Assembly: GCF_000419525.1 (NCBI RefSeq)
Contig: NZ_ATTE01000001.1
Span: 4,028,501-4,092,500, forward strand
Origin: Leucothrix mucor DSM 2157
GTDB lineage: Bacteria; Pseudomonadota; Gammaproteobacteria; Thiotrichales; Thiotrichaceae
Length of the DNA: 64,000 bases
Direction: 5' to 3'
This document shows positions 1-64,000 of the stretch, piece by piece. Both the position numbers and the translations under genes were made by a program. Under the pieces are notes generated by a model, which ran no database searches, was not told where the DNA came from, and was given only the letters and a program-made list of their open reading frames with translations. How positions within the stretch are numbered: the first letter of the stretch is position 1; every line of letters begins with the position of its first letter.

Positions 1-167
1 GTGGCAGGGTCGAGCAGGCCAAAACAGGAGCCGGTTGGCGAGACTAGTAAGCCGCCATCCTCAGTACGCGCTGAAATATTGCCAGAGCTGCCGCCGGTTA
101 GTCCACGATCAAACATGGATTTAGCCAGCAAGCACAGTTGTTCCCGAAGTCGGTTTTCTGCACTCAT
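1..167 (-). CDS. otnC: 3-oxo-tetronate 4-phosphate decarboxylase, N-terminal part (runs off window)
   Basis: Only the first ~55 codons are in the window. The reading begins MSAENRLREQLCLLAK and continues through GLTGGSSGNISARTEDG and LLVSPTGSC, the N-terminal pattern of class II aldolase/adducin proteins of the OtnC (YgbL) type. Family members decarboxylate 3-oxo-tetronate 4-phosphate to dihydroxyacetone phosphate in the cytoplasm. The start codon overlaps the otnK stop (ATGA), so the two are translationally coupled and would act in sequence: kinase, then decarboxylase. The metal-binding histidines and catalytic residues lie beyond the window edge and cannot be checked. Missing pathway partners (an LtnD-type dehydrogenase and an OtnI isomerase) may also lie there. 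Confidence 0.85.
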   Translation of the reverse strand, partial: MSAENRLREQLCLLAKSMFDRGLTGGSSGNISARTEDGGLLVSPTGSCFGLLDPA

Positions 168-1417
168 GCGGCACCTTGTTCCAGTTGGCTTATGGCTTTC
201 TCAAAAAAGTCGGGCGCGCCGAAATTGCCTGATTTTAGGGCAATCACAAAGTCATCACCCGCCCGCATACACGGTACGCCGGGGTCAATTTCCGGGCCAA
301 TTTCAGTGGCGTTAATATCCAATGCTTCCACTACTGCGCCTGAGGTTTCGCCACCAGCAACGATCAAGCGATTAAAGCCATTGGCGCGTAGGCATTTTGC
401 GGTTTCGGCAAACAGATTTTCAATGGCTGTTGCAGAGGCTTCGCGGCCAAATTGCTCCTGAATGTTTTTAACCGTTTGTGGGTTAGCAGAGCTATAAACC
501 AGTGGCGTGTCGGGTTGGTTTTGCATCCATTGGCAAATGCTTTCAGCGGTGATCGTGCCATCCATAATGCCTTGAACATTCACTTCAAGCGTGGGGTGGT
601 ATTTCCCAAAAATTTCGAGTTGTTCGCGAGTGGCGCGCGAGCAGGAGCCAGAAATAATCGCGCAGCGGCCTTTTTCACCTTGCCAATGTCCGGCATTTTG
701 GCCAATTAAACCTTGCTGGCGGAAGTTCTCTGGCAAGCCAAGCGCAACGCCCGAGCCACCAGTAATTAGTGGTAAGTCGGCAGCGGCTGCGCCAATCGTC
801 ATTAAGTCTTCATCGCGAATCGCATCCACCACAATCAAGCTGCGGCTGGTTTCACTTTGTTTGAGTAATGCCTCCTTAGTCGCCGGTGCGCCTTGTAACA
901 CAATCGATTCCGGTACATGGCCGACGCTGTGCTTAGTTTGTGGCGCGAGCCAGCGGCGAATGTCCGGATCGGTCATTGGCGTGAGTGGGTGGTTTTGCAT
1001 GCCGCACTCATTGAGCAGGGTATCATTTACAAACAAATGCCCTTGATACAGCGTGCGCCCGGCACCGGGAAAGGCGGGGCAAACAATCACGCAATCGGTG
1101 CCGATGGCTTCGGCGAGTGCATCGATTACGGGGCCGATATTGCCTTCGGGTGTGGAGTCAAAGGTGGAGCAGTACTTGAAGAAAAACTGTCGGCAGCCTT
1201 GGGCTTTTAGCCAATCCAGTGCCGCCAGTGCTTGCTCTACCGCTTGTGCAACGGGGATAGATCGGGACTTTAGCGCAATTACGCCAGCTTCAACATCGGG
1301 CGTGGCATTGGTGCTTGGTACACCCGTGTATTGCACCGTGCGCATGCCTTGCTTCGCTAGCGTATTTGCCAGATCCGAAGAGCCTGTAAAGTCGTCTCCA
1401 ATACATCCCAGTAACAT
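164..1417 (-). CDS. otnK: 3-oxo-tetronate kinase (DUF1537/four-carbon acid sugar kinase)
   Basis: The 417-residue protein has the length of characterised OtnK. It carries the N-terminal GCIGDDFTGSSDLANTL substrate-domain motif, FKYCSTFDSTPEGNIGP near residue 100, GGSGVALGLP in the middle, and the C-terminal nucleotide-domain motifs AGGETSGAVV and ALKSGNFGAPDFF. These match the Haemophilus HI1011 type, which phosphorylates 3-oxo-tetronate (formed from L-threonate or D-erythronate) using ATP. It is preceded by GGAGAG and overlaps otnC by 4 bp. An FCD GntR regulator lies immediately upstream on the same strand. Assignment to the OtnK subgroup rather than LtnK, DtnK or OiaK rests on the HI1011-like motifs and the otnC neighbour. 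Confidence 0.9.
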   Translation of the reverse strand: MLLGCIGDDFTGSSDLANTLAKQGMRTVQYTGVPSTNATPDVEAGVIALKSRSIPVAQAVEQALAALDWLKAQGCRQFFFKYCSTFDSTPEGNIGPVIDALAEAIGTDCVIVCPAFPGAGRTLYQGHLFVNDTLLNECGMQNHPLTPMTDPDIRRWLAPQTKHSVGHVPESIVLQGAPATKEALLKQSETSRSLIVVDAIRDEDLMTIGAAAADLPLITGGSGVALGLPENFRQQGLIGQNAGHWQGEKGRCAIISGSCSRATREQLEIFGKYHPTLEVNVQGIMDGTITAESICQWMQNQPDTPLVYSSANPQTVKNIQEQFGREASATAIENLFAETAKCLRANGFNRLIVAGGETSGAVVEALDINATEIGPEIDPGVPCMRAGDDFVIALKSGNFGAPDFFEKAISQLEQGAA

Positions 1418-1436
1418 GATTTCTCTCCGTTAGTTC

Positions 1437-1455
1437 AGCCCGCTGTTAACGGGCT
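1437..1455. terminator. Intercistronic hairpin between gntR and otnK
   Basis: A 6-bp GC-rich stem, AGCCCG/CGGGCT with a 7-nt loop, sits in the short gap between the regulator stop codon and otnK and overlaps that stop. Read on the minus strand it is not followed by a T-tract, so it is more likely to tune mRNA stability or partially attenuate transcription than to be a full terminator. Confidence 0.35.
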
Positions 1456-2149
1456 ATAATTGTGTAAGGTTATGTTTTTTCAGTATTTCAACCAGTAAAT
1501 TACCGGCTTTTTCGCGATGAATACGGTGAATACGGCGTGCAGTATCCGCATCTTTATTCTCGATAGCTGCCACTACATTGGCATGATCTTCATTAGACTT
1601 TAGCGGCATTGGGCGCAGTGATAAGGTCATCATGCGTACCCGATGCGATTGATCAATGTAGCGGTCAACCAGTTGAATCAGTCGCGAGTTGCCACACATG
1701 GCGACCAACAAGCGGTGAAACTTTTCATCCGAATTGGCCCAGGCTTTTAAGTCTTTATCCGCCAGGGCTTGTTCCATTTGTTCCACACTTTCGCGAAGCT
1801 CAGCGATCACTTCGGGTGGGTGATCTAACTGCGCTGCTTGCCAGGCCGCCATGGATTCCAGCGCGGTGAGTACCGCGTAGATTTCCATCATGTCTTTTAC
1901 GGAAATGCGTTTTACAATCATGCCGTGACGAGCGCGGATTTCGACCAGTCCTTCAGACTCCAGTCGCATCATCGCTTCACGGGCCGGGGTACGGCTAATG
2001 TCCAGCAACTCAGCCAGTTCGCTTTCCATAATTTGATAGCCCGGGGGGAGCTCGTTCTCCAAAATGCGGCGCTTTAGTTCAACGTAAGCTTTGTCGGTTA
2101 AGGACAGTTTGGTCTTCTTACGTGGGGTTTTTTTAGTTGCCGCGGTCAT
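1454..2149 (-). CDS. GntR-family (FadR/FCD) transcriptional regulator
   Basis: The 231-residue protein has an N-terminal winged helix (about residues 15-85: LTDKAYVELKRRILENEL, then LLDISRTPAREAMMRLESEG) and a helical FCD ligand domain. The ligand domain has the metal-site pattern D..H (SDEKFHRLLVA), H (QSHRVRM), and a C-terminal H (RIHRIHREKAG). FCD regulators usually repress sugar-acid or dicarboxylate catabolic operons until the substrate or an intermediate binds. It sits inside the otn/TRAP cluster, and a perfect 11+11 bp palindrome in the 7.2-kb divergent promoter is its most likely operator. An N-terminal lysine-rich tail of about 15 residues precedes the domain. Confidence 0.9.
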   Translation of the reverse strand: MTAATKKTPRKKTKLSLTDKAYVELKRRILENELPPGYQIMESELAELLDISRTPAREAMMRLESEGLVEIRARHGMIVKRISVKDMMEIYAVLTALESMAAWQAAQLDHPPEVIAELRESVEQMEQALADKDLKAWANSDEKFHRLLVAMCGNSRLIQLVDRYIDQSHRVRMMTLSLRPMPLKSNEDHANVVAAIENKDADTARRIHRIHREKAGNLLVEILKKHNLTQL

Positions 2150-2171
2150 AGTTCTTTATCCTTTTAGGCGG

Positions 2172-3209
2172 TTATTCAATCTGGGGTCTGATACAGGCAC
2201 TCGTTTTGTCGGACACATACGCTGCATCAGCGATCATTATATTAGCAATATAGTCGCTTGCGGTGTTCATCAGTTGTGCGCCGCTCACAAAATGTTCAAC
2301 AACATGCTGTTGTAACCGATAAACGCAATCGCCACCAAAGTCTTGATCTTGCCACTTATAGGGGATTTTTTGTTCATCATTTTCACCGTGTCGGCGAAAT
2401 GACAGCTCGGCATCGCCATTCAAAAACAGGCAGCCGTGCTCCCCTTCGATTTGCATTTCGCCCATCGTAAGCCGACGATTTTTAGCCTTGTGATCACTCA
2501 GACGATTACCGTCGAAAATACCACGCGCACCGTTTTCAAATTTGAAAATGATCAGACCGGCATCTTCTCCTTTGATGACGGGGTTAATACGTCGCAAGTC
2601 CGCATAAGTGGATTCAACTTCTCCGAATAAATATCGAAATACATCAATAAGATGGACTGCAGTCTCATTCACTAAGAAGCGCTCCATTTGCTGAAAGTAG
2701 GGCTGTCGCTCAAGGTACGCTTCCGGCCCTTGGCCATCGCCCGGGCGCAGTGCAAAGCGTATTTGATACAACTCACCCAGCAGTCCTTCGTTCAATACTT
2801 CGCGTATTTTGGTATACCACGGTTGGAAGCGAAAATTCTCATGAATAATCACCGTGGCATTACGCGCTTCAATCTGATCAACCAGCGCTTTGGCATCAGC
2901 TAATGAGGGCGTAAATGGCTTCTGGCAAATCACTGGAATATTACGTTCAATACAAGCCATCACATAAGCCACATGAGTGACGGGCGGCGTAATGATATCC
3001 ACCAGATCAGGCTTCACCGTATCCAGCATCAACTCAAAGTCCTGAAAGGTATCAGCGACATCGTATTGCTCGGCCAGCTCCTTGGCACTTTGCGGGTCGC
3101 GATTGCAGATTGCCACCAACTCAACCTCTGGCAAGCGTGCCCAGGCCGCATATTGAAAGCGACTGAAATAGCCGGTGCCAACGGTGGCTAAGCGAATCGG
3201 CGCGTTCAT
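2172..3209 (-). CDS. Gfo/Idh/MocA-family NAD(P)-dependent oxidoreductase
   Basis: At 345 residues it has normal family length. The N-terminal Rossmann motif is VGTGYFSRFQYAAWARLP. CQKPFTPSLADA replaces the usual EKP motif at about residue 95, followed by the C-terminal alpha/beta domain (HENFRFQPWY onward). Such enzymes oxidise a sugar or sugar-derivative hydroxyl with NAD(P). The start codon overlaps the preceding lactonase stop by 4 bp, so the pair plausibly oxidises an aldose to a lactone and then opens it to the acid. This could feed a tetronate-type acid into otnK/otnC. The exact substrate cannot be read from sequence; apiose- or threose-type sugars would fit but are speculative. Confidence 0.85.
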   Translation of the reverse strand: MNAPIRLATVGTGYFSRFQYAAWARLPEVELVAICNRDPQSAKELAEQYDVADTFQDFELMLDTVKPDLVDIITPPVTHVAYVMACIERNIPVICQKPFTPSLADAKALVDQIEARNATVIIHENFRFQPWYTKIREVLNEGLLGELYQIRFALRPGDGQGPEAYLERQPYFQQMERFLVNETAVHLIDVFRYLFGEVESTYADLRRINPVIKGEDAGLIIFKFENGARGIFDGNRLSDHKAKNRRLTMGEMQIEGEHGCLFLNGDAELSFRRHGENDEQKIPYKWQDQDFGGDCVYRLQQHVVEHFVSGAQLMNTASDYIANIMIADAAYVSDKTSACIRPQIE

Positions 3210-4207
3210 GAGTTGGCCTCAGTTTGCTCAGTACTAAGGCGCTGCGGGCCAGCAAAATTCCAATGTGTTGGCGGGTGGCCGGCATACGGTGATTCAAATT
3301 GATAAATCGACTCATCCAGCAAACAGCCGAGATACGCGGTGCGTAAATCGTCACCGCCAAATGCCAAACTGGAGATGTTTTTCAGGTACTTACTTTTAGC
3401 ATTATCCAAGTGCGGACGGCCCATAGTGTGCGCCTGAAACGCGTCTTCCACCCAGCTTAAATGCTCAGGATCGCAGTCTTCAATCATCATGGTTTGCTCG
3501 CCATCGGGCGCAATGCGAATCACGCGATTACTCACGATGGAGGTAATCCAAATACCGCCTTCAGTATCGAAGGTTAAGCCATCCGGATACGTGCCAAGCC
3601 CAAATTCAGCAACCGTGGTTTTGTTCGAGAGATTGCCATTTTCCTCAATATCAAAACTTACTAGCTTGCGGGCAAAAGTCTCATTTACATACAAGCGCTT
3701 ACCATCCGGATGCACCACGCATTCATTGGTATAGCCTAAGTTATCAGCAACGATTCTGGCCTTGCCCTGATCGACTAATACAACAAAGCCATCCGCGATA
3801 TTTGGGCGATAGGCATCGCTGCGGGGCGTGGTGCGTGTGCTTACTGTAATCCAAACCCGACCTTGCGCATCTAAATGCACATAATTGGTTGGCGGCAGTG
3901 GAATGCCTTCGACCTCAAGGCAAAAGGGCGTGGTTTGGCCATCTTCAGTAATGCGGTAAACGCCACCGTCTTCCGCACCCAAGTGAGTGACGAGTACCGA
4001 GCCATCGGGCATCAGGCAAATGCCGTTAGGCTTTAGCTCTAAATCATCCTGCTTGGCCAGTAAATACCACTGCGAACCATCCGGCTCGATAACGCCGATG
4101 CCACCGCGCCAATCGGCGGTGTACAGGCGGCCATTCGCCGTCGCCAGCACACACTCGGGGCGATTAAGTTGAGTACCTAGTTTACTGATTGTGTCGAGTT
4201 CGATCAT
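3206..4207 (-). CDS. SMP-30/gluconolactonase family lactonase
   Basis: The 333-residue beta-propeller protein has repeated blade motifs: RPECVLATANGRLYTADW, NGICLMPDGSVLV, YTNECVVHPDGKRLYVNE and YPDGLTFDTEGGIWI. The family's metal-binding acidic and asparagine residues fall within these blades. Family members hydrolyse sugar lactones to aldonic acids with a divalent cation. There is no signal peptide, so it should be cytoplasmic. It is followed with a 4-bp overlap by the Gfo/Idh dehydrogenase and preceded by the TRAP transporter genes. The context supports a lactonase in sugar-acid catabolism rather than the regucalcin or strictosidine synthase-like roles of some homologues. Confidence 0.85.
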   Translation of the reverse strand: MIELDTISKLGTQLNRPECVLATANGRLYTADWRGGIGVIEPDGSQWYLLAKQDDLELKPNGICLMPDGSVLVTHLGAEDGGVYRITEDGQTTPFCLEVEGIPLPPTNYVHLDAQGRVWITVSTRTTPRSDAYRPNIADGFVVLVDQGKARIVADNLGYTNECVVHPDGKRLYVNETFARKLVSFDIEENGNLSNKTTVAEFGLGTYPDGLTFDTEGGIWITSIVSNRVIRIAPDGEQTMMIEDCDPEHLSWVEDAFQAHTMGRPHLDNAKSKYLKNISSLAFGGDDLRTAYLGCLLDESIYQFESPYAGHPPTHWNFAGPQRLSTEQTEANS

Positions 4208-4244
4208 GTCTGAGAGTCCAGATTAACTAAATGGTAGTCCAGTA

Positions 4245-5528
4245 TTAGCGAAATGCTTCAACCAGTGTCATTGAGATTGCCGGAATATACGTTACCAACA
4301 TCAGTGCAAAAATGGCGGCTAAGTACAGCGGAGCCATCGCTCGGGCAATCGTCAGCACGCCGACACCGGATATTCTGGAGGCCACATATAAAGTAGCGCC
4401 AACCGGTGGGGTGAATAATCCCACAGCCACGTTGCAGGTCATAATTATGCCTAAATGCACAGGGTCGACGCCGAAAGTCATCGCTGTCGGAATAAACAAT
4501 GGTGCGGTTAGCAAAATGGCAGGAACCGGATCTAATACCAGTCCTAATAACAGTAATACCAAGTTTACTAATAGTAGAAATGTGAACGGGCTGCTGGAAA
4601 TGCTGTTGATGAATTCGGCCAGTATTTGAGGCAACTGCTCTAACGTGATTAACCAGCCGAGTACCGTTGTCGCGCCGATCACCACCATAACAATGGCGCT
4701 GGTGACAAACGAATCAATAATCAGCTTTGGCATATCGCGCAATGAGAAATCACGGTACAGCACCACGGTCACAAAGAAGCCATACACCACGGCAACGGCC
4801 GCCGCTTCTGTTGGCGTAACAAAGCCACCGAAAATACCGCCCAAAATAATCACCGGCATTAATAATGCGGGGAATGAGCGAACAAAGGCACGCCATAAAG
4901 CTTTGCGGCTGGTGCGTCGACCACCGGGATCACAGCTGGTGGTTTTACCCACGTAATAACACACGGCCATAAATAACATGCCAAAAATCAGCCCTGGTAC
5001 AACACCGGCTAAAAACAGATCAGCAACCGACACATTCCCTACAAAGCCATAAATCAGCAACGGAATGGAAGGCGGGATGATGATACCAATGGTGCCGGCT
5101 GCGGCGACTAAGCCACCGGCAAAGGCTTTGGAATAACCTTGCTTGGCCATATTTGGCACCATGACCGAACCAATCGCGGCCGAGTCAGCAATGGCAGAGC
5201 CTGAGATGCCACCAAATAACATGGATGCGCCAACGACCACAAAGCCTAATCCACCGGGTAAAAAGCCAAAAGCTTCCTTAGCAAATTCGATAATCCGTTG
5301 ACCCACGCCGCCACGGCCCATCAGCTCACCGGCGAAGATAAATAGGGGAATCGCGATAAAATGGTTTGGCTCGACGCCACTTATAAAATTCAGGTAAACC
5401 GCTTGCAGCGAATAGCCTAAATCGAACACAAAAATAGGCAGGATTGCAGTGATGAGAATCGCCCACACCAGCGGAATACTCAGCATAATGGTGCACAGAA
5501 ACACCAGACAAATAAACAGTAAAATCAT
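4245..5528 (-). CDS. dctM: TRAP transporter large permease (DctM family)
   Basis: The 427-residue, highly hydrophobic protein contains about 12 predicted membrane segments and the DctM signatures GGVGQRIIEFAKEAFGFLPG, GSMLFGGISGSAIADSAAIG-type glycine/serine loops, and GIIIPPSIPLLIYG. It is the Na+-coupled transmembrane channel of a tripartite ATP-independent periplasmic uptake system in the inner membrane. Its start overlaps the small permease stop by 4 bp (ATGA), so it needs translational coupling with dctQ. With dctP upstream, the three genes are a complete TRAP system. Context suggests a four- or five-carbon sugar acid as substrate. Confidence 0.93.
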   Translation of the reverse strand: MILLFICLVFLCTIMLSIPLVWAILITAILPIFVFDLGYSLQAVYLNFISGVEPNHFIAIPLFIFAGELMGRGGVGQRIIEFAKEAFGFLPGGLGFVVVGASMLFGGISGSAIADSAAIGSVMVPNMAKQGYSKAFAGGLVAAAGTIGIIIPPSIPLLIYGFVGNVSVADLFLAGVVPGLIFGMLFMAVCYYVGKTTSCDPGGRRTSRKALWRAFVRSFPALLMPVIILGGIFGGFVTPTEAAAVAVVYGFFVTVVLYRDFSLRDMPKLIIDSFVTSAIVMVVIGATTVLGWLITLEQLPQILAEFINSISSSPFTFLLLVNLVLLLLGLVLDPVPAILLTAPLFIPTAMTFGVDPVHLGIIMTCNVAVGLFTPPVGATLYVASRISGVGVLTIARAMAPLYLAAIFALMLVTYIPAISMTLVEAFR

Positions 5529-6046
5529 TGCGCGACCTCCGTTGTCTGGGCGTCTGTAATTACACCGCGACGGATATCCAGCAACGCATTATAAGTGTGG
5601 AAAATTAAGGTGAGTAACATGCCCGTCGGCATTGCGGCATACAGCACGCCAACCGGCCAATAGAGCACAGTAGTTTTCTGCGCCCAAGTATGAAATGAGA
5701 TGCCATAGCCGTAGTAAATCAGGCTACAGAGCAAGAGGGCGACCACCACATTGATGGCGATCTCCAGATAATACTGAGCGACTTTAGGGAGTGCGTGTTG
5801 CACGATTTCCAGTACGCGCATATTCGCACCACGTGCTGTGGCTGCCGCACAGCCTAAAAAGGTGAGCCACAATAGCAAAAAGGCAGTGGCCTCCAGCGAC
5901 CAAGCCAGATCAAAACCGGCGGCTCCCCGCAGTACGGCATTTGAAAAGATCAGCAGTAACACACTGGTTCCACCGAGTACTAAAAAGGTGTCGATTGCCA
6001 CACTGAGATACTTTAGCGGGCTTGGGTAATGACTTCGGTAATCCAC
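5525..6046 (-). CDS. dctQ: TRAP transporter small permease (DctQ family)
   Basis: This is a four-helix inner-membrane protein of 173 residues. The reading frame extends further upstream, but the GTG at 6046 is preferred because AAGGAG lies 6 nt ahead of it. That start gives VDYRSHYPSPLKYLSVAIDT, a normal DctQ beginning. The motif LEATAFLLLWLTFLGCAAAT corresponds to the conserved E..F..W..FLG.A region of DctQ helices 2-3. It forms the membrane complex with DctM and receives substrate from DctP. The gene overlaps dctM by 4 bp and follows dctP by about 60 bp. Confidence 0.9.
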   Translation of the reverse strand: MDYRSHYPSPLKYLSVAIDTFLVLGGTSVLLLIFSNAVLRGAAGFDLAWSLEATAFLLLWLTFLGCAAATARGANMRVLEIVQHALPKVAQYYLEIAINVVVALLLCSLIYYGYGISFHTWAQKTTVLYWPVGVLYAAMPTGMLLTLIFHTYNALLDIRRGVITDAQTTEVAQ

Positions 6047-6107
6047 AAAACGCTCCTTAAACCAACAACATGGGGTACCTGACACTCAGGCACCCCGACT
6101 GAGCTAT

Positions 6108-7133
6108 TTATTTAGCTGGCATCTTTTCACGGATTGCAGCGGCGTCGGACAGCACTTTGTCGACTTCCTCAGCGCCATACACATCTTTAGCCTTGGCATA
6201 GACTGATTGCACTGCATCGCGGAACGGACCAATTTTTGGCGTGGTGACAGTGGCACCGGCTTTTTCCATGGCTTCGATTTGCTCGTTAACTGAGCTGCGT
6301 ACCAGATCACGGCTAAAGCTTGCGGCTTCTTTGGCGGCTTCTAATACCGCGGCTTTATCGTCATCCGAAAAGGCCTGCCATGTTTTTTCCGAAATGGTTA
6401 GTGGCAGCGGGCTGTACACATGACGAGTCAGCGTAACGTAGGGTGCAACTTCATAAAAGCGCAGGGATTTTATGGTATCGACCGGATTTTCCTGACCGTT
6501 GACCACGCCTTGCTGGATTGACAAGTAAACGTCGGTAATTGGCATAACGACGGTTTGAAAGCCAATCGCTTCCATGGTCCAGCGGATCATGTCATTGGGG
6601 TAAACCCGCATTTTTTTGCCTTTAGCATCTTCCGGAGAGTTCAGCGGCATGTTAGTCGTGAAGCTACGGAAACCGGCTTCCCACGTGGATAACACACGAA
6701 AGCCTTTTTCTGGCAGTTTGGCGAATTCGCCTTTTAACCAGTCAGAGTTGTCGTAAAACTCCCAACCTTGCTCATAGGTATCCACCAAAAATGGCATGGC
6801 GGTGAGGTTGATGCTGGGTAGGTGGGTGGCGTAGCTGCCGGTGGCCGATACGGTGAAATCAACGCCACCTAACTGTAATTGTTCAATGGCTTTAGGGTCG
6901 TTAGCCAGCTGGCCAGAGGGGTAAATGCGGAGTTTGTAACGGCCTTCGGTATTTTTAGCGATGGCTTTGGCGAACACTTCAGCCGCGGCCTGACGGGAGC
7001 CACCAGGGTTATCGGTGTGACTAAAGCGAAGAATTTTTTCAGCATGTGCGCTGCTTGCGATGAGTAAGGTCGAGCCCAGCACCAGCGATGCCATTACGGA
7101 CATGCGGCGTGCATTAGAAAAACAATTGAACAT
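6108..7133 (-). CDS. dctP: TRAP transporter periplasmic solute-binding protein (DctP family)
   Basis: The 341-residue protein has a Sec signal peptide (ASLVLGSTLLIASSAHAEK, cleavage after AHA) and a DctP fold: LRFSHTDNPGGSRQAAAEVF at the N terminus, a GKKMRVYPNDMIRW motif containing the conserved substrate carboxylate-binding arginine, and YLSIQQGVVNGQENPVDT. It binds the solute in the periplasm and delivers it to DctQM. GAGGAG lies 6-7 nt before the ATG. It is the first gene of the minus-strand transporter/catabolic operon and diverges from the dehydrogenase at 7384. Arginine-centred binding implies an organic acid ligand, consistent with a sugar acid. Confidence 0.93.
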   Translation of the reverse strand: MFNCFSNARRMSVMASLVLGSTLLIASSAHAEKILRFSHTDNPGGSRQAAAEVFAKAIAKNTEGRYKLRIYPSGQLANDPKAIEQLQLGGVDFTVSATGSYATHLPSINLTAMPFLVDTYEQGWEFYDNSDWLKGEFAKLPEKGFRVLSTWEAGFRSFTTNMPLNSPEDAKGKKMRVYPNDMIRWTMEAIGFQTVVMPITDVYLSIQQGVVNGQENPVDTIKSLRFYEVAPYVTLTRHVYSPLPLTISEKTWQAFSDDDKAAVLEAAKEAASFSRDLVRSSVNEQIEAMEKAGATVTTPKIGPFRDAVQSVYAKAKDVYGAEEVDKVLSDAAAIREKMPAK

Positions 7134-7248
7134 GATTTATCTCCTCAGATAGCTGCTTCGTGATCACTGTTTGCATCACTAGAAATCTAATAACGGCATG
7201 CATGTGATGTGTTATTTGATAGTGCAACAATATATACTTTATTGGATG

Positions 7249-7280
7249 TGTCAATGTATTTTTTAAAGTATACATTGACA
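7249..7280. promoter_or_regulatory. Perfect inverted repeat, likely GntR operator in divergent promoter
   Basis: TGTCAATGTAT at 7249-7259 and its exact reverse complement ATACATTGACA at 7270-7280 flank a 10-bp AT-rich spacer. It lies between dctP (minus) and the dehydrogenase at 7384 (plus), where it could control both transcripts. A related GTATAC core is embedded at 7268-7273. GntR/FCD dimers bind such dyads, and the only regulator gene in this cluster is of that type. Binding itself is inference. Confidence 0.6.
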
Positions 7281-7383
7281 GAGTGCCGAAATCGCTGCTT
7301 AATAAAAAGCAATTCGGGCCAATGCTAAAACGGCCTGAAGGGTGAGAGAGTGCGGTTAAATACTAAGAGGCAGGAAATTAAAG

Positions 7384-8496
7384 ATGAGTGATTCGAGCTT
7401 TCAGATTGCTGTAATCAAAGGCGACGGAATTGGTATCGATGTGACAGAGGCAACCTTGGCAGTTATCGATTCTGCTCAACAGTCCATCGGTGGTTTTAGC
7501 TTGGCGCTAAACTATATCAGTGCTGGCGCAGGCTATTACCAAGAGACCGGAAACGATATCCAACCCGGTGGTGAAGAAGCGGCAGGGGAGGCCGATGCCA
7601 TCTTGCTGGGAGCGATTGGTTTACCCTCGGTACGTTATACCGATGGCACCGAAATATCCCCCCATTTGCGCTTGCGGGACCGCTTCCAATTGTATGCGGG
7701 CATTCGTCCGGTGCGTGCTTATCCTAATGCGCCGCAACGCTTAGCCGACCCTCGTGCTAAAGATATCGACATGATCATTTTGCGCGAATCCACCGAAGGT
7801 TTGTTTTATACCGCAGCGGTACATAATCGCTGCCCGGTTGAAACTAATGATGAAGTGCAGGATGTGATGCGCATCACCCGTAAAACCACTGAAAAGCTGC
7901 ATGACTTCGCCTTTAAGTTAGCTCAAAAACGTAAGCGCCGAGGCTTTGCAGGCAAAGTCACCTGCGTGGATAAAGCCAATGTTTTCAAATCGATGGCATT
8001 TTTCAGACAAATATTTGATGAGCGCTGCGTTAACTACCCCGATATCGAAAAAGGCTATAACTATGTCGATGCGCAGGCTTTAGATTTCATTCGTTACCCT
8101 TGGGCCTTTGATGTGCTGGTGATGGAGAATATCTTTGGGGATATTTTATCGGATTTAGCTGGTGGTTTAGTCGGCGGTATGGGCATGGCAGCCTGTGGTG
8201 AAATTGGTGATCATCATGGCTTATTTCAACCCGCACACGGCAGCGCTCCTGACATTATGGGGCAGGATAAAGCCAATCCTTTGGCGGCGATTTTAAGTGG
8301 CGCGTTAATGCTGGATTATCTGGCGGATAAGTCAGGTAATGAGGCGCTGGCCAATGCGGCAACGATGATTGAGGATGCGGTATATCAAGGCTTTGAAGCG
8401 AATGAAATTCGCCCAATGGAATTTGGTGGTGATATGGGAACCAAAGCCGTTACCCAAGCCGTGATTAATCGTATTCAAGCAATGAAAACAGCCTAA
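7384..8496 (+). CDS. Isocitrate/isopropylmalate dehydrogenase-family enzyme (tartrate/D-malate dehydrogenase-like)
   Basis: The 370-residue beta-decarboxylating dehydrogenase begins IAVIKGDGIGIDVTEATLAV. It has ILRESTEGLFY in place of the isopropylmalate ELTGG or isocitrate ENTEG loop, the Lys/Asp catalytic region TCVDKANVFKSMAFFRQIF, the metal-binding acidic motif ENIFGDILSDLAGGLVGG, and the C-terminal NAD site QPAHGSAPDIMGQDKANPLA. These enzymes oxidise a 2-hydroxy acid such as malate, tartrate or 3-isopropylmalate with NAD+. Position opposite the otn/TRAP operon across a shared palindrome argues for a sugar-acid substrate rather than leucine synthesis; no leuACD neighbours exist. Confidence 0.85.
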   Translation: MSDSSFQIAVIKGDGIGIDVTEATLAVIDSAQQSIGGFSLALNYISAGAGYYQETGNDIQPGGEEAAGEADAILLGAIGLPSVRYTDGTEISPHLRLRDRFQLYAGIRPVRAYPNAPQRLADPRAKDIDMIILRESTEGLFYTAAVHNRCPVETNDEVQDVMRITRKTTEKLHDFAFKLAQKRKRRGFAGKVTCVDKANVFKSMAFFRQIFDERCVNYPDIEKGYNYVDAQALDFIRYPWAFDVLVMENIFGDILSDLAGGLVGGMGMAACGEIGDHHGLFQPAHGSAPDIMGQDKANPLAAILSGALMLDYLADKSGNEALANAATMIEDAVYQGFEANEIRPMEFGGDMGTKAVTQAVINRIQAMKTA

Positions 8497-8520
8497 GCCT
8501 GCTGCCAGAGGAGAAAAATT

Positions 8521-8799
8521 ATGTTTATGGTATTAGTTGATTTTGTGATTCAGCCGGATAAGGCGGATCAGTTTTATAAGGTAGTGTTAGAGCAGGCGAA
8601 AAACTCGCTGGATGAAGAGCCGGATTGCCATTTTTTCGAGGTGACTCGTTCACCCGGCAAGCCGGAATCGTTTGTTTTAAGCGAAGTGTATACCAGCTCA
8701 GAGGCCTTTGACCGCCACTTAAAAACGCAGCACTTTCTGACGTTTGATGCGCTGGTAAGTGACTGGGTGCAGGAGAAATCCGTCCGCACCCTTGCATAG
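8521..8799 (+). CDS. Putative quinol/antibiotic biosynthesis monooxygenase (ABM domain)
   Basis: This small 92-residue cytoplasmic protein is a single dimeric alpha/beta ABM ferredoxin-like domain. It opens MFMVLVDFVIQPDKADQFYK, has the mid-region EEPDCHFFEVTRSPG, and ends HLKTQHFLTFDALVSDWV, where the HLKTQHF histidines match the YgiN group. It lies 24 bp after the dehydrogenase with a clear AGGAGA site 8 nt before the ATG, so the two form one transcript that ends at the terminator at 8835. Such proteins accompany many sugar-acid operons, where their role is undefined. No catalytic activity can be asserted. Confidence 0.85.
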   Translation: MFMVLVDFVIQPDKADQFYKVVLEQAKNSLDEEPDCHFFEVTRSPGKPESFVLSEVYTSSEAFDRHLKTQHFLTFDALVSDWVQEKSVRTLA

Positions 8800-8834
8800 C
8801 GTTTGTCCTGCTGCTTGACCTGGGGGTACTTATT

Positions 8835-8858
8835 GCACGGCTTAGGTCGTGCTTTTTT
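8835..8858 (+). terminator. Rho-independent terminator after the dehydrogenase/ABM operon
   Basis: A GCACG/CGTGC stem with an 8-nt loop is followed directly by six Ts on the plus strand, 36 bp after the ABM stop codon. The converging AEC transporter gene ends at 8865, just beyond it. Confidence 0.7.
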
Positions 8859-8864
8859 GTGCGG

Positions 8865-9818
8865 TTAAATCAGGCTAAACGCTTTTAATAAAAATAATCC
8901 CAGCGTAATGGCGACCACGGCAGCCAGTGAGGTACTGGCAATAATCGCTGCACCTAAATGATAATTACCACCGATTGCTCGCAGCATTGGATAGCCTGCC
9001 GCCGCACTGGGCGCTGAAGACATCAGATACAAAACGCCAAGTGACTCACCGCGTAGTCCCGCTAATATTCCACCGATCGTAATCAACGCCGGTACCGCAA
9101 TGAGCTTGGCCAAGGTGGCCCAGTACAGATTGACGGATACCCGAAAATCCCGCCAGCGAATCGAAGCACCGATACAGAGTAAGGCCAGTGGCATACTCAT
9201 GCGGCCAATGTAGCCGGTGGTATCCAGCACAAATTTAGGTGGGGTAATGGATAGCAGCGAGATCGAAACCGCAATCACAATCGCGATGATAATGGGGTTG
9301 CTGGCAATCCGGCGCAGCGTGAGGCCGAGTGATAAATTAGCGCCTTCTTTCACCTGATTGCGGGTGAGGGTGATCAGTGATAACACGTTATACAAGATGG
9401 TCACAAAGGCCAGATACACCGAGGCCACGGCAATCACGCCATCGCCAAAGGCATTGATACAAAAGGCGAGCCCGACAATCCCCATATTGCTGCGAAATGA
9501 GCCTTGTACAAAGGCGCTGCGGTCGACCTTATCCAGTCTCGGGGCAATCACATATTCCAAAATCAGGAAGGCTAGCAGGGTCAGTAATAAGCCGCATAAC
9601 ACCAGTGCAATCGGTGGGTGCTCAAAATTAACCTGCGCTAAGCTAACGAACAATAAGCAGGGTAGCGTGATTTTAAACACCAGATCAGAGCCGATTTGGG
9701 CAAACTCATTATTGATGACGCCAATGCGTTTTAGAAAAATACCGAGGCAAATAACTAAAAAAGTGGGTGCTGTAACTTCGAGGGCGAAGGCCAGATTGGA
9801 GAACATGTGGGGTCTCAT
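8865..9818 (-). CDS. AEC family (auxin efflux carrier-type) transporter
   Basis: The 317-residue integral membrane protein has about 10 hydrophobic segments arranged as two five-helix halves. Typical AEC features are APTFLVICLGIFLKRIGVIN at the N terminus, a mid-protein ITLTRNQVKEG cytosolic loop, and the C-terminal SSAPSAAAGYPMLRAIGGN segment. Bacterial AEC proteins export or exchange small carboxylates such as malate or malonate across the inner membrane. It is transcribed after the aldo-keto reductase gene, with a hairpin in the 64-bp gap. A second in-frame ATG 12 bp downstream could be the real start; neither has a strong ribosome site. The substrate is unknown. Confidence 0.85.
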   Translation of the reverse strand: MRPHMFSNLAFALEVTAPTFLVICLGIFLKRIGVINNEFAQIGSDLVFKITLPCLLFVSLAQVNFEHPPIALVLCGLLLTLLAFLILEYVIAPRLDKVDRSAFVQGSFRSNMGIVGLAFCINAFGDGVIAVASVYLAFVTILYNVLSLITLTRNQVKEGANLSLGLTLRRIASNPIIIAIVIAVSISLLSITPPKFVLDTTGYIGRMSMPLALLCIGASIRWRDFRVSVNLYWATLAKLIAVPALITIGGILAGLRGESLGVLYLMSSAPSAAAGYPMLRAIGGNYHLGAAIIASTSLAAVVAITLGLFLLKAFSLI

Positions 9819-9823
9819 TAGGT

Positions 9824-9850
9824 GCCCGAAGCAGTGGGTTTGCTTCGGGC
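9824..9850. other. Perfect 10-bp hairpin between aldo-keto reductase and AEC genes
   Basis: GCCCGAAGCA and TGCTTCGGGC flank a 7-nt loop. No T-tract follows on the minus strand, so it is probably an mRNA-stability or attenuation element within the two-gene transcript. It also occupies the region where the AEC ribosome-binding site should be, so it could limit AEC translation. Confidence 0.45.
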
Positions 9851-9882
9851 TGGATGGGGATTATTGTGGGGCGATCAGTGGC

Positions 9883-10902
9883 TTAGCGTGAAGCCCAGAT
9901 ATTGATATCCATGTTTTTGGCATGTTGATCAATGCTGTTTAGCTCTTCCTGATTGAAGCTGAGATTGTTACGTGCGGCGACGCTGTCTTCCAGCTGTTTC
10001 ACGCTGCTGGCACCGATCAGTGCAGAGGTGACGCGTTGATCACGCAGCACCCAAGCAATGGCCATTTGCGCTAGCGATTGGTCGCGTTGCTTCGCCATAT
10101 CATTGAGTGCACGCACGTTTTTCAGCGTTTTATCATTGATGAAATCATCTTTAAAACTGCTGGCATGCGTCACGCGGGAGTGCTCTGGAATGCCGTTTAG
10201 GTATTTATTCGTCAGCAAGCCTTGGGCCAGTGGCGAGAAAGCGATACAGCCCATTTTCTCATCTTCAATGGCTTGCAGCAGGCCATCTTCAATCCAGCGG
10301 TTAAACATGGAATAAGATGGCTGATGAATCAGGCAAGGTGTACCTAAGTCGCGCAGAATTTTAGCCGCTTTGCGGGTTTGCTCTGGCGGGTAGGAGGAGA
10401 TGCCGACATACAGCGCTTTGCCTTGTCTCACGGCGTGATCCAATGCACCCATAGTTTCTTCCAGTGGCGTGTTAGGGTCGTAGCGATGCGAGTAGAAGAT
10501 GTCGACGTAATCTAAGCCCATGCGCTTGAGGCTTTGGTCCAAACTGGCGAGCAGGTATTTGCGTGAACCCCATTCGCCATACGGGCCGGGCCACATGTTA
10601 TAGCCAGCTTTACTGGAGATGATCAGTTCATCGCGATAAGGAAGAAAATCCGCTTTTAGCAGCTTGCCGAAGTGCTCTTCAGAAGAGCCAGGCGGAGGGC
10701 CGTAGTTGTTGGCCAAATCAAAATGCGTAACTCCAAGGTCGAATGCCCGACGGAGGATTGCTTGTTGATTATCCAGTGAAAACGTAGCGCCGAAGTTGTG
10801 CCAAAGTCCCAGTGAGATCAGTGGGAGCTTTAGGCCACTCTTGCCACAGCGGCGGTATTGACCCTTTTCGTAACGGTCGTCAGCAGCTAAATAGGGCATC
10901 AT
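9883..10902 (-). CDS. gpr: Aldo-keto reductase, L-glyceraldehyde 3-phosphate reductase type (YghZ/Gpr)
   Basis: The 339-residue TIM-barrel enzyme closely matches E. coli YghZ: YRRCGKSGLKLPLISLGLWH, FDLANNYGPPPGSSEEHFG, SRKYLLASLDQSLKRMGLDY, YVDIFYSHRYDPNTPLEET and TSALIGASSVKQLED. The catalytic Asp/Tyr/Lys/His tetrad regions are present (DLANNYG, SSKAG, YSHR). YghZ reduces L-glyceraldehyde 3-phosphate and methylglyoxal with NADPH. I chose the ATG at 10902 because AGGAGAGA sits just ahead of it; a longer upstream extension in frame has no ribosome site. It lies beside an AEC carrier, with no tight link to the sugar-acid operon. Confidence 0.9.
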   Translation of the reverse strand: MMPYLAADDRYEKGQYRRCGKSGLKLPLISLGLWHNFGATFSLDNQQAILRRAFDLGVTHFDLANNYGPPPGSSEEHFGKLLKADFLPYRDELIISSKAGYNMWPGPYGEWGSRKYLLASLDQSLKRMGLDYVDIFYSHRYDPNTPLEETMGALDHAVRQGKALYVGISSYPPEQTRKAAKILRDLGTPCLIHQPSYSMFNRWIEDGLLQAIEDEKMGCIAFSPLAQGLLTNKYLNGIPEHSRVTHASSFKDDFINDKTLKNVRALNDMAKQRDQSLAQMAIAWVLRDQRVTSALIGASSVKQLEDSVAARNNLSFNQEELNSIDQHAKNMDINIWASR

Positions 10903-10975
10903 TCTCTCCTTTTTGATTGATGCCCTGAATGGTGACACTTGCTTGGGGTTGCTGCAAGCTGGGAGTGTATGGCTC

Positions 10976-11004
10976 TTTCATAAAATCCGTATTTTACCTA
11001 TAAT
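10976..11004 (+). promoter_or_regulatory. Possible sigma70 promoter of the toxin-antitoxin operon
   Basis: A perfect TATAAT at 10999-11004 lies 34 bp before the preferred antitoxin start, with a poor -35 match (TTTCAT) at 17-bp spacing. Antitoxins of this class normally repress their own promoter, and AT-rich half-palindromes around 10985-11018 could be the operator. Confidence 0.45.
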
Positions 11005-11037
11005 CCATATTCTATGTATATCAGAGTGGAGACGGCC

Positions 11038-11322
11038 ATGAAAACGATATCAAGTACTCAAGCCCAAAAGAGCTTTGGTGAGTTGGTCACCAGTGCGATT
11101 AAGGAGCCTATTTCGATTACCAAGCACACCAAGGAAGTGTTTGTCATTGTGCCCTCAGATGAGTATCACAAGATGAAAAGGGCTTATGAAAGCTTATCCA
11201 GTAAGCTATTTGTTTCTGAAGAGGGGATTGCGCAGTCCTATATTGGCTCAGTAAAAGGGGTATTTTCTTCATCGGCAGAAGTTGATCAGTTTATTGCTCA
11301 AGAGCGTGAAGCATGGGGCTGA
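11038..11322 (+). CDS. Phd/YefM-family antitoxin
   Basis: The protein has 94 residues from the ATG at 11038, which has GAGTGGAG-type pairing 8 nt ahead; an in-frame ATG 24 bp upstream lacks one. The N terminus MKTISSTQAQKSFGELVTSA, followed by EPISITKHTKEVFVIVPSDE, is the Phd/YefM DNA-binding fold (sxxxaRxxfxxLl...p..Itrhgkp..vlvs). The C-terminal half is variable and would wrap and neutralise the toxin. It overlaps the PIN toxin gene by 10 bp, the standard type II antitoxin-first layout. It would autoregulate the operon. Partnering of a Phd-type antitoxin with a PIN toxin is a common module swap. Confidence 0.88.
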   Translation: MKTISSTQAQKSFGELVTSAIKEPISITKHTKEVFVIVPSDEYHKMKRAYESLSSKLFVSEEGIAQSYIGSVKGVFSSSAEVDQFIAQEREAWG

Positions 11323-11756
11323 GAGAGGCGATATCCGGTAAGCGTGTATACGTCGATACCAATATTCTGATCTATCTTTTTGAAGGGTTCGCAGAGTATT
11401 TACCGCTGATGCAGCAGTTAGCTCAATGTGTTGATAGCAAAGAGATAAGCTTGTTAACTGGCGAGATCACATTGGCCGAGTTGATGGTGATGCCATTTAA
11501 AAATAATGATACGAATGCTATTAATCTCTATACCAAGGCACTTAATGATAGAAAGTTTATAACGCTTATTCCCACCACGCAGAAAATTTACATTAAAACA
11601 GCCTTTTTACGCGCAACCTTGAGCGGAATGAAGACGCCAGATTCGATTCATGTAGCTTCGGCGGTAGAAGGCAAGGCGGATGTGTTTATCACTAACGATC
11701 AAGGGATAAAGACCCCGAAAGGGCTTGAGAAATTGATGTTAAGTGATTTTTTGTAG
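11313..11756 (+). CDS. PIN-domain ribonuclease toxin (VapC-like)
   Basis: The 147-residue PIN domain keeps all four expected acidic residues: Asp15 (VYVDTNILIYLFEG), Glu56 (ITLAELMVMPF), Asp110 (KTPDSIHVASAV) and Asp129 (FITNDQGIKTP). VapC-type toxins cleave tRNA or rRNA using Mg2+ held by this cluster. An intact active site means the toxin is probably functional and needs its antitoxin, encoded immediately upstream with a 10-bp overlap. No transposon ends were seen next to the pair. Confidence 0.9.
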   Translation: MGLREAISGKRVYVDTNILIYLFEGFAEYLPLMQQLAQCVDSKEISLLTGEITLAELMVMPFKNNDTNAINLYTKALNDRKFITLIPTTQKIYIKTAFLRATLSGMKTPDSIHVASAVEGKADVFITNDQGIKTPKGLEKLMLSDFL

Positions 11757-11873
11757 GGCTTAGTGAAGGCTGGGAGCGGAGGAAAAACAGTGGTGAAAAT
11801 GAGTACCAAGTCAAACCTGATAGTTGCGTATTTAATTTCTGCAACTATCAGGTCAGATAGGTGTAACTAGGTT

Positions 11874-14384
11874 TTAGTAAACCGAAACAGTCACCTTAGC
11901 CGAGTTGGTACGGCCAATGATGTCGGTAATCACATACCAAAAACTATCCGTTCCTTTATAGCCAGCTCTTGGCGTGTAGGTTAATTGGTTATTCGCATTG
12001 CTTATGGTGCCGCCATTGACCGAATACTCATTCACATCTGAAACCCACAGCCCTGTGCCGGTATCATTCCCCATTGCGTTAAAGGTGACTGAGCTGCCCG
12101 CTGCGACGGAGACACTATCCGTATAAGCAACTGGGTAAGCGGATGTGCCGGTCACATTAATATTCACACTGCTGCTATTTACGCGGCCTAATGAATCCTG
12201 GAATACATACCAAAGCTTGTCTTCGCCTGAGAAGTCTTGCTTTGGCGTATATGAGATCCGATTATTGGAAATAGCGACTCTACCGCCTTTTAATGACCAA
12301 GGATTGGAGCTGGTTATTGTTAAACCTGAACCGGAGTCATTTGCCAGCACATCAATGGTTAGCGGGCTATTTAACGCGGTACTAACGGTGTCTGGGTTAC
12401 CCACAGGATAAGCGCTGCCTGAAACAGTAATATTGACTACGCCGAAGTTACGACGCCCTTGTGAGTCGCGGAACACATACCAAAGTCGGTCATTACCAGT
12501 GAAGCCAGTCTTTGGTTGGTAGTTAATTTTATTGTTTGAGATGGTTACCGAACCACCGCTTTCTGACCAATCATTCGTGCTGCTAAGCACTAAGCCAGAG
12601 CCCGTATCATTGGCTAATACATCGATGCTAATGGCACTATTTAGCGTGGTCGATGCGAAATCCGGATTTCCTACGGGGTACGCGCTGCTACCATCAATCG
12701 TGGCGTTAAAGGCGATGATACCGTAGTCCTGCGAACCATCACCACGGTCGATCGCGTTGTAGCCAACCTGCCAGTAACGTGAAGGCTCATTCGCATCGCG
12801 GGCAATGATGCGGTAGAAGTAATTACCGGAAGCGTAGTTCCAAGGCACCGTCACACTGGTTCCTGAAATGCCGCTTTGGTTAAAGACGATTGAGTTCGAC
12901 TCAAAACCAACCGAGGTTGAGATTTGGATATCGTAGTTAATGCTTTGGTTATACAGCGAATCCGAGCTGGACCAGCTGAACTTGTAGCTTTGGTCGGCAT
13001 TGGCAACCGGGTCATAGAGCGAGAATGGCATTGGATCGGCAATATGCTCGATGAACTGGTTGTAGTTTTGCTCAACCTTATCCGCCAGACTGGAGAAAAT
13101 ATTGTTATAAGCTGCGATTTTCTCAGGGTTAGTACCACCTAAATACAGCTTGTCGATATCTGGACTGGCCGAGATCATCGGGAACACAAAGTTGTAATAA
13201 GAGTCCGCTTTTTGTTGAAGCTTCGCGCGGGTTAGATACTTATTTTTAACTTCCATTACGGCTTCTTTTAACAAATCCAGATTGCCGGGTTGTCTTAAGA
13301 ATTGCTGATGTAATTCCTGTCCCCACCAGTTGGCATGCGACTGTGTCCAGCGTGGCAGGTCGGTGCGCGTGGTGTAATTAGTATCAAAGAGAGAGCCTAA
13401 AGACAGATCATAATCCCAAGGGACAAAGTAGAATTTCTCAGTGCCTTTTGGGTTGTAGAGATAGAAGTTATGGAAGTTGGTATCGTAATTGTCGGTTAGC
13501 AGATTAATGGCAAACCAAGTTAAATAATTGTCTTTATTAAAGTATTTATTAAAGACCTGCGAGTCAAAATCCAGCGATGGATTATTGACCGCTTGGATCA
13601 TATTCACAAACTCACGATGATCATCGCCACGCTTGATTTCCATCAGCTTTTCAAAGGCGGCTTCATCAATCGGTTCGCCGGCTGCATCCAGTGCAAATCC
13701 CGGATCATCTTTGAAGAAAAAGTTCTCGGCTTTATATACACCGGAGTCATCATCCCAACCTCGACGGACTAAGTATTCCTTACCGAAATACTCAACATGC
13801 GTGTAGAGGCCATAGTCATCGACAGAGCCTTGGTCTTCAACGCTGAAATTCACAAACTGCGTGCGCATACTGGGCAAGTTTGGAATGTCGATAAACAAGT
13901 CATAGCTTAGTTTGTTACGAATACGGCTAAAGTCCCAAAAGCTTTTAACCAACTGAATACGGCGTTCCCCACGCCATAGCGCATCGCTGCTATCCAGTTT
14001 CACGCGGAAGGATTTTTGTGGCGCACCACGGCTGGTCGCGCCGCGTTGGCGTAATTCTGCGTTAGAAACTAAGCCATCATCTGGAAAGTCATCCGCTGTC
14101 ATGTGGACTTTGATTTCTGGTTGGAAGTCATCGCTGCCATCAATGTCATTGAGCACGTCGTTGAGTGTACAGCCATCATTCACTCCTGGACCGCAAGCGC
14201 CTGAACCGATGACTGTCTTAACTCGCATATTCAGTAAAGAAGGGTAGGAGGTATCGTAGGTGTTAGCAGGCTCAATGAGGTCGCCGGTAGTGGTTGAAGA
14301 CAGCACATCCGCCATGGCATGGGTGGCGGGGAATAAGCAGGCGGTGAGCAGTATCATTCGGAATGGGGTATGGCTTTTGAACAT
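11874..14384 (-). CDS. Secreted CotH-kinase-family protein with three C-terminal Ig-like repeats
   Basis: The 836-residue exported protein starts with a signal peptide (LLTACLFPATHAMA). The CotH domain spans about residues 80-420, with RGATSRGAPQKSFRVKLDSS, WRGERRIQLVKSFWD, YLTWFAINLLTDNYDTNFHN and the catalytic-type VPWDYDLSLGS motif. A fibronectin-like segment follows (~455-560), then three tandem ~90-residue repeats each beginning SAYPV, with DVLANDTGSGL-type cores and a WYV..D..GR close to each end. CotH proteins are atypical secreted kinases; in bacteria they often sit with polysaccharide or surface functions. The repeats resemble Ig-like/cadherin-like spacers that project domains from the cell. 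AAGGAAG lies 8 nt before the start. It is a single-gene unit. Confidence 0.85.
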   Translation of the reverse strand: MFKSHTPFRMILLTACLFPATHAMADVLSSTTTGDLIEPANTYDTSYPSLLNMRVKTVIGSGACGPGVNDGCTLNDVLNDIDGSDDFQPEIKVHMTADDFPDDGLVSNAELRQRGATSRGAPQKSFRVKLDSSDALWRGERRIQLVKSFWDFSRIRNKLSYDLFIDIPNLPSMRTQFVNFSVEDQGSVDDYGLYTHVEYFGKEYLVRRGWDDDSGVYKAENFFFKDDPGFALDAAGEPIDEAAFEKLMEIKRGDDHREFVNMIQAVNNPSLDFDSQVFNKYFNKDNYLTWFAINLLTDNYDTNFHNFYLYNPKGTEKFYFVPWDYDLSLGSLFDTNYTTRTDLPRWTQSHANWWGQELHQQFLRQPGNLDLLKEAVMEVKNKYLTRAKLQQKADSYYNFVFPMISASPDIDKLYLGGTNPEKIAAYNNIFSSLADKVEQNYNQFIEHIADPMPFSLYDPVANADQSYKFSWSSSDSLYNQSINYDIQISTSVGFESNSIVFNQSGISGTSVTVPWNYASGNYFYRIIARDANEPSRYWQVGYNAIDRGDGSQDYGIIAFNATIDGSSAYPVGNPDFASTTLNSAISIDVLANDTGSGLVLSSTNDWSESGGSVTISNNKINYQPKTGFTGNDRLWYVFRDSQGRRNFGVVNITVSGSAYPVGNPDTVSTALNSPLTIDVLANDSGSGLTITSSNPWSLKGGRVAISNNRISYTPKQDFSGEDKLWYVFQDSLGRVNSSSVNINVTGTSAYPVAYTDSVSVAAGSSVTFNAMGNDTGTGLWVSDVNEYSVNGGTISNANNQLTYTPRAGYKGTDSFWYVITDIIGRTNSAKVTVSVY

Positions 14385-14624
14385 AGGGTCGTCTTCCTTG
14401 GCAAACGTTGGAGTACTAAGTACCTATAGTTCGTGCTGCGTAACAAATCTTGGGCCACAAGACTGGGGGGGAGGTTTTAGAGACTAACGGGGCGCTGAGG
14501 TGGAATCAGCCTATCCATTCGTCAAACGGTAGGAAAAACACTGAGCATTCGTGACAAACTATTAATAATCAGCCTTGAGGTATCTCCCCATGCTCTTGGC
14601 CATAATAAAAAGACGAGTGTTGCC

Positions 14625-15407
14625 ATGAAATATTTCCCATTTAAACCCACCTATTTTTTAATCTGTTCAATGGTTGCTGTTGGCTTTTCCAGCGCTCAGG
14701 CAAAGACAGCGGCTTTGGCTGAGTTGGAAGAAACCGGCTTTTACGGGCGCGTTCATGCTTGGAATAATAAGCCAGCCACTGCCCATAAGCTGGCGTTGAC
14801 CGTACCGAAAGATGCACCAATTATTATTTCCGATTACCACAGCCGAGTCGGCGCAAATGGGCTGCGGCGTACACTTCAGCATAACGGTGTGGATATTTTT
14901 CAGGAGATTGGTACGCCTATTATTGCAGCGGCATATGGCAAAGTCGTGAAAGCCAAGAACGATAAGTGCTGGGGGCCAACGGTGTTAATCAGCCATGGTC
15001 GTACGGCTGAAGGTAAACCGCTTTATGCACTTTATGGCCATATGAGAAACCTTAAAGTCGTACCCGGCCAGCTTGTAAAGCGGGGCGAGCAAATTGCTGA
15101 AATGGGTGAGGATATTATGAATGGCTGTGGCGCCGGCTTTCATCATCTGCATTTTCAAATATCTCATGTTCCTTACAAAATTCCGTTCGGGTGGGGCTGG
15201 GCTAACTTCGTGACTGATGGAAAAGAAGCGCCTAATCCTCACGAGTTTTGGGCAGATGGGCCGGGGAAAATTACTTGTTTCAACGAAGGTGAGCACTATA
15301 AACCATCTGCTTTGACTTACCCTTTGCCCTGCCGCACTAATGAACAAAAATCTTCACCCACAACGCTCGCACAACTTTGGTCTGAAGACGAGGCAGAGCC
15401 TCACTGA
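14625..15407 (+). CDS. Secreted M23-family metallopeptidase
   Basis: The 260-residue protein has a signal peptide (CSMVAVGFSSAQA). Its LytM/M23 domain shows the zinc ligands H and D in LQHNGVDIFQEIGTPI, ALYGHMRNLKVVPGQLVKRG, and the HxH pair in GFHHLHFQISHVPY. M23 enzymes cut peptide cross-links in peptidoglycan, or act as envelope factors when inactive; here the visible ligands are intact. The C-terminal ~60 residues (EFWADGPGKITCFNEGEHY onward) are a short extension with two cysteines (FNEG region and LPCRTNEQ), possibly disulfide-bonded. It is monocistronic between the divergent CotH gene and clpB. Confidence 0.87.
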   Translation: MKYFPFKPTYFLICSMVAVGFSSAQAKTAALAELEETGFYGRVHAWNNKPATAHKLALTVPKDAPIIISDYHSRVGANGLRRTLQHNGVDIFQEIGTPIIAAAYGKVVKAKNDKCWGPTVLISHGRTAEGKPLYALYGHMRNLKVVPGQLVKRGEQIAEMGEDIMNGCGAGFHHLHFQISHVPYKIPFGWGWANFVTDGKEAPNPHEFWADGPGKITCFNEGEHYKPSALTYPLPCRTNEQKSSPTTLAQLWSEDEAEPH

Positions 15408-15442
15408 TTAAGATAACTTCACAAAAGGTTGATTTTAATCAA

Positions 15443-15467
15443 TTGAATTGCACAAATTCCCCCACAT
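15443..15467 (+). promoter_or_regulatory. Candidate sigma32 heat-shock promoter of clpB
   Basis: ATTGAATT around 15442-15449 resembles the -35 (CTTGAAA). CCCCACAT at 15460-15467 matches the -10 CCCCATNT at 7 of 8 positions, with a 12-bp gap, about 38 bp before the clpB start. A TTGATT/AATCAA dyad lies just upstream at 15429-15442. clpB is a classic RpoH target, which supports the reading. Confidence 0.55.
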
Positions 15468-15504
15468 AGTTAATGACATATCAGAACCTATTTAGGGGAA
15501 ACCT

Positions 15505-18087
15505 ATGAGAATGGACAAATTAACCAGCAAATTTCAGCTGGCACTACAAGATGCGCAATCGCTCGCATTGCGCCATGATCATCAGCAAATGGAGCCGGTT
15601 CATGTCATGGTCGCATTGCTCGACCAAGATGGCGGCTCAGCACGTGGATTATTGAGTAAAGCAGGCGTTAACTTAAACGCATTACGGTCACAGTTGGGCG
15701 AAGAGGTGGATAATCTACCTGTCGTGACTGGTGGCGATGCGGGAGATGTACATGTCTCCAATGACTTAAATCGCTTATTGAATGTAACCGATAAGTTAGC
15801 TCAAAAACGTGATGATCAATATATTTCTACCGAGATTTTTATTCTGGCGGCCGCTGAAGAGAAGGGCAAGCTTGGAATAATCCTCAAAGCCAATGGCGCA
15901 ACTAAAGCGATTCTTGAAAAAGCGATCGATGATGTGCGCGGTGGTCAGAATGTGAATGATCCCAATGCTGAAGATCAACGTGAAGCTTTAGAAAAATATA
16001 CCACTGACTTAACCGAACGTGCCGAGCAGGGAAAAATTGACCCAATTATCGGCCGTGATGCGGAAATTCGCCGTGCGGTGCAGATTCTGCAGCGTCGTAC
16101 TAAGAATAATCCGGTCATTATCGGTGAGCCAGGTGTGGGTAAAACCGCGATTGCTGAAGGCTTAGCACAGCGCATCGTGAATGGAGAAGTGCCAGAAGGC
16201 GTGAAGGGCAAGCGCTTGTTATCACTGGATTTGGCATCACTATTAGCTGGTGCAAAATTCCGCGGTGACTTTGAAGAGCGCTTAAAAGCAGTGTTGAATG
16301 ACATCGCAAAATCCGACGGTAATGTGATTCTGTTTATTGATGAATTACACACACTAGTGGGTGCTGGTGCGGCCGAAGGCGCTATGGATGCGGGCAATAT
16401 GTTAAAACCTGCGCTAGCGCGTGGTGAGCTGCATTGTATCGGTGCGACAACGCTGGATGAGTATCGCAAATACATTGAAAAAGATGCGGCACTTGAGCGA
16501 CGCTTCCAGAAAATTCAGGTCAATGAGCCAACAGTAGAAGATACGGTTGCGATTCTGCGTGGACTGAAAGAGCGTTACGAAGTGCATCATGGTGTGGATA
16601 TTACCGATCCGGCAATTGTCGCGGCGGCAACCCTATCGCACCGCTATATTACGGATCGCCAGCTGCCGGATAAGGCAATTGACTTGGTGGATGAGGCTGC
16701 ATCGCGCATTCGTTTGGAAATTGACTCCAAGCCAGAGTCGATGGATAAACTTGATCGCAGACTGATCAAGCTGAAGATCGAGCGTGAGTCGTTAAAATCT
16801 GAAAACGATGATGCGTCTAAAAAACGTTTAGCGGACTTGGAAGAGCAAATCGAGCTATTAGAGCGTGAATACTCTGATTTAGAAGAAATCTGGAATGCTG
16901 AAAAAGCGGCTGTACAAGGCACGCAGCATATCAAAGAAGAGTTAGATCAGATTCGTATCGAGATGGAGACAGCGCGTCGTGCAGGTGATTTACAGCGCAT
17001 GTCTGAGCTGCAGTATGGCCGCATTCCTGAGCTTGAAAAGCAGCTGATTGATGCCTCACAGGCTGAAGAGTCTGGCGAGCCAAACAAGCTGTTGCGTAAT
17101 AAAGTTACAGAGAATGAAATTGCGGATGTGGTTTCTAGTTGGACGGGTATCCCGGTTTCCAAAATGATGGAAGGCGAGCGCGACAAGCTGATGCAGATGG
17201 AAGAGCTGCTGCGTAAGCGCGTGATTGGTCAGCGTGAAGCGATTACTGCGGTATCGAATGCGATTCGTCGTTCGCGGGCAGGCTTGTCTGATCCGAACCG
17301 TCCAATGGGCTCGTTTATGTTCCTCGGCCCAACTGGTGTCGGTAAGACTGAGTTGTCCAAAGCCTTGGCTGGATTCTTATTCGATGACGATGACGCGATG
17401 GTACGTATCGATATGTCTGAATTTATGGAAAAGCACGCGGTTTCACGACTGGTCGGTGCGCCTCCTGGATATGTTGGTTATGAAGAAGGTGGTTATCTGA
17501 CCGAAGCGGTTCGCCGTAAGCCTTACTCGGTGATTTTGCTGGATGAGGTAGAGAAAGCGCATCCTGATGTCTTCAATATTCTGTTACAGGTATTGGATGA
17601 TGGACGCTTGACGGATGGTCAGGGCCGCACGGTTGATTTCACCAATTCGGTGATTATCATGACCTCTAACCTTGGGTCCGATGTGATTCAAACGCTGAAT
17701 GGTGAAGAGAATTACGACGCCATGAAAGAGGCGGTAATGGAGATTTTAGGGCAGCATTTCCGTCCTGAGTTTATTAACCGTGTTGATGATGCGGTGGTGT
17801 TTCATCCACTGGATCAGGCTGAGATCCGTCAGATTGCTGAGATTCAGTTGGGTACCTTGGTCAAGCGTTTGGCTGAGCGTGACATGACCATTAGCTTCTC
17901 TGATGAGGCGATGGATCTGATTGCGGAGGCTGGGTTTGACTCTGTGTACGGTGCGCGTCCATTGAAGCGTGCGATTCAACAGTCTGTTGAAAATCCGCTC
18001 GCGAATAAGATTTTGTCTGGTGCCTTTATGGGCGGGGATGAGATTAAGGTTCACGTGCTGGAAGATCAGCTAGTGTTTGATAAGTAA
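15505..18087 (+). CDS. clpB: ATP-dependent disaggregase ClpB
   Basis: The 860-residue protein is full length for ClpB. It has the N-terminal Clp repeat domain (~1-145), the first AAA+ domain with Walker [14 protein letters not shown] near residue 207 and Walker [12 protein letters not shown], and a coiled-coil M domain (~410-530) rich in [18 protein letters not shown]-type heptads. The second AAA+ domain has Walker [15 protein letters not shown] at ~608 and pore loop [13 protein letters not shown]. The C-terminal D2-small domain carries [12 protein letters not shown]. With DnaK it resolubilises aggregated proteins in the cytoplasm. AGGGGA precedes the ATG at 15505; a second ATG lies two codons in. 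It is monocistronic, with a heat-shock-type promoter and a strong terminator. Confidence 0.98.
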
Positions 18088-18121
18088 TACTTGATGGCGC
18101 TTTGCTAGGCCATCCTAAACA

Positions 18122-18158
18122 AAAGCCGCCGCACTGATATTCAGTGTGGCGGCTTTTT
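18122..18158 (+). terminator. Rho-independent terminator of clpB
   Basis: An AGCCGCC-g-CACTGA stem paired with TCAGTG-t-GGCGGCT and followed by six Ts lies about 35 bp after the clpB stop codon. The A-rich opposite flank makes it bidirectional, so it may also stop minus-strand transcription leaving the gene that ends at 18255. Confidence 0.85.
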
Positions 18159-18254
18159 TGTTAAAAGACCTTTGTATTTTAGCGTGAAACTTGTGAAAAC
18201 AACCTTGTCTTTTAGCAAATTAAGGCAAAAGTAAGCCTGTGTATAGAGATCAAT

Positions 18255-21200
18255 TTACTCCACCTTTGGCTCAGGTGACTTAATAGCCGCACTAATAGCC
18301 TTTTCCATTTTCTCAAAGACAGCCGCAAATTCCGACGCAACTAAATACCTTGGTGTTTCCATATCCGAAAGCGATTCACTCAGGCCTAAGCTACCCCACT
18401 CATGGAAAGACTGAGGCATGTAGAAGTTATTAAAGACCTTTCCATCTTCCTCAAGCCATACTTTATAAAGGTGTTTGGTGATCGCAGCCATGCCTTCCAG
18501 CTCAATAGCCTCTTTAAATAACGCAAGCTTTTCAGCCTTTAACTCAGGATGACGATCAAAGTATTTTTGTTGATCTCTACCCAAGTTTGTCAGTGCCAAA
18601 TTATGACCACCCTCATAAGCAACTAATTGAATTCGCTCATCAATATCGTTGATTTCCTTGTTCTGGGCAATCAGTTCTTTTCTTACGGCTTCTACGCCTC
18701 TTGGGTTGTTAGGGTCTTTAATAACATCGATAACCGCTTGCGCCGTTTTAGCGTTAAGCACGCCCTTTGCTACGTCATGGCAAGGCCCAAATTTGTGAGG
18801 GCTTATCACCTTATCATCATGGTTTAGGTTGCCAAAACAGGCATAAAAATAGGCCGAGGTCGCAACGGCATCAATTCTTTTGATGGATTCAGTCTTGGCG
18901 GCATGGCTAAGCATGATCTTGGTTAAAACAGGGTTGTTTTGCTTGGTTGCCAAGGTGACGATGAGGTTTTTCTCATCCATCCCTGACTCAAGCCAGATCT
19001 TAGCAACACGGTCTAATCTGTCTACATAAGCCATCTGCGCCATAAACTTGTAGGCTCTATCCAGATTCTTTAATACGTAAACCTCTGAGTTCTTTTGGAA
19101 GTCAAAACCAAATCTTTCAGCAACTCGTTTATCCCAGCCTTTTTTAAACTCGGTGAATAAGTCTTTCTGAAGATCTCTGATTGCATCACCGGTGTAGTGA
19201 TAAACCAGGTCAGGGCTGTGAAGCTCACTCTTATGCTCTTTAATATAGGTAAACCGATCAACAAAGACATCTTTAAAGTCCCCGTTTCTATCGTCTACCT
19301 GTATTTTCAACTTCCCTTTAGCCGCTCCTGTATAGCCTAACCAGTAAGCGCTCATATAAGGAATTTTTAAAGCAAGCTTGTCGAAGAAGTTACCTTTTTT
19401 GTATTGGATGTCAGCAATGAATTGGTTGTTGCCAGTGTATTCATTATCAACGAGCTTATTGCAGTTAAAATCTTCGATATCGATTGTGTAAAACTGGCTA
19501 AGCTTAGCCATAGTCGGCCCATGTGGGCGAAGTCTCAGTTGGCTATCTGAGGTAGCTTCGGGCTTAGTGAGTTCACCCATGCTAAGGCCTGTGTTCGTTA
19601 GCTTAAGCCCATCAACCAACGTGCTTAGATTTGAGCGACTCGCACACCATTTTAAATCCTCAAACTCGTCAGTGACTTCTTTTTTGAACTTGTAAAAGTA
19701 GTCTAAGTAACCCGCTCTCATATTGCGGTATGAGACCACTTCATCATCCGATGTTTTTAGGTAATCCTCGAAGCGATCAAAAAACTGAGAAACGTACTGT
19801 TCCTGCCGGTGATTAGCCAGTCCTATAAAGTATTTCTGGCTAGCAAATGCACCATTCCACACCTCATTACTAAGCTCTAAAAACACCTTAGAGTCTTTAT
19901 TCAGTGACTCATTAAAGTAGTTAGCCATATCGGTGACGTAATACTCGGTCGCATTGTGAGGCACATTTATCCAAACATTGGACTGGGTAACATTGGCAAG
20001 CTCAACAATGACTTCATACGGTAAACCTCTCCATTTTTCTTCAGGTTTTATGTATGAGTTGCCCCAGAACTGATCGTGCAGTTTTGCCCGGTCGGTTGAG
20101 TTTCTGGCGTACTTCATCAAGCAGTTTCCGTAGTCCTCATTCGGATTTACATAGTTCCAGTTAAACTCCAGCGATTTTTTTCTTAAGCTAATGAGTTGTT
20201 CTTTTATCGGTGCTAGTGCTTTTTCACTTTCCCGGATGCGGTAATCAAACGTCATCAGGTTTAAATACTGATTGTCAGAGAGAAGGTCATGAATGATTGA
20301 CTCAATCGACTCTATTTCTTGTTCAGTATAAAAAATCTCATTATCTTCATTTTTAAATTCTTTAAACGACTTGAGGATAGCGTCTGTATCAATCAGCTCA
20401 GCCCTGATTAACTCAGGTTCCAGCGCTTTTAACATGCCCAACAGTGTTATGTTGGTGGTATGCCTTAAATACGTTGCCTCTAGCGCTTCCTGGGGAAGAG
20501 AGTAAACATTTCTGGCTTTAACATAAGTGGTCACACACTCAAAAGGGGACTTAGGTGATGACAAGGTCATATTCATCACTCTGAGGGTGGAAAATGGTTT
20601 GATGTACTTTAAATAGTCAGGATTAAAGACGATCTTGCCTGCCAGCACGTCCTCATGGTTTACGGTCGGCAGTATTAAGTGAAAATTCTTTAAGTGGGTA
20701 TCGCTGTTTGCGGTAAACGTGAGCTTGATGCCTTCCTTGGATGGTGCTTCTGGTATCGCAATATCCAAGCAGCTTTTAGCGGAGGCATACTTTTCCGGAC
20801 ACGATACGATTTCAGCGAAGCCCTCAACCTTAAGATCAACATCGCCATCAAAATACACAGGATAAATGCCTTCAGGCACATCGCCAACTTTGGCTGACTC
20901 CAAGCCCGTTGTGTAAACAAAGCTGCCACGCTTGAGAAGCACCGTTTTATCATTATTGACTGTGACGCCAAATTCACTAAAGCGGTTATACCTTGTTTGC
21001 GCGAAGCGATTAACCAAGCCTCTGATTTTAAAATTATCTAAGGTTTGATAATCCTTAGGATCAAACGACTCTCTTTCTGTTTGATCGTCTTCAAGTGCTC
21101 GGCTGATGGTATAAATATTGTCTGCTTGAGGGGTTGCGTATTCATCAATAAAAACGCTGTTGACGATGGGATCTTCAGAGTTGAAGTTAACGGATGCTAC

Positions 21201-21440
21201 ACCCTTGGTCTCTAAAGACTCTTGTACTCTCTCAAAGATGCTCTCATCAAAGGGCCTAAATGACTTGGCTAAGTCCCCCATGATTTGTGCATGCGTCACG
21301 ATATCAACTTGTGACTGTGGCTCGTTGAGGTTAATTCCCATTGAAATGGGTATGTGTTTTTTGCTGGTACTCTCAGGCGGATTAGCACTAACAGACAACA
21401 CCCCAAAAAAACTTAAGCTAATAATTGTTATAAAGCGCAT
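18255..21440 (-). CDS. Large secreted protein with a clan-A glycoside-hydrolase-like (NEVWN/YEGG) core
   Basis: The 1061-residue protein has a signal peptide (MRFITIISLSFFGVLSVSAN). The middle and C-terminal parts show paired acidic motifs typical of retaining clan-A hydrolases. VFLELSNEVWNGAFASQKYF has the putative acid/base Glu526, and RIQLVAYEGGHNLA has the putative nucleophile Glu943. LPYEVIVELANVTQSNVWIN and VPHNATEYYV precede the first motif as in proteins often labelled cellulose-binding. The spacing between the two glutamates (~417 residues) is much longer than in ordinary GH5-like enzymes, implying large insertions. The first ~350 residues are beta-rich with no recognised domain. It may act on a surface or environmental polysaccharide. 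It lies downstream of structured RNA copy C and is transcribed from 21440. Confidence 0.6.
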   Translation of the reverse strand: MRFITIISLSFFGVLSVSANPPESTSKKHIPISMGINLNEPQSQVDIVTHAQIMGDLAKSFRPFDESIFERVQESLETKGVASVNFNSEDPIVNSVFIDEYATPQADNIYTISRALEDDQTERESFDPKDYQTLDNFKIRGLVNRFAQTRYNRFSEFGVTVNNDKTVLLKRGSFVYTTGLESAKVGDVPEGIYPVYFDGDVDLKVEGFAEIVSCPEKYASAKSCLDIAIPEAPSKEGIKLTFTANSDTHLKNFHLILPTVNHEDVLAGKIVFNPDYLKYIKPFSTLRVMNMTLSSPKSPFECVTTYVKARNVYSLPQEALEATYLRHTTNITLLGMLKALEPELIRAELIDTDAILKSFKEFKNEDNEIFYTEQEIESIESIIHDLLSDNQYLNLMTFDYRIRESEKALAPIKEQLISLRKKSLEFNWNYVNPNEDYGNCLMKYARNSTDRAKLHDQFWGNSYIKPEEKWRGLPYEVIVELANVTQSNVWINVPHNATEYYVTDMANYFNESLNKDSKVFLELSNEVWNGAFASQKYFIGLANHRQEQYVSQFFDRFEDYLKTSDDEVVSYRNMRAGYLDYFYKFKKEVTDEFEDLKWCASRSNLSTLVDGLKLTNTGLSMGELTKPEATSDSQLRLRPHGPTMAKLSQFYTIDIEDFNCNKLVDNEYTGNNQFIADIQYKKGNFFDKLALKIPYMSAYWLGYTGAAKGKLKIQVDDRNGDFKDVFVDRFTYIKEHKSELHSPDLVYHYTGDAIRDLQKDLFTEFKKGWDKRVAERFGFDFQKNSEVYVLKNLDRAYKFMAQMAYVDRLDRVAKIWLESGMDEKNLIVTLATKQNNPVLTKIMLSHAAKTESIKRIDAVATSAYFYACFGNLNHDDKVISPHKFGPCHDVAKGVLNAKTAQAVIDVIKDPNNPRGVEAVRKELIAQNKEINDIDERIQLVAYEGGHNLALTNLGRDQQKYFDRHPELKAEKLALFKEAIELEGMAAITKHLYKVWLEEDGKVFNNFYMPQSFHEWGSLGLSESLSDMETPRYLVASEFAAVFEKMEKAISAAIKSPEPKVE

Positions 21441-21576
21441 TAAAATATCCTTGGGTTAAGTCTTATTGTTCGCGAGTATTTGAGGCAACTTGCATGTTCT
21501 AAGAGCATATCGGATTGTGCTTTAATTGCAACTGTCCATAAGAGAGGGGCATTAGCGGTACTTGAGTTTGGGGCAT

Positions 21577-21612
21577 AAAAAAACGCCCTTTGCCGGGGGA
21601 AGCAAAGAGCGC
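21577..21612 (-). terminator. Intrinsic terminator of the copy C RNA
   Basis: An 11-bp stem (plus-strand positions 583-593 with 602-612 of the 21-kb block) carries one G-U type pair and is followed by seven Ts on the minus strand. It is nearly identical to the terminator hairpin of copy B at 43274-43310. Confidence 0.8.
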
Positions 21613-21682
21613 TGGGGGGGGTGAGATTGTCGATGATCTTATTTTTATTATTAGTAGATCGATCTTCTCGGGGCTTGCTGGT
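21577..21682 (-). repeat. Dispersed structured repeat, copy C
   Basis: It is homologous over its whole length to copy B (43203-43310): the ACCAGCAAGCCCCGAGA start, the CTA.TAATAATAAAAATAA loop and the AGCGCTCTTTGCTTCCCCCG terminator arm are shared. Differences fall largely as paired changes in the stem. Confidence 0.85.
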
Positions 21683-21731
21683 AAATTTTATTATTCTGTT
21701 ATAATTTTTGTTTTGTTGTTGATAAGTAATA

Positions 21732-21748
21732 TGCAGATCGCGTGCCAA
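21732..21748 (-). promoter_or_regulatory. Sigma54 (RpoN) promoter, -24/-12
   Basis: TTGGCACGCGATCTGCA on the minus strand matches the consensus YTGGCACGNNNNTTGCW at all but one fixed position, with the obligatory GG-N10-GC spacing. The expected start is near 21721, about 45 nt before the conserved CAAGCCCC block of copy C. It requires an AAA+ enhancer-binding activator; none is encoded in this window. Confidence 0.7.
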
Positions 21749-21901
21749 CTCTGGTTAAAATTATTTAAGTAACTGATAAGTATTGAATTTTATTGTTTTC
21801 AAGTGTTTTGGAAATAAGCTTTGTCACTTTCAGAAAGTGTCAGCATACGACGCAATAGTTACATTTCTGTCACTTATCAACGATTACGACCCATCAAAAC
21901 A

Positions 21902-21939
21902 AAAAAGCCGCCATCTGAATTAATTAGTGGCGGCTTTTT
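21902..21939 (-). terminator. Terminator after the BCCT transporter locus
   Basis: An AAAAAGCCGCCA stem pairs with TGGCGGCTTTTT around a 14-nt loop, 20 bp beyond the BCCT 3' end. The A and T flanks make it usable from both directions. Confidence 0.8.
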
Positions 21940-21958
21940 ATTACGCTTAAATCAAAGA

Positions 21959-22747
21959 CTAGGTGTTTAAGCGCTTCTGACGCATCCCATCCCGAATCAG
22001 CGCTTTGAGCAAACTAATGCCCATTAGTATCATAATGAATGAGAATGGAATCGCGCCGATAATCATGGCGGATTTAATCGCGCCTAAACCACCGGCTAAT
22101 AACAAGGCCGCAATCACGGCGGTCAATGCCGATCCCCAGATTATGATGTGCTTAGGACCTGTTGCTTCTGTTTGCGCACCACCGGCATTAATGGTGTTAA
22201 CTACTAGCACGGCAGAGTCGGCAGAAGTCACTAAGTAGGTTAACAGCAGTATAACGATCATCACCGACATAACGGTTGCCAGCGTGGGTGACAGCATAAT
22301 GTTGATTACTTCATACAGTTGGTAAGTCAGGTTAGAGCCGAAAATCTTTCCCGCTGCCTCGCCACTGAGCTCTAAATCAACCGCGGTGCCTCCAACAAAG
22401 GTAAACCACATAAAGCACATCAGCGAAGGGGCTGCGATTGCGCCCAGAACAAACTCGCGAATGGTTCTATTTTTAGAGATGCGCGCCAGAAAGATACCAA
22501 CGAAAGGTGCGAAGGCAATCCACCAAGCCCAATAGAATACCGTCCAGCCTGTTTGCCATGCACCGAGCTCTGTGGATGGCTTCCAAACAGTGAAGGTCAT
22601 CGCAGGGAGGTGAACGATGTAGGAGAAGATGCCTTTACCCAGTAATTCGAATGCCAGCATGGTTGAGCCGAAGATCAGGAAGAATCCCAACAGTGAGAAT
22701 GACAACACCATATTGATATTGCTCAGCCATTTAATGCCTTTACCCAA
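21959..22747 (-). pseudogene. BCCT transporter, 3' part (frameshifted)
   Basis: This piece encodes the C-terminal ~260 residues of a betaine/carnitine/choline transporter, beginning GKGIKWLSNINMVLSFSL. It contains the BCCT signatures FYWAWWIAFAPFVGIFLARI and the final helices, with LVTSADSAVLVVNTIN. It continues without any missing residue from the 5' part (22740-23699) once one base is removed from the GGG at the junction; together they make a normal-length transporter of about 580 residues. See the 5' part for context. A low-quality base could equally explain the break. Confidence 0.85.
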
Positions 22748-23699
22748 CGCCTGACAATGCCGAGAGTGTGGATAGCAACATAACCACCACTAAACAGACT
22801 AGCAAGGCGGCGGTGGTAGGCTCTGGCGTGTCGCCAGTGGTCATTAACCAGCTTGCGCCAGTGATATTGTGCAGGCCAGAAGCAAAGGTGCTAAGCCCTA
22901 ATCCAATAGTCTGAGCGACACCAAGAATCGTGGCAATTACTGCTGCAATATCAATGATATGGCCAAGAGGGCCTTCCAGTGAACGGCCAAATATTGGGGT
23001 TAGGCCTGAACGTATAGTTAGAGGCAAGCCGCGTGAGTAACTAAAGAATGCCAGCGAGATACCAATCAGCGCATAGCAAGCCCATGGGCCAAATCCCCAG
23101 TGTAGGAAAGTGTAGCGATAAACCGAATCCAAAGCCGCTTCCGACTTAGGCGCGATAATGCCATCAATCGCCGCCAAGCTGCCTGCTGCAACTTGATCGT
23201 TATACATGGCGAATACATCAGCGCCTTCTGGAACAGCAATATTACTACCGGCAAACGCCGCCATAATGGCTTGCTTGCTCATAATAATGTCGGGGTTGCT
23301 GCCTAAGTGCCAGATGGGCTCAGCGGCTGCGTAACCTAGCATGCCGATACCGATACCCGCCCCAAACATCATAGAAAACCATGAGAAATTCGAGAACTCC
23401 GGTACGCCATCTGCAGTGCCTAATTTGATCCGCCCAAAAGATGGAACAACTGCCAGTATCAGGCAAACGCTCATGAAAAAGGCGATGGTGTATAGGTAGT
23501 AGGTGTTGAGGTTTTGGAAGGACCAGTTTTGGATTTCTAGTAAGATTTTCCCGACTCGCTCCGGAGAGGCGACAGCCCAAATAACGATGAGTGCGACGAT
23601 GAGTTTGGATATTAGCGCGATGGTTTGGTTAAAGCCTTTATAGAAACCGCTATCCTGCGTTTCTATATTCAGCTCCTTGACGGGCGGTGAAATGGACAC
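22740..23699 (-). pseudogene. BCCT family betaine/choline/carnitine transporter, 5' part (frameshifted)
   Basis: This is the N-terminal ~320 residues of a Na+-type BCCT carrier. GTG at 23699 is preferred because AGGAG lies 7 nt upstream. The frame has the helix-3 glycine motif MFGAGIGIGMLGYAAAEPIW and the tryptophan-box region LHWGFGPWACYALIGISL. The frame reads LSALSGVG and hits TAA exactly where family members continue SGVxKGIKWLSNINM. An extra G in GTTGGGTAAA at about 22744-22746 accounts for the break. BCCT proteins import quaternary amines; the location beside a GbcAB-type oxygenase system indicates it fed the betaine catabolic pathway at 23.8-31.2 kb. It is a genuine lesion or a sequencing error. 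Confidence 0.88.
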
Positions 23700-23851
23700 A
23701 TTGCTTCTCCTTTGTGATTGATCGGGTGTGGCGTAGGTGATGACTTTAAAACTGTCGGCACAGCGAGGCTGAGACCCAAAAATGCTCAGCACGGGGACTG
23801 CGTGTTTACTCGTTTAAGTGTTGGGGCGTGGTGGCTAAGAAAGCCGGTGGA

Positions 23852-24964
23852 TTAGTACTCCACCACCAAGCTTTCAGTAACGACAGAGCAGCAAGAAAGG
23901 ACATAGCCCATATCGATTTCCTGCTCTGAGATGCCCCCATTGTGGTCCATCTCGCAACTGCCGGACTTGATCTTCACACGGCAAGCGCCGCAAATACCGA
24001 CTCCGCAGGCTTTGGGGATATTGATGCCGGCTTCGGTGGCCGCTTCATTGAGGTTGGTACCAATAGCAATATTGGCTGACTTACCGGAGTCGCTAAAGCT
24101 GACTTTCACTTCTTCTTTCGGTAGCTGCTCTTCAATTTCAGCGGCGTCAGCATGCTTTTTAGCAAGGGCTACATCTTTGACTGGCGTCGCGCCGAATGAC
24201 TCTTCGTGGTAGCGCTGCATATCAAAGCCAGCATCTTCCAGCATGCTTTTCACCGCTGTCATATACGGCTGAGGACCGCAGCAAAAGATCTCACGTTCCT
24301 GAAAATCGGGTGCGATCAAGCTCATCATGCGCAGGTTTAAATAGCCACGATAACCATTCCAGCTTTGCCCCACCTCTTGGCGCTCGCAAATCATGTGAAA
24401 CTGAAAGTTATCAATGCGGCTAGACATGTAGTCCAGCTCTTTGGCGTAGATAATATCTCTGGGGGTGCGGGCGCTGTGCGCAAAAATAACGTCCACCTCT
24501 TCCGAGTCAGTATCAAACCACCAGCGCGCCATCGACATGACCGGGGTAATACCCACGCCACCAGACAGTAACAAGACTTTCGGCGAGGGGAAGTCGATGC
24601 CGTTAAAGTTGCCCACTGGCCCGTGAACCGCTAACTGCATACCGGGCTTCATATTGTCGTGCAGCCAGTTTGAAACCAGACCACCGGGAATACGTTTGAC
24701 GGTAATCGAGATGCTGTAGGGAATAGAAGGCGAGCTGGAGATGGTGTAGGAGCGCATGACGCGCTTGCCTTCGATTTCCAGTTCTAGGGTGACAAATTGG
24801 CCCGGTTTGAAAAAGAACAATACCGGTTGATTCATGCCGAAGCTAAACGTAGTGACGTCGTGTGTTTCGGCAATGACTCTGGCGCAGCGTAACAAATGGC
24901 GACCATTAGACCAGGTTTGGATGGTCAAAGGATTCATGAAATCGGAAGTATTAAAGTCGCTCAT
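23852..24964 (-). CDS. Rieske-oxygenase reductase (GbcB-type FAD/NAD/[2Fe-2S] protein)
   Basis: The 370-residue electron-transfer protein has three domains. The FAD-binding ferredoxin-reductase domain (~25-125) has RSYTISSSPS. The NAD domain (~130-250) has LLLSGGVGITPVMSMARWW and FCCGPQPYM. The C-terminal plant-type ferredoxin domain has a C-x4-C-x2-C-x(29)-C cluster motif (CGVGICGACRVK, then LSCCSVV). It passes electrons from NADH to the Rieske centre of the partner oxygenase at 26224, as GbcB does for GbcA in glycine betaine demethylation. It is separated from that gene by a divergent LysR regulator. The ferredoxin motif is intact. Confidence 0.9.
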   Translation of the reverse strand: MSDFNTSDFMNPLTIQTWSNGRHLLRCARVIAETHDVTTFSFGMNQPVLFFFKPGQFVTLELEIEGKRVMRSYTISSSPSIPYSISITVKRIPGGLVSNWLHDNMKPGMQLAVHGPVGNFNGIDFPSPKVLLLSGGVGITPVMSMARWWFDTDSEEVDVIFAHSARTPRDIIYAKELDYMSSRIDNFQFHMICERQEVGQSWNGYRGYLNLRMMSLIAPDFQEREIFCCGPQPYMTAVKSMLEDAGFDMQRYHEESFGATPVKDVALAKKHADAAEIEEQLPKEEVKVSFSDSGKSANIAIGTNLNEAATEAGINIPKACGVGICGACRVKIKSGSCEMDHNGGISEQEIDMGYVLSCCSVVTESLVVEY

Positions 24965-25099
24965 CGCGCTACCTATCCTCTGTTGCAGTTGACTCGCTAT
25001 GGCTTAAATACTAGCGATAGCGAGGCTATTACCACAACCAACTTTTTTTTCACGAAAAGCATAACTCTAGGTTATTGGTAATTGTGAAGGATCGCTTGA

Positions 25100-26086
25100 T
25101 TAGGTCACGGTCGCTGGCGAAGTGACTCGGGTGAGTTCCTGATCAATCTCATTTAAAAACCAGACTTTGAAGCAGGTAAACGCCTCATCATCCTGCTTGC
25201 TATCGGCAAAGGTGAGGTAGTGTAATTTCTCACGATACAGGGCTTCAGCATTCCCAACGCGTACCAGTAGGCCTTGTTTAATGAGCGGAGTAATCAACTG
25301 ACTCCAACCCAGACTTACCCCCTGATGGTTTAGGGCCATTTGAATCAACATACTGTATTCATTGGAATTAAACAGGTGACGACTACTGTTACGGCGAAGC
25401 TCCATACCTTGGTGATTAAACCAAACGCCCCAATCCACATGCTCTGCAATCTGCGAGCGGCCATAGGCGCTGAGGTCTAATAGGTTGGTTTCACCTAAAC
25501 CTTCCAGCGTTACCAGTTGTGGATTCTCTTTTAGGAATTTTGGCGAACACACCGGAAAAATCAGATCATAAAATAAGGGAATGGAATGATAGCCCCTGCG
25601 CGACTCGCAATGCTTGTTAATGAAAATATCCGGACGCACGCCAGGTTCCATATGCAAGAAGTTATGAGTCGTGAGTACATTGACATGAATGTGCGGATTG
25701 GCCGAGAAAAAGTCAGGTAAGCGCGGGGTTAACCACAGCGCGGAAAAGGCTGGCGAGCAGCAAATCGTTAACTCTTGCTTATCTTGGTCATTGTTTTGAA
25801 TGCGTTGGGCGGCTTGCGCGATATTCACAAAAGAAAGGTGCGCCGCATCATAAAAAATAACGCCCGCTTCCGTAAGCTCAACTGAGCGACCCGCACGTTT
25901 AAACAAGGGAACGCCGAGAGAGGCTTCTAACTCCCTGATTTGACGACTAATTGCGGCCTGTGTTACGCAGAGCGATTCCGCTGCGCGCGTAAAATTCTGA
26001 TATTTAGCCGCAGCCACAAATGACCTGACAGCCCGTAAAGAGGGCATGCGGAGCAGGATTTGATCGGAGTTCATGTGTTTAACCAT
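25100..26086 (-). CDS. LysR-family transcriptional regulator (GcvA-like)
   Basis: The 328-residue protein has an N-terminal winged helix (~15-75) with PSLRAVRSFVAAAKYQNFTR, ESLCVTQAAISRQIRELEAS and GVPLFKRAGRSVELTEAG, and a periplasmic-binding-type effector domain to the end. The MPSLRAVRSF..AA opening is typical of the GcvA branch. It is transcribed divergently from the Rieske oxygenase operon across 137 bp and so is the likely regulator of that operon and perhaps of the reductase downstream of it. An ATG 12 bp further in is an alternative start. The effector could be the betaine substrate or a demethylated product. Confidence 0.9.
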   Translation of the reverse strand: MVKHMNSDQILLRMPSLRAVRSFVAAAKYQNFTRAAESLCVTQAAISRQIRELEASLGVPLFKRAGRSVELTEAGVIFYDAAHLSFVNIAQAAQRIQNNDQDKQELTICCSPAFSALWLTPRLPDFFSANPHIHVNVLTTHNFLHMEPGVRPDIFINKHCESRRGYHSIPLFYDLIFPVCSPKFLKENPQLVTLEGLGETNLLDLSAYGRSQIAEHVDWGVWFNHQGMELRRNSSRHLFNSNEYSMLIQMALNHQGVSLGWSQLITPLIKQGLLVRVGNAEALYREKLHYLTFADSKQDDEAFTCFKVWFLNEIDQELTRVTSPATVT

Positions 26087-26223
26087 AACATCAGGTATTC
26101 AATTCTCTTGAAAAAAAGTCGCTTTGCCATCGGTGAGGTGATCAATACACTCAAAGGTAGAGAAAGGCAGTCTGCTGATTGCAAGCGCGCCTCCCATCTA
26201 GTCTAGCATCAAGGAGTCACTGA

Positions 26224-27447
26224 ATGACAAGCAAACAAACAATGCTGGAATTGATTCAGCAGCGAGTACCGAAACATGCGCTGACGCGGGACCTGTATCG
26301 GGATGATGAAGTCTACCGTCAGGATCTGGAGCATATTTGGCATAAGGAATGGATTTTCGCGGGCCATACCGTCGAGATTGAAAAGGCCGGTGAATACATC
26401 ACCTTGCAAGTCGGTGACTATCCGGTCGTGATTATTCGGGGTGATGATGGCGAAGTCCGCGCCTTTCATAATGCCTGTCGCCATCGTGGCTCTCGGGTGT
26501 GCTCTCAGCCTAAAGGTAAAACCGCCAAGTTAGTCTGCCCTTATCACAGCTGGACCTTTGCATTAGATGGCAAGCTGTTATTTGCCGGCAATATGAACCC
26601 AGACTTTAAAACCGAAGATTATCCGCTGATGCCTGTGCATTGCGAAATCGTGAATACCTATATTTATGTGTGTGTGGCTAAAGAAGCGCCAGACTTTGAA
26701 GCCTTCCGTGCTGATTTAAGCCCTTTTGTGACGCCACATAATCTCGAAAACTGCAAAGTCGCCTTTGAGTCGAACTTGCTGGAGCGCGGCAACTGGAAGT
26801 TGGTCTTTGAGAATAACCGTGAGTGTTATCACTGCGAAGCTAATCACCCAGAGCTAATGAACTCCTTTGTTGATAATGCCTCAGTGGGTGGCCTTGGTGG
26901 CGATGATGACCCTGAGCTGATTGAGTACTGGGATAAGTGCGAAGCTGCTGGTTTGCCTAGCCGTCTAATTATGGATGAGCACGGTCAGTACCGTATCACC
27001 CGTATTCCATTATCCGATAACGCCATTAGCTACACCATGGATGGCAAGCCTGCGGTTAAAGCTCGCTTGGATGATACCGATGTGGAAGACATTGGCGTGC
27101 TGCTGTACTTCAACTACCCCTCGACCTGGAATCACTTTTTAGGTGATCACGCGCTGAGCTTCCGCGTATTGCCAGTGAGCTCTGGCCAAACATTGGTAAC
27201 CACCAAATGGTTGGTGCCAAAGGATGCCGTTGAGGGTGTGGACTACGATTTAAAACACATGACTGAAGTGTGGACGGCGACCAATGAGCAAGATCGTCAA
27301 TTGGTTGAAGAGACGTTCCGTGGCGTGAGTTCGCCATCTTACATACCGGGGCCATTCTCGGAGATTTCAGAAAGTGGTGTGTGTCAGTTTGTTGATTGGT
27401 ATTGCGCAATCATGAAGAGAAAATTAAACAGCTCGGAGCCAGCATGA
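26224..27447 (+). CDS. Rieske non-heme iron oxygenase, betaine demethylase type (GbcA-like)
   Basis: The 407-residue alpha subunit has Rieske ligands Cys85/His87 (NACRHRG) and Cys105/His108 (LVCPYHSW). The mononuclear iron site is in the GNWKLVFENNRECYHCEANH block, with His203 and His208; the later VDWYC aspartate is the likely third ligand. The GbcA-type ENNRECYHC..HPEL signature is shared by glycine betaine and proline betaine (Stc2) demethylases. The reaction is O2-dependent N-demethylation using electrons from the GbcB-like reductase. AAGGAG lies 7 nt before the ATG. It overlaps the DapA-like gene by 4 bp. The substrate is not decidable from the protein alone. Confidence 0.9.
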   Translation: MTSKQTMLELIQQRVPKHALTRDLYRDDEVYRQDLEHIWHKEWIFAGHTVEIEKAGEYITLQVGDYPVVIIRGDDGEVRAFHNACRHRGSRVCSQPKGKTAKLVCPYHSWTFALDGKLLFAGNMNPDFKTEDYPLMPVHCEIVNTYIYVCVAKEAPDFEAFRADLSPFVTPHNLENCKVAFESNLLERGNWKLVFENNRECYHCEANHPELMNSFVDNASVGGLGGDDDPELIEYWDKCEAAGLPSRLIMDEHGQYRITRIPLSDNAISYTMDGKPAVKARLDDTDVEDIGVLLYFNYPSTWNHFLGDHALSFRVLPVSSGQTLVTTKWLVPKDAVEGVDYDLKHMTEVWTATNEQDRQLVEETFRGVSSPSYIPGPFSEISESGVCQFVDWYCAIMKRKLNSSEPA

Positions 27448-28349
27448 AATTTGAAGGAATCTACACGCCCGTTGTGACGCCGCACTTTGACGATCACAGC
27501 ATCAATGAAAAGGAGCTGGAAGCCGTCATTGAGTTACTGATTAAAAGTGGCGTGAACGGCTTGATTGTATCCGGAACCACCGGTGAGTATTACGCGCAAT
27601 CTCAAGCAGAACGCATGCACCTGATGCAGTTATTCAAAAGCATTATTGGTGATCGCGTACCACTGATTGTGGGGACTGGCGCTATTCGCACTGAAGAGTC
27701 GATTGAGTATGCAGAAGCCGCTGCCAAATTAGGCGCAGATGCGATTTTGGTGGCGACACCACCGTATGCGGTTCCAACGGATCGTGAAAATGCGTTACAT
27801 GCGCTGGCGATTGACCGTGCAGCAAACTTACCGATCATGCTTTACAACTACCCCGGACGCATGGGCGTCACCATGGGTGAAGAGTATCTGGATCGCGTTG
27901 GGCGCTCACAAAATTTCTGCGCGATTAAAGAAAGCTCGGGTGATATTAACCGCCTGCACTTGCTGGCACGCAACTATCCACACATTCAACTGGGCTGTGG
28001 AATGGATGATCAGGCATTGGAATTCTTTGCTTGGGGAGCCTCCAGCTGGGTGTGTGCAGGATCTAACTTTGCACCAGAAGCCCATATTCAGTTGTATCAG
28101 GCTTGTCGGGTTGAAAATGACTTTGAAAAAGGCCGTCGCATTATGTCAGCAATGATGCCATTGATGGCGGTATTGGAGCAGGGCGGCAAGTTTATTCAGT
28201 GCATTAAACACGGTTTAAGCACGCGCGGCATTCAGGGCGGACCACCGCGTAAGCCTTTGCAGTCATTGAATAAAGATGAAAAGCGAACACTTGAACAAGT
28301 CATTCGGGTAATGAACACAACATTGGCAAAAATCGCGGAGGAATCATAA
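27444..28349 (+). CDS. DapA-family class I lyase/aldolase (dihydrodipicolinate synthase-like)
   Basis: The protein has 301 residues from the ATG that overlaps the oxygenase stop codon; a longer frame upstream has no ribosome site. The (beta/alpha)8 DapA fold shows the GTTGEYYAQS carboxylate-binding motif, the YNYPGRMG tyrosine motif, and the Schiff-base Lys162 in CAIKESSGD. Family members include dihydrodipicolinate synthase, N-acetylneuraminate lyase, KDG aldolase and the pyrroline-4-hydroxy-2-carboxylate deaminase of hydroxyproline catabolism. In an operon with an amine oxidase and an aldehyde dehydrogenase, the deaminase-type role is attractive, but lysine synthesis is unlikely. The following gene begins at its stop codon. 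Confidence 0.88.
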   Translation: MKFEGIYTPVVTPHFDDHSINEKELEAVIELLIKSGVNGLIVSGTTGEYYAQSQAERMHLMQLFKSIIGDRVPLIVGTGAIRTEESIEYAEAAAKLGADAILVATPPYAVPTDRENALHALAIDRAANLPIMLYNYPGRMGVTMGEEYLDRVGRSQNFCAIKESSGDINRLHLLARNYPHIQLGCGMDDQALEFFAWGASSWVCAGSNFAPEAHIQLYQACRVENDFEKGRRIMSAMMPLMAVLEQGGKFIQCIKHGLSTRGIQGGPPRKPLQSLNKDEKRTLEQVIRVMNTTLAKIAEES

Positions 28350-29866
28350 TGTCTGAATTATTAAGCCATGAGGAATATCAGGCAATCGCCGCGGAAATCA
28401 ACTTTCCAAATAGTGCCTTTATTGATGGCAAGTTTCGCCCTGCAGCCTCGGGTAATACCTTTGCAACGATCAATCCGGCAACGGGTGAGACGCTTACCCA
28501 TATCGCGTCCTGCAATGCCGATGATGTGAACTTCGCCGTTGAAAAAGCGCGCGAAGCCTTTGAGCAAGGTCACTGGAGCAGGCTGCACCCGACTGAGCGC
28601 AAAGAAACATTAATCCAGCTGGCTAAGTTGATTAAGCGCAACAGTCATGAGCTTGCGGTGTTGGAGAGTCTGGATTCCGGTAAGCCAATCAGCGATTGTG
28701 CGGCGGTGGATATTCCAGAGACGATTCACACCTTGCTTTGGCACGCCGAAGCAATTGATAAAATTTATGACCAAACCGCACCCGCAGGTGAGGATGCGAT
28801 TGCCATGATCGTGCGTGAGCCGGTCGGTGTTGTGGGCGCGGTATTACCGTGGAACTTCCCGCTACTGATGATGGCTTGGAAAATTGCACCGGCACTGGCA
28901 GCGGGTAACTCCGTCATCGTAAAACCGGCTGAGCAAACGAGCCTGACGGCTTTGCGACTGGCTGAGTTGGCGATGGATGCTGGTTTGCCACGTGGCGTGC
29001 TGAATGTATTGCCTGGTATGGGCCCCGATGTGGGTGAGCCGTTAGGGCTGCATCCGGATGTTGATATGGTGTCGTTTACCGGCTCCACTGAAACCGGCCG
29101 CCGTTTCTTGCGCTACTCCGCGGACTCTAATCTGAAAAAGATTGTATTGGAGTGTGGCGGTAAGAACCCTGCGGTTGTGTTGGACGATGCGGAAGAGCTG
29201 GATTTAGTGGCTGCACATATCGTCAATGCAGCTTTCTGGAATATGGGTGAGAACTGTTCAGCCAGCTCACGACTGATTGTGCAGGAAGGGATCAAGCCTG
29301 CACTGATGGAGAAGATTATCGATAATTTACGGGATTGGCGTACGGGTGATCCTTTAAATCCGGTGAATAATCTCGGTGCTTTAATTGATCAAAACCACTT
29401 CAACAAAGTGTGCAGCTATTTGAGTGCGGAAAGCCTTAGCGATGCGACAGTGTTAGTTGGTGGCGAGTCGCAAGATGGCTGTTATGTGTTGCCGACAATT
29501 GTTGATGGGGTCGCGGCTGACAGTAAGCTTGCTCAGGAGGAGATCTTCGGGCCAGTGCTGTCAGTAATTACAGTGAAGACGGTCGAGGAAGCCATTGCGG
29601 TGGCTAACGACACTCCTTATGGCCTTGCAGCTAGTCTGTTCAGTGCCAATGGCAAGCGAGCATTGCGGGCGGCTCGGGCAATTCGCGCGGGCACAGTGAC
29701 GATTAACTGCTATGGCGAAGGCGATATTACCACGCCGTTTGGTGGTTATAAGCAGTCAGGCTTTGGCGGGCGTGATAACTCGATTCATGCACATGACCAA
29801 TATACCGAGCTGAAAACAATCTGGATTGATTTATCCGATCGTTCCCAAGAAGAGGCTGTCGACTAA
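28349..29866 (+). CDS. NAD(P)-dependent aldehyde dehydrogenase (PuuC-like)
   Basis: At 505 residues it is full length. It closely follows E. coli PuuC: FATINPATGETLTHIASCNA, MIVREPVGVVGAVLPWNFPL, VSFTGSTETGRRFLRYS, catalytic Glu in IVLECGGKNPA near residue 269, and catalytic Cys in NMGENCSASSRLIV near residue 303. The C-terminal FGGYKQSGFGGRDNS and YTELKTIWIDL are also shared. It oxidises an aldehyde released in the pathway to its carboxylate; alpha-ketoglutarate semialdehyde, malic semialdehyde or a gamma-amino aldehyde would all fit the neighbours. It overlaps the upstream gene by one base. Confidence 0.92.
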   Translation: MSELLSHEEYQAIAAEINFPNSAFIDGKFRPAASGNTFATINPATGETLTHIASCNADDVNFAVEKAREAFEQGHWSRLHPTERKETLIQLAKLIKRNSHELAVLESLDSGKPISDCAAVDIPETIHTLLWHAEAIDKIYDQTAPAGEDAIAMIVREPVGVVGAVLPWNFPLLMMAWKIAPALAAGNSVIVKPAEQTSLTALRLAELAMDAGLPRGVLNVLPGMGPDVGEPLGLHPDVDMVSFTGSTETGRRFLRYSADSNLKKIVLECGGKNPAVVLDDAEELDLVAAHIVNAAFWNMGENCSASSRLIVQEGIKPALMEKIIDNLRDWRTGDPLNPVNNLGALIDQNHFNKVCSYLSAESLSDATVLVGGESQDGCYVLPTIVDGVAADSKLAQEEIFGPVLSVITVKTVEEAIAVANDTPYGLAASLFSANGKRALRAARAIRAGTVTINCYGEGDITTPFGGYKQSGFGGRDNSIHAHDQYTELKTIWIDLSDRSQEEAVD

Positions 29867-29885
29867 CGTGATCAAGGTGCGCAAA

Positions 29886-31217
29886 ATGCCTCCTGATGTG
29901 GGGGCGACTGGCTGGAATGCCATTTTACCCTCACGCGATGCGTATCCTTCACTGGAAGGCAAGCATGAGGCTGATTATCTAATCATTGGTGCAGGCTTTG
30001 CGGGTTTAGCGGCAGCGCGTCGTCTGACTCAGTTGGAGCCTACGGCGCGCATCATTGTGCTAGAGGGGCGTAAGCTGGCAGAAGGCCCAGCGGGCCGTAA
30101 CTCAGGCTTTATGATTGATCTACCGCATGATTTATCCTCGGATGATTATGCGGGTAGCTCCTCCGATAATGATCGTCGGCATACTGCAATGAATCGCGCG
30201 GCCATTGAGTTTGCCAAGCAGGCGGCGCGTGATTATGACTTGCCCGCTGAGGCGGTGGCAGCTACTGGTAAAGTAAATGCCGCAGCCACTGAAAAAGGCC
30301 TAAAGCACAATGCCGACTATGCACAGCACTTAACCCAGCTGGGCGAGCGCTTTAGCATGCTGGATGCGCAGGAAATGAAGGCGCTAACCGGCACGGAGTA
30401 TTACCAAGGCGGCTTATGGACGCCAGGAACCACCATGCTGCAACCAGCAATGTTTGTTCGCGGTGTGGCGGCGGGTTTACAGCGGCATGCCACCTTGAGT
30501 TTGTACGAACAATCACCCGTGGTGGCATTGGATAAACAGTCTGGCACTACGAGTTGGGTAGCTAAAACCCCAGAAGGCTCAGTGACTGCTGGAAAAGTGG
30601 TTCTGGCCGTGAATGGTTTGATCGAGCATTTTGGGTTTTACTCCGGACGCTTGATGCATTTACTGCTATTTGCCTCCATGACGCGGCCATTAACGTCACA
30701 AGAGAGCAAGCAATTAGGTGGCGAGTCGCGCTGGGGTTTAACACCAGCCGACCCACTTGGCACTACAGTCAGGCGTATTTCAGGCACCGGCGGCGATCGT
30801 ATCGTCATTCGCAATCGTGCCAGTTATGACCCCGGTTTAATCGCCTCAGATCGCGAAATGGCGGCGGTAGCACGCACGCATCAGCAGTCGTTTTTAGAGC
30901 GCTTTCCAATGCTTAAGCAGGTAACAATGGAGCATTGTTGGAGTGGTCGTCTTTGTTTGAGCTTGAATAATGTGCAAGCTTGGGGCGAGCTTGATGAGGG
31001 TTTATTCTCAGCTTGTTGCCAGAATGGTTTGGGTGCAGCTAAAGGCACTGTTGCGGGGATTATTGCGGCGGAGCAGGCTGCAGGTGGCAAGCAGACGTTA
31101 ATGCCGGATTATATCCCCGAGGTGCAGCCTAAGCGTTTACCACCACAACCATTGATGCGGGTGGGTGCGAATGCAGTATTACGCTGGAAAGAATATCGGG
31201 CAGGGCGGGAGTTTTAG
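29886..31217 (+). CDS. FAD-dependent amine/amino-acid oxidoreductase (DAO family)
   Basis: The protein has 443 residues from the ATG at 29886, with AAGGTG 6 nt ahead; a GTG at 29868 is possible. It has the dinucleotide motif ADYLIIGAGFAGLAAARRL, then AEGPAGRNSGFMIDLPHDL (the GRNSG loop after the FAD domain), and a C-terminal FAD-closing segment SACCQNGLGAAKGTVAG. Such flavoproteins demethylate N-methyl amino acids (sarcosine oxidase type) or dehydrogenate D-amino acids. As the last gene of the oxygenase/DapA/ALDH operon it probably oxidises the partially demethylated amine. A strong hairpin follows at 31234. Confidence 0.88.
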   Translation: MPPDVGATGWNAILPSRDAYPSLEGKHEADYLIIGAGFAGLAAARRLTQLEPTARIIVLEGRKLAEGPAGRNSGFMIDLPHDLSSDDYAGSSSDNDRRHTAMNRAAIEFAKQAARDYDLPAEAVAATGKVNAAATEKGLKHNADYAQHLTQLGERFSMLDAQEMKALTGTEYYQGGLWTPGTTMLQPAMFVRGVAAGLQRHATLSLYEQSPVVALDKQSGTTSWVAKTPEGSVTAGKVVLAVNGLIEHFGFYSGRLMHLLLFASMTRPLTSQESKQLGGESRWGLTPADPLGTTVRRISGTGGDRIVIRNRASYDPGLIASDREMAAVARTHQQSFLERFPMLKQVTMEHCWSGRLCLSLNNVQAWGELDEGLFSACCQNGLGAAKGTVAGIIAAEQAAGGKQTLMPDYIPEVQPKRLPPQPLMRVGANAVLRWKEYRAGREF

Positions 31218-31233
31218 GCTAATTGAACTGATT

Positions 31234-31264
31234 CAGGCTGTAACCGGCAATCGGTTACAGCCTG
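31234..31264. terminator. Bidirectional hairpin terminator between the betaine operon and zapD
   Basis: Perfect 13-bp arms (CAGGCTGTAACCG/CGGTTACAGCCTG) surround a 5-nt loop between two convergent genes. Only short T-runs flank it, so termination strength is uncertain, but its position fits shared termination. Confidence 0.7.
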
Positions 31265-31271
31265 TTTAGTC

Positions 31272-32027
31272 TCAACAAATCATCAATGAGAATTCGATAT
31301 CTTCAACGATTTGTTTACTACGTTCTTCCAAGTGATCGGCATTTACAAAGCGAATTGAAAAGCGTTGTTTACCGGCGCTCACTTCCGGGAAATGGCGGGC
31401 GTCATCTGGCAACTCTATCCGCAGCATCTGGAATTCACGATTGCCATTTAAGGTCGATTGATAGAAGCCATCACGCGCGACTTGATTCACGCTAGTACTA
31501 CTTTGGCGAATCAACTCCAACACCATCTTTACCGCATCATAAGCAATGCGAAACGGCTCAACCCAGCTTTCCAAATCAGCCACGCGATCCGCTTCCGGAC
31601 GTGTCATCCAGAAGTTAAATAAAGGCAAATCGAAACCATTAATGCCACCGGCAATCATGGTGCGCTGCTTCAGCATATTCAAAAAGCTATGGCTTTTCAG
31701 ATGCTGGCCTAACTGACCACGAAACTCATGTAAGCGCTCGGCGCGTTCATCCAGCTTATTCAGCAGGTCTTGCAGCCGCTCCTTATCCACATCTTCCAGC
31801 TCGTTCATGCGCTGTAGTGCTTGAGTTTGCCAATCCAGCACATTAAGCGTGGCGCTTTTAACGTCAAGACGTGAGGAGAGGTTATACAGCTCAAGCAAAA
31901 CCATCAACGCCGAATGACAATGTTCCGGTGCCGGGTTCTGAGTGTAGAAATTGAAACGATGAATTAAGAATTCGAGCCTGGAGAACAGGCGAATCTTCTC
32001 GTTTAGTGGATGTTCGTAAACAGCCAT
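31272..32027 (-). CDS. zapD: Cell division protein ZapD
   Basis: The 251-residue cytoplasmic protein has the ZapD (DUF1342) pattern: YEHPLNEKIRLFSRLEFLIH at the N terminus, a helical domain, then a beta domain (PLFNFWMTRPEADRVADLES). ZapD cross-links FtsZ protofilaments at the division ring. It follows coaE on the same strand, the conserved gammaproteobacterial coaE-zapD order; the usual third gene yacG is absent here. Family length and motifs match well. Confidence 0.95.
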   Translation of the reverse strand: MAVYEHPLNEKIRLFSRLEFLIHRFNFYTQNPAPEHCHSALMVLLELYNLSSRLDVKSATLNVLDWQTQALQRMNELEDVDKERLQDLLNKLDERAERLHEFRGQLGQHLKSHSFLNMLKQRTMIAGGINGFDLPLFNFWMTRPEADRVADLESWVEPFRIAYDAVKMVLELIRQSSTSVNQVARDGFYQSTLNGNREFQMLRIELPDDARHFPEVSAGKQRFSIRFVNADHLEERSKQIVEDIEFSLMIC

Positions 32028-32059
32028 GTGGCGGTGCTTCCCTTTAAAAACTAGTCGGA

Positions 32060-32659
32060 TTATACCAGAGATATCAACGTTTCATGCAGCTTATCAATCT
32101 GCATTTTTAACGATTCTAATGTGCCGCTATTGTCTAGCACATCGGTGGCGACAGCCAAGCGTTGTTCACGGCTGGCTTGGCTATTAATGATTGCTTTGAT
32201 CTGCGCTTCGTTTAGGTGATCGCGCTCAAGGACTCTGGAAAGTTGCTGCTCTACGGGGCAATCAACAACGATCACGCGGTCAAAGTGATCTGGGTAGTGG
32301 CTTTCGACCAACAAAGGAATGTCGGCAACCACATAGGCCGTGTTGGTGGCTTCATTCACCCGCGATAATATCCGTTGGCGAATACGTGGATGAAGAATGC
32401 TTTCCAGCTGCTTTTTAGCCTTGGGGTCGGAGAAGATGACTTGCTTTAAAGCCGCACGATTTAGCGTGTCATCGTCATGCAGGATTTGCTCGCCAAAGGC
32501 CTCAACAATTTCTTGCAAGGCAACTTCGCCAGGCTCCACCACTTCGCGGGCAATCTGGTCGGCATCGACCACGGTAATGCCTTTAGCAATCAGTGATTTG
32601 GCAACCGTACTTTTACCGCTACCAATGCCGCCTGTCAGTCCGACTTTTAACATAGACAC
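32060..32659 (-). CDS. coaE: Dephospho-CoA kinase
   Basis: The 199-residue P-loop kinase has Walker A GLTGGIGSGKSTVAK at residues ~8-20, the DADQIAREVVEPG substrate motif, the HPRIR motif and the LID-region arginine ILSRVNEATN. It catalyses the last step of coenzyme A synthesis, ATP-dependent 3'-phosphorylation of dephospho-CoA. It precedes zapD with a 32-bp gap. Nothing unusual is seen. Confidence 0.97.
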   Translation of the reverse strand: MSMLKVGLTGGIGSGKSTVAKSLIAKGITVVDADQIAREVVEPGEVALQEIVEAFGEQILHDDDTLNRAALKQVIFSDPKAKKQLESILHPRIRQRILSRVNEATNTAYVVADIPLLVESHYPDHFDRVIVVDCPVEQQLSRVLERDHLNEAQIKAIINSQASREQRLAVATDVLDNSGTLESLKMQIDKLHETLISLV

Positions 32660-32731
32660 CTTTTTCTATCCGATCGGGCAAAACCTTAACGCTAGCATAA
32701 ATAAAGGGGCGATGTTGAGTAATTGGGCAGA

Positions 32732-33055
32732 TTAAAACAAGGCTTCTTTTGAAAAACGTTTTACCAGTAAATAACAGAAGGTGGCACGCAAGCGTGGGTC
32801 AGCATCCTTCATGATTTCGCAGGTCTTGTCGATGGCCTCATTGAGCGCATCATCATTCAGCTGAAGGCCAAGCTTTTTCTTTAAAAAATTCTCACGCAGC
32901 TGCATTCTGTCAAAGGGGTCGGTGCAGTCAATGTAGCGGGTATTGCGGTTGTATACGATAGCGCCAAGCTCACGAAAGATGCCGGTAATCAGTGATTCAT
33001 CGGCATTCTCATCGTATTTTTTAATATCTTCAATTACCTGAATTACATCAGCCAT
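32732..33055 (-). CDS. DUF2853 family protein
   Basis: The small acidic helical protein has 107 residues. The frame extends further upstream, but ATG at 33055 has GGAGA 8 nt ahead and gives MADVIQVIEDIKKYDENADE. The motif order is typical of DUF2853: I...FRELGAIVYNRNTRYIDC, then LRENFLKKKLGLQ, and ending LRATFCYLLVKRFSKEALF. Structures of the family show a helical bundle; the function is unknown. It lies between folE2 and coaE without tight coupling to either. Confidence 0.85.
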   Translation of the reverse strand: MADVIQVIEDIKKYDENADESLITGIFRELGAIVYNRNTRYIDCTDPFDRMQLRENFLKKKLGLQLNDDALNEAIDKTCEIMKDADPRLRATFCYLLVKRFSKEALF

Positions 33056-33170
33056 TCCGTTGTCTCCAAGTATGCTAAGCGCAAAGTCAATTCCAACATT
33101 CGAGTGTACGGAATCGGAATTTTGGCGCTGCATGGATGAAGACGAACGGTTAACGGCTCGTTACAAAAGG

Positions 33171-34145
33171 TTAATGAGGGAATTCCCGAGGGTCATCGCG
33201 GTAGCCATTATCAAGGCCCTTAACCACAATCGCGACCGCATCATGTGGGTGCAGGCTTTCCATGTGGTTAACTCGTACCCAGAAGTCACTCAGGCTGTCA
33301 TCTTTGTTAAGTTGCTGATGCAGGCGTCGGGCTGCATCTTCGCAGAACATCAGGTTTTGACCATTGAGGCGTGCAAACTCTTGCTCATCTTCGCGCTTTA
33401 CAGCCGCTTGAACCGGTGTTTTCAAGGCATCTTCGATGCTATCAATTAAGCGGGAAACCGGCAGATCTTCAACTTCTGGTGACAGCTTTACACGCACCTG
33501 AGCAATACTGCGCTGGCTGTGAGGCGTGGCACTAATGCCTTCTTTGGTCCCCAGCCATTGGTGTACGTCTTTCATTGAAACCTGATCGGAGTCGCCAAAC
33601 TCTGCCAGAAAGCCTTGTTGGATAATGTCACGCGCCAGTGCGGCAGAGCAGGGGCAAGTGGATGAGTAAGGGACTTCGATGCCAAGCTCGGTATTAATCT
33701 CGCCCGCTTTAATCGAAGTAATGGCACGCACCTTGTAGCCCTTCCAGCCGGTATTATTGCTGATCAGTGCTTTACGACGTTCCATAAACTCAAAGCGACA
33801 TTCCAGATACGCGTTATCACTAATGCCATCGTGCGTTACCAGAAACTGTTTGACCACGGCATTGAGCAGAGCCGGTGTCATGATCTCATTACCCAGCATT
33901 TGATCAACCGTCAGGTACAAGCGAGACATGTGAATGCCCTTGCTCTCAGGGTCAGTCAGGTTGACATAGGCCTGAATGCGTCCCACCGTTTGCATCTGAT
34001 CGCCATTGCCATTTAGGGTGCGAATTGGCATTTCAATTTCACTCATACCTACCCAGTTCAGGCGCCCATTGGGGCCGGTATGTGGCTCGTTTGCGATATC
34101 AGGGAGCGTGCTTGTGTTGTCTAGAGCGCGGTTCTGAGTGCTCAT
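33171..34145 (-). CDS. folE2: GTP cyclohydrolase I type IB (FolE2)
   Basis: The 324-residue tunnelling-fold enzyme has DPESKGIHMSRLYLTVDQML, the catalytic cysteine region YSSTCPCSAALARDIIQQG, and C-terminal RVNHMESLHPHDAVAIVVKG. It converts GTP to 7,8-dihydroneopterin triphosphate, feeding folate, queuosine or biopterin pathways. Type IB enzymes use metals other than zinc and are often induced when zinc is scarce, but I saw no obvious Zur box before 34145. It is single-gene, divergent from cca. Confidence 0.95.
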   Translation of the reverse strand: MSTQNRALDNTSTLPDIANEPHTGPNGRLNWVGMSEIEMPIRTLNGNGDQMQTVGRIQAYVNLTDPESKGIHMSRLYLTVDQMLGNEIMTPALLNAVVKQFLVTHDGISDNAYLECRFEFMERRKALISNNTGWKGYKVRAITSIKAGEINTELGIEVPYSSTCPCSAALARDIIQQGFLAEFGDSDQVSMKDVHQWLGTKEGISATPHSQRSIAQVRVKLSPEVEDLPVSRLIDSIEDALKTPVQAAVKREDEQEFARLNGQNLMFCEDAARRLHQQLNKDDSLSDFWVRVNHMESLHPHDAVAIVVKGLDNGYRDDPREFPH

Positions 34146-34314
34146 GGCGTCAGGCCTATTTCATTGGTTAAGAGGGCGATTATACAGAAAGCAGCTGATG
34201 GGGAAATAATTACCCCAGCCACTAAGCCGTCATATGGTCGACATTATTCGGGTCTTAGCATCAGGCATGCTAACATCGGCGCACAATATCGAGGCAATGC
34301 GTTCGGGTAGGTAT

Positions 34315-35559
34315 ATGAATATATTTTTAGTGGGCGGCGCTGTGCGAGACCGCTTTTTAGAGTTGCCAGTTAAGGATCGCGACTGGGTTGTGGTGGGTGC
34401 CAGTCCTAAGCAATTGACTGAGCTTGGCTATCGCTCTGTGGGGAAGGACTTTCCTGTCTTCCTGCACCCGGATTCTCATGAAGAATATGCACTGGCGCGC
34501 ACCGAACGCAAAACCAGCGCAGGCTATCATGGCTTTGAATTTAATACCGCCTCCGATGTGACACTGGAACAGGATTTACTGCGCAGGGATTTAACCATCA
34601 ACGCCATGGCAGAAGATGAGCACGGCAATCTGGTCGACCCATTAAACGGCCAACAGGATTTAAAGAACCGCGTACTGCGCCATGTGTCATCAGCCTTTGC
34701 CGAAGACCCTGTGCGTATTTTACGGGTGGCGCGTTTTCTGGCACGCTTCCATCGCTTTGGTTTTAGCATTGCCGATGAAACGCTGGCATTGATGCGCAAT
34801 ATGGTTAAAGCGGGTGAAGTCGATGCGCTGGTACCGGAGCGGGTCTGGCAGGAAATGGCCAAAGCGCTCACCGAGCCTAATCCTGAGCAGTTTATTCTGG
34901 CGCTACGGGAATGTGGCGCACTAAAGGTATTATTCCCTGAAATTGATGCCTTGTTTGGTGTGCCACAAGTCAAAGTTTATCATCCTGAAGTTGATACCGG
35001 TGTGCATGTGATGATGGTATTACAGCAATGCTGCTTACTAACGGATGACCCTGTTACACGCTTTGCGGCTTTAACTCATGACTTAGGCAAGGCGACTACT
35101 GAAGCGGATATTTTGCCGCATCATTACGGTCATGAAGATCGCGGTGTGGACTTGGTAAAAGGCTTGTGCGAGCGGCTAAAAATACCGAATGAATACCGTC
35201 AGCTAGGCATGTTGACCAGTGCTTACCACACGCATGTACACCGTGCCTTTGAGGTAAAGCCTAAAACTTTGCTGAAAGTATTAGCCGCAACAGATGCATT
35301 TCGTCGACCCGATCGTTTTGCGCAGTTTTTAATTGCCTGTAAAGCAGATAGCCGAGGTCGTCCCACATTTGAGAGTCGTGAGTATTTACAGGCAGATTTT
35401 TATGCTTTGCTATTGGATAAAACAAAAGGGATTGATGTTGCGCCGATTATCGAAGCAGGCTTTCGCGGAGAGCAAGTAAAAGAGCGGTTACGCAGGGTGC
35501 GTTTGAGGGTGATTGCTGAATTACGTCAAGAGGCGAAAAGTTGGGAGGGCAGAAATTAA
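34315..35559 (+). CDS. cca: CCA-adding tRNA nucleotidyltransferase
   Basis: The protein has 414 residues from the ATG at 34315 ([20 protein letters not shown]), the standard beginning of the gammaproteobacterial multifunctional enzyme; the frame extends 27 codons upstream without a ribosome site. The nucleotidyltransferase signature GGAVRD and the catalytic acidic pair in KDRDWVVVG are present. [13 protein letters not shown] and the [15 protein letters not shown] helix follow. The HD phosphohydrolase domain begins [11 protein letters not shown], with [13 protein letters not shown]. It repairs and adds 3' CCA ends of tRNAs. A structured hairpin lies just after the stop. Confidence 0.95.
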
Positions 35560-35563
35560 AAAA

Positions 35564-35613
35564 CCAGAGGGAGACAGATAACAAAGTGGCTTTCGTTACA
35601 AGTCTCCGACTGG
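35564..35613. other. Two-part hairpin downstream of cca
   Basis: CCAG-AG-GGAGAC (35564-35575) pairs with GTCTCC-GA-CTGG (35602-35613), giving 10 bp split by a symmetric AG/GA internal loop around a 26-nt apical loop. It starts 5 nt after the cca stop codon and has no T-tract. It could be a 3'-end stability element or part of a small RNA; the function is unknown. Confidence 0.45.
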
Positions 35614-35765
35614 TCGAGGAGGAGGAAATCATCTTACGGGTTAGATATTAACGACATTGCTGCATTGCAACAAGTTACATTTTCTTAACCCTCGGTTTAG
35701 TTAAGTCACATTTGATAGTATTAAACCGCCCATTTGGTGTGAAACGGGCGTTTAGATGAAACCAA

Positions 35766-36104
35766 TCAGTTCGGATCTTCGTAGAAGATATAAGGCGTCG
35801 AGTAGTCACTGAATTCAAAATAGACTTTCTTTTCGCCAGCATCGACCTTGCCATTGAGGTTAGCGTCTAAGATGCCATAGCCAAAGCGGTAGGGCCGCGC
35901 GATATCGTCCGTGGTGCCGCCAGCGGTTGATAGTTTGTCGATTTTCATGAAGCGCTTGGCAAGTTTATCGCCAGCGTAGATCTCAAGAATACCGTTAGTA
36001 CCCGTCCAGTTATTGATGGAGCGCCCAATGCGGTTTTGGGTTTCCTGTGTACAGGCTGTTAGTAATGTGCCCAATGCGGCGAGTAAAATGATTTTTTGTA
36101 CCAT
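35766..36104 (-). CDS. Small lipoprotein with an EF-hand-like loop, unknown function
   Basis: This 112-residue protein has a lipoprotein signal (ILLAALGTLLTAC, lipobox LTAC with Cys at ~18) and so is probably anchored in the outer membrane. The mature part has no recognised domain. GILDANLNGKVDAGEKKVYF resembles a calcium-binding DxNxNGxVD loop. It is divergent from the DsbA-like gene at 36133, with only 28 bp between the starts, so their promoters must overlap. I do not recognise a function. Confidence 0.7.
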   Translation of the reverse strand: MVQKIILLAALGTLLTACTQETQNRIGRSINNWTGTNGILEIYAGDKLAKRFMKIDKLSTAGGTTDDIARPYRFGYGILDANLNGKVDAGEKKVYFEFSDYSTPYIFYEDPN

Positions 36105-36132
36105 ATTTTTTTCCTTCTTATAGGCTTAGCAA

Positions 36133-36768
36133 ATGAATCAGAACAATCCATTTACACTCTACTACGTTCATGACCCAATGTGCAGTTGGTGCTGGGCTTT
36201 TGTCCCAACCTGGCAAAATATCAAGCAAAAATTAGAAGGAAAGCTGCCCGTTCGGTACTTATTAGGTGGTTTAGCGCCAGACTCTGCCGAGGTTATGCCA
36301 AAGGCGATGCAGGATGCCATTAGTGGGTATTGGCACACGATTGAAGTGCGAGTGCCGGGTACTAAGTTTAATCATGACTTCTGGACGAAATGCCAACCAA
36401 GGCGTTCAACCTACCCATCTTGCCGGGCAGTGATTGCGGCGCGAGTTCAAAACCCAGAGACTGAAACGGCAATGATTCGGGCAATTCAGGAAGCATATTA
36501 TCTGCAAGCGAAAAATCCATCAGATGATGAAACGCTGATTGCTTTGGCAGGTGAGTTGGGTCTGGATGAGGCGCAGTTTGCTATAGATTTGAATAGTGCT
36601 GAGACGCAGCGGGTATTCGAGCAGGAAATGCAGTTAGGCGGGGCGATGGGCGCACAGGGCTTCCCGAGTTTGATTCTGCAAAGTTCAGAGGGCTATCGCT
36701 ATCTCCCTCTGGATTACAATCGGCCTGAAGTTATTTTAGATCAGCTAAAACAACTAAACGCAATTTAA
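36133..36768 (+). CDS. DsbA-family thioredoxin-fold protein (CSWC)
   Basis: This 211-residue protein without a signal peptide carries the redox motif DPMCSWCWAFVPTWQ at its N terminus. The helical insertion follows (EAYYLQAKNPSDDETLIALA) and then the cis-proline region GAQGFPSLILQ. This is the DsbA/FrnE-like cytosolic group, probably a disulfide isomerase or glutathione-type oxidoreductase; the natural partner is unknown. It converges on the CAP-domain gene with 3 bp between stop codons. Confidence 0.88.
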   Translation: MNQNNPFTLYYVHDPMCSWCWAFVPTWQNIKQKLEGKLPVRYLLGGLAPDSAEVMPKAMQDAISGYWHTIEVRVPGTKFNHDFWTKCQPRRSTYPSCRAVIAARVQNPETETAMIRAIQEAYYLQAKNPSDDETLIALAGELGLDEAQFAIDLNSAETQRVFEQEMQLGGAMGAQGFPSLILQSSEGYRYLPLDYNRPEVILDQLKQLNAI

Positions 36769-36771
36769 GGC

Positions 36772-37404
36772 TTAGTACGGGCGCTCGCCAATGTAGTTGC
36801 CTGGTGGGTTGTAGTTGCAAACCCAGAGTTGTGACTTATCACTGCACTGTTGATAAGCGCAACCCACTTCTGTGGTTTCCCGCCAGACCAATTGCGTGTA
36901 ATGACCGCATTGCTCGCCGGGCTGGCAGCTGTTGTTTCGATAGTTATAGAACGGCTTCTCATCAGCCCAGTCTTTGACAACGCGGCCAATGGTGATTTTC
37001 TGAACTTCGGTAATGCCATCTGACCAAATTCTGGGGCTGGCCCACCACAAGTTCTCACCATGCTGCTGTTTGAAGCGGCCTGACGTTGGGCGGTGGCGCA
37101 TTTGGCAATTACTGGTACTGGCCAGATGATTAGCCCACTGCTGAGCATAAGCGGCCAAGCTATCGGACCAGATGAGAGGTTGCAGGTTATGAGCGCGGCG
37201 CACAATATTGTGCGCCTGCAAAGTGCCTGCAAAGCGGGCTGAATTACTGACTGGCCGCACATTGGCATTGCGCTGTTGTAACTCAGCCGCATCGTCGCTG
37301 ACGATTATTCTTTCTTGTTTTACGGCACTGTTATTACTGCTACAAGCACTGAGCAGGGCAATGCTTGTCAGGCAGACTATGGTTAATGATTTCCAATCTA
37401 ACAT
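36772..37404 (-). CDS. CAP (SCP/PR-1) domain lipoprotein
   Basis: The 210-residue secreted protein has a lipoprotein signal (LTSIALLSACSSN). The CAP domain (~70-210) has HNIVRRAHNLQPLIWSDSLA, the GENLWWASPRI motif, HYTQLVWRETTEVGCAYQQC and WVCNYNPPGNYIGERPY. The two histidines and two glutamates of the CAP cavity appear present. Plant and animal relatives bind sterols or lipids; bacterial ones are mostly uncharacterised extracytoplasmic proteins. The cysteine pair near the C terminus can form the conserved disulfide. Confidence 0.9.
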   Translation of the reverse strand: MLDWKSLTIVCLTSIALLSACSSNNSAVKQERIIVSDDAAELQQRNANVRPVSNSARFAGTLQAHNIVRRAHNLQPLIWSDSLAAYAQQWANHLASTSNCQMRHRPTSGRFKQQHGENLWWASPRIWSDGITEVQKITIGRVVKDWADEKPFYNYRNNSCQPGEQCGHYTQLVWRETTEVGCAYQQCSDKSQLWVCNYNPPGNYIGERPY

Positions 37405-37475
37405 TCGTATAAGTATCTCTGTGCTGAGGAAATCCTTTCCATAATCTGCCCGTCGTTCCGTCTAAGGGCGAAAAA

Positions 37476-39014
37476 TCAGGCAAGCTCACTCAGCAACAAC
37501 GATTTACAATCCATACTGGCCGGTTGCTCCAGACCCATAAGCTGTAAGACAGTTGGTGCTAAATTGCCCAGACCACCACTTGAGTTCAGTGTCCAATAAG
37601 TTTGATCGATAATCAAGCAAGGAACAGGGTAGACCGTGTGCTGAGTATTCGGTTCCTTAGTGATTGGGTCGACATACTCGTCGCAGTTACCGTGATCGGC
37701 TGTCAGAATCACGGAATAGCTGTTCTCAGCGGCGGCATCTAATACGCGACCTACTTGAATATCCAGTGCTTCAACGGCTTTAACAATCGCCTCGCCAATA
37801 GCCGTGTGGCCAACCATATCGCCATTGGCAAAGTTAACCACGATAAAGCCGTGCTCCTGTTTATTCAGGGCATCAACAACGGTATCAGCGACTTCCGCGG
37901 CGCTCATTTCCGGGCATTCGTCGTAAGTTGTTACCTTCGGCGAGTTGATCATAATGCGATCTTCGCCCGGATATGCTTCTTCCTTACCACCATTGAAGAA
38001 GAAGGTGACGTGTGCGTATTTCTCCGTTTCAGCGCAGTGCAACTGCTTGACGCCAGCCTTGCTGATGACTTCTGACAAGCAGGTTTCAGGCTGCTGTGGT
38101 CCAAATACGATTGGGCCAGTCAGTGTGCTGTCATACTCGGTCATGGTGGTTAAAGTAACCGGCTCAAACTCGCCACGATCAAAGTGCTCGAAGTCTTTAT
38201 GAGCAACAGCCGCCGCCATTTGACGAGGGCGGTCATTACGGAAGTTGAAGAACAAAGCAAAGTCACCACTTTGAATCGCTTCAGCGCCTTTAATTACGCA
38301 AGGTGTTACAAATTCATCGGTTTCGCCTTCGGCGTATGAAGCTTCCATGGCAGCAGCGGCGGTATCAAAGGTTGGGCCTTGCTGTTGGCACATGGCTTTC
38401 CAGGCTTTTTCAGTACGATCCCAGCGCTGATCACGATCCATGGCGTAGAAACGACCACTGATGCTAGCGATCTGGCCGCTGTTTTTATCCAGACAATCCT
38501 GCACGATTTGCAAGAAACGCTTGCCGGATTTTGGTGAGGTGTCGCGGCCATCGGTAAAGGCATGAATCATTGGCTCTACACCATTAGCGGTACACAGCTC
38601 GATCAGTGCGCACAGGTGCGTGACATGGCTATGGACGCCACCATCTGAGACCAAACCTAATAAGTGCAGCGGGCGATTAGCCGCTTTTGCATTGCTAATG
38701 GCCTCTAAAATAACGTCGTTTTGCGCAAAGCTGCCATCTTCAATTGCGTCATCTACACGCACCAAGCTTTGCTTGATAATCGTACCGCAGCCAATGGTCA
38801 GGTGTCCTACTTCGGAGTTCCCCATCTGGCCATCAGGTAAGCCAACCGGCTTGCCGGAGGCTTGCAGTGTCGTGTGTGTGTTAGAGCCGAAATAGCGATC
38901 TAGATTCGGTGTATTGGCTTCATAAACTGCATTGTTTTGCTTGCTTGGGTTTACGCCAAAGCCATCAAGAATAATTAACAATGTATTACGACGAGGGGCT
39001 GCAGATGCATTCAC
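37476..39014 (-). CDS. gpmI: 2,3-bisphosphoglycerate-independent phosphoglycerate mutase
   Basis: The 512-residue alkaline-phosphatase-fold enzyme has the metal motif LLIILDGFGVNPS, the phosphoserine motif MGNSEVGHLTIG (Ser ~66), GRDTSPKSGKRF, SGRFYAMDRDQRWDR, and the C-terminal LTADHGNCDEY and NTQHTVYPVPC metal ligands. It interconverts 3- and 2-phosphoglycerate with Mn2+ in glycolysis and gluconeogenesis. It is full length, single gene, divergent from yifB. Confidence 0.97.
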   Translation of the reverse strand: MNASAAPRRNTLLIILDGFGVNPSKQNNAVYEANTPNLDRYFGSNTHTTLQASGKPVGLPDGQMGNSEVGHLTIGCGTIIKQSLVRVDDAIEDGSFAQNDVILEAISNAKAANRPLHLLGLVSDGGVHSHVTHLCALIELCTANGVEPMIHAFTDGRDTSPKSGKRFLQIVQDCLDKNSGQIASISGRFYAMDRDQRWDRTEKAWKAMCQQQGPTFDTAAAAMEASYAEGETDEFVTPCVIKGAEAIQSGDFALFFNFRNDRPRQMAAAVAHKDFEHFDRGEFEPVTLTTMTEYDSTLTGPIVFGPQQPETCLSEVISKAGVKQLHCAETEKYAHVTFFFNGGKEEAYPGEDRIMINSPKVTTYDECPEMSAAEVADTVVDALNKQEHGFIVVNFANGDMVGHTAIGEAIVKAVEALDIQVGRVLDAAAENSYSVILTADHGNCDEYVDPITKEPNTQHTVYPVPCLIIDQTYWTLNSSGGLGNLAPTVLQLMGLEQPASMDCKSLLLSELA

Positions 39015-39172
39015 GAGGATAAACCTTTGTCTTCAGTTAGGAACGCCCATTTTATGCGATTTTGCAGTTTTCTGCACCTGATAAGGGAATACCCTCTTAT
39101 CCGATGTTGCTATTGTGCATGAGGCGGTTTTGCTAGCATCTGAGGGATATTAATCACAATAACAATAAAATT

Positions 39173-40684
39173 ATGAGTCTTGCGGTTGCATATACCCGAA
39201 CCAATGATGGCATTAATGCGCCACAAGTGAGTGTCGAGGTGGATTTAAGCCATGGTTTACCGGGCTTTTCGATTGTTGGCTTGCCTGAGGCGGCGGTCAA
39301 AGAAAGTAAAGACCGCGTGCGCTCAGCGATTATTAATTCGGGCTTTGATTTTCCGACTAATCGCATCACCGTAAATTTGGCACCAGCTGACCGACCCAAG
39401 CAGGGTGGGCGTTTTGATTTGCCAATTGCGGTGGGTATTTTGGCGGCTTCTGGTCAAATTGAAAAAAACAGACTGGAAGATTACGAATTTATTGGTGAGT
39501 TGGCTTTAAGTGGCGAACTTCGGGCGGTGAGTGGCGTACTACCGACGGCATTTGCGGCGCATCATCGAGGTCGTGCCATTATATTGCCTGAAGGTAATGC
39601 GGCAGAGGCTGGCATCATTGAAAATTCACTCATTTTTCCCTCAGCTAGTTTGATGTCTGTTACCCGTCACTTGAATCATTTGGAGTGCATTGGCAGCTAC
39701 TCACGGCAATTTGAGGCAAGTTCGCAAACCTATACGATTGATCTGTTAGATGTTAAAGGCCAGTTTCAGGCTAAGCGGGCTTTGGAGATTGCAGCTGCCG
39801 GTGGGCATCATCTATTAATGGTTGGGCCACCGGGTACCGGTAAGACGATGTTAGCTAGCCGTTTGCCAACGATTTTGCCACCGATGACCGAAGAGGAAGC
39901 CTTGGAATCTGCTTCGGTAGCTTCAGTAAGCCATCAAGGATTTGATCCAGATAATTGGTCGCGACGACCGTTTCGGGAGCCACACCATACCGCCTCTGCG
40001 GTTGCATTAGTGGGTGGTGGTGCAAAGGTTATGCCCGGTGAAATTTCATTAGCCCATCACGGCGTCTTGTTTCTGGATGAGTTGACGGAGTTTAATAGCA
40101 AGGTGTTGGAAGTGTTGCGTGAACCCTTGGAGACAGGGCGCATTGCACTCTCACGAGCGGCCAGACAAGCTAATTACCCTGCAAGATTCCAGCTGGTTGC
40201 GGCGATGAACCCTTGCCCGCAAGGTTTGGATTGCGATCTTAAATCAAACTGCCATTGTACTCAGGAACAACAACGGCGTTATCGCAAGCGTTTATCTGCG
40301 CCATTTTTGGACCGGATTGACCTGCAGATTGAAGTACCGCGTTTATCGCATTCCGATTTAAGTAGCCTTGAGGCGACCGAGTCGAGTGAAACAGTGAGAG
40401 CGCGTGTCTGTGATGCGCGAAACCGGCAACAACAGCGCCAGCAGTGCCCTAACTATGCCTTGGGCACGCAGCAGTTAGCGAAGTATTGCGTACTGAAACC
40501 TGCAGATGATGCCTTATTGGGGCAAGTCTTGGAGGCTTTTAAGCTATCGGCGAGAGCCTGTCATCGGATATTAAAAGTAGCCAGAACCATTGCGGACCTG
40601 GATCAATCTGAAAACATTGAGACGGCCCATTTAACCGAGGCCGTCTCGTATCGTTCTATGGATCGCTTACTGGCTGCGCAGTAA
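39173..40684 (+). CDS. comM: YifB/ComM-family Mg-chelatase-like AAA+ ATPase
   Basis: The 503-residue protein has an N-terminal Lon-like domain (SLAVAYTRTNDGINAPQVSV to ~190), a AAA+ core with Walker A MVGPPGTGKTMLASRL near residue 220 and Walker B HGVLFLDELTEFN, and a C-terminal Mg-chelatase domain including the cysteine-rich NPCPQGLDCDLKSNCHC finger. ComM is a branch-migration helicase that extends heteroduplex during natural transformation and recombination. It is monocistronic. The finger cysteines are intact. Confidence 0.92.
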   Translation: MSLAVAYTRTNDGINAPQVSVEVDLSHGLPGFSIVGLPEAAVKESKDRVRSAIINSGFDFPTNRITVNLAPADRPKQGGRFDLPIAVGILAASGQIEKNRLEDYEFIGELALSGELRAVSGVLPTAFAAHHRGRAIILPEGNAAEAGIIENSLIFPSASLMSVTRHLNHLECIGSYSRQFEASSQTYTIDLLDVKGQFQAKRALEIAAAGGHHLLMVGPPGTGKTMLASRLPTILPPMTEEEALESASVASVSHQGFDPDNWSRRPFREPHHTASAVALVGGGAKVMPGEISLAHHGVLFLDELTEFNSKVLEVLREPLETGRIALSRAARQANYPARFQLVAAMNPCPQGLDCDLKSNCHCTQEQQRRYRKRLSAPFLDRIDLQIEVPRLSHSDLSSLEATESSETVRARVCDARNRQQQRQQCPNYALGTQQLAKYCVLKPADDALLGQVLEAFKLSARACHRILKVARTIADLDQSENIETAHLTEAVSYRSMDRLLAAQ

Positions 40685-40698
40685 GCAAAGGTCCTGTT

Positions 40699-41895
40699 TT
40701 ACAGCATTGGCATAACCGCTGAATGATTCAGGTGGTTAGCCAGTGCTTTAGGTGTCATGCCATCACTGGTTTTAGCGTTACGGCTCAAACCCTGACTAAT
40801 CAGGTAAGCGGCTGTATCGGCGTGGCCAAAACGGGCTGCTTCGTGCAATGCGGTCCATCTTTTCACCGTGAGTGCGTTTTTATTGGCACCTTTTGCGATT
40901 AAGTACTGAACGACCGATAACTGACCCTTGGCAGCAGCTTCATGTAGAGGCGTTTCCTCAAACTTATCAACGGCTTCAATATTTGCACCACCTTCTACAA
41001 GTGACTTGACCACATCCAGCAAGCCTTGTGCGGCTGCTTTGTGCAGTAAAGTTTCACCGATACCATCCGATACATTGGTCGAGGCACCTGCTGCCGTCAG
41101 CAATGAAACGATTGGAGCACTTTTGGCACGGATTGCCATTTGGATTGGTGTACCTTGACGGCTACCTGTATTGGCATTAGCACCATACTTAAGTAATTGT
41201 TGAACGCTGCTAACTTGTCCACGTGCAATGGCTGCATGTAATACCTGACCGCCTGGCCCTGAAGAGTTAGGATCTGCTGAGTACTCCAGTAATTTTTGGA
41301 CTAACGCCGTGTTACCAGATTCAATTGCTATGTATAGCGCACTGCCTTGTGGACCCTGATAGCTAGGATCAGCCCCATTTTTAAGCAGTAAGTCGATAGT
41401 TGGTTGATGGCTTTTGCTGATTGCCAGTTGCAGTGGCGTTAAGCCATTACCATTTTTAAGATTGGTATCTGCTCCGTATAAAATCAGTTGGTCGGCGATG
41501 TCATAATTGCCACGGCGAATGGCGGTATACAAGACAGGCTCACGATTGCCGCCGACATAATCGACGTCCGCGCCCATTTTGATGAAGCGCTCGGCTTCTT
41601 TCAGGTTGCCCGCATTTAAGTTATCTGCCAATGCTTTTGAAACAACAGGGCTACCGGTTGGGCGGCCCGGAACAGCGCGGCGTTGTAAATTACGTTTAAC
41701 GAGTTTAGGTGCCGGAGCGGCTTCTGGCGCAGCAGTTGGCTCTGCCGAGCTGGTATTTTGGTTATTGTCTGTGTCATTTGCTGTTAATGCTGGAGTCGAC
41801 GCTGGCGTTATTGTTGCTGATTCCCCACCACACCCCGATAGAAGAATTAGCATTGCCGGTAACGTGACCGCAGACATGAATCTTAAGAAAATCAT
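40699..41895 (-). CDS. Ankyrin-repeat lipoprotein
   Basis: The protein has 398 residues from the ATG at 41895, which has GGAAAGGG 6 nt ahead; upstream extension is unsupported. A lipoprotein signal ends LPAMLILLSGCGGES. A low-complexity Ala/Pro/Thr linker (~25-75) follows, then about nine ankyrin repeats from residue ~90 to the end (for example GNGLTPLQLAISKSHQPTID and FEETPLHEAAAKGQLSVVQY). Ankyrin domains mediate protein-protein contacts; as a lipoprotein it is likely periplasmic or outer-membrane facing. It ends 14 bp from the convergent comM gene. Confidence 0.88.
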   Translation of the reverse strand: MIFLRFMSAVTLPAMLILLSGCGGESATITPASTPALTANDTDNNQNTSSAEPTAAPEAAPAPKLVKRNLQRRAVPGRPTGSPVVSKALADNLNAGNLKEAERFIKMGADVDYVGGNREPVLYTAIRRGNYDIADQLILYGADTNLKNGNGLTPLQLAISKSHQPTIDLLLKNGADPSYQGPQGSALYIAIESGNTALVQKLLEYSADPNSSGPGGQVLHAAIARGQVSSVQQLLKYGANANTGSRQGTPIQMAIRAKSAPIVSLLTAAGASTNVSDGIGETLLHKAAAQGLLDVVKSLVEGGANIEAVDKFEETPLHEAAAKGQLSVVQYLIAKGANKNALTVKRWTALHEAARFGHADTAAYLISQGLSRNAKTSDGMTPKALANHLNHSAVMPML

Positions 41896-42096
41896 GTGTT
41901 GACCCTTTCCGTAGTAGTCTTTTTTATTGGTTAAATGCCCTTGTACTGGAGAAAGTAAGATCAAGGTTCGTTGCAGCCGAATGGCCATGACGAGTTATCC
42001 GCTAAGAGCTCAGCAATCAATGGCTGAGACAATATAGCGCAGTTTGTTGGTATATGTCAGTTAATAGTTATGTTGAGCAGGGGTATATCGAGGGAT

Positions 42097-42738
42097 TTAG
42101 AGCAAACTTTCTTGTCTTAGGTTGATCAAGGTATTCATCGCGGCTGCCACCAAAGTACTACCGCCCATCGTGCCAATCATTGTAATACAGGGCGTTCCGA
42201 GCTGCTCATGATGCTCCCAAAGGTAGTCTTTTGACTCCGCAGCACCAATGTAGCCACGTGGCATTGCGATGATCAATGCAGGCTTACCAATATTACCTTG
42301 CTCCATCAAATCCATTAGGCGCAGTAATGCGGTTGGCTCATTTCCGATTAACACAATGCTGCCTTCAGCATAGTGCTTCCAGTTTTCTACCGACACCATG
42401 GCGCGGGTTAGTTTTTTGGACTTGGCCTGGGAAATGACATTAGGTCGGTCGATCAGACAGATCGGCTCTTTGCGTAAATGCTCTGTTTTTAAGCCTTCTA
42501 CCACCATGCCGGAGTCGCACAGAATATTGGCATTCTTTTTAAGCGCAAGCAGGCCTGCACTAATAGCATTCTCGCTTATCCGCGCTTGCTGCATGACATT
42601 GATATCGCCATAAGCATAAATCATTCTCACCAGCAGCTGCTGACGAGGGTCTTCCAGATTGTCTAGGTGTAGTGTTTCACGAATGGACTTAATAGAAGTC
42701 TGCTGGATGATCTTAGGATCGCGTTCATACTTAATCAC
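42097..42738 (-). CDS. CobH/CbiC-like protein (precorrin-8X methylmutase family) lacking the catalytic His
   Basis: The 213-residue protein is family length, with ANILCDSGMVVEGL, SIVLIGNEPTALLRLMDLM, IIAMPRGYIGAAESKDYLWE and IGTMGGSTLVAAAMNTLINL all conserved. In CobH the methyl shift from C-11 to C-12 depends on a histidine in VRM-V-H-ACG; here the aligned text reads LVRMIYAYGDIN, so Tyr41 replaces it. No other cobalamin gene occurs in the window. It is either a variant enzyme, a corrinoid or tetrapyrrole-binding protein, or a decaying gene, although every other motif is intact. Monocistronic. Confidence 0.8.
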   Translation of the reverse strand: MIKYERDPKIIQQTSIKSIRETLHLDNLEDPRQQLLVRMIYAYGDINVMQQARISENAISAGLLALKKNANILCDSGMVVEGLKTEHLRKEPICLIDRPNVISQAKSKKLTRAMVSVENWKHYAEGSIVLIGNEPTALLRLMDLMEQGNIGKPALIIAMPRGYIGAAESKDYLWEHHEQLGTPCITMIGTMGGSTLVAAAMNTLINLRQESLL

Positions 42739-42997
42739 AGGCCGGGACCTCGGGTAGGGGCTTTATTAAACCGACTGAGTCAGAGTTATGGGGTGATTCA
42801 GAGCTTACAGGATTCGGTACTGAGCGGCAAAGCTATTCAGAATGGGTCAGAGTGTGACAGAAACGTGTTTTCGCTGTTAGAAGCTGACAGCTCATTACTA
42901 AATTGTCACCTTATGACGGGAATAACCGTGTCAGGAGTATTTCTATATTAGCTAATAATATTTTATTTATCAGTGACTTACTGAGTTAAATAAAAAG

Positions 42998-43014
42998 TTG
43001 GCCTCGTTGTTGCA
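42998..43014 (+). promoter_or_regulatory. Sigma54 (RpoN) promoter of the tandem RNA locus
   Basis: TTGGCCTCGTTGTTGCA has the obligatory GG (43000-43001) and GC (43012-43013) separated by 10 nt and a perfect TTGCA -12 half; the CACG part of the -24 half is not conserved. The predicted start is near 43025, about 33 nt before the CAAGCCCC block of copy A. It is weaker than the site at 21.7 kb, but supported by the same placement relative to a homologous element. Confidence 0.55.
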
Positions 43015-43053
43015 ACTATCATTACATAACGAGACTTAAATAACATAGTAGTT

Positions 43054-43151
43054 AAAACAAGCCCCCGAGATGAAGAGTGGTTTAGTAAAACAAAAATAAA
43101 GCACCACCGATCTCAACCCCAGTGCCCCTAGCCTTCCCCAGCGAAGGGCAC
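43054..43151 (+). repeat. Dispersed structured repeat, copy A
   Basis: The outer stem is 43067-43071 with 43110-43114; the inner stem is 43077-43081 with 43103-43107. The 3' hairpin 43122-43151 has 9 of 11 possible pairs and no T-tract. It is the most diverged of the three copies but keeps both helices by paired changes. Confidence 0.8.
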
Positions 43152-43202
43152 AATTATAACAAACAGTATTGATTGAGTAATCAGTACCTAATAACAAGAT
43201 TT

Positions 43203-43310
43203 ACCAGCAAGCCCCGAGATTAAGAGCGATCTAGCAATAATAAAAATAAAATCATCGCCGATCTCAATCCCCAGCGCTCTTTGCTTCCCCCGGCAAAGGG
43301 CGCTTTTTTT
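43203..43310 (+). repeat. Dispersed structured repeat, copy B
   Basis: The outer stem is 43216-43220 with 43261-43265; the inner stem is 43226-43230 with 43254-43258. The loop at 43231-43253 contains AATAATAAAAATAAA. The terminator arms 43274-43284 and 43293-43303 are followed by seven Ts. Confidence 0.85.
43274..43310 (+). terminator. Intrinsic terminator of the tandem RNA
   Basis: GCGCTCTTTGC pairs with GCAAAGGGCGC (11 pairs, one U-G) around an 8-nt loop and is followed by T x7. The same hairpin ends copy C on the minus strand at 21.6 kb. Confidence 0.85.
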
Positions 43311-43502
43311 ATTCAAGCGACGCTCAATCCCTGAGCATCTAATCTGCAATGGCAAAGCATCCTTACTCTGTCCAGTGCTCTAGTTCCTTAAGATGCGTGT
43401 ATCTTAGGGAAGCAGGGCTTTGCAGACTATCGGTAGCAGACCACCTGAGCATTTAGCAGTATGAACTGCAGCTTAATATGGTCGACTACCGTTTATCGTT
43501 AC

Positions 43503-45578
43503 TCAAGCGCCTTGCAAACTGGATAAATCGGCAACTTGCAGGAACAAACCGCGCAAGGAGGTGAGTAAAGCAATCCGATTGTTTTTCAGTGCTTCATCAT
43601 CACTCATAATCATCACGCCATCAAAGAAGGCATCAACTTCAGGGCGAATAGCCGCCAATGAGCTGAGTGCTTCTGTGTAATCGTTGGCTGCCAGTAGTGG
43701 AGCCAGTTTTGCTTGCTGGGCAGTGATGGCTTCAAACAGTGCTGTTTCCGGAGCTTCAGCAAACAGTGATGTATCCAGCGCGATAGTGGCTTCACCATCC
43801 AACTTCTTCAGGATATTCGCAATTCGCTTATTGGCGGCAGCTAATGGCTCAGCTTCCGGCAATTGCTTAAATGCGCTAACGGCTTTTACCCGGTGCTCAA
43901 AGTCCAACGGGGAGGAAATATCCAGCTCCGCAACGGCTTCAACCACATCCAAGCTCACGCCTTGGTCCTGATAATAAGCGCGTAACCGTTCCATAATGTA
44001 TTGGTAGGTCGGCGTTATTGCGGCTGTGGCATCGACTTTATCTTGTAAGCTAGTGGCTGCAAACTCCAGAAGATCGCGCAGGTCGAGTTTTAGCTCACCT
44101 TCGATAATAATCCGCAGTGCACCAAGCGCTGCACGACGCAGTGCAAACGGGTCTTTAGTGCCGGTAGGCTTCTGACCAATTGCGAAGATACCTAAAATCG
44201 TATCCAGCTTATCGGCCAATGACAGGATTTTTCCCGTCATATAATGCGGAATGCTGTCACCTGCAAAACCAGGCTTGTACTGCTCTTCAATCGCGTAAGC
44301 AACTGACTCTGGCTCGCCATCATTCAGCGCATAATAGCGCCCCATGATGCCTTGCAGTTCAGTGAACTCCAGTACCATATCGCTGACTAGGTCGCACTTA
44401 CTTAGCTGTGCAGCACGCGATGCATGCTCTGCATTTTCACCAAGCTGTGTGGCAATACGGCCAGCTAGTTGGGAAACACGTTCTGTTTTTTCAAACAAGG
44501 TGCCAAGTTGCTGTTGGAAAACGATCTTTTGGGTCGCCTCACGACGTGATTCCAGCGGTGTTTTGCAATCCTGATCCCAGAAGAACGCAGCATCACTAAA
44601 GCGAGGTCGGATAACGCGCTCATTACCATCACGCACGACGCTGACATCACTGCTTTCGATATTACTGATCGTAATAAAGTACGGCATTAATTTGCCAGAC
44701 TCATCAACGACCGGGAAATACTTCTGGTGATCTTGCATACTGGTGATCAGGCATTCCTGAGGCACTTTCAAGAACTCTTCACCAAAACAACCATCGACTG
44801 CGCTTGGCCATTCGACCAGGTTAGTCACTTCATCTAACAATGACTCATCAATTACTGCAACACCACCAATGCTTTTAGCGCTGGCTTCTGCTTGTTTGCG
44901 AATAGTTTCGCGTCGCTCATCCGTATTGGCTAAGACATAGGCTGAGCGCATGGCATCAGCATAGTCTGAAGGCGTATTCAGGCTAATTGCTTGTGGTGCA
45001 TGGAAGCGATGGCCACGGCTTTCACGACCGGTTTTGATACCCAGAATTTCAGCATCGACCACCGTGTCTCCCAATAAAAACACAATCCAATGCACCGGAC
45101 GTACAAACTCAGTGTCACGATCACCCCAGCGCATGCGCTTGGCAATAGGCAGTGCAGCTAATGCCGCATTTAACATGTCAACTAGTAAGTCACGAGTCGC
45201 TGCACCCTTAACCGTTTGCTTGAAATTTAGGTAGGTTCCTTTGTCGGTTTCAATCTGCTGCAACTGATCAAATGTCGTGCCACAAGAGCTGGCAAAACCC
45301 ATTGCCGCACGGCTTGGATTACCTTCTTTGTCGTAAGCTGCTTTTAAGGCAGGGCCGCGTTTTTCAACATCCTGATCGGCCTGAAACTCGGCAACATCAT
45401 TGATCAGAACTGCCAAACGGCGTGGGGAAGCAAATGATTTTACTTCGCCAAATGGAATGCCGGCGGTTGTCAGACTATCCACCAGGTGGCTAGTGAGTGC
45501 CGCTGATAGTTTGCCCAGCGTTTTCGGGGGTAATTCTTCGGTGCCGATTTCGATCAGCAAGTCCGCAGTCGTTGTCAT
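43503..45578 (-). CDS. glyS: Glycyl-tRNA synthetase beta subunit
   Basis: The 691-residue protein begins ADLLIEIGTEELPPKTLGKL, the invariant GlyS N terminus. It carries the HD-like region (IPHYMTGKILSLADKLDTIL) and a C-terminal anticodon-binding DALR-type domain (FFDGVMIMSDDEALKNNRI). With GlyQ it forms the alpha2beta2 enzyme that charges tRNA-Gly. It follows glyQ by 13 bp in one operon and is full length. Confidence 0.97.
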   Translation of the reverse strand: MTTTADLLIEIGTEELPPKTLGKLSAALTSHLVDSLTTAGIPFGEVKSFASPRRLAVLINDVAEFQADQDVEKRGPALKAAYDKEGNPSRAAMGFASSCGTTFDQLQQIETDKGTYLNFKQTVKGAATRDLLVDMLNAALAALPIAKRMRWGDRDTEFVRPVHWIVFLLGDTVVDAEILGIKTGRESRGHRFHAPQAISLNTPSDYADAMRSAYVLANTDERRETIRKQAEASAKSIGGVAVIDESLLDEVTNLVEWPSAVDGCFGEEFLKVPQECLITSMQDHQKYFPVVDESGKLMPYFITISNIESSDVSVVRDGNERVIRPRFSDAAFFWDQDCKTPLESRREATQKIVFQQQLGTLFEKTERVSQLAGRIATQLGENAEHASRAAQLSKCDLVSDMVLEFTELQGIMGRYYALNDGEPESVAYAIEEQYKPGFAGDSIPHYMTGKILSLADKLDTILGIFAIGQKPTGTKDPFALRRAALGALRIIIEGELKLDLRDLLEFAATSLQDKVDATAAITPTYQYIMERLRAYYQDQGVSLDVVEAVAELDISSPLDFEHRVKAVSAFKQLPEAEPLAAANKRIANILKKLDGEATIALDTSLFAEAPETALFEAITAQQAKLAPLLAANDYTEALSSLAAIRPEVDAFFDGVMIMSDDEALKNNRIALLTSLRGLFLQVADLSSLQGA

Positions 45579-45591
45579 TGCCAGATCTCCT

Positions 45592-46503
45592 TTATTCTGC
45601 TTTGTCCGATTTCAACATAGGGAAGCCTAAGGCTTCGCGCGAGTCGTAATACGCTTGTGCAATGCCGCGAGACAAAGTACGTACCCGAAGAATGTAGCGT
45701 TGACGCTCAGTCACCGAAATCGCGTGACGCGCATCCAACAAGTTAAACAGGTGTGAGGCTTTCAGCATCTGCTCGTAAGCAGGCAGTGGCAGGCCGGATT
45801 CGATCATCGCCACACTCACGCGCTCAGCTTCATCGAACTGATGGAACAGCTCTTCCACATTGGCTTTTTCGAAGTTGTAAGTAGACTGCTCAACTTCGTT
45901 TTGATGGTAAACATCGCCATAAGTGATAGTGCCTTGCGGGCCTTCAGTCCAGACTAAGTCGTAGACGTTTTCAACGTTTTGCACATACATGGCAATCCGT
46001 TCCAGACCATAAGTAATCTCGCCCGAAACGGGTTTGCAGTCGATACCGCCGACTTGCTGGAAGTAGGTAAACTGCGACACTTCCATGCCGTTTAGCCAGA
46101 TTTCCCAGCCCAGTCCCCACGCACCCAGCGTTGGTGATTCCCAGTTATCTTCAACAAAGCGAATATCGTATTTCAGCGGGTCGATACCCATGGCTTTAAG
46201 TGAGCCAAGGTACAGTTCCTGAAAATCATCCGGAGATGGCTTAATAATTACCTGAAACTGGTAATAGTGTTGCAGGCGGTTAGGGTTTTCGCCATAGCGA
46301 CCATCGGTTGGACGGCGTGATGGTTGTACGTAAGCCGCACGCCATGGCTCAGGGCCAACCGCTCGCAGGAATGTCGCAGGGTGAAAAGTACCCGCGCCCA
46401 TTTCCATGTCGTAGGGTTGTAAAATGGCGCAGCCTTGTTTTGACCAGTAGTCCTGCAGGGCGAAGATCTGTCCCTGAAAGGTGGAGACGTTGTATTCAGA
46501 CAT
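45592..46503 (-). CDS. glyQ: Glycyl-tRNA synthetase alpha subunit
   Basis: The protein has 303 residues from the ATG at 46503 ([20 protein letters not shown]); the frame runs 33 codons further upstream without family support. Class II catalytic motifs include [39 protein letters not shown] and [20 protein letters not shown]. It makes glycyl-adenylate and transfers glycine to tRNA with GlyS. The 357-bp upstream gap contains a terminator and a possible micro-ORF. Confidence 0.97.
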
Positions 46504-46590
46504 GTGCAGTAAATTCAGCAGTTTCAGTAAACGGGGGATTATACGGCATTTTTGGAGGAGGGTGTTTCTGTGATTAGAAAAAGCCCGTAA

Positions 46591-46618
46591 AAAGACACCC
46601 AAGCACTAGACTTGGGTG
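46591..46618 (-). terminator. Terminator upstream of glyQ (end of mnmG-rsmG or of a small transcript)
   Basis: An 8-bp perfect stem, CACCCAAG/CTTGGGTG with a 7-nt loop, is followed on the minus strand by TCTTTTT. It lies 243 bp after the rsmG stop codon and 88 bp before glyQ, so the transcript it ends includes the whole intervening 240 bp. Confidence 0.7.
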
Positions 46619-46695
46619 CAAATGCAATCATCTACGATATTAAGAACAAACTTAGGAGGTACTACAAACCACTGAGCCAATGCAGCTGACGACAT
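46606..46695 (-). CDS. Possible 29-residue micro-ORF between rsmG and glyQ
   Basis: ATG at 46695 opens a 29-codon frame beginning MSSAALAQWFVVPPKF and ending DDCICTQV. Its TAG lies in the loop of the terminator at 46591-46618. There is no convincing ribosome site ahead of the ATG and the sequence matches no family I know. The rest of the 46504-46860 gap shows no gene. Confidence 0.2.
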   Translation of the reverse strand: MSSAALAQWFVVPPKFVLNIVDDCICTQV

Positions 46696-46860
46696 CACAC
46701 TAGTTGGGCCGATTTAAATCGATCCGATCGAACTAAGCGCTAATTTGCGGGAAATCGCTAGTGAATAGTGTTGATATACTAATGTAAGGAGCCTCAATGA
46801 TTAGCTCAGCTCATGCATTATACTGATTTTTTGTCTGTTCGCTAAACAAAAAGGGTTTTT

Positions 46861-47484
46861 TTAGTGTGCTGCGACTATTTTCAACAAATGGCGCTCGCCA
46901 ACCAGTGAGGGCACTTTTAGCTCATGTTGTGATTCCAGAACGTAGCCGTCAGGCAGCTCCGCTAATTCACTTGCCGGAAATTGTCCCTTCATGGCATACA
47001 GTGCACCGTTTTCGGCTAGATGCATTGCGCTACCCTCTACGAAATCGACAATGGAGGCAAAAGCGCGGCTGATGATCGCATCAAATAGCTGCGGTGGTTT
47101 CCACTGCTCAATCCTGCTCTGCACTACGCTGGCATTCTTTAGACCCAGCTCGATAATCGCTTGTTGGATGAAGCGTGTTTTCTTGCCGTTGGTATCCAGC
47201 ATGGTGAACTGGCGCTCTGGCTGTAAAATGGCCAAAGGAATGCCGGGCAAGCCTGCGCCGCTACCAACATCTAAGCAATTACTACCCTCAAGGTGAAGCG
47301 CAACGACTAGGCTGTCAAAAATATGCGCCGGAATCATCTCTAAAGGATCACGAACAGCTGTGAGGTTGTAGGTTTTATTCCAGCGCTGTAGCAAGCTCAC
47401 GTAGAGTTTCAGCTTGGCAACTTGCTCATCACTTGCCCCACAGTCTAATGCTGCAAGGCCTGACTCCCATAATGACTCGCTCAT
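46861..47484 (-). CDS. rsmG: 16S rRNA (guanine527-N7)-methyltransferase
   Basis: The 207-residue SAM-dependent methyltransferase has [20 protein letters not shown], the SAM motif [17 protein letters not shown], and [20 protein letters not shown]. It methylates G527 of 16S rRNA; its loss gives low-level streptomycin resistance in other bacteria. The start overlaps the mnmG stop by 4 bp, the conserved gidA-gidB arrangement often found near the replication origin, though no parAB, atp or dnaA genes follow here. Confidence 0.97.
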
Positions 47485-49373
47485 GCGCTGGCCTTCAGTT
47501 GCAATTGTTGCTTTTTCAGGTGTACCAGCAAGATGGAGATAGCCGCTGGCGTAATGCCCGGAATGCGTGAAGCCTGTCCAATAGTCGCTGGGCGCTGCTC
47601 AACAAACTTTTGGCGCACTTCATTAGAGAGCCCAACCACTTCGCTGTAATCCAAAGTGTTCGGCAGCACCGTGCTTTCCTGACGCAGTTGCTTATTAATT
47701 TCCAGCTGCTGGCGCTCAATGTAGCCGGCGTATTTGATTTGTACTTCAACTTGCTCGGCAACGGCTTCATCGCTAACGGCAGGGCCGGCGATATCCAGTG
47801 AGGTCAGGCTTTTGTAGGTTATATTCGGGCGACGCAGTAGCTCGTCCATGTGGTATTCATGGCTTAATGGTCCGCCAAAAATAGTATTTGTTTGTTCTGG
47901 AGTCAGTTGTGCCGGACGAATGCAGGTATCACGCATGCGCTGCATCTCACGCTCAATTTGTTCGCGTTTTTCGCTAAAAGCACGCCAGCGATTTTCATCC
48001 ACTAAACCAAGCTTGTGGCCGATTTCAGTCAAACGTAAGTCTGCATTATCTTCGCGCAACAGTAAGCGATGTTCTGCACGGCTGGTGAACATCCGATAAG
48101 GCTCTTGGGTACCACAGGTAATCAGATCATCAACCAACACGCCGATGTAAGCCTCATTACGCTTAGGGCTCCAAGACTCTTTGTCTTGAGCCAGCAATGC
48201 AGCATTCATACCCGCGAGTAAGCCTTGTGCGCCAGCTTCTTCGTAGCCGGTGGTGCCGTTAATTTGACCCGCAAAAAACAGGCCTGGCATAAACTTGGTT
48301 TCAAGGCTTGGTTTCAGGTCACGAGGATCGAAGAAATCATATTCAATGGCATAACCCGGACGCGTGATATGCGCATTCTCAAAGCCAACAATGGAGCGGA
48401 CTAAACCGAGCTGTACATCAAATGGCAGGCTGGTTGAGATGCCGTTCGGGTAGATTTCATAAGTATCGAGACCTTCTGGTTCGATAAAAATCTGGTGTTG
48501 TTCTTTATCCGCAAAGCGCACAACTTTGTCTTCGATGGACGGGCAGTAGCGTGGGCCAGTCCCTTCAATCACACCCGAATACAGCGGTGAGCGATCTAGT
48601 GATGAGAGAATCAGATCATGCGTTTTCTTATTGGTGTAGGTGATGTGGCAAGCCACTTGCGCGGGATGCTCTGAGCGATTACCTAAGTATGAAAATACTG
48701 GGGTTGGGTCATCACCCGGCTGAGCGCTTAGCTGGCTGTAATCAATACTGCGCGCATCAATACGCGGCGGCGTCCCTGTTTTCAGGCGCTCTACTCGAAA
48801 TGGTAATTCACGCAGGCGCTGAGCCAGTGCAATGGAGGGTGGATCACCAGCACGACCACCAGAGTGGTTTTCCATACCAATATGGATTTTTCCACCAAGG
48901 AAAGTGCCGACAGTTAATACCACGGCCTTCGCGCGGAAATTCAGGCCCATTTGAGTGCGCACGCCAACTACCCGATCATTTTCGACGATCAGATCATCCA
49001 CAGCTTGCATAAACAGGTCTAGATTTTCTTGCCCCTGAACGATTTCCAGCACAGCGGCTTTGTAGCGTACGCGGTCAGCCTGAGCACGAGTCGCTCGTAC
49101 CGCTGGCCCTTTACGTGCATTCAGAATTCGGAATTGGATACCGCCACGGTCGGCAGCATGCGCCATGGCACCGCCCAGTGCATCAATCTCTTTAACCAGA
49201 TGGCCTTTGCCGATACCGCCAATTGCGGGGTTGCAGCTCATTTGGCCAATGGTTTCGATATTGTGGGTCAGTAGCAGTGTACGTTGTCCCATGCGTGCAG
49301 CCGCCAGTGCGGCTTCGGTGCCTGCATGGCCGCCACCAACAACAATTACATCATAATCTTTTGGGTATAACAT
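47481..49373 (-). CDS. mnmG: tRNA U34 carboxymethylaminomethyl-modifying enzyme MnmG
   Basis: The 630-residue FAD protein starts [20 protein letters not shown] with a Rossmann motif. [20 protein letters not shown] follows, with the conserved cysteine, as do [39 protein letters not shown], and the C-terminal MnmE-binding helical domain ([20 protein letters not shown]). With MnmE it installs cmnm5 on the wobble uridine of several tRNAs using glycine or ammonium. Coupled to rsmG. Confidence 0.98.
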
Positions 49374-49407
49374 GGGAGTGTGTCCGGCATTTTTCCTAGG
49401 TAATTCA

Positions 49408-50061
49408 CTAGTATAGCAAATCTATCAGGGGGGCTGGCAAGGAGCTTTGATTATGAGTCAAGCTAAAAACCGGCTGCGGGAGCAATTCGGCTAAGTCTTC
49501 TTGGTTATTCATGGTCGCATCGCCACTGCTATCGCTGACTTGATTGAGCACAACGGCGAGTAAATCTAAGCCTCTTCGTTGCAGTGCTTCACAACATAAA
49601 AGCACCTGACTCATGCAGCCAAGGCGGTTATTAGCGACCAGTACCACCGGTAAACGCAGCGCACTGGCAAGGTCTGCATTGAGCGCATCTTCAGTTAATG
49701 GCGAGTAAAGTCCGCCAGCCCCTTCGACATACAGAAAGTCATCCTGCTTTAGATTTTCAGTGCATTGAGCGGCTAATTGACGCAGTGTTAGTGAGGTGCC
49801 TTCCATGCGAGCGGCTCGTACTGGTGATAATGCCGCTGCAAAACGGTTAGGGCAGATAGCATCTAACTGTTCGGTTTTACCGGCTGCCAGTGCCAGTCGC
49901 CAAGCATCAGTATGTTGAAAATCACCAGTAGGCCAGCCTGATTCGATGGGTTTTCGCGGGTGTACATCGATGCCACGATCAATAAGTTCACGGATGAGGT
50001 GAGTACCCACCCACGTCTTGCCGACATCGGTATCGGTGCCGGTTACAAAAATGCCGTTCAT
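49408..50061 (-). CDS. bioD: ATP-dependent dethiobiotin synthetase
   Basis: The 217-residue P-loop enzyme has [19 protein letters not shown] at residues ~5-22, the carbamate-forming lysine region HPRKPIESG, and [19 protein letters not shown]. It closes the ureido ring of dethiobiotin in biotin synthesis. It overlaps lepB by 4 bp; the other bio genes are not nearby, so it is an isolated bioD. Family length is normal. Confidence 0.93.
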
Positions 50062-50636
50062 TGAATAGATTGTCCGATACGTTGATTTTGACCAAATACA
50101 ATGGTGGTTGCTTTGCCGATGACATCCGCTTGATTAACCACGTCAAAAAAGCGGCTATCATTGCTATTATCCCGATTATCGCCCATCACAAACAAGCCCC
50201 GCTTCGGAACGACAATTTCTGGCATGAACCGGGAAATAGGTGATTTGACCAAAGCTTTGTCAAGATAGGGCTGTTCAATTTGTTTACCATTAACAAACAC
50301 ATTGAAGTTCTCAATGCGTACGCGATCTCCGGGGCGGCCAATCAAGCGTTTGATGTAATTAACGGACTTATCCTTTGGATACAAAAAGGTAATCACATCA
50401 TTGATTTGCGGTTCGGCGTTGGTGTAAGCATTGGTTGAAACCAGTATGTAGTCACCGGGAATCAGTGTCGGTTTCATGGAATCACTGGGAATTCGAAATA
50501 ACTCAAAGCCTAGTACCCGCCCCCGAAACGTATCGGAAGCAGTGTGGTAAGGGTTGATTCGGAATGTGATGGTTGCAGCAATAGCCAGTCCGACAATCAG
50601 TATTCCAAATAGCCAAAGGCGGCTGGTTGTTTTCAT
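50058..50636 (-). CDS. lepB: Signal peptidase I
   Basis: The 192-residue protein is anchored by one N-terminal membrane helix (LWLFGILIVGLAIAATITF). The catalytic Ser is in FRIPSDSMKPTLIPGDYIL, the Lys in KRLIGRPGDRVRI, and box E in VMGDNRDNSNDSRFF. It removes Sec and Tat signal peptides on the periplasmic side of the inner membrane. It is shorter than E. coli LepB (one membrane helix rather than two), so it may be a second, specialised copy. Co-transcribed with bioD, and downstream of a secreted subtilase that could be its client. Confidence 0.92.
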   Translation of the reverse strand: MKTTSRLWLFGILIVGLAIAATITFRINPYHTASDTFRGRVLGFELFRIPSDSMKPTLIPGDYILVSTNAYTNAEPQINDVITFLYPKDKSVNYIKRLIGRPGDRVRIENFNVFVNGKQIEQPYLDKALVKSPISRFMPEIVVPKRGLFVMGDNRDNSNDSRFFDVVNQADVIGKATTIVFGQNQRIGQSIQ

Positions 50637-50662
50637 GGCAAAGACCAGAGGAGAGTTGTCAA

Positions 50663-52063
50663 TTAACGAATGGGTGCGCCAAGTTGGCGTAGGGCTTCGC
50701 TAACATTGACTAGGCCATTTCCGAACTCGTCATCTCGTCCGCGTTGGCCAAGGTCGGTGCTGGTTCTGTTTAGTTGTGATGCCGTAAAGCGTCGGTCGTA
50801 AGACTTTAATAATGCCATCGCACCAGAGATATGTGCGGCGGCCATAGAGGTACCGGTTGATACCTGATATTTGCCCTGTGGGGCCGTGGTCAGAATATTA
50901 ACGCCCGGTGCGGCGATATCAATAAAGCGGCCTTTATCGGCTTTGCTAAATAGACGGCGATTTTTATCAACTGCCGTTACCCCAACAACGCCATCGATCA
51001 GTGCAGGGTAAATAGTACTTCCGGTACGACCATTATTACCACCAGCGGCGACTACGACGATATTTTGTCGAATGGCTTCACGCACAATATTTTCTAAAAA
51101 GGTATCGCGGCTGCCGGTAAAGCTTAGATTGAGAATATCTACTTTGCGCTCAATACAATAAGCGATGGCGCTAACAATATCGGTTGAAGTGCCACGTAAT
51201 GAACTTGGGTGACCGGGTACGGAAGAAAATGCACCAACGGATAACACCTTAGCTTCTGGTGCGATACCGATACGTGGGTTTTTACTGACTAAAATGCCCG
51301 CAATCGAGGTGCCGTGTGCTTTGCTTTCAACCGTATTAGGGTCAACAATATTGCGCTGCTCGATATTGGAGCTGCGCAAAGTGGGATGATTTAAGTCAAC
51401 TGGCGTATCTACCAATCCTATCAACACTCCGCGGCCATTAGATACGCCATGCGCGATACCGATACCTGTTTGTGCTAATGGATAGTTTCCACGAGCAGAG
51501 GTATTGGTATTTGCAGCCAACATGAAGTAATTGTTGGTGCTGGCTTCAAAGTTCTTTTCAGCTTTGTTAATGGTATCGGATAAATCCAGTGGACTTTGGC
51601 CCAGCGTATCCGCGATTACCACACCTTTTCGGAGAGCGCCGATGGCCATGCCACCTTTGCGCTTGAGTTTGTACTTGTCGGTAATTGCTTTAACTTCGTC
51701 GACAGACAAGCCAAAGTCATAGACTAGTAATAATTCGTCTTTAACAAAGTCGCTGCGGGCAGGTTTGGGCTTAACTATCGGAACGACGGTTAGTGGTGGT
51801 GCTTTTTGATAGAAGGGAACAAAGCCGTAATAGTAGGGGTTATTACGGCGTTGCTTAGCTTGAGGACGAATCGGGCCAGGCTTATGAACGCCGGGCTGAT
51901 ATCCCGGTATTGCAATACCGGTGTCCGTTTGAGTTTGTTCAGCAAATAGGGAGGTCGAAACAAGGCAGCTGGCTACCACCCAAGTGGCGCCAGACAAGAT
52001 CTGCTTAATTCGGGAACTGTTCCCCAACAAACCAGATTGATGCATGCTTCTTCGACAACTCAT
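50663..52063 (-). CDS. Secreted S8 (subtilisin-like) serine peptidase, in an ECF sigma/anti-sigma operon
   Basis: The 466-residue protein has a signal sequence (ATWVVASCLVSTSLFA) and a proline-rich stretch. An inhibitor-like propeptide region (~85-160: LLLVYDFGLSVDEVKAITDK) follows, then the subtilase domain with Asp in GVLIGLVDTPVDLNHP, His in SKAHGTSIAGILV, oxyanion Asn in VVAAGGNNGRTG and Ser in STGTSMAAAHISGAMALL. The triad is complete. Its start lies inside the anti-sigma gene (59-bp overlap), with GAGGG 8 nt ahead of the chosen ATG. It might degrade the anti-sigma periplasmic domain or be the regulon output. Confidence 0.9.
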   Translation of the reverse strand: MSCRRSMHQSGLLGNSSRIKQILSGATWVVASCLVSTSLFAEQTQTDTGIAIPGYQPGVHKPGPIRPQAKQRRNNPYYYGFVPFYQKAPPLTVVPIVKPKPARSDFVKDELLLVYDFGLSVDEVKAITDKYKLKRKGGMAIGALRKGVVIADTLGQSPLDLSDTINKAEKNFEASTNNYFMLAANTNTSARGNYPLAQTGIGIAHGVSNGRGVLIGLVDTPVDLNHPTLRSSNIEQRNIVDPNTVESKAHGTSIAGILVSKNPRIGIAPEAKVLSVGAFSSVPGHPSSLRGTSTDIVSAIAYCIERKVDILNLSFTGSRDTFLENIVREAIRQNIVVVAAGGNNGRTGSTIYPALIDGVVGVTAVDKNRRLFSKADKGRFIDIAAPGVNILTTAPQGKYQVSTGTSMAAAHISGAMALLKSYDRRFTASQLNRTSTDLGQRGRDDEFGNGLVNVSEALRQLGAPIR

Positions 52064-52757
52064 TCTCCAAACCCTCTAATTCTTCAGCAGTTAACTTCTT
52101 ATTGAGGCGTACGCGGTAAAATCCTGCGTCATCTGGAAGAAGTTCGGCTTGTACATTCTCAACTGCGCTGAATAGTGACTCAATTCGTTCAAAATGAATA
52201 TTCTCATCTAATCCAATTAGTAACACGGTGTGGTCAGCATCAGCTGGAGCTTTAACTACCTGAGTGCTTGGACTGCTTTCAGTGTAGCTGGCTAGGCCAT
52301 ATTCGCTGGTAATATTAGCAGAAGGCAGCACAAAGAACATCAAAAGCCCAAGCTGTACGACCGTTAGCACGGCGAAAACAGCATACGAAAAGCTATGAGA
52401 ATTACCAGTGAGTAAATTGTCTACATAATCTTTGATGCGAGCAAACAATGTCGGTGCCTGTGGAGTGCTGGCCTTTGCCGGCTCAGCCACAACTTGCTCG
52501 CTTGGTGTTTCCAGCGCATCGATCTTTGCCAGAACACTATTTAGCCTTACTTGTGCGCTCTGTAGCGCAGACCCGTCCATCACTGTTTTATCAGCACGAG
52601 TCTGTTTAATCATTTCTGCTTCCAGCGCTAATTCATCTCGCAGGGCAGCATCTTCAAGCGTTGCTTTGTCAACAAGGGCTTTCTCAGTATCCGACAGCTT
52701 ACCAAGGTGATACCAGGGTAGCAGCGTTCTTACTTGTTGTTTGGTATTGGTATCCAT
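52005..52757 (-). CDS. Putative transmembrane anti-sigma factor
   Basis: The 250-residue protein has a cytoplasmic N-terminal helical part resembling anti-sigma domains (LLPWYHLGKLSDTEKALVDK), a Pro/Ala-rich linker, one membrane helix (SFSYAVFAVLTVVQLGLLMF, ~125-148) and a ~100-residue periplasmic domain of ferredoxin-like alternation (VLLIGLDENIHFERIESLFS). No zinc-binding HxxxCxxC motif is present. It directly follows the ECF sigma gene by 11 bp and overlaps the subtilase gene. It should hold the sigma factor at the membrane until an envelope signal arrives. Confidence 0.8.
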   Translation of the reverse strand: MDTNTKQQVRTLLPWYHLGKLSDTEKALVDKATLEDAALRDELALEAEMIKQTRADKTVMDGSALQSAQVRLNSVLAKIDALETPSEQVVAEPAKASTPQAPTLFARIKDYVDNLLTGNSHSFSYAVFAVLTVVQLGLLMFFVLPSANITSEYGLASYTESSPSTQVVKAPADADHTVLLIGLDENIHFERIESLFSAVENVQAELLPDDAGFYRVRLNKKLTAEELEGLENELSKKHASIWFVGEQFPN

Positions 52758-52768
52758 AATATTACGAC

Positions 52769-53368
52769 CTAAAGAGAGCCTGCGTTCGTCAGGATTTCTT
52801 TCAAATGCTTTCTCGCATAAAACATGCGAGTCTTTACCGTCCCCTCAGATATTCCCAGAGCAGTGGCTACCTCACGTACGGATAGCTCTTTAAAATAAAC
52901 CAGTTCAAGCACTTCTCGGTGCTTGTCACTCAGATACCCTAAGTGCCGTATCAGTGACTCATTAACCTGGCTTAACTCTAGTTCTTCATCGGGCCTTAAA
53001 GCAGTGTCTTCCATATTGACAGCGGCTGTGTCGTCTTCAAGGAGAATCTCCTTGTTCTTACGCAGATAGCCGATCAAACGAAAACGCATGATTGAATACA
53101 TCCACGTTGATGGGAGCGACTTGCCCGCAAAGTTTCCGGCGGACTTCCATATTTCGATCATCGCTTCATCAACAATGTCCGCAGCTAATGCTACGTCATT
53201 TTGCAACACTCTGGTGCAATACTTTAGAAAACGTGGCTGATATTTCAAATATAAAGTTGAAAAAGCATCCTTGTCACCTTTTTGTATGAGCTGCAACAGC
53301 TGTGCGTCCTCCGAACGGTCATCTTCCCGTCGAGGTTGCTTAAGATTATCTTTCAACACTGCTTTCAT
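52769..53368 (-). CDS. ECF-family RNA polymerase sigma factor
   Basis: The 199-residue protein has sigma region 2 (DAFSTLYLKYQPRFLKYCTR, then AADIVDEAMIEIWKSAGNF) and region 4 (LSDKHREVLELVYFKELSVR, then VATALGISEGTVKTRMFYAR). Between them is an acidic linker. It heads a three-gene unit with the anti-sigma and subtilase genes and very likely transcribes its own operon. It would respond to an envelope or extracellular signal relayed by the anti-sigma factor. The 395-bp upstream gap holds a candidate small RNA on the other strand. Confidence 0.92.
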   Translation of the reverse strand: MKAVLKDNLKQPRREDDRSEDAQLLQLIQKGDKDAFSTLYLKYQPRFLKYCTRVLQNDVALAADIVDEAMIEIWKSAGNFAGKSLPSTWMYSIMRFRLIGYLRKNKEILLEDDTAAVNMEDTALRPDEELELSQVNESLIRHLGYLSDKHREVLELVYFKELSVREVATALGISEGTVKTRMFYARKHLKEILTNAGSL

Positions 53369-53586
53369 TTGAGTAGTCGTTGTTGGTAATTATTAGGTTC
53401 ATTTTGCCCACCTGCTTTGCTAACTAAAGTGAGTGATTGCTTTGAGCAGCGCAGATTACTGTTTTCTTTTAATGCACACAAATACTCTATCGGCACGTTG
53501 CATCACGTAATAACGAATTAATTTAACATATTTTTGAACCTAAGAATTGTTTACTGCTACTCAAGGGGTAGTTAAACGCAGATAAC

Positions 53587-53708
53587 ATGTCTGCAGCCGC
53601 TGTAAAATCAGCAGCACACTTAGAATTTTGTACTCTGGAGCCAAGTCTCCAAAGTGCAGCACCAACTCCCTCGCAACTTTAGGCAGACTTCGGTCTGCCT
53701 TTTTTTTT
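53587..53708 (+). ncRNA. Candidate intergenic small RNA upstream of gshB
   Basis: Two strong hairpins are visible: ACTcTGGAG/CTCCAaAGT at 53632-53655, and the UUCG-capped terminator at 53681-53708 with eight Ts. The linker AGCACCAACTCCCTCGCAAC is unpaired and pyrimidine-rich, as in antisense seed regions. The 5' end is uncertain because no good promoter was found. A 31-codon frame (53587-53682) without a ribosome site runs through the same stretch and stops inside the terminator. The remainder of 53369-53586 shows nothing recognisable. Confidence 0.45.
53681..53708 (+). terminator. Strong intrinsic terminator before gshB
   Basis: AGGCAGAC-TTCG-GTCTGCCT forms a perfect 8-bp stem with a stable UUCG tetraloop and is followed by T x8. 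No annotated plus-strand gene precedes it, so it must end an unannotated transcript. Confidence 0.85.
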
Positions 53709-53763
53709 GCCGTTTTAGCGACTACAATCATCCTCCACATTAAATAGCGATGGATGTTCCTGT

Positions 53764-54729
53764 ATGTCTAGTCAGCCGGTTAGTATCGGATTTGTAATGG
53801 ATCCGATTGAGTCGATCAAACCCTATAAAGACAGTACGTTTGCCATGATGCTCGAAGCGCAACGCCGTGGTTGGGATGTTCATTATATACAGCAGTCAGA
53901 TATTTTTACGGAAGCTGGGATTGTTTACTGCCATAGCCAAACGGTTAGTCTGCAGGATAATAATGATCACTGGTTTGATGTAACGGGCGAACAAACGCAG
54001 CCGATGTCAGCCATTGACTGTGTCATTATGCGTAAAGACCCTCCTTTCGATATGGAGTACATCTACAGTACTTACATGCTGGAACTGGCTGAGCAGCAAG
54101 GTTGTTTGGTGCTTAATCGTCCATCCAGTATTCGCAGCGCCAATGAGAAATTTTTCACAACCTGGTTTCACGAGTTTGCTCCGGAAACTCTGGTTACCCG
54201 AGATATGCAGCGCATTAAAGCCTTCCATGACAAACACGAACGCATTGTTGTGAAACCGCTGGATGGCATGGGTGGTTCAATGATTTTCCAGATTCAGGCA
54301 GGCGATCAAAACCGCAACGTTATTTTGGAAACCATTACCCATCAAGGGACAGTGACGGCGATGGCGCAACGTTTTCTCCCGGAGTTTAAAGATGGCGATA
54401 AGCGCATTTTGCTAGTCGATGGCGTGCCATTTGATTACGCTTTAGCAAGAATTCCGGCTAAAGGCGAAGGTCGTGCGAACCTTGCGGCTGGTGCGACGTC
54501 AAAGGGGGTCCCATTGACCGACCGCGACCGCGAAATCTGTGCGGCGGTTGGCCCAAGTCTTAAAGAAATGGGATTAACCTTTGTTGGTTTGGACGTGATT
54601 GGTGACTACATGACAGAAATCAATGTCACCAGTCCAACCTGTATTCGTGAGTTAGATACAATTTATTCGGCTAATATCGCAGGATTACTAATGGATGCCG
54701 TTGAGAAAAAACTGGAGCAAGCAGCATGA
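53764..54729 (+). CDS. gshB: Glutathione synthetase
   Basis: The 321-residue ATP-grasp enzyme has SIGFVMDPIESIKPYKDSTF at the N terminus, VIMRKDPPFDMEYIYSTYML, the nucleotide-binding VVKPLDGMGGSMIFQ, and EINVTSPTCIRELD. It joins glycine to gamma-glutamylcysteine, the second step of glutathione synthesis. Its stop overlaps the OsmC-like gene start by 4 bp. gshA is not in the window. Confidence 0.97.
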   Translation: MSSQPVSIGFVMDPIESIKPYKDSTFAMMLEAQRRGWDVHYIQQSDIFTEAGIVYCHSQTVSLQDNNDHWFDVTGEQTQPMSAIDCVIMRKDPPFDMEYIYSTYMLELAEQQGCLVLNRPSSIRSANEKFFTTWFHEFAPETLVTRDMQRIKAFHDKHERIVVKPLDGMGGSMIFQIQAGDQNRNVILETITHQGTVTAMAQRFLPEFKDGDKRILLVDGVPFDYALARIPAKGEGRANLAAGATSKGVPLTDRDREICAAVGPSLKEMGLTFVGLDVIGDYMTEINVTSPTCIRELDTIYSANIAGLLMDAVEKKLEQAA

Positions 54730-55154
54730 AAGCGCGAGTTAAATGGTTAGATCACATGAGCTTTGTTGGAGAGTCTGATAGTGGGCACTCTGTTGTAATG
54801 GATGGCGCACCGGCGGCTGGTGGTCGCAATCTGGGCGTACGCCCAATGGAGATGTTGCTGCTGGGTTTAGGCGGTTGCTCATCCTTTGATGTAGTGATGA
54901 TTTTACAAAAGGCTCGACAGAATATTACCAACTGCGAAGTTGAGATTACCGCAGAGCGTGCAGACACAGAGCCGAAGGTGTTTACCAATATTCATCTGCA
55001 CTTCATCGTCGAAGGTCATAATGTCAGCGAAGCACGGGTCGAACGTGCAGTCGCTTTGTCAGCAGAAAAGTATTGCTCTGCCGCAAAAATGTTAGAAAAA
55101 GTTGCCACCATTACACATGATTTTGAATTACGGGATTCCGCTCAGGCGGTCTGA
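54726..55154 (+). CDS. OsmC/YhfA-family protein
   Basis: This 142-residue protein has the OsmC fold, with two conserved cysteines in LLGLGGCSSFDVVMILQ and AEKYCSAAKMLEKVA. The family contains thiol-dependent peroxidases (OsmC, Ohr), while the YhfA branch is less characterised. Coupling to gshB by a 4-bp overlap links it to thiol redox homeostasis. An intrinsic terminator follows at 55169. Confidence 0.88.
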   Translation: MKARVKWLDHMSFVGESDSGHSVVMDGAPAAGGRNLGVRPMEMLLLGLGGCSSFDVVMILQKARQNITNCEVEITAERADTEPKVFTNIHLHFIVEGHNVSEARVERAVALSAEKYCSAAKMLEKVATITHDFELRDSAQAV

Positions 55155-55168
55155 GTGTCGCCACCCGG

Positions 55169-55192
55169 GGCAGTAGGGGCTACTGCCTTTTT
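55169..55192 (+). terminator. Terminator of the gshB-osmC operon
   Basis: GGCAGTAG-GGG-CTACTGCC is followed by five Ts, 14 bp after the OsmC-like stop codon. Confidence 0.85.
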
Positions 55193-55250
55193 CAATTAAC
55201 CATCATGCTTAATGGTGTGAACTTTGGTTCACCACCTTCTGGGGATTTTC

Positions 55251-55820
55251 ATGAAGTTAGTATTTCAACGCGGCACCATGCGTATGGTGTCGTGCCTGTT
55301 GCTTGTGGCTTTGTGGTCAGCACCACAGGCTGTATTGGCGCAGGATGACTTATTATTAAAGCAGGCTTATCAGTCTTTATTTGGAACCAACTGGCCGAAA
55401 GGTGTCAATAGTGAGGCACCAGCGAAAGCCGTTCAGCAAAAAACACAGCTTCGCCAGCGATTAACTCAGACGGCCCGCAAGCAATTGCGTATTCCCTACG
55501 TTTGGGGTGGTACTTCCCGACGAGGTTTTGATTGCAGCGGTCTCATTCAATATGTGTATAAGCAGTTGAATATGACCTTGCCGCGGACGGCCGCTCAGCA
55601 GTATCGGGAAAGTCGCCGAGTTAAAACGCATGAGTTGCAGCCGGGTGATTTGATTTTTTTCCACACGCGCCTTCGTAGCCGTTCACGAATCAATCATGTC
55701 GGCATGTACTTGGGAAACAACAGTTTTATACATGCGCCGCGCAAAGGTCGGACGGTATCAATCGACAAGCTGAATAGTTATTGGAAAAAACGTATGATTG
55801 GTGGAGGACGGCTTTTTTAG
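55251..55820 (+). CDS. NlpC/P60 (C40) family cell-wall peptidase
   Basis: The secreted protein has 189 residues from the ATG at 55251; an upstream TTG frame is less likely. It has a signal peptide (LLLVALWSAPQAVLAQ) and a C40 domain with catalytic Cys in RRGFDCSGLIQYVYKQ, His in RINHVGMYLGNNS, and a polar third residue in FIHAPRKG. Such enzymes cut D-gamma-glutamyl-meso-DAP bonds in stem peptides. Monocistronic. The active site is complete. Confidence 0.9.
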   Translation: MKLVFQRGTMRMVSCLLLVALWSAPQAVLAQDDLLLKQAYQSLFGTNWPKGVNSEAPAKAVQQKTQLRQRLTQTARKQLRIPYVWGGTSRRGFDCSGLIQYVYKQLNMTLPRTAAQQYRESRRVKTHELQPGDLIFFHTRLRSRSRINHVGMYLGNNSFIHAPRKGRTVSIDKLNSYWKKRMIGGGRLF

Positions 55821-55936
55821 CGTCTATTAGTGCTACGCTTATTCTTTAGTCGATAAATGCTTTTCATTGGAGCTTTGGCTTCGGAGTTGTTATCGTAAAG
55901 AATGGCTATGCGACTGTTTTAAGGAGTATGGATAGT

Positions 55937-56464
55937 ATGGATCTACTGACACAATCTGAGCACCACTCGAAATTACTGGAAACTTTGTATCCGGAAATCA
56001 AGCGCTTGGCTGCGATTCAGATGTCACGAGAGCGCTCTAATCACACGCTATGCCCCACTGCGCTAGTCAATGAAGCGTATCTGAAGATGAGCTCAGAAGA
56101 GAGCATGATCTTTAATGATAAGCAGCACTTTCTGGCCGTTTGTGGAAACTGCGTGCGGCAGATACTGGTGTCACATGCGCGTACCAAGAACGCTGCAAAG
56201 CGCGGCGGTGGCCAAGTCCCCGTTACATTGATCGAAGGCGTGGATGACTTTCAGGCTGAGCAGGATATGGACGTTATCCTGTTAGATGAGCTACTAATAC
56301 GCCTTGAAGCATTGGATGCGATGCAGGTTAAAGTGGTCGAATTACGGTTTTTCTCAGGAATGAGTAATGAGGAGATTTCTGATGTCCTCGACATTTCTCT
56401 ATCAACGGTTAAGCGCAAATGGACTATGGCTAAAGCATGGCTGTACAAGGAGATGAACCGGTAG
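55937..56464 (+). CDS. ECF43-like sigma factor, predicted to be activated by Thr phosphorylation
   Basis: The protein has 175 residues from the ATG at 55937 (AAGGAG 10 nt upstream; an ATG 9 bp earlier is too close to it). Region 2 is atypical: where ordinary sigma factors have an acidic DAEDLVQE core-binding motif, this reads HTLCPTALVNEAYLKM, with Thr41. Region 4 is standard (DVLDISLSTVKRKWTMAKAW). In Vibrio EcfP, an ECF43 factor, a kinase encoded next door supplies the missing negative charge by phosphorylating a threonine in this region. The gene here overlaps a transmembrane kinase gene by 28 bp, giving the same pairing. Confidence 0.82.
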   Translation: MDLLTQSEHHSKLLETLYPEIKRLAAIQMSRERSNHTLCPTALVNEAYLKMSSEESMIFNDKQHFLAVCGNCVRQILVSHARTKNAAKRGGGQVPVTLIEGVDDFQAEQDMDVILLDELLIRLEALDAMQVKVVELRFFSGMSNEEISDVLDISLSTVKRKWTMAKAWLYKEMNR

Positions 56465-58716
56465 AGTCTGGTTATTTCGCCGAAGTCGAAGATTTATTCT
56501 TCGATGCACTAGAGCTTCCCCCGGAGCAGCGCGACACCTGGCTACAGGAGCGCTGTGCAGGGCGGCAGGAAATCTTTACCGAAGTTCAGACATTATTAGA
56601 GGCACATTTGTCTTCCGAGGCATTTCTTTCAGAGTCTCCGGACTTGAAGGGAATTGCTGCGTGCCCGGACCTTTCTGGTCGTCGTTTGGGCAACTATCAA
56701 GTCGTCGAAGAAATTGCCCGTGGTGGTATGGGGCGAGTGTATTCAGCTGATCGGGTTGATGGGGAATACGAGCAGCGCGTTGCGATTAAAGTGGTTGAGC
56801 TGGGCAATGTCGAAGCGGATATGTTTCGTCGCGAGCGCCAAACCTTGGCCAATCTTGAGCACCCGAATATTGTCACCTTACTGGATGGTGGCACGCTAGA
56901 AGAGGGCTTCCCCTATCTGGTGATGGAGTTGGTTGAAGGCCAGGCCATTGATCTTTATAACATCAGCCACAAGCTGGACAGAAAAACACTGGTCAGCTTA
57001 TTTTGCACCTTGTGTAATGTCGTTGACCAAGCACACCAGCAAAGCGTGATTCATTGCGACCTCAAACCTGCCAACATTCTGGTAACCGAAAACGGCATTC
57101 TTAAGCTGCTCGATTTTGGTATCTCACAGTCCTTAATTAAAACGCACGACGAATATACCGAAGAAATGGGCTCACAAGCACTGACTCCGGAATATTCCAG
57201 CCCTCAACGTCAACAGCATTTGCCTCCGCATATCACGGACGATGTTTACAGTTTAGGCGTGGTATTGGCTCAGTTGCTGATTGGTGGTGATTTGCCGCGA
57301 GTGGCGACTGAATTACTGGTCAAAAAGCGCTATAAGCAAATTAATCACGAGCAATTGCTTGGGCTGATCTCATCCCATGAACTGCGGATGATAGTTAAAA
57401 AAGCGATTAGTCCTATCCCTGAGCAGCGTTATGCCAGTGCAAAGCTAATGGGTGAAGACTTACGTAATTGGTTGGATGAAAAGCCAATCGATGCGATTAG
57501 TCATGGAAAATTTTGGCACTTTCACACAGTACATAAAAACATCAGTCGTAACCGACAGTTCTGGTTAATTGTGCTGGGGATTTTTGTTGCCGTTGGTGCT
57601 GGAGCGGCTTATCTGGATTATCAGCAAAAGCGCGAAGTGACCAAGTTAAACTTGCAGGCAGCGGTCTCGGCGCGTCGGGTTAGTAATGACCTGACTGCGG
57701 TAATCAGCCGTACTCAGCCCTCGCTGGCGGTGCAGTTAGAGCTTACTGAGCTGGCAATTAATAATATTGAAAAAAGCCTTGGCGAGGTGCCTGATAATAT
57801 TCCGGCCCGATTCGTATTGGCCGAAAGCTTGACGCGTTACGGCAAGCTCAAAGGGCATCCAAACTATTTGAATGAAGGCGATACCACTACCGCCATTGAT
57901 TTTCTAACGCAGGCAGAAGGTCATCTGGAAGATTTGCAGGAACTCATCAAGACTGTGGCTCCGGACATGCTGCTGGGTGATGAGAATGACGACAAAATTG
58001 ATGCGGCAGCAATCCAGTTAGATTTGCTTCGGGTGCGGCGCTTATTGGCCGAGATTCGCATTTATACCGAGCCTCGGGAGCAGGGTTTGGCTAAACTTGC
58101 GGAAGTTGAAGCGGCGTTTGATGCAATTACTTATAACAGTGAGAGCCGCAAGCGAAGGACTGAATACGTTAACGATTTATTGTACTTTGCGCAGGCAAAC
58201 CTACTGACTAAGCAATTCGACCAGTTTGAAAAGCATTTAGATCAGGCCGAGCAATTATTAAATAGCTTGGCGACGGTGCAGCGTGAGTCGGAAGTCGAAT
58301 TATTAAAAGATGTGCGCTTTTTCCGCGCCTTTATCAAGGAGCTAAGAGGGCATTTTTGGTATCTTAAAGGCAACCCGCAACGTGCAGTGTCTTATTATCA
58401 GACGATTGTGGATAGTCAAACGGATATGCGGATGACGCCGTTACTGAATCGGGTGGCTGAAATACGTGCCTGTTTGGTCCTAGCGGATGGCCAAGCAGAT
58501 TTAGCAAAGCGCTTGCGTGATGATATTCGTACTCGGCGTGGTGATTTAGCCCGTGAGCATCCGGACGCTCAGTACCTATTGCAACGAAAAGCACGCATTG
58601 ATAGTGAAAGCTTATCCCTTGAGCAGCAGCTGCAATGTAGCAACCCTGAATTCATCCTGTTTCCATTTGAGCCGCTCGGGCCGGAAGCGGCTCAGCGAGT
58701 TAAAGAGAATAATTAA
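56437..58716 (+). CDS. Transmembrane Ser/Thr protein kinase (PknB-type) with helical sensor domain
   Basis: The 759-residue protein has an acidic helical N-terminal segment (~1-85) and a Hanks-type kinase domain (~87-350). Conserved residues are the ARGGMGRVYSA glycine loop (94-104), Lys118 in VAIKVV, catalytic Asp208 in VIHCDLKPANIL (HCD in place of HRD), DFG at 226-228 and TPEYSSPQ in the activation segment. One membrane helix (~375-393) leads to a ~360-residue extracytoplasmic helical, TPR-like domain. It is encoded directly after, and overlapping, the sigma factor, its probable substrate. HCD kinases are usually active, but lack the arginine that reads activation-loop phosphorylation. Confidence 0.9.
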   Translation: MAVQGDEPVESGYFAEVEDLFFDALELPPEQRDTWLQERCAGRQEIFTEVQTLLEAHLSSEAFLSESPDLKGIAACPDLSGRRLGNYQVVEEIARGGMGRVYSADRVDGEYEQRVAIKVVELGNVEADMFRRERQTLANLEHPNIVTLLDGGTLEEGFPYLVMELVEGQAIDLYNISHKLDRKTLVSLFCTLCNVVDQAHQQSVIHCDLKPANILVTENGILKLLDFGISQSLIKTHDEYTEEMGSQALTPEYSSPQRQQHLPPHITDDVYSLGVVLAQLLIGGDLPRVATELLVKKRYKQINHEQLLGLISSHELRMIVKKAISPIPEQRYASAKLMGEDLRNWLDEKPIDAISHGKFWHFHTVHKNISRNRQFWLIVLGIFVAVGAGAAYLDYQQKREVTKLNLQAAVSARRVSNDLTAVISRTQPSLAVQLELTELAINNIEKSLGEVPDNIPARFVLAESLTRYGKLKGHPNYLNEGDTTTAIDFLTQAEGHLEDLQELIKTVAPDMLLGDENDDKIDAAAIQLDLLRVRRLLAEIRIYTEPREQGLAKLAEVEAAFDAITYNSESRKRRTEYVNDLLYFAQANLLTKQFDQFEKHLDQAEQLLNSLATVQRESEVELLKDVRFFRAFIKELRGHFWYLKGNPQRAVSYYQTIVDSQTDMRMTPLLNRVAEIRACLVLADGQADLAKRLRDDIRTRRGDLAREHPDAQYLLQRKARIDSESLSLEQQLQCSNPEFILFPFEPLGPEAAQRVKENN

Positions 58717-58866
58717 TCGTCAGACTATGGCTCTGACCTATCGCAGTCGATGTTATCCAAGCGGGCCATTAATCGCATCGATACTACCGATAACCTAAGC
58801 TGGCTGTAATGCTGGAACACTTAGGGCCTCTAATCAAATACTTAATCCGGAAGAGAGAGATCAGCT

Positions 58867-59493
58867 ATGAAAACTATTTTACCTATTGTTCTGTGCCTTG
58901 GGTTGTCTGCTTGCAATAGTAGCGACAAGGAATTGGAGTTTACTGATGTAAAGATTAATAGCGTGACGACATCAGGAGCTGGTTGCCCTTCTGACTCGGG
59001 TGCTTCAGTCACCCTCGCTCCTGATAAAACAGTGGTTTCAGTTATATTTAACGAGTATTTGGCTGAAGCGGGGTCCGGAACCGGCGTCACCGAGAGTCGG
59101 ATTCCCTGTAATATTGCTATCTCTCTGGATATCCCATCGGGTTATCAAACGTTTTTAATTGATGCTGATTTTCGTGGTGCAGTATTTTTACCAGAGGATG
59201 GTTGGGCGGAGTTTACCCGCGAGTACTTTTTTTCGGGAGAGAGTAGTCCTACTTTGGTGGATCGCTGGGAAGGTGAGTTGGAGAATGATGGATTACAGAT
59301 CTTTGACCGCTTGGAAGAATACGGTGGCAGGCTTTCTCACTGTGGATCGGATGTGATTCTGCGCAGCAATACCTCTTTATACATTTCTGTGCCCGAAGGT
59401 GCGGACACATCACTCATCACGTTAGATTCATTAGATTATACAAACAGAGCACAGTTCGACTATCAATTACGCTACGTTAAGTGTGATATCTGA
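58867..59493 (+). CDS. DUF4360-like lipoprotein
   Basis: This 208-residue protein has lipobox LGLSACNSS (Cys ~17). The mature part reads TTSGAGCPSDSGASVTLAPD, VVSVIFNEYLAEAG, RIPCNIAISLDIPSGYQ and FRGAVFLPEDG, with a late LSHCGSDVILRSNT. This is the DUF4360 pattern: GxGCP...S, F..Y, C.i.l.l..P.G, rG...L, CG. Four conserved cysteines suggest disulfides. It lies 150 bp after the kinase gene and is a distant paralogue of the protein at 60146. Function unknown; surface location is inferred. Confidence 0.75.
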   Translation: MKTILPIVLCLGLSACNSSDKELEFTDVKINSVTTSGAGCPSDSGASVTLAPDKTVVSVIFNEYLAEAGSGTGVTESRIPCNIAISLDIPSGYQTFLIDADFRGAVFLPEDGWAEFTREYFFSGESSPTLVDRWEGELENDGLQIFDRLEEYGGRLSHCGSDVILRSNTSLYISVPEGADTSLITLDSLDYTNRAQFDYQLRYVKCDI

Positions 59494-59781
59494 CCGTTTA
59501 TCACTAAAGCAGTCAGTTTGTTAGAAAATGTTGAGCCGTTTTCTAATTAGATTACGCATTATAGAGTAGCAGCACTGGTAAAGACGATGCTCAGCCTCTC
59601 GAAGAAGGATCTTTGAAGGTGGAAGAAGAAGCTTCAGTGACTGTTGTCTCGGCGCACGCTAGGTGTCCGGGTCTAACTTAATAAAAACGTGTGGCGTATT
59701 GTCATAAAGCGGAGCTGGCGGGCTTTGCTTAGTTTGGTGGAGGCTATTCGCGTCCGCTTAAAAGGCATAGGAAGGCTCAAA

Positions 59782-60090
59782 ATGAATATAAATAATTTAA
59801 TGAAATCAGTAGTATTCTCGATGCTACTACTTAGTTTGTCCGGTTTAGCTATGGCGGATGGTGGCTTTCCTGCGCGTATTGCTGCACAAAAGACAGAGAT
59901 CAGCAAGGCGCTCACAAATAAGGAAATTGATGGTGCCGAAGAAAAGATACTCAAACAAGAGATGCAAAGTATTAGTAAGCTTTTTGCTAAATATTATGCA
60001 GATAAAAAATTAACAGCAGCAGAAGCTGATGAATTGGATGCGAAACTGAAAAATGCTGAGGTGAACCTTTTTCGCCAAAAATATGACTAA
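59782..60090 (+). CDS. Small secreted helical protein, unknown function
   Basis: The 102-residue protein starts at the ATG preceded by AGGAAGG. A signal peptide (FSMLLLSLSGLAMADGG, cleavage after AMA) precedes a highly charged helical region (LTNKEIDGAEEKILKQEMQS, then LTAAEADELDAKLKNAEVNL). No cysteines, and no family recognised. It sits between two DUF4360 genes. The 288 bp before it show no gene. Confidence 0.65.
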   Translation: MNINNLMKSVVFSMLLLSLSGLAMADGGFPARIAAQKTEISKALTNKEIDGAEEKILKQEMQSISKLFAKYYADKKLTAAEADELDAKLKNAEVNLFRQKYD

Positions 60091-60145
60091 TATTTGGTCA
60101 TGCTGAAGCATGTAAAAAGCTAATAATTCAGCAGGGGGGTATGTT

Positions 60146-60751
60146 TTGAGAGGTTTTTGGGTTTTGGCGATTGTGGGGACTTTCGCCGTATCGGGTGGGG
60201 CTAGTGCAATGAACTCCGATGTTCGTTTAACGAAGATAAAGTACCAAGGGAATGGTTGTCCGGCAGGCTCGGTATCGGTGAATATTTTGCCGAATAAGCG
60301 GGCCATTCGTGCGGTGTTTAATAATTATAATGCTCAGCTTTCTGGCCAACCAGGTCAATTAGTAAAGCGCTGTAAGCTGACGATGAGTCTTGAGTTGCCG
60401 AGAAATCGTCGTGTTAAATTACGTCAGATCCGGTTTCGTGGGTTTGTCGATCTACCCGCTAATGCACATGCCAGAATGTCACGTAACTATCGGTTTGATA
60501 ATAGTACCGAGAAAGTGACCAACAACTGGCAAGGTAAGCGATATCAAGAAGTGGTTCTGCGTGAGCCGTTTAATGTCGGCTGGTCTGCCTGTGGTAGAGA
60601 TATTAAACTAGAAATGGACTCTGTTCTGGAGGTAATTAGTAGAACAAAGTTGCCATCTGGCGTTGGAGTGGATTCTTTTAATCAGCTAAATGGACGGAAC
60701 TATCGCGGTGAGCGTGGTGTAAAGTTTATGCTGGATTATACGCCTTGCTAG
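60146..60751 (+). CDS. DUF4360-like secreted protein (paralogue of 58867)
   Basis: The 201-residue protein is read from a TTG with GGGGGG about 6 nt ahead; the ATG just upstream is in another frame and stops at once. A signal peptide (LAIVGTFAVSGGASA) is followed by IKYQGNGCPAGSVSVNILPN, AIRAVFNNYNAQLSG, RCKLTMSLELPRNRRVKL, FRGFVDLPANAHARM and WSACGRDIKLEMDS. The cysteine and glycine framework matches the lipoprotein at 58867 at low identity, pointing to old duplication. Unlike that copy it is not lipidated and is strongly basic (many Arg/Lys). Confidence 0.75.
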   Translation: MRGFWVLAIVGTFAVSGGASAMNSDVRLTKIKYQGNGCPAGSVSVNILPNKRAIRAVFNNYNAQLSGQPGQLVKRCKLTMSLELPRNRRVKLRQIRFRGFVDLPANAHARMSRNYRFDNSTEKVTNNWQGKRYQEVVLREPFNVGWSACGRDIKLEMDSVLEVISRTKLPSGVGVDSFNQLNGRNYRGERGVKFMLDYTPC

Positions 60752-61375
60752 CTATTTTGCGTCTGGCTCGCTACTGAACAATCCTTTGAAAGTTTGTTTT
60801 ATCGTATCGAATAATGATGCCTCAACAGGTGGCTCATCCAAAGTCAGTTGTGGTTGAATGTCTTCATCGTGAGCGATGCCATAAAACACTTTTTCATCAA
60901 GACTTTGGCCAATACAGTTGGATGCTTCGATGCTTGAGGCACTCGTCTGTATTGCGCTATTGCTAATCACAAGTCCTTGTAATCGTTCGGTGCAATACTG
61001 ATCGGTTGGTAGTTTTTGATACTGCTTTTTCTGATCATCCCAATCGAGTGCGGTTCCGGCAATCAGCAGAGTATGAGTGATGTCGGCATCGGGATAAGGA
61101 TAGTCAATTATCTCATCTGCTTCTGAGCGAACCCAATAGCAGGGGCTGCTCATATCTAGCGCAATACTAACTTCCTGATCGCCAACTTTGCTGTGAAGCA
61201 TGCAGTTGGCTTCGCGGTTATCCAGTATAAAACCATAGTTACCGATCAGGTGAACGCTGGTTTCGGGGATAGTGTCGGTGCTAGACTCCGCTAAAGCGTT
61301 ATGGGTGAACGCCATCAGCAATACGCCGAGGCTAGCACCCAAAATCACCTTTGGCGAGCAAGCGCCGCAATACAT
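60752..61375 (-). CDS. Exported protein, candidate immunity partner of the Tae4-like amidase
   Basis: The protein has 207 residues from the ATG lying one base after the amidase stop codon; the frame runs further upstream inside the amidase gene without support. A signal peptide (VILGASLGVLLMAFTHNALA) directs it to the periplasm. The mature part has four cysteines (EANCMLHS, SSPCYWVR, DQYCTERL, EASNCIGQ) and no recognised domain. Immunity proteins for Tae amidases are periplasmic and encoded directly after the effector, as here. It is longer than Tai4 (~110-130 residues) and shows no visible Tai4 similarity, so the role is inferred from position only. Confidence 0.5.
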   Translation of the reverse strand: MYCGACSPKVILGASLGVLLMAFTHNALAESSTDTIPETSVHLIGNYGFILDNREANCMLHSKVGDQEVSIALDMSSPCYWVRSEADEIIDYPYPDADITHTLLIAGTALDWDDQKKQYQKLPTDQYCTERLQGLVISNSAIQTSASSIEASNCIGQSLDEKVFYGIAHDEDIQPQLTLDEPPVEASLFDTIKQTFKGLFSSEPDAK

Positions 61376-61376
61376 C

Positions 61377-62312
61377 TTAGTAAATATCCCAGAACCAAAG
61401 TTCTTTGAAGTCTGAGTTAAAGTAAGACGGGAAGCCGCCAACCAACGATTCGCCATCCCAGACATCAATATGATCTGTTGCACCCCAGCCATCCCTGAAA
61501 AATATGATACCAGTGCGCCCTAGTAGTTCTTCCTTGCTATGAACGATGTGACGGCTGCCGAAGGTATTAGGTTGGGACTTAATCCAGTTAGCCAGCTCCT
61601 GTGCGGCAAGCACGTGGCCTCTGACTTTGCCTTGGGCGTGATCTTTGTAAGCATTGTATTCAGTGGTGCAGCGTCTGAGTACTCTGCGGTCCGTTGATAG
61701 CTTGATTCCCGATAACTCCATTGCGGTACCCATACGAATGGCGCATTGATTGGTGAATACCGTGTCATCGCAAACATTGGTGCGTCCGGGGTGATTTTTC
61801 CACATGAGTTTCATCAGTGAAACGGTTACCGCGATACTACGATCTCCTTGTGGGTTATGCACTCGGATTGTTTGAATATCGTTATCGGATGTTGAGACCT
61901 GGTCAAAGCGTAATGTGAAACGGCCGCTATCAGGATCGATATCACTCACCACGCTAACTTTGCTGCTGGCGCTAAGGTCTAGCTTGCAGTCGGCATATTG
62001 ACCGGCAGGTGAGGTAATGATTTGAAACGCTACATCGCTGGACAAAGGCACCCGAAGGTCTGCCGTTTCAATCGCTGAAATGGTGGCAGGACCTTGTTGT
62101 ACTGGAGCAGGTGCAGCCGGTGGTGGTTCGGGAGTCGGCTCTGGTACAGGCTCCGGTGGTTGCACGGGCGCAGGAGGTATTGAATCTACAGGGTCAGGCT
62201 GCGGTGTTGGTCTCACCGAAGGAGGTGTTGGCACTGGTGCAGGAGTGACCGGTGGCTGTTGTTGAGACCCGCCACCAAATAAGTTACGTAACCATTGAAA
62301 AAAACTGCTCAT
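61377..62312 (-). CDS. Tae4-like peptidoglycan amidase effector with proline-rich and Ig-like N-terminal parts
   Basis: The 311-residue protein begins MSSFFQWLRNLFGGGSQQQP, then has a Pro-rich linker (~18-75) and a beta-sandwich-like segment (~80-165, ATISAIETADLRVPLSSDVA). The C-terminal ~145 residues follow Tae4: NVCDDTVFTNQCAIRMGTAM with putative nucleophile Cys190, GHVLAAQELANWI, GRTGIIFFRDGWG and TDHIDVWDGESL with His281. Tae4 enzymes cleave the gamma-D-Glu-mDAP bond in rival cell walls after type VI delivery. There is no signal peptide, and no type VI structural gene is in the window. Confidence 0.78.
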   Translation of the reverse strand: MSSFFQWLRNLFGGGSQQQPPVTPAPVPTPPSVRPTPQPDPVDSIPPAPVQPPEPVPEPTPEPPPAAPAPVQQGPATISAIETADLRVPLSSDVAFQIITSPAGQYADCKLDLSASSKVSVVSDIDPDSGRFTLRFDQVSTSDNDIQTIRVHNPQGDRSIAVTVSLMKLMWKNHPGRTNVCDDTVFTNQCAIRMGTAMELSGIKLSTDRRVLRRCTTEYNAYKDHAQGKVRGHVLAAQELANWIKSQPNTFGSRHIVHSKEELLGRTGIIFFRDGWGATDHIDVWDGESLVGGFPSYFNSDFKELWFWDIY

Positions 62313-62356
62313 CTTTATTCCTCCGTGAATATCAGTTGGAACTCGCCAAATGGCAA

Positions 62357-62767
62357 TTACTGGGCTGGCTTGTCTTCGCTGGCTGGTGCTTCAGTCGTTT
62401 CAGCTTCAGGCTTTGCTGCCTTTTCTTCTTCTGCTGCAGTGTCAGCGTCTTCTTCTATTGTCGCATCAACATCGGTGGCCGGTTTGTCAGTTGCTTCAGT
62501 GCTGTCGACGTCCTTTGTGGTATCAACTGCTTCAACAGCAGGGGTAGCTTCGTCAGCCGTCTCGCTTTCTGTCGGTGTCTCTGTAACCGCTTCTGTTACT
62601 GCGGCCTCGTCCATTGGTGTGACCGGCTCAAGCTGGCTGGAAGTGGCTGGTGTAACACCAAGGCTCATCGCTGCAGGGAGTTCGTCAGGGCTTGGGCGCA
62701 GAATGAGGCCCGCAATGATTGCAGCTGACAAAATAACAATAACAACACCACCAAACTTTCCAAACAT
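62357..62767 (-). CDS. Single-pass membrane protein with acidic Ala/Glu/Thr-rich tail
   Basis: The 136-residue protein starts at the ATG 8 nt after AGGAG (an ATG 27 bp earlier is unsupported). One N-terminal helix (GVVIVILSAAIIAGLILRP) is followed by ~100 disordered residues dominated by Glu, Asp, Ala, Thr and Pro, with only rare Lys. No family is recognised. It precedes the Tae4-like gene by 45 bp on the same strand and may be co-transcribed. The tail should lie outside the cytoplasm or act as a flexible tether; function unknown. Confidence 0.65.
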   Translation of the reverse strand: MFGKFGGVVIVILSAAIIAGLILRPSPDELPAAMSLGVTPATSSQLEPVTPMDEAAVTEAVTETPTESETADEATPAVEAVDTTKDVDSTEATDKPATDVDATIEEDADTAAEEEKAAKPEAETTEAPASEDKPAQ

Positions 62768-62900
62768 ACTACCGTCTCCTAAAAACCTATCCATGTTTTT
62801 TGGCTAAATGCCGAGTGCAGCTCAGCTTATCACTTAAGTGAGCCGAATAAAAATACGCGTCTGTGCTCAGACAGTGTAAGTGGTTTTCTGGTTCCCGGTA

Positions 62901-63869
62901 TTAATGTTGTCGTTGAATTGAGAACCAGGCTAATGCGGTTAATGCAGCTTTTTCGTCACTATCTGGCAAGCACTGTAGGCATTCAATGGCTTTGGCAGTT
63001 TCTTGCTCAGCAATGCTGCGAGCATAGTCCAAAGCGCCGGTGCTATTGATGACAGAAATAATATCGTCGATGCGATCAAGGCCACCTTGTTCAATAGCTT
63101 CACGAATCATTTGAGCATCATCGCTGGTACTGCGTTGCAGTGCAATAATCAGTGGTAGGGTTGGTTTACCTTCTGCTAAATCATCGCCCACGTTCTTGCC
63201 CATTTCATCGGCGGTCGCGCTGTAATCGAGAATATCATCGATTAACTGGAAGGCAGTCCCTAAGTGCATGCCATAGTCAGCCATGGCTTGTTCTTGGTCT
63301 TTCGGCAGGCCAGATAAAATGGCACCTAACTGCGAGGCGGCTTCAAAGAGTTTGGCTGTTTTAGAGTAGATAACTTCTAAGTAGCGAGCTTCGGTGGTAT
63401 CGGCATCATTACAATTTAATAATTGTAGGACTTCACCTTCAGCGATGATATTGGTCGCCTGAGCCAGTACTTGCATAACGCGCATTTCGCCGACATCGAC
63501 CATCATTTCAAAAGCACGGGAATATAAAAAATCACCGACCAGAACAGCCGCTTGGTTGCCCCAGATATTATTGGCGGTATCTTTGCCGCGGCGCAGGTCA
63601 GATTCATCAACGACATCGTCGTGAAGTAGGGTGGCAGTATGGATAAATTCCACAATTGCCGCCAGATCAATATGATGTTGCCCTTGGTATCCACAGGCGC
63701 GAGCCGTGAGCAAGGCAAGCATGGGGCGGAGTCGTTTACCGCCATTACCAATGATATAGTGGCTTAGTTGATTCACCAAAACGACATCTGATTGCAAACG
63801 TTGTTGAATTAAAGCATTTACCGCGCCCATATCATCGGCGATCAGTGCCTGAATTTCCTTAAATTCCAT
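62901..63869 (-). CDS. ispB: Polyprenyl (octaprenyl) diphosphate synthase
   Basis: The 322-residue all-helical trans-prenyltransferase has the first aspartate-rich motif LLHDDVVDESDLRRGKDTAN, the second FQLIDDILDYSATADEMGKN, and the GNGGKRLRPMLALL substrate motif. It makes the ubiquinone side-chain precursor from farnesyl diphosphate and isopentenyl diphosphate. It lies at the right edge, divergent from a probable rplU promoter, as in E. coli. Full length. Confidence 0.96.
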   Translation of the reverse strand: MEFKEIQALIADDMGAVNALIQQRLQSDVVLVNQLSHYIIGNGGKRLRPMLALLTARACGYQGQHHIDLAAIVEFIHTATLLHDDVVDESDLRRGKDTANNIWGNQAAVLVGDFLYSRAFEMMVDVGEMRVMQVLAQATNIIAEGEVLQLLNCNDADTTEARYLEVIYSKTAKLFEAASQLGAILSGLPKDQEQAMADYGMHLGTAFQLIDDILDYSATADEMGKNVGDDLAEGKPTLPLIIALQRSTSDDAQMIREAIEQGGLDRIDDIISVINSTGALDYARSIAEQETAKAIECLQCLPDSDEKAALTALAWFSIQRQH

Positions 63870-63972
63870 AATCTTGGCTGTGCTCGTGCGTGACGATTTA
63901 AAGGGCGAATGCTAGGTAGATGGTTGCAGACTGTCAAGCTTGCATTTAAACAGACTTTGTGTGAAGGAATAA

Positions 63973-64000
63973 TTGACTATAGGGAAATAGGGAAGTATAC
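63973..64000 (+). promoter_or_regulatory. Likely sigma70 promoter at right edge (rplU-rpmA operon expected)
   Basis: TTGACT at 63973-63978, a 17-bp spacer and TATAC at 63996-64000 (cut by the window end) form a near-consensus promoter reading out of the window. ispB is divergently paired with rplU-rpmA in most gammaproteobacteria, which is the basis for naming the target. Confidence 0.6.

Follow-up and report, generated by a model that had tools for sequence, protein, structure and literature searches.

A putative family of multi-copy small RNAs in the Thiotrichaceae with control signals in common with the type IV pilin gene

What are the repeated, structured elements found in a 64,000-nucleotide stretch of Leucothrix mucor DSM 2157 DNA (the window), and what might switch them on? 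An earlier note on this DNA had described two tandem copies on the plus strand (A and B) and a third on the minus strand (C), and had proposed that they are under selection for RNA structure and that locus A/B encodes an autonomous small RNA. We searched the window, the L. mucor genome and related genomes for further copies, for compensatory change and for the signals that surround the elements.

A structured module conserved across the Thiotrichaceae

All three copies are present and adopt one common fold, as previously described. Module A (43058-43158, plus strand) carries the CAAGCCCC seed, an A-rich apical loop and a second hairpin without a long U tract; its outer stem is formed by 43067-43071 and 43110-43114, its inner stem by 43077-43081 and 43103-43107, and its second hairpin by 43122-43127 and 43146-43151. 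Module B (43207-43316, plus strand) has the same seed and an A-rich loop and ends in a terminator with a T run behind it. Its outer stem pairs 43216-43220 with 43261-43265, its inner stem 43226-43230 with 43254-43258, and its terminator 43273-43284 with 43293-43304. Module C (21570-21678, minus strand) would be an sRNA of a single module, with a terminator. The inner stems read GTGGT/ACCAC in A, GCGAT/ATCGC in B and TCGAT/ATCGA in C, with changes on both sides at inner pairs 1, 2 and 4, and a T-A pair is exchanged for C-G at the second pair of the second hairpin, exactly as reported. The outer stem, given as GAGAT/ATCTC for all copies, holds in A and B; in C it is GAGA/TCTC, a stem of 4 bp from which the fifth position is absent. 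Each module folds more stably than 200 out of 200 dinucleotide shuffles (z-scores of -4.21, -3.88 and -3.49 for A, B and C, respectively).

A model built from the three window copies (R1) detected a fourth copy elsewhere in the L. mucor genome (G000:C1:3159630-3159736, minus strand, E 2e-16), besides three weak matches (E 0.10-0.24). A weak R1 match at G000:C1:4135974-4136094 (minus strand; locus L163, about 4135950-4136270) has a sigma-54 promoter and activator-like sites upstream, precedes a gene that by eye resembles ftsE, and has a counterpart in genome G003 (L153). It keeps the C-rich terminator loop and the A-rich tracts, not the usual stems, and may be a divergent relative of the sRNA family.

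Compensatory change was assessed in an unfitted MAFFT alignment of 43 related copies, in which 10-13 copies are gapped at three positions of the outer stem. Both sides change at 19 of the 22 pairs and 94.4% of the cells pair, and neither value was reached by any of 500 shuffles. Compensatory cells numbered 160 versus 42.5 in the shuffles (0/500 reached this count); a lesser measure, further pair types, was reached by 8 of the 500. When the partners were slid by 1-3 columns, pairing dropped to 35-47%, a comparison in which the tested structure has an advantage since it was derived from copy B. When 24 Thiothrix-type copies were aligned on their own, 15 of 19 pairs changed on both sides and 91.8% of the cells paired. 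The modules share one order: a CAAGCCCC segment, the outer stem, an asymmetric purine-rich internal loop, the inner stem, an A-rich apical loop, a C-rich linker and a second hairpin, the loop of which is C-rich in the Leucothrix type. The earlier note had proposed testing covariation with further copies, and strong compensatory change is present in those examined; together with conservation across the family, it lends good support to selection on RNA structure.

The RNA was found with another model (R3) in 57 of 63 Thiotrichaceae genomes, 43 of the 46 good ones and all eight genera. A pattern scan of named genomes yielded 52 stretches, 42 of which match R1 at E 1 or less, a few of them weakly; three of the 10 stretches without an R1 match are labelled Thiothrix or Thiotrichaceae. 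The matches in named genomes fall in Leucothrix, Thiothrix, Cocleimonas, other Thiotrichaceae and two bins labelled only Proteobacteria or Gammaproteobacteria. Cocleimonas-like copies also occur in a bin labelled Aquificaceae (L056 and L084; QOAQ01000052.1 and QOAQ01000080.1), the label or binning of which may be wrong. In Leucothrix pacifica, a TPP riboswitch (L042:6797-6900) lies near two copies.

Outside the family, R1 had no match in 21 genomes of other families. A further model (R2), run over 369 genomes of the class with L. mucor and the family included, matched three: L. mucor, the family member G009, and G416, where the match (E 0.0066) spans a 357-codon open frame and was set aside. 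This R2 scan is weak evidence of absence because it scored 10 candidates per genome and missed the family member G011, which R3 finds. BLAST of the elements against plasmids gave no match, and no Rfam family lying over the elements reached its gathering score in scans of the window and 14 loci. Three Rfam matches were rejected: IS102 (23.9 bits, cut-off 46), CrcZ (RF01675; 19.8 bits against a cut-off of 95, which is chance level) and, in L021, Rp_sR47 (39.7, cut-off 60), which lies outside the element. A limited literature search, partly swamped by unrelated papers, turned up neither a Thiotrichaceae regulatory RNA nor a PilR-controlled sRNA in print. By these comparisons, the elements look like an uncatalogued family of small regulatory RNAs of Thiothrix, Leucothrix and their relatives.

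Promoters, palindromes and predicted transcripts

Upstream of the first module (up to 450 nt), a sigma-54 -24/-12 promoter scoring 10-12 of 12 precedes all 64 RNA loci, whose sequences differ although their descent is not independent (67 clusters, three being left out for lack of upstream sequence). For comparison, of 2000 stretches drawn at random from these loci, some of them overlapping real promoters, 163 score as a sigma-54 promoter. The distance from the promoter to the first module downstream is 27-108 nt in 58 of the 64 loci and 141-263 nt in the other six. The putative promoter of A/B is TGGCCTCGTTGTTGCA (42999-43014, plus strand, 10 of 12) and that of C is TGGCACGCGATCTGCA (21732-21747, minus strand, 11 of 12); with the usual distance of about 12 nt from the promoter, transcription is predicted to start at about 43025 and 21721, respectively.

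Further upstream, a palindrome recurs. Among the 4-mer dyads tried, TGTC-N6-TGAC was the most over-represented, occurring in 36 of 61 sequences against 0.7 expected (a pseudocount of 0.5 included). The palindrome TGTC-N7-GACA, at 7-8 of 8 matches, was found upstream of 56 of 61 RNA loci (dinucleotide shuffles: mean 3.8, maximum 9) and in its exact form in 33 of them, versus 0.16 in shuffles; three of the 64 loci, with less than 150 nt upstream, were left out of this count. It sits mostly about 90-125 nt upstream of the promoter. The five of the 61 RNA loci without a recognisable palindrome are all single-module: three belong to genus g8, one is labelled Cocleimonas and one only Thiotrichaceae. 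Locus A/B has three activator-like sites on the plus strand, each matching 7 of 8 and none exact, spaced by about 30 bp: 42845-42859, 42875-42889 and 42904-42918, at -154, -124 and -95 from the promoter. Two sites precede C on the minus strand, CGTCGTATGCTGACA at 21838-21852 and another at 21822-21836, again with 7 of 8 matches. The predicted sigma-54 promoters and activator-type sites are features beyond those seen in the earlier note.

The promoters and terminators predict a transcript of about 287 nt from A and B together (about 43025-43311) and one of about 146 nt from C (21721-21576), close to the lengths of about 290 and 145 nt previously guessed. A U tract (at least 7 T in 8 nt) ends 46 of 67 last modules, including 12 of 19 in arrays, and only 1 of 24 internal modules. 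This pattern fits one transcript per array: since internal modules mostly lack a strong terminator, one promoter would make a multi-module RNA.

Could the elements instead act in cis, as an attenuator or riboswitch-like leader of the gene that follows? C does lie about 130 bp before a co-directional gene of 1061 codons. However, downstream genes vary, 49 of the 62 found after the 67 clusters being on the opposite strand (by a crude ORF caller), and the U tract closes most last modules; such a role is thus very improbable. Locus A/B, as had been stated, has no co-directional gene downstream, the next being glyS on the opposite strand. That copies are both dispersed and tandem could also point to a mobile repeat of REP or MITE type, devoid of RNA function, yet the copy number is low, the fold is kept by compensatory changes, and each examined locus has its own sigma-54 promoter, most with an activator palindrome. 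Moreover, A/B keeps glyS as its neighbour in six Leucothrix genomes, two genomes of genus g5 and one unplaced bin. We regard a mobile repeat as the least probable explanation of all. The proposal of an autonomous small RNA is, for its part, well supported by the predicted promoter and terminator, the varied neighbours and the conservation of the element.

Several neighbours deserve mention in their own right. The 1061-codon gene after C (18255-21440, minus strand) has a secreted-looking start and no Pfam match. Upstream of C, a BCCT transporter gene (21959-23792, minus strand) is split over overlapping frames, 22740-23792 and 21959-22747. An ankyrin-repeat protein (40699-41988) is encoded near a CbiC gene, and in Leucothrix relatives these two genes are again found next to locus A/B.

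Control signals in common with the type IV pilin gene

A pattern of one palindrome arm plus promoter gave 103 matches in seven genomes, versus 31 for the reversed pattern. The 12 regions that were followed include RNA loci and the type IV pilin genes of L. mucor, G006 and G010; only part of the 103 matches are RNA or pilin loci. In L154 (G035), L157 and L160 (G025), the same pattern also precedes genes that, judged by eye, encode a Met-Gly-repeat protein, small peptides whose leader is of the double-glycine type, and an IscA-like protein.

Pilin loci were then scored across the family: from 30 fetched, 17 first-pilin loci of the family were counted, two second pilins and 11 loci of other families being left out. 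A sigma-54 element (11 of 12) together with a palindrome of 7-8 of 8 matches is present in 16 of the 17, where Markov resamples give a mean of 1.0 and a maximum of 4. The first-pilin locus of G002 has neither element. Neither of the two second pilins has the palindrome, and one of them has a sigma-54 score of 10. Among four scored pilin loci of other families, two have both elements (L171 of G043 and L190 of G048) and two do not. Genes for P-II served as a control: 26 of 30 loci were located and 21 of these scored, and none reaches 7 palindrome matches, although seven score 11-12 for sigma-54.

Which activator might read these sites? In the L. mucor genome, a gene for PilS (Pfam 6TM_PilS) adjoins one for a sigma-54 response regulator, about 0.34 Mb along the genome; the pilin gene lies far away, at about 3.05 Mb. 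The genes pilS, sigma-54 regulator and pilin are consecutive in G007, G009 and G011; of the 17 relatives whose pilin was scored, only these 3 show the adjacency. PilS is found in 60 of the 63 family genomes; two of the three without a match (G004 and G033) carry the RNA, and five of the six family genomes without an RNA match have PilS. The PilR candidate falls below every NCBIfam cut-off (among the L. mucor sigma-54 activators only NtrC, NorR and RtcR pass) and takes its name from the adjoining PilS. Because the sites are common with the pilin gene, PilS is present in 60 of 63 genomes and pilS, regulator and pilin stand in a row in three relatives, PilR appears the likeliest activator of the RNA loci. 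The shared signals suggest that PilS-PilR would switch on both the pilin gene and the sRNAs.

PilR sites of P. aeruginosa have a TGTC form. In the PilSR regulon (pilA of P. aeruginosa and others), the published hallmark of a PilR site, as given in the accessible part of PMC6058289, is a NifA-like TGT-N11-AGA with nearby GTCT elements, which the TGTC-N7-GACA palindromes resemble only in part. In the genomes studied here, the promoter region of the RNA loci is arranged like that of the pilin gene. The terms 'sRNA' and 'small RNA' are absent from that same part of the PilR paper (PMC6058289).

Seeds, Hfq and the proposed mode of action

The RNAs combine A-rich and C-rich segments. With three of the 64 loci left out for a distant promoter, 59 of 61 first modules contain AANAANAA (shuffles 7.8, maximum 13), and so do 50 of 59 leaders (shuffles 22.7, maximum 28). 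The first 15 nt of the modules contain GCCCC in 70 of 91 cases and AAGCCC in 76 of 91. Six short modules without the A-rich loop keep their C-rich parts, CAAGCCCC in four and CAAACCCC in two. Hfq is encoded in the L. mucor genome, and A-rich AANAANAA tracts would suit its distal face. This combination of C-rich seeds with A-rich tracts suggests that the RNAs pair, with the help of Hfq, with G-rich sites in mRNAs.

Searching three Leucothrix genomes for GGGGCTTGCT yielded 36 places, 14 of which coincide in position with the RNAs. Of the remaining 22, 18 were inspected; several lie near possible starts, two of them, as judged by eye, where the signal peptide of a transporter binding protein is encoded. 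In 19 orthologues read for one candidate, the match is exact only in L. mucor, one Leucothrix copy differing at one base and another at two. No conserved mRNA target site was found among these places or in the orthologues of that candidate. In duplex energies computed for 39 window genes plus pilS, pilR and pilA, pilA was weak (-5.4) and outside the top 12.

Could the RNA work mainly by using its AANAANAA motifs to capture Hfq, whether or not a Crc-like partner takes part, and so relieve repression of other mRNAs? CrcZ and CrcY of Pseudomonas (CbrB/sigma-54) have a sigma-54 promoter, more than one copy per genome and such motifs, here strongly enriched in both leader and module. In contrast, the present RNAs are built of structured two-hairpin modules with conserved C-rich seeds and have palindromes in common with pilin, and the CrcZ model scored at chance level. 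The invariant columns include unpaired C-rich ones as well as A columns. Moreover, CbrAB is called exclusive to Pseudomonads in the available parts of PMC6296734 and PMC8871633, and the palindromes differ from the TGTTAC subsites of CbrB described in the former (PMC6296734). Since GCCCC marks the modules, and the short ones drop the A-rich loop and retain the C-rich parts, Hfq-assisted antisense pairing is favoured and a pure Hfq sponge seems unlikely. The same sRNAs might also answer to another enhancer-binding protein that controls pilin as well: 10 of 13 activator-domain matches in L. mucor are clear sigma-54 activators, several without an assigned name. Given the regulator standing between pilS and pilin in three relatives and the palindrome at 16 of 17 pilin promoters, however, we find this alternative quite unlikely. 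The promoter type and the A-rich motifs had also brought CbrB/CrcZ, GlmY/GlmZ and NtrC/NrsZ into consideration; the site in common with pilin favours PilR instead.

We therefore favour, with a probability of roughly 0.7, a Thiotrichaceae family of autonomous, multi-copy sRNAs that would be activated by PilR and sigma-54 and would act by Hfq-assisted antisense repression along with the pilus programme. The family, the fold, the predicted promoters, the shared activator-type sites and the autonomy are read directly from the DNA; we infer transcription, binding of PilR and Hfq, antisense action and targets. Phosphorylated PilR, the likely pilin activator, would bind the TGTC-N7-GACA palindromes about 100 bp upstream and, at the -24/-12 promoter, activate the RNA polymerase that carries sigma-54. 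The transcript would begin with an A-rich leader and continue with one to three structured modules, each about 105 nt long and displaying the unpaired conserved CAAGCCCC, other C-rich segments and, in most cases, an A-rich loop. Hfq would bind the A-rich tracts, and the C-rich seeds would pair with mRNAs at G-rich regions where translation starts and so repress these mRNAs during the pilus programme.

Sigma-54-controlled multi-copy sRNAs are already known; what appears new is a Thiotrichaceae family with control signals in common with the pilin gene. The Qrr sRNAs of Vibrio form a LuxO/sigma-54 family, and the present RNAs resemble them in having several copies per genome, a sigma-54 promoter with an NtrC-type activator and a presumed Hfq-dependent antisense action. 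They differ in their activator site and in their tandem modules under one promoter, and the Qrr covariance model gave no match in the Rfam scans of the window and 14 loci. NrsZ of Pseudomonas, an NtrC/sigma-54 sRNA, is similarly made of repeated stem-loop units, but the activator site here differs from the NtrC consensus, and the link is to pilin, not to nitrogen genes. LhrC, NmsR and CcsR are sibling sRNAs that occur as several similar or tandem copies and direct C-rich seeds against G-rich ribosome-binding sites; the present RNAs look similar to them in copies and seeds and different in hosts, promoters and folds.

These filamentous sulfur bacteria are important for the sulfur cycle and for the bulking of sludge. 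In the Thiotrichaceae examined, an RNA family absent from Rfam is nearly universal (57/63) and is tied to type IV pili by its putative control signals. On balance we lean towards a PilS-PilR system with a family-wide RNA arm, in which up to six or seven modules per genome, single or arrayed, would pass the state of the pilus post-transcriptionally to many genes, with antisense seeds and Hfq capture combined in the same molecule. If PilR does drive these RNAs, a system studied for its control of pilin would gain a post-transcriptional regulon.
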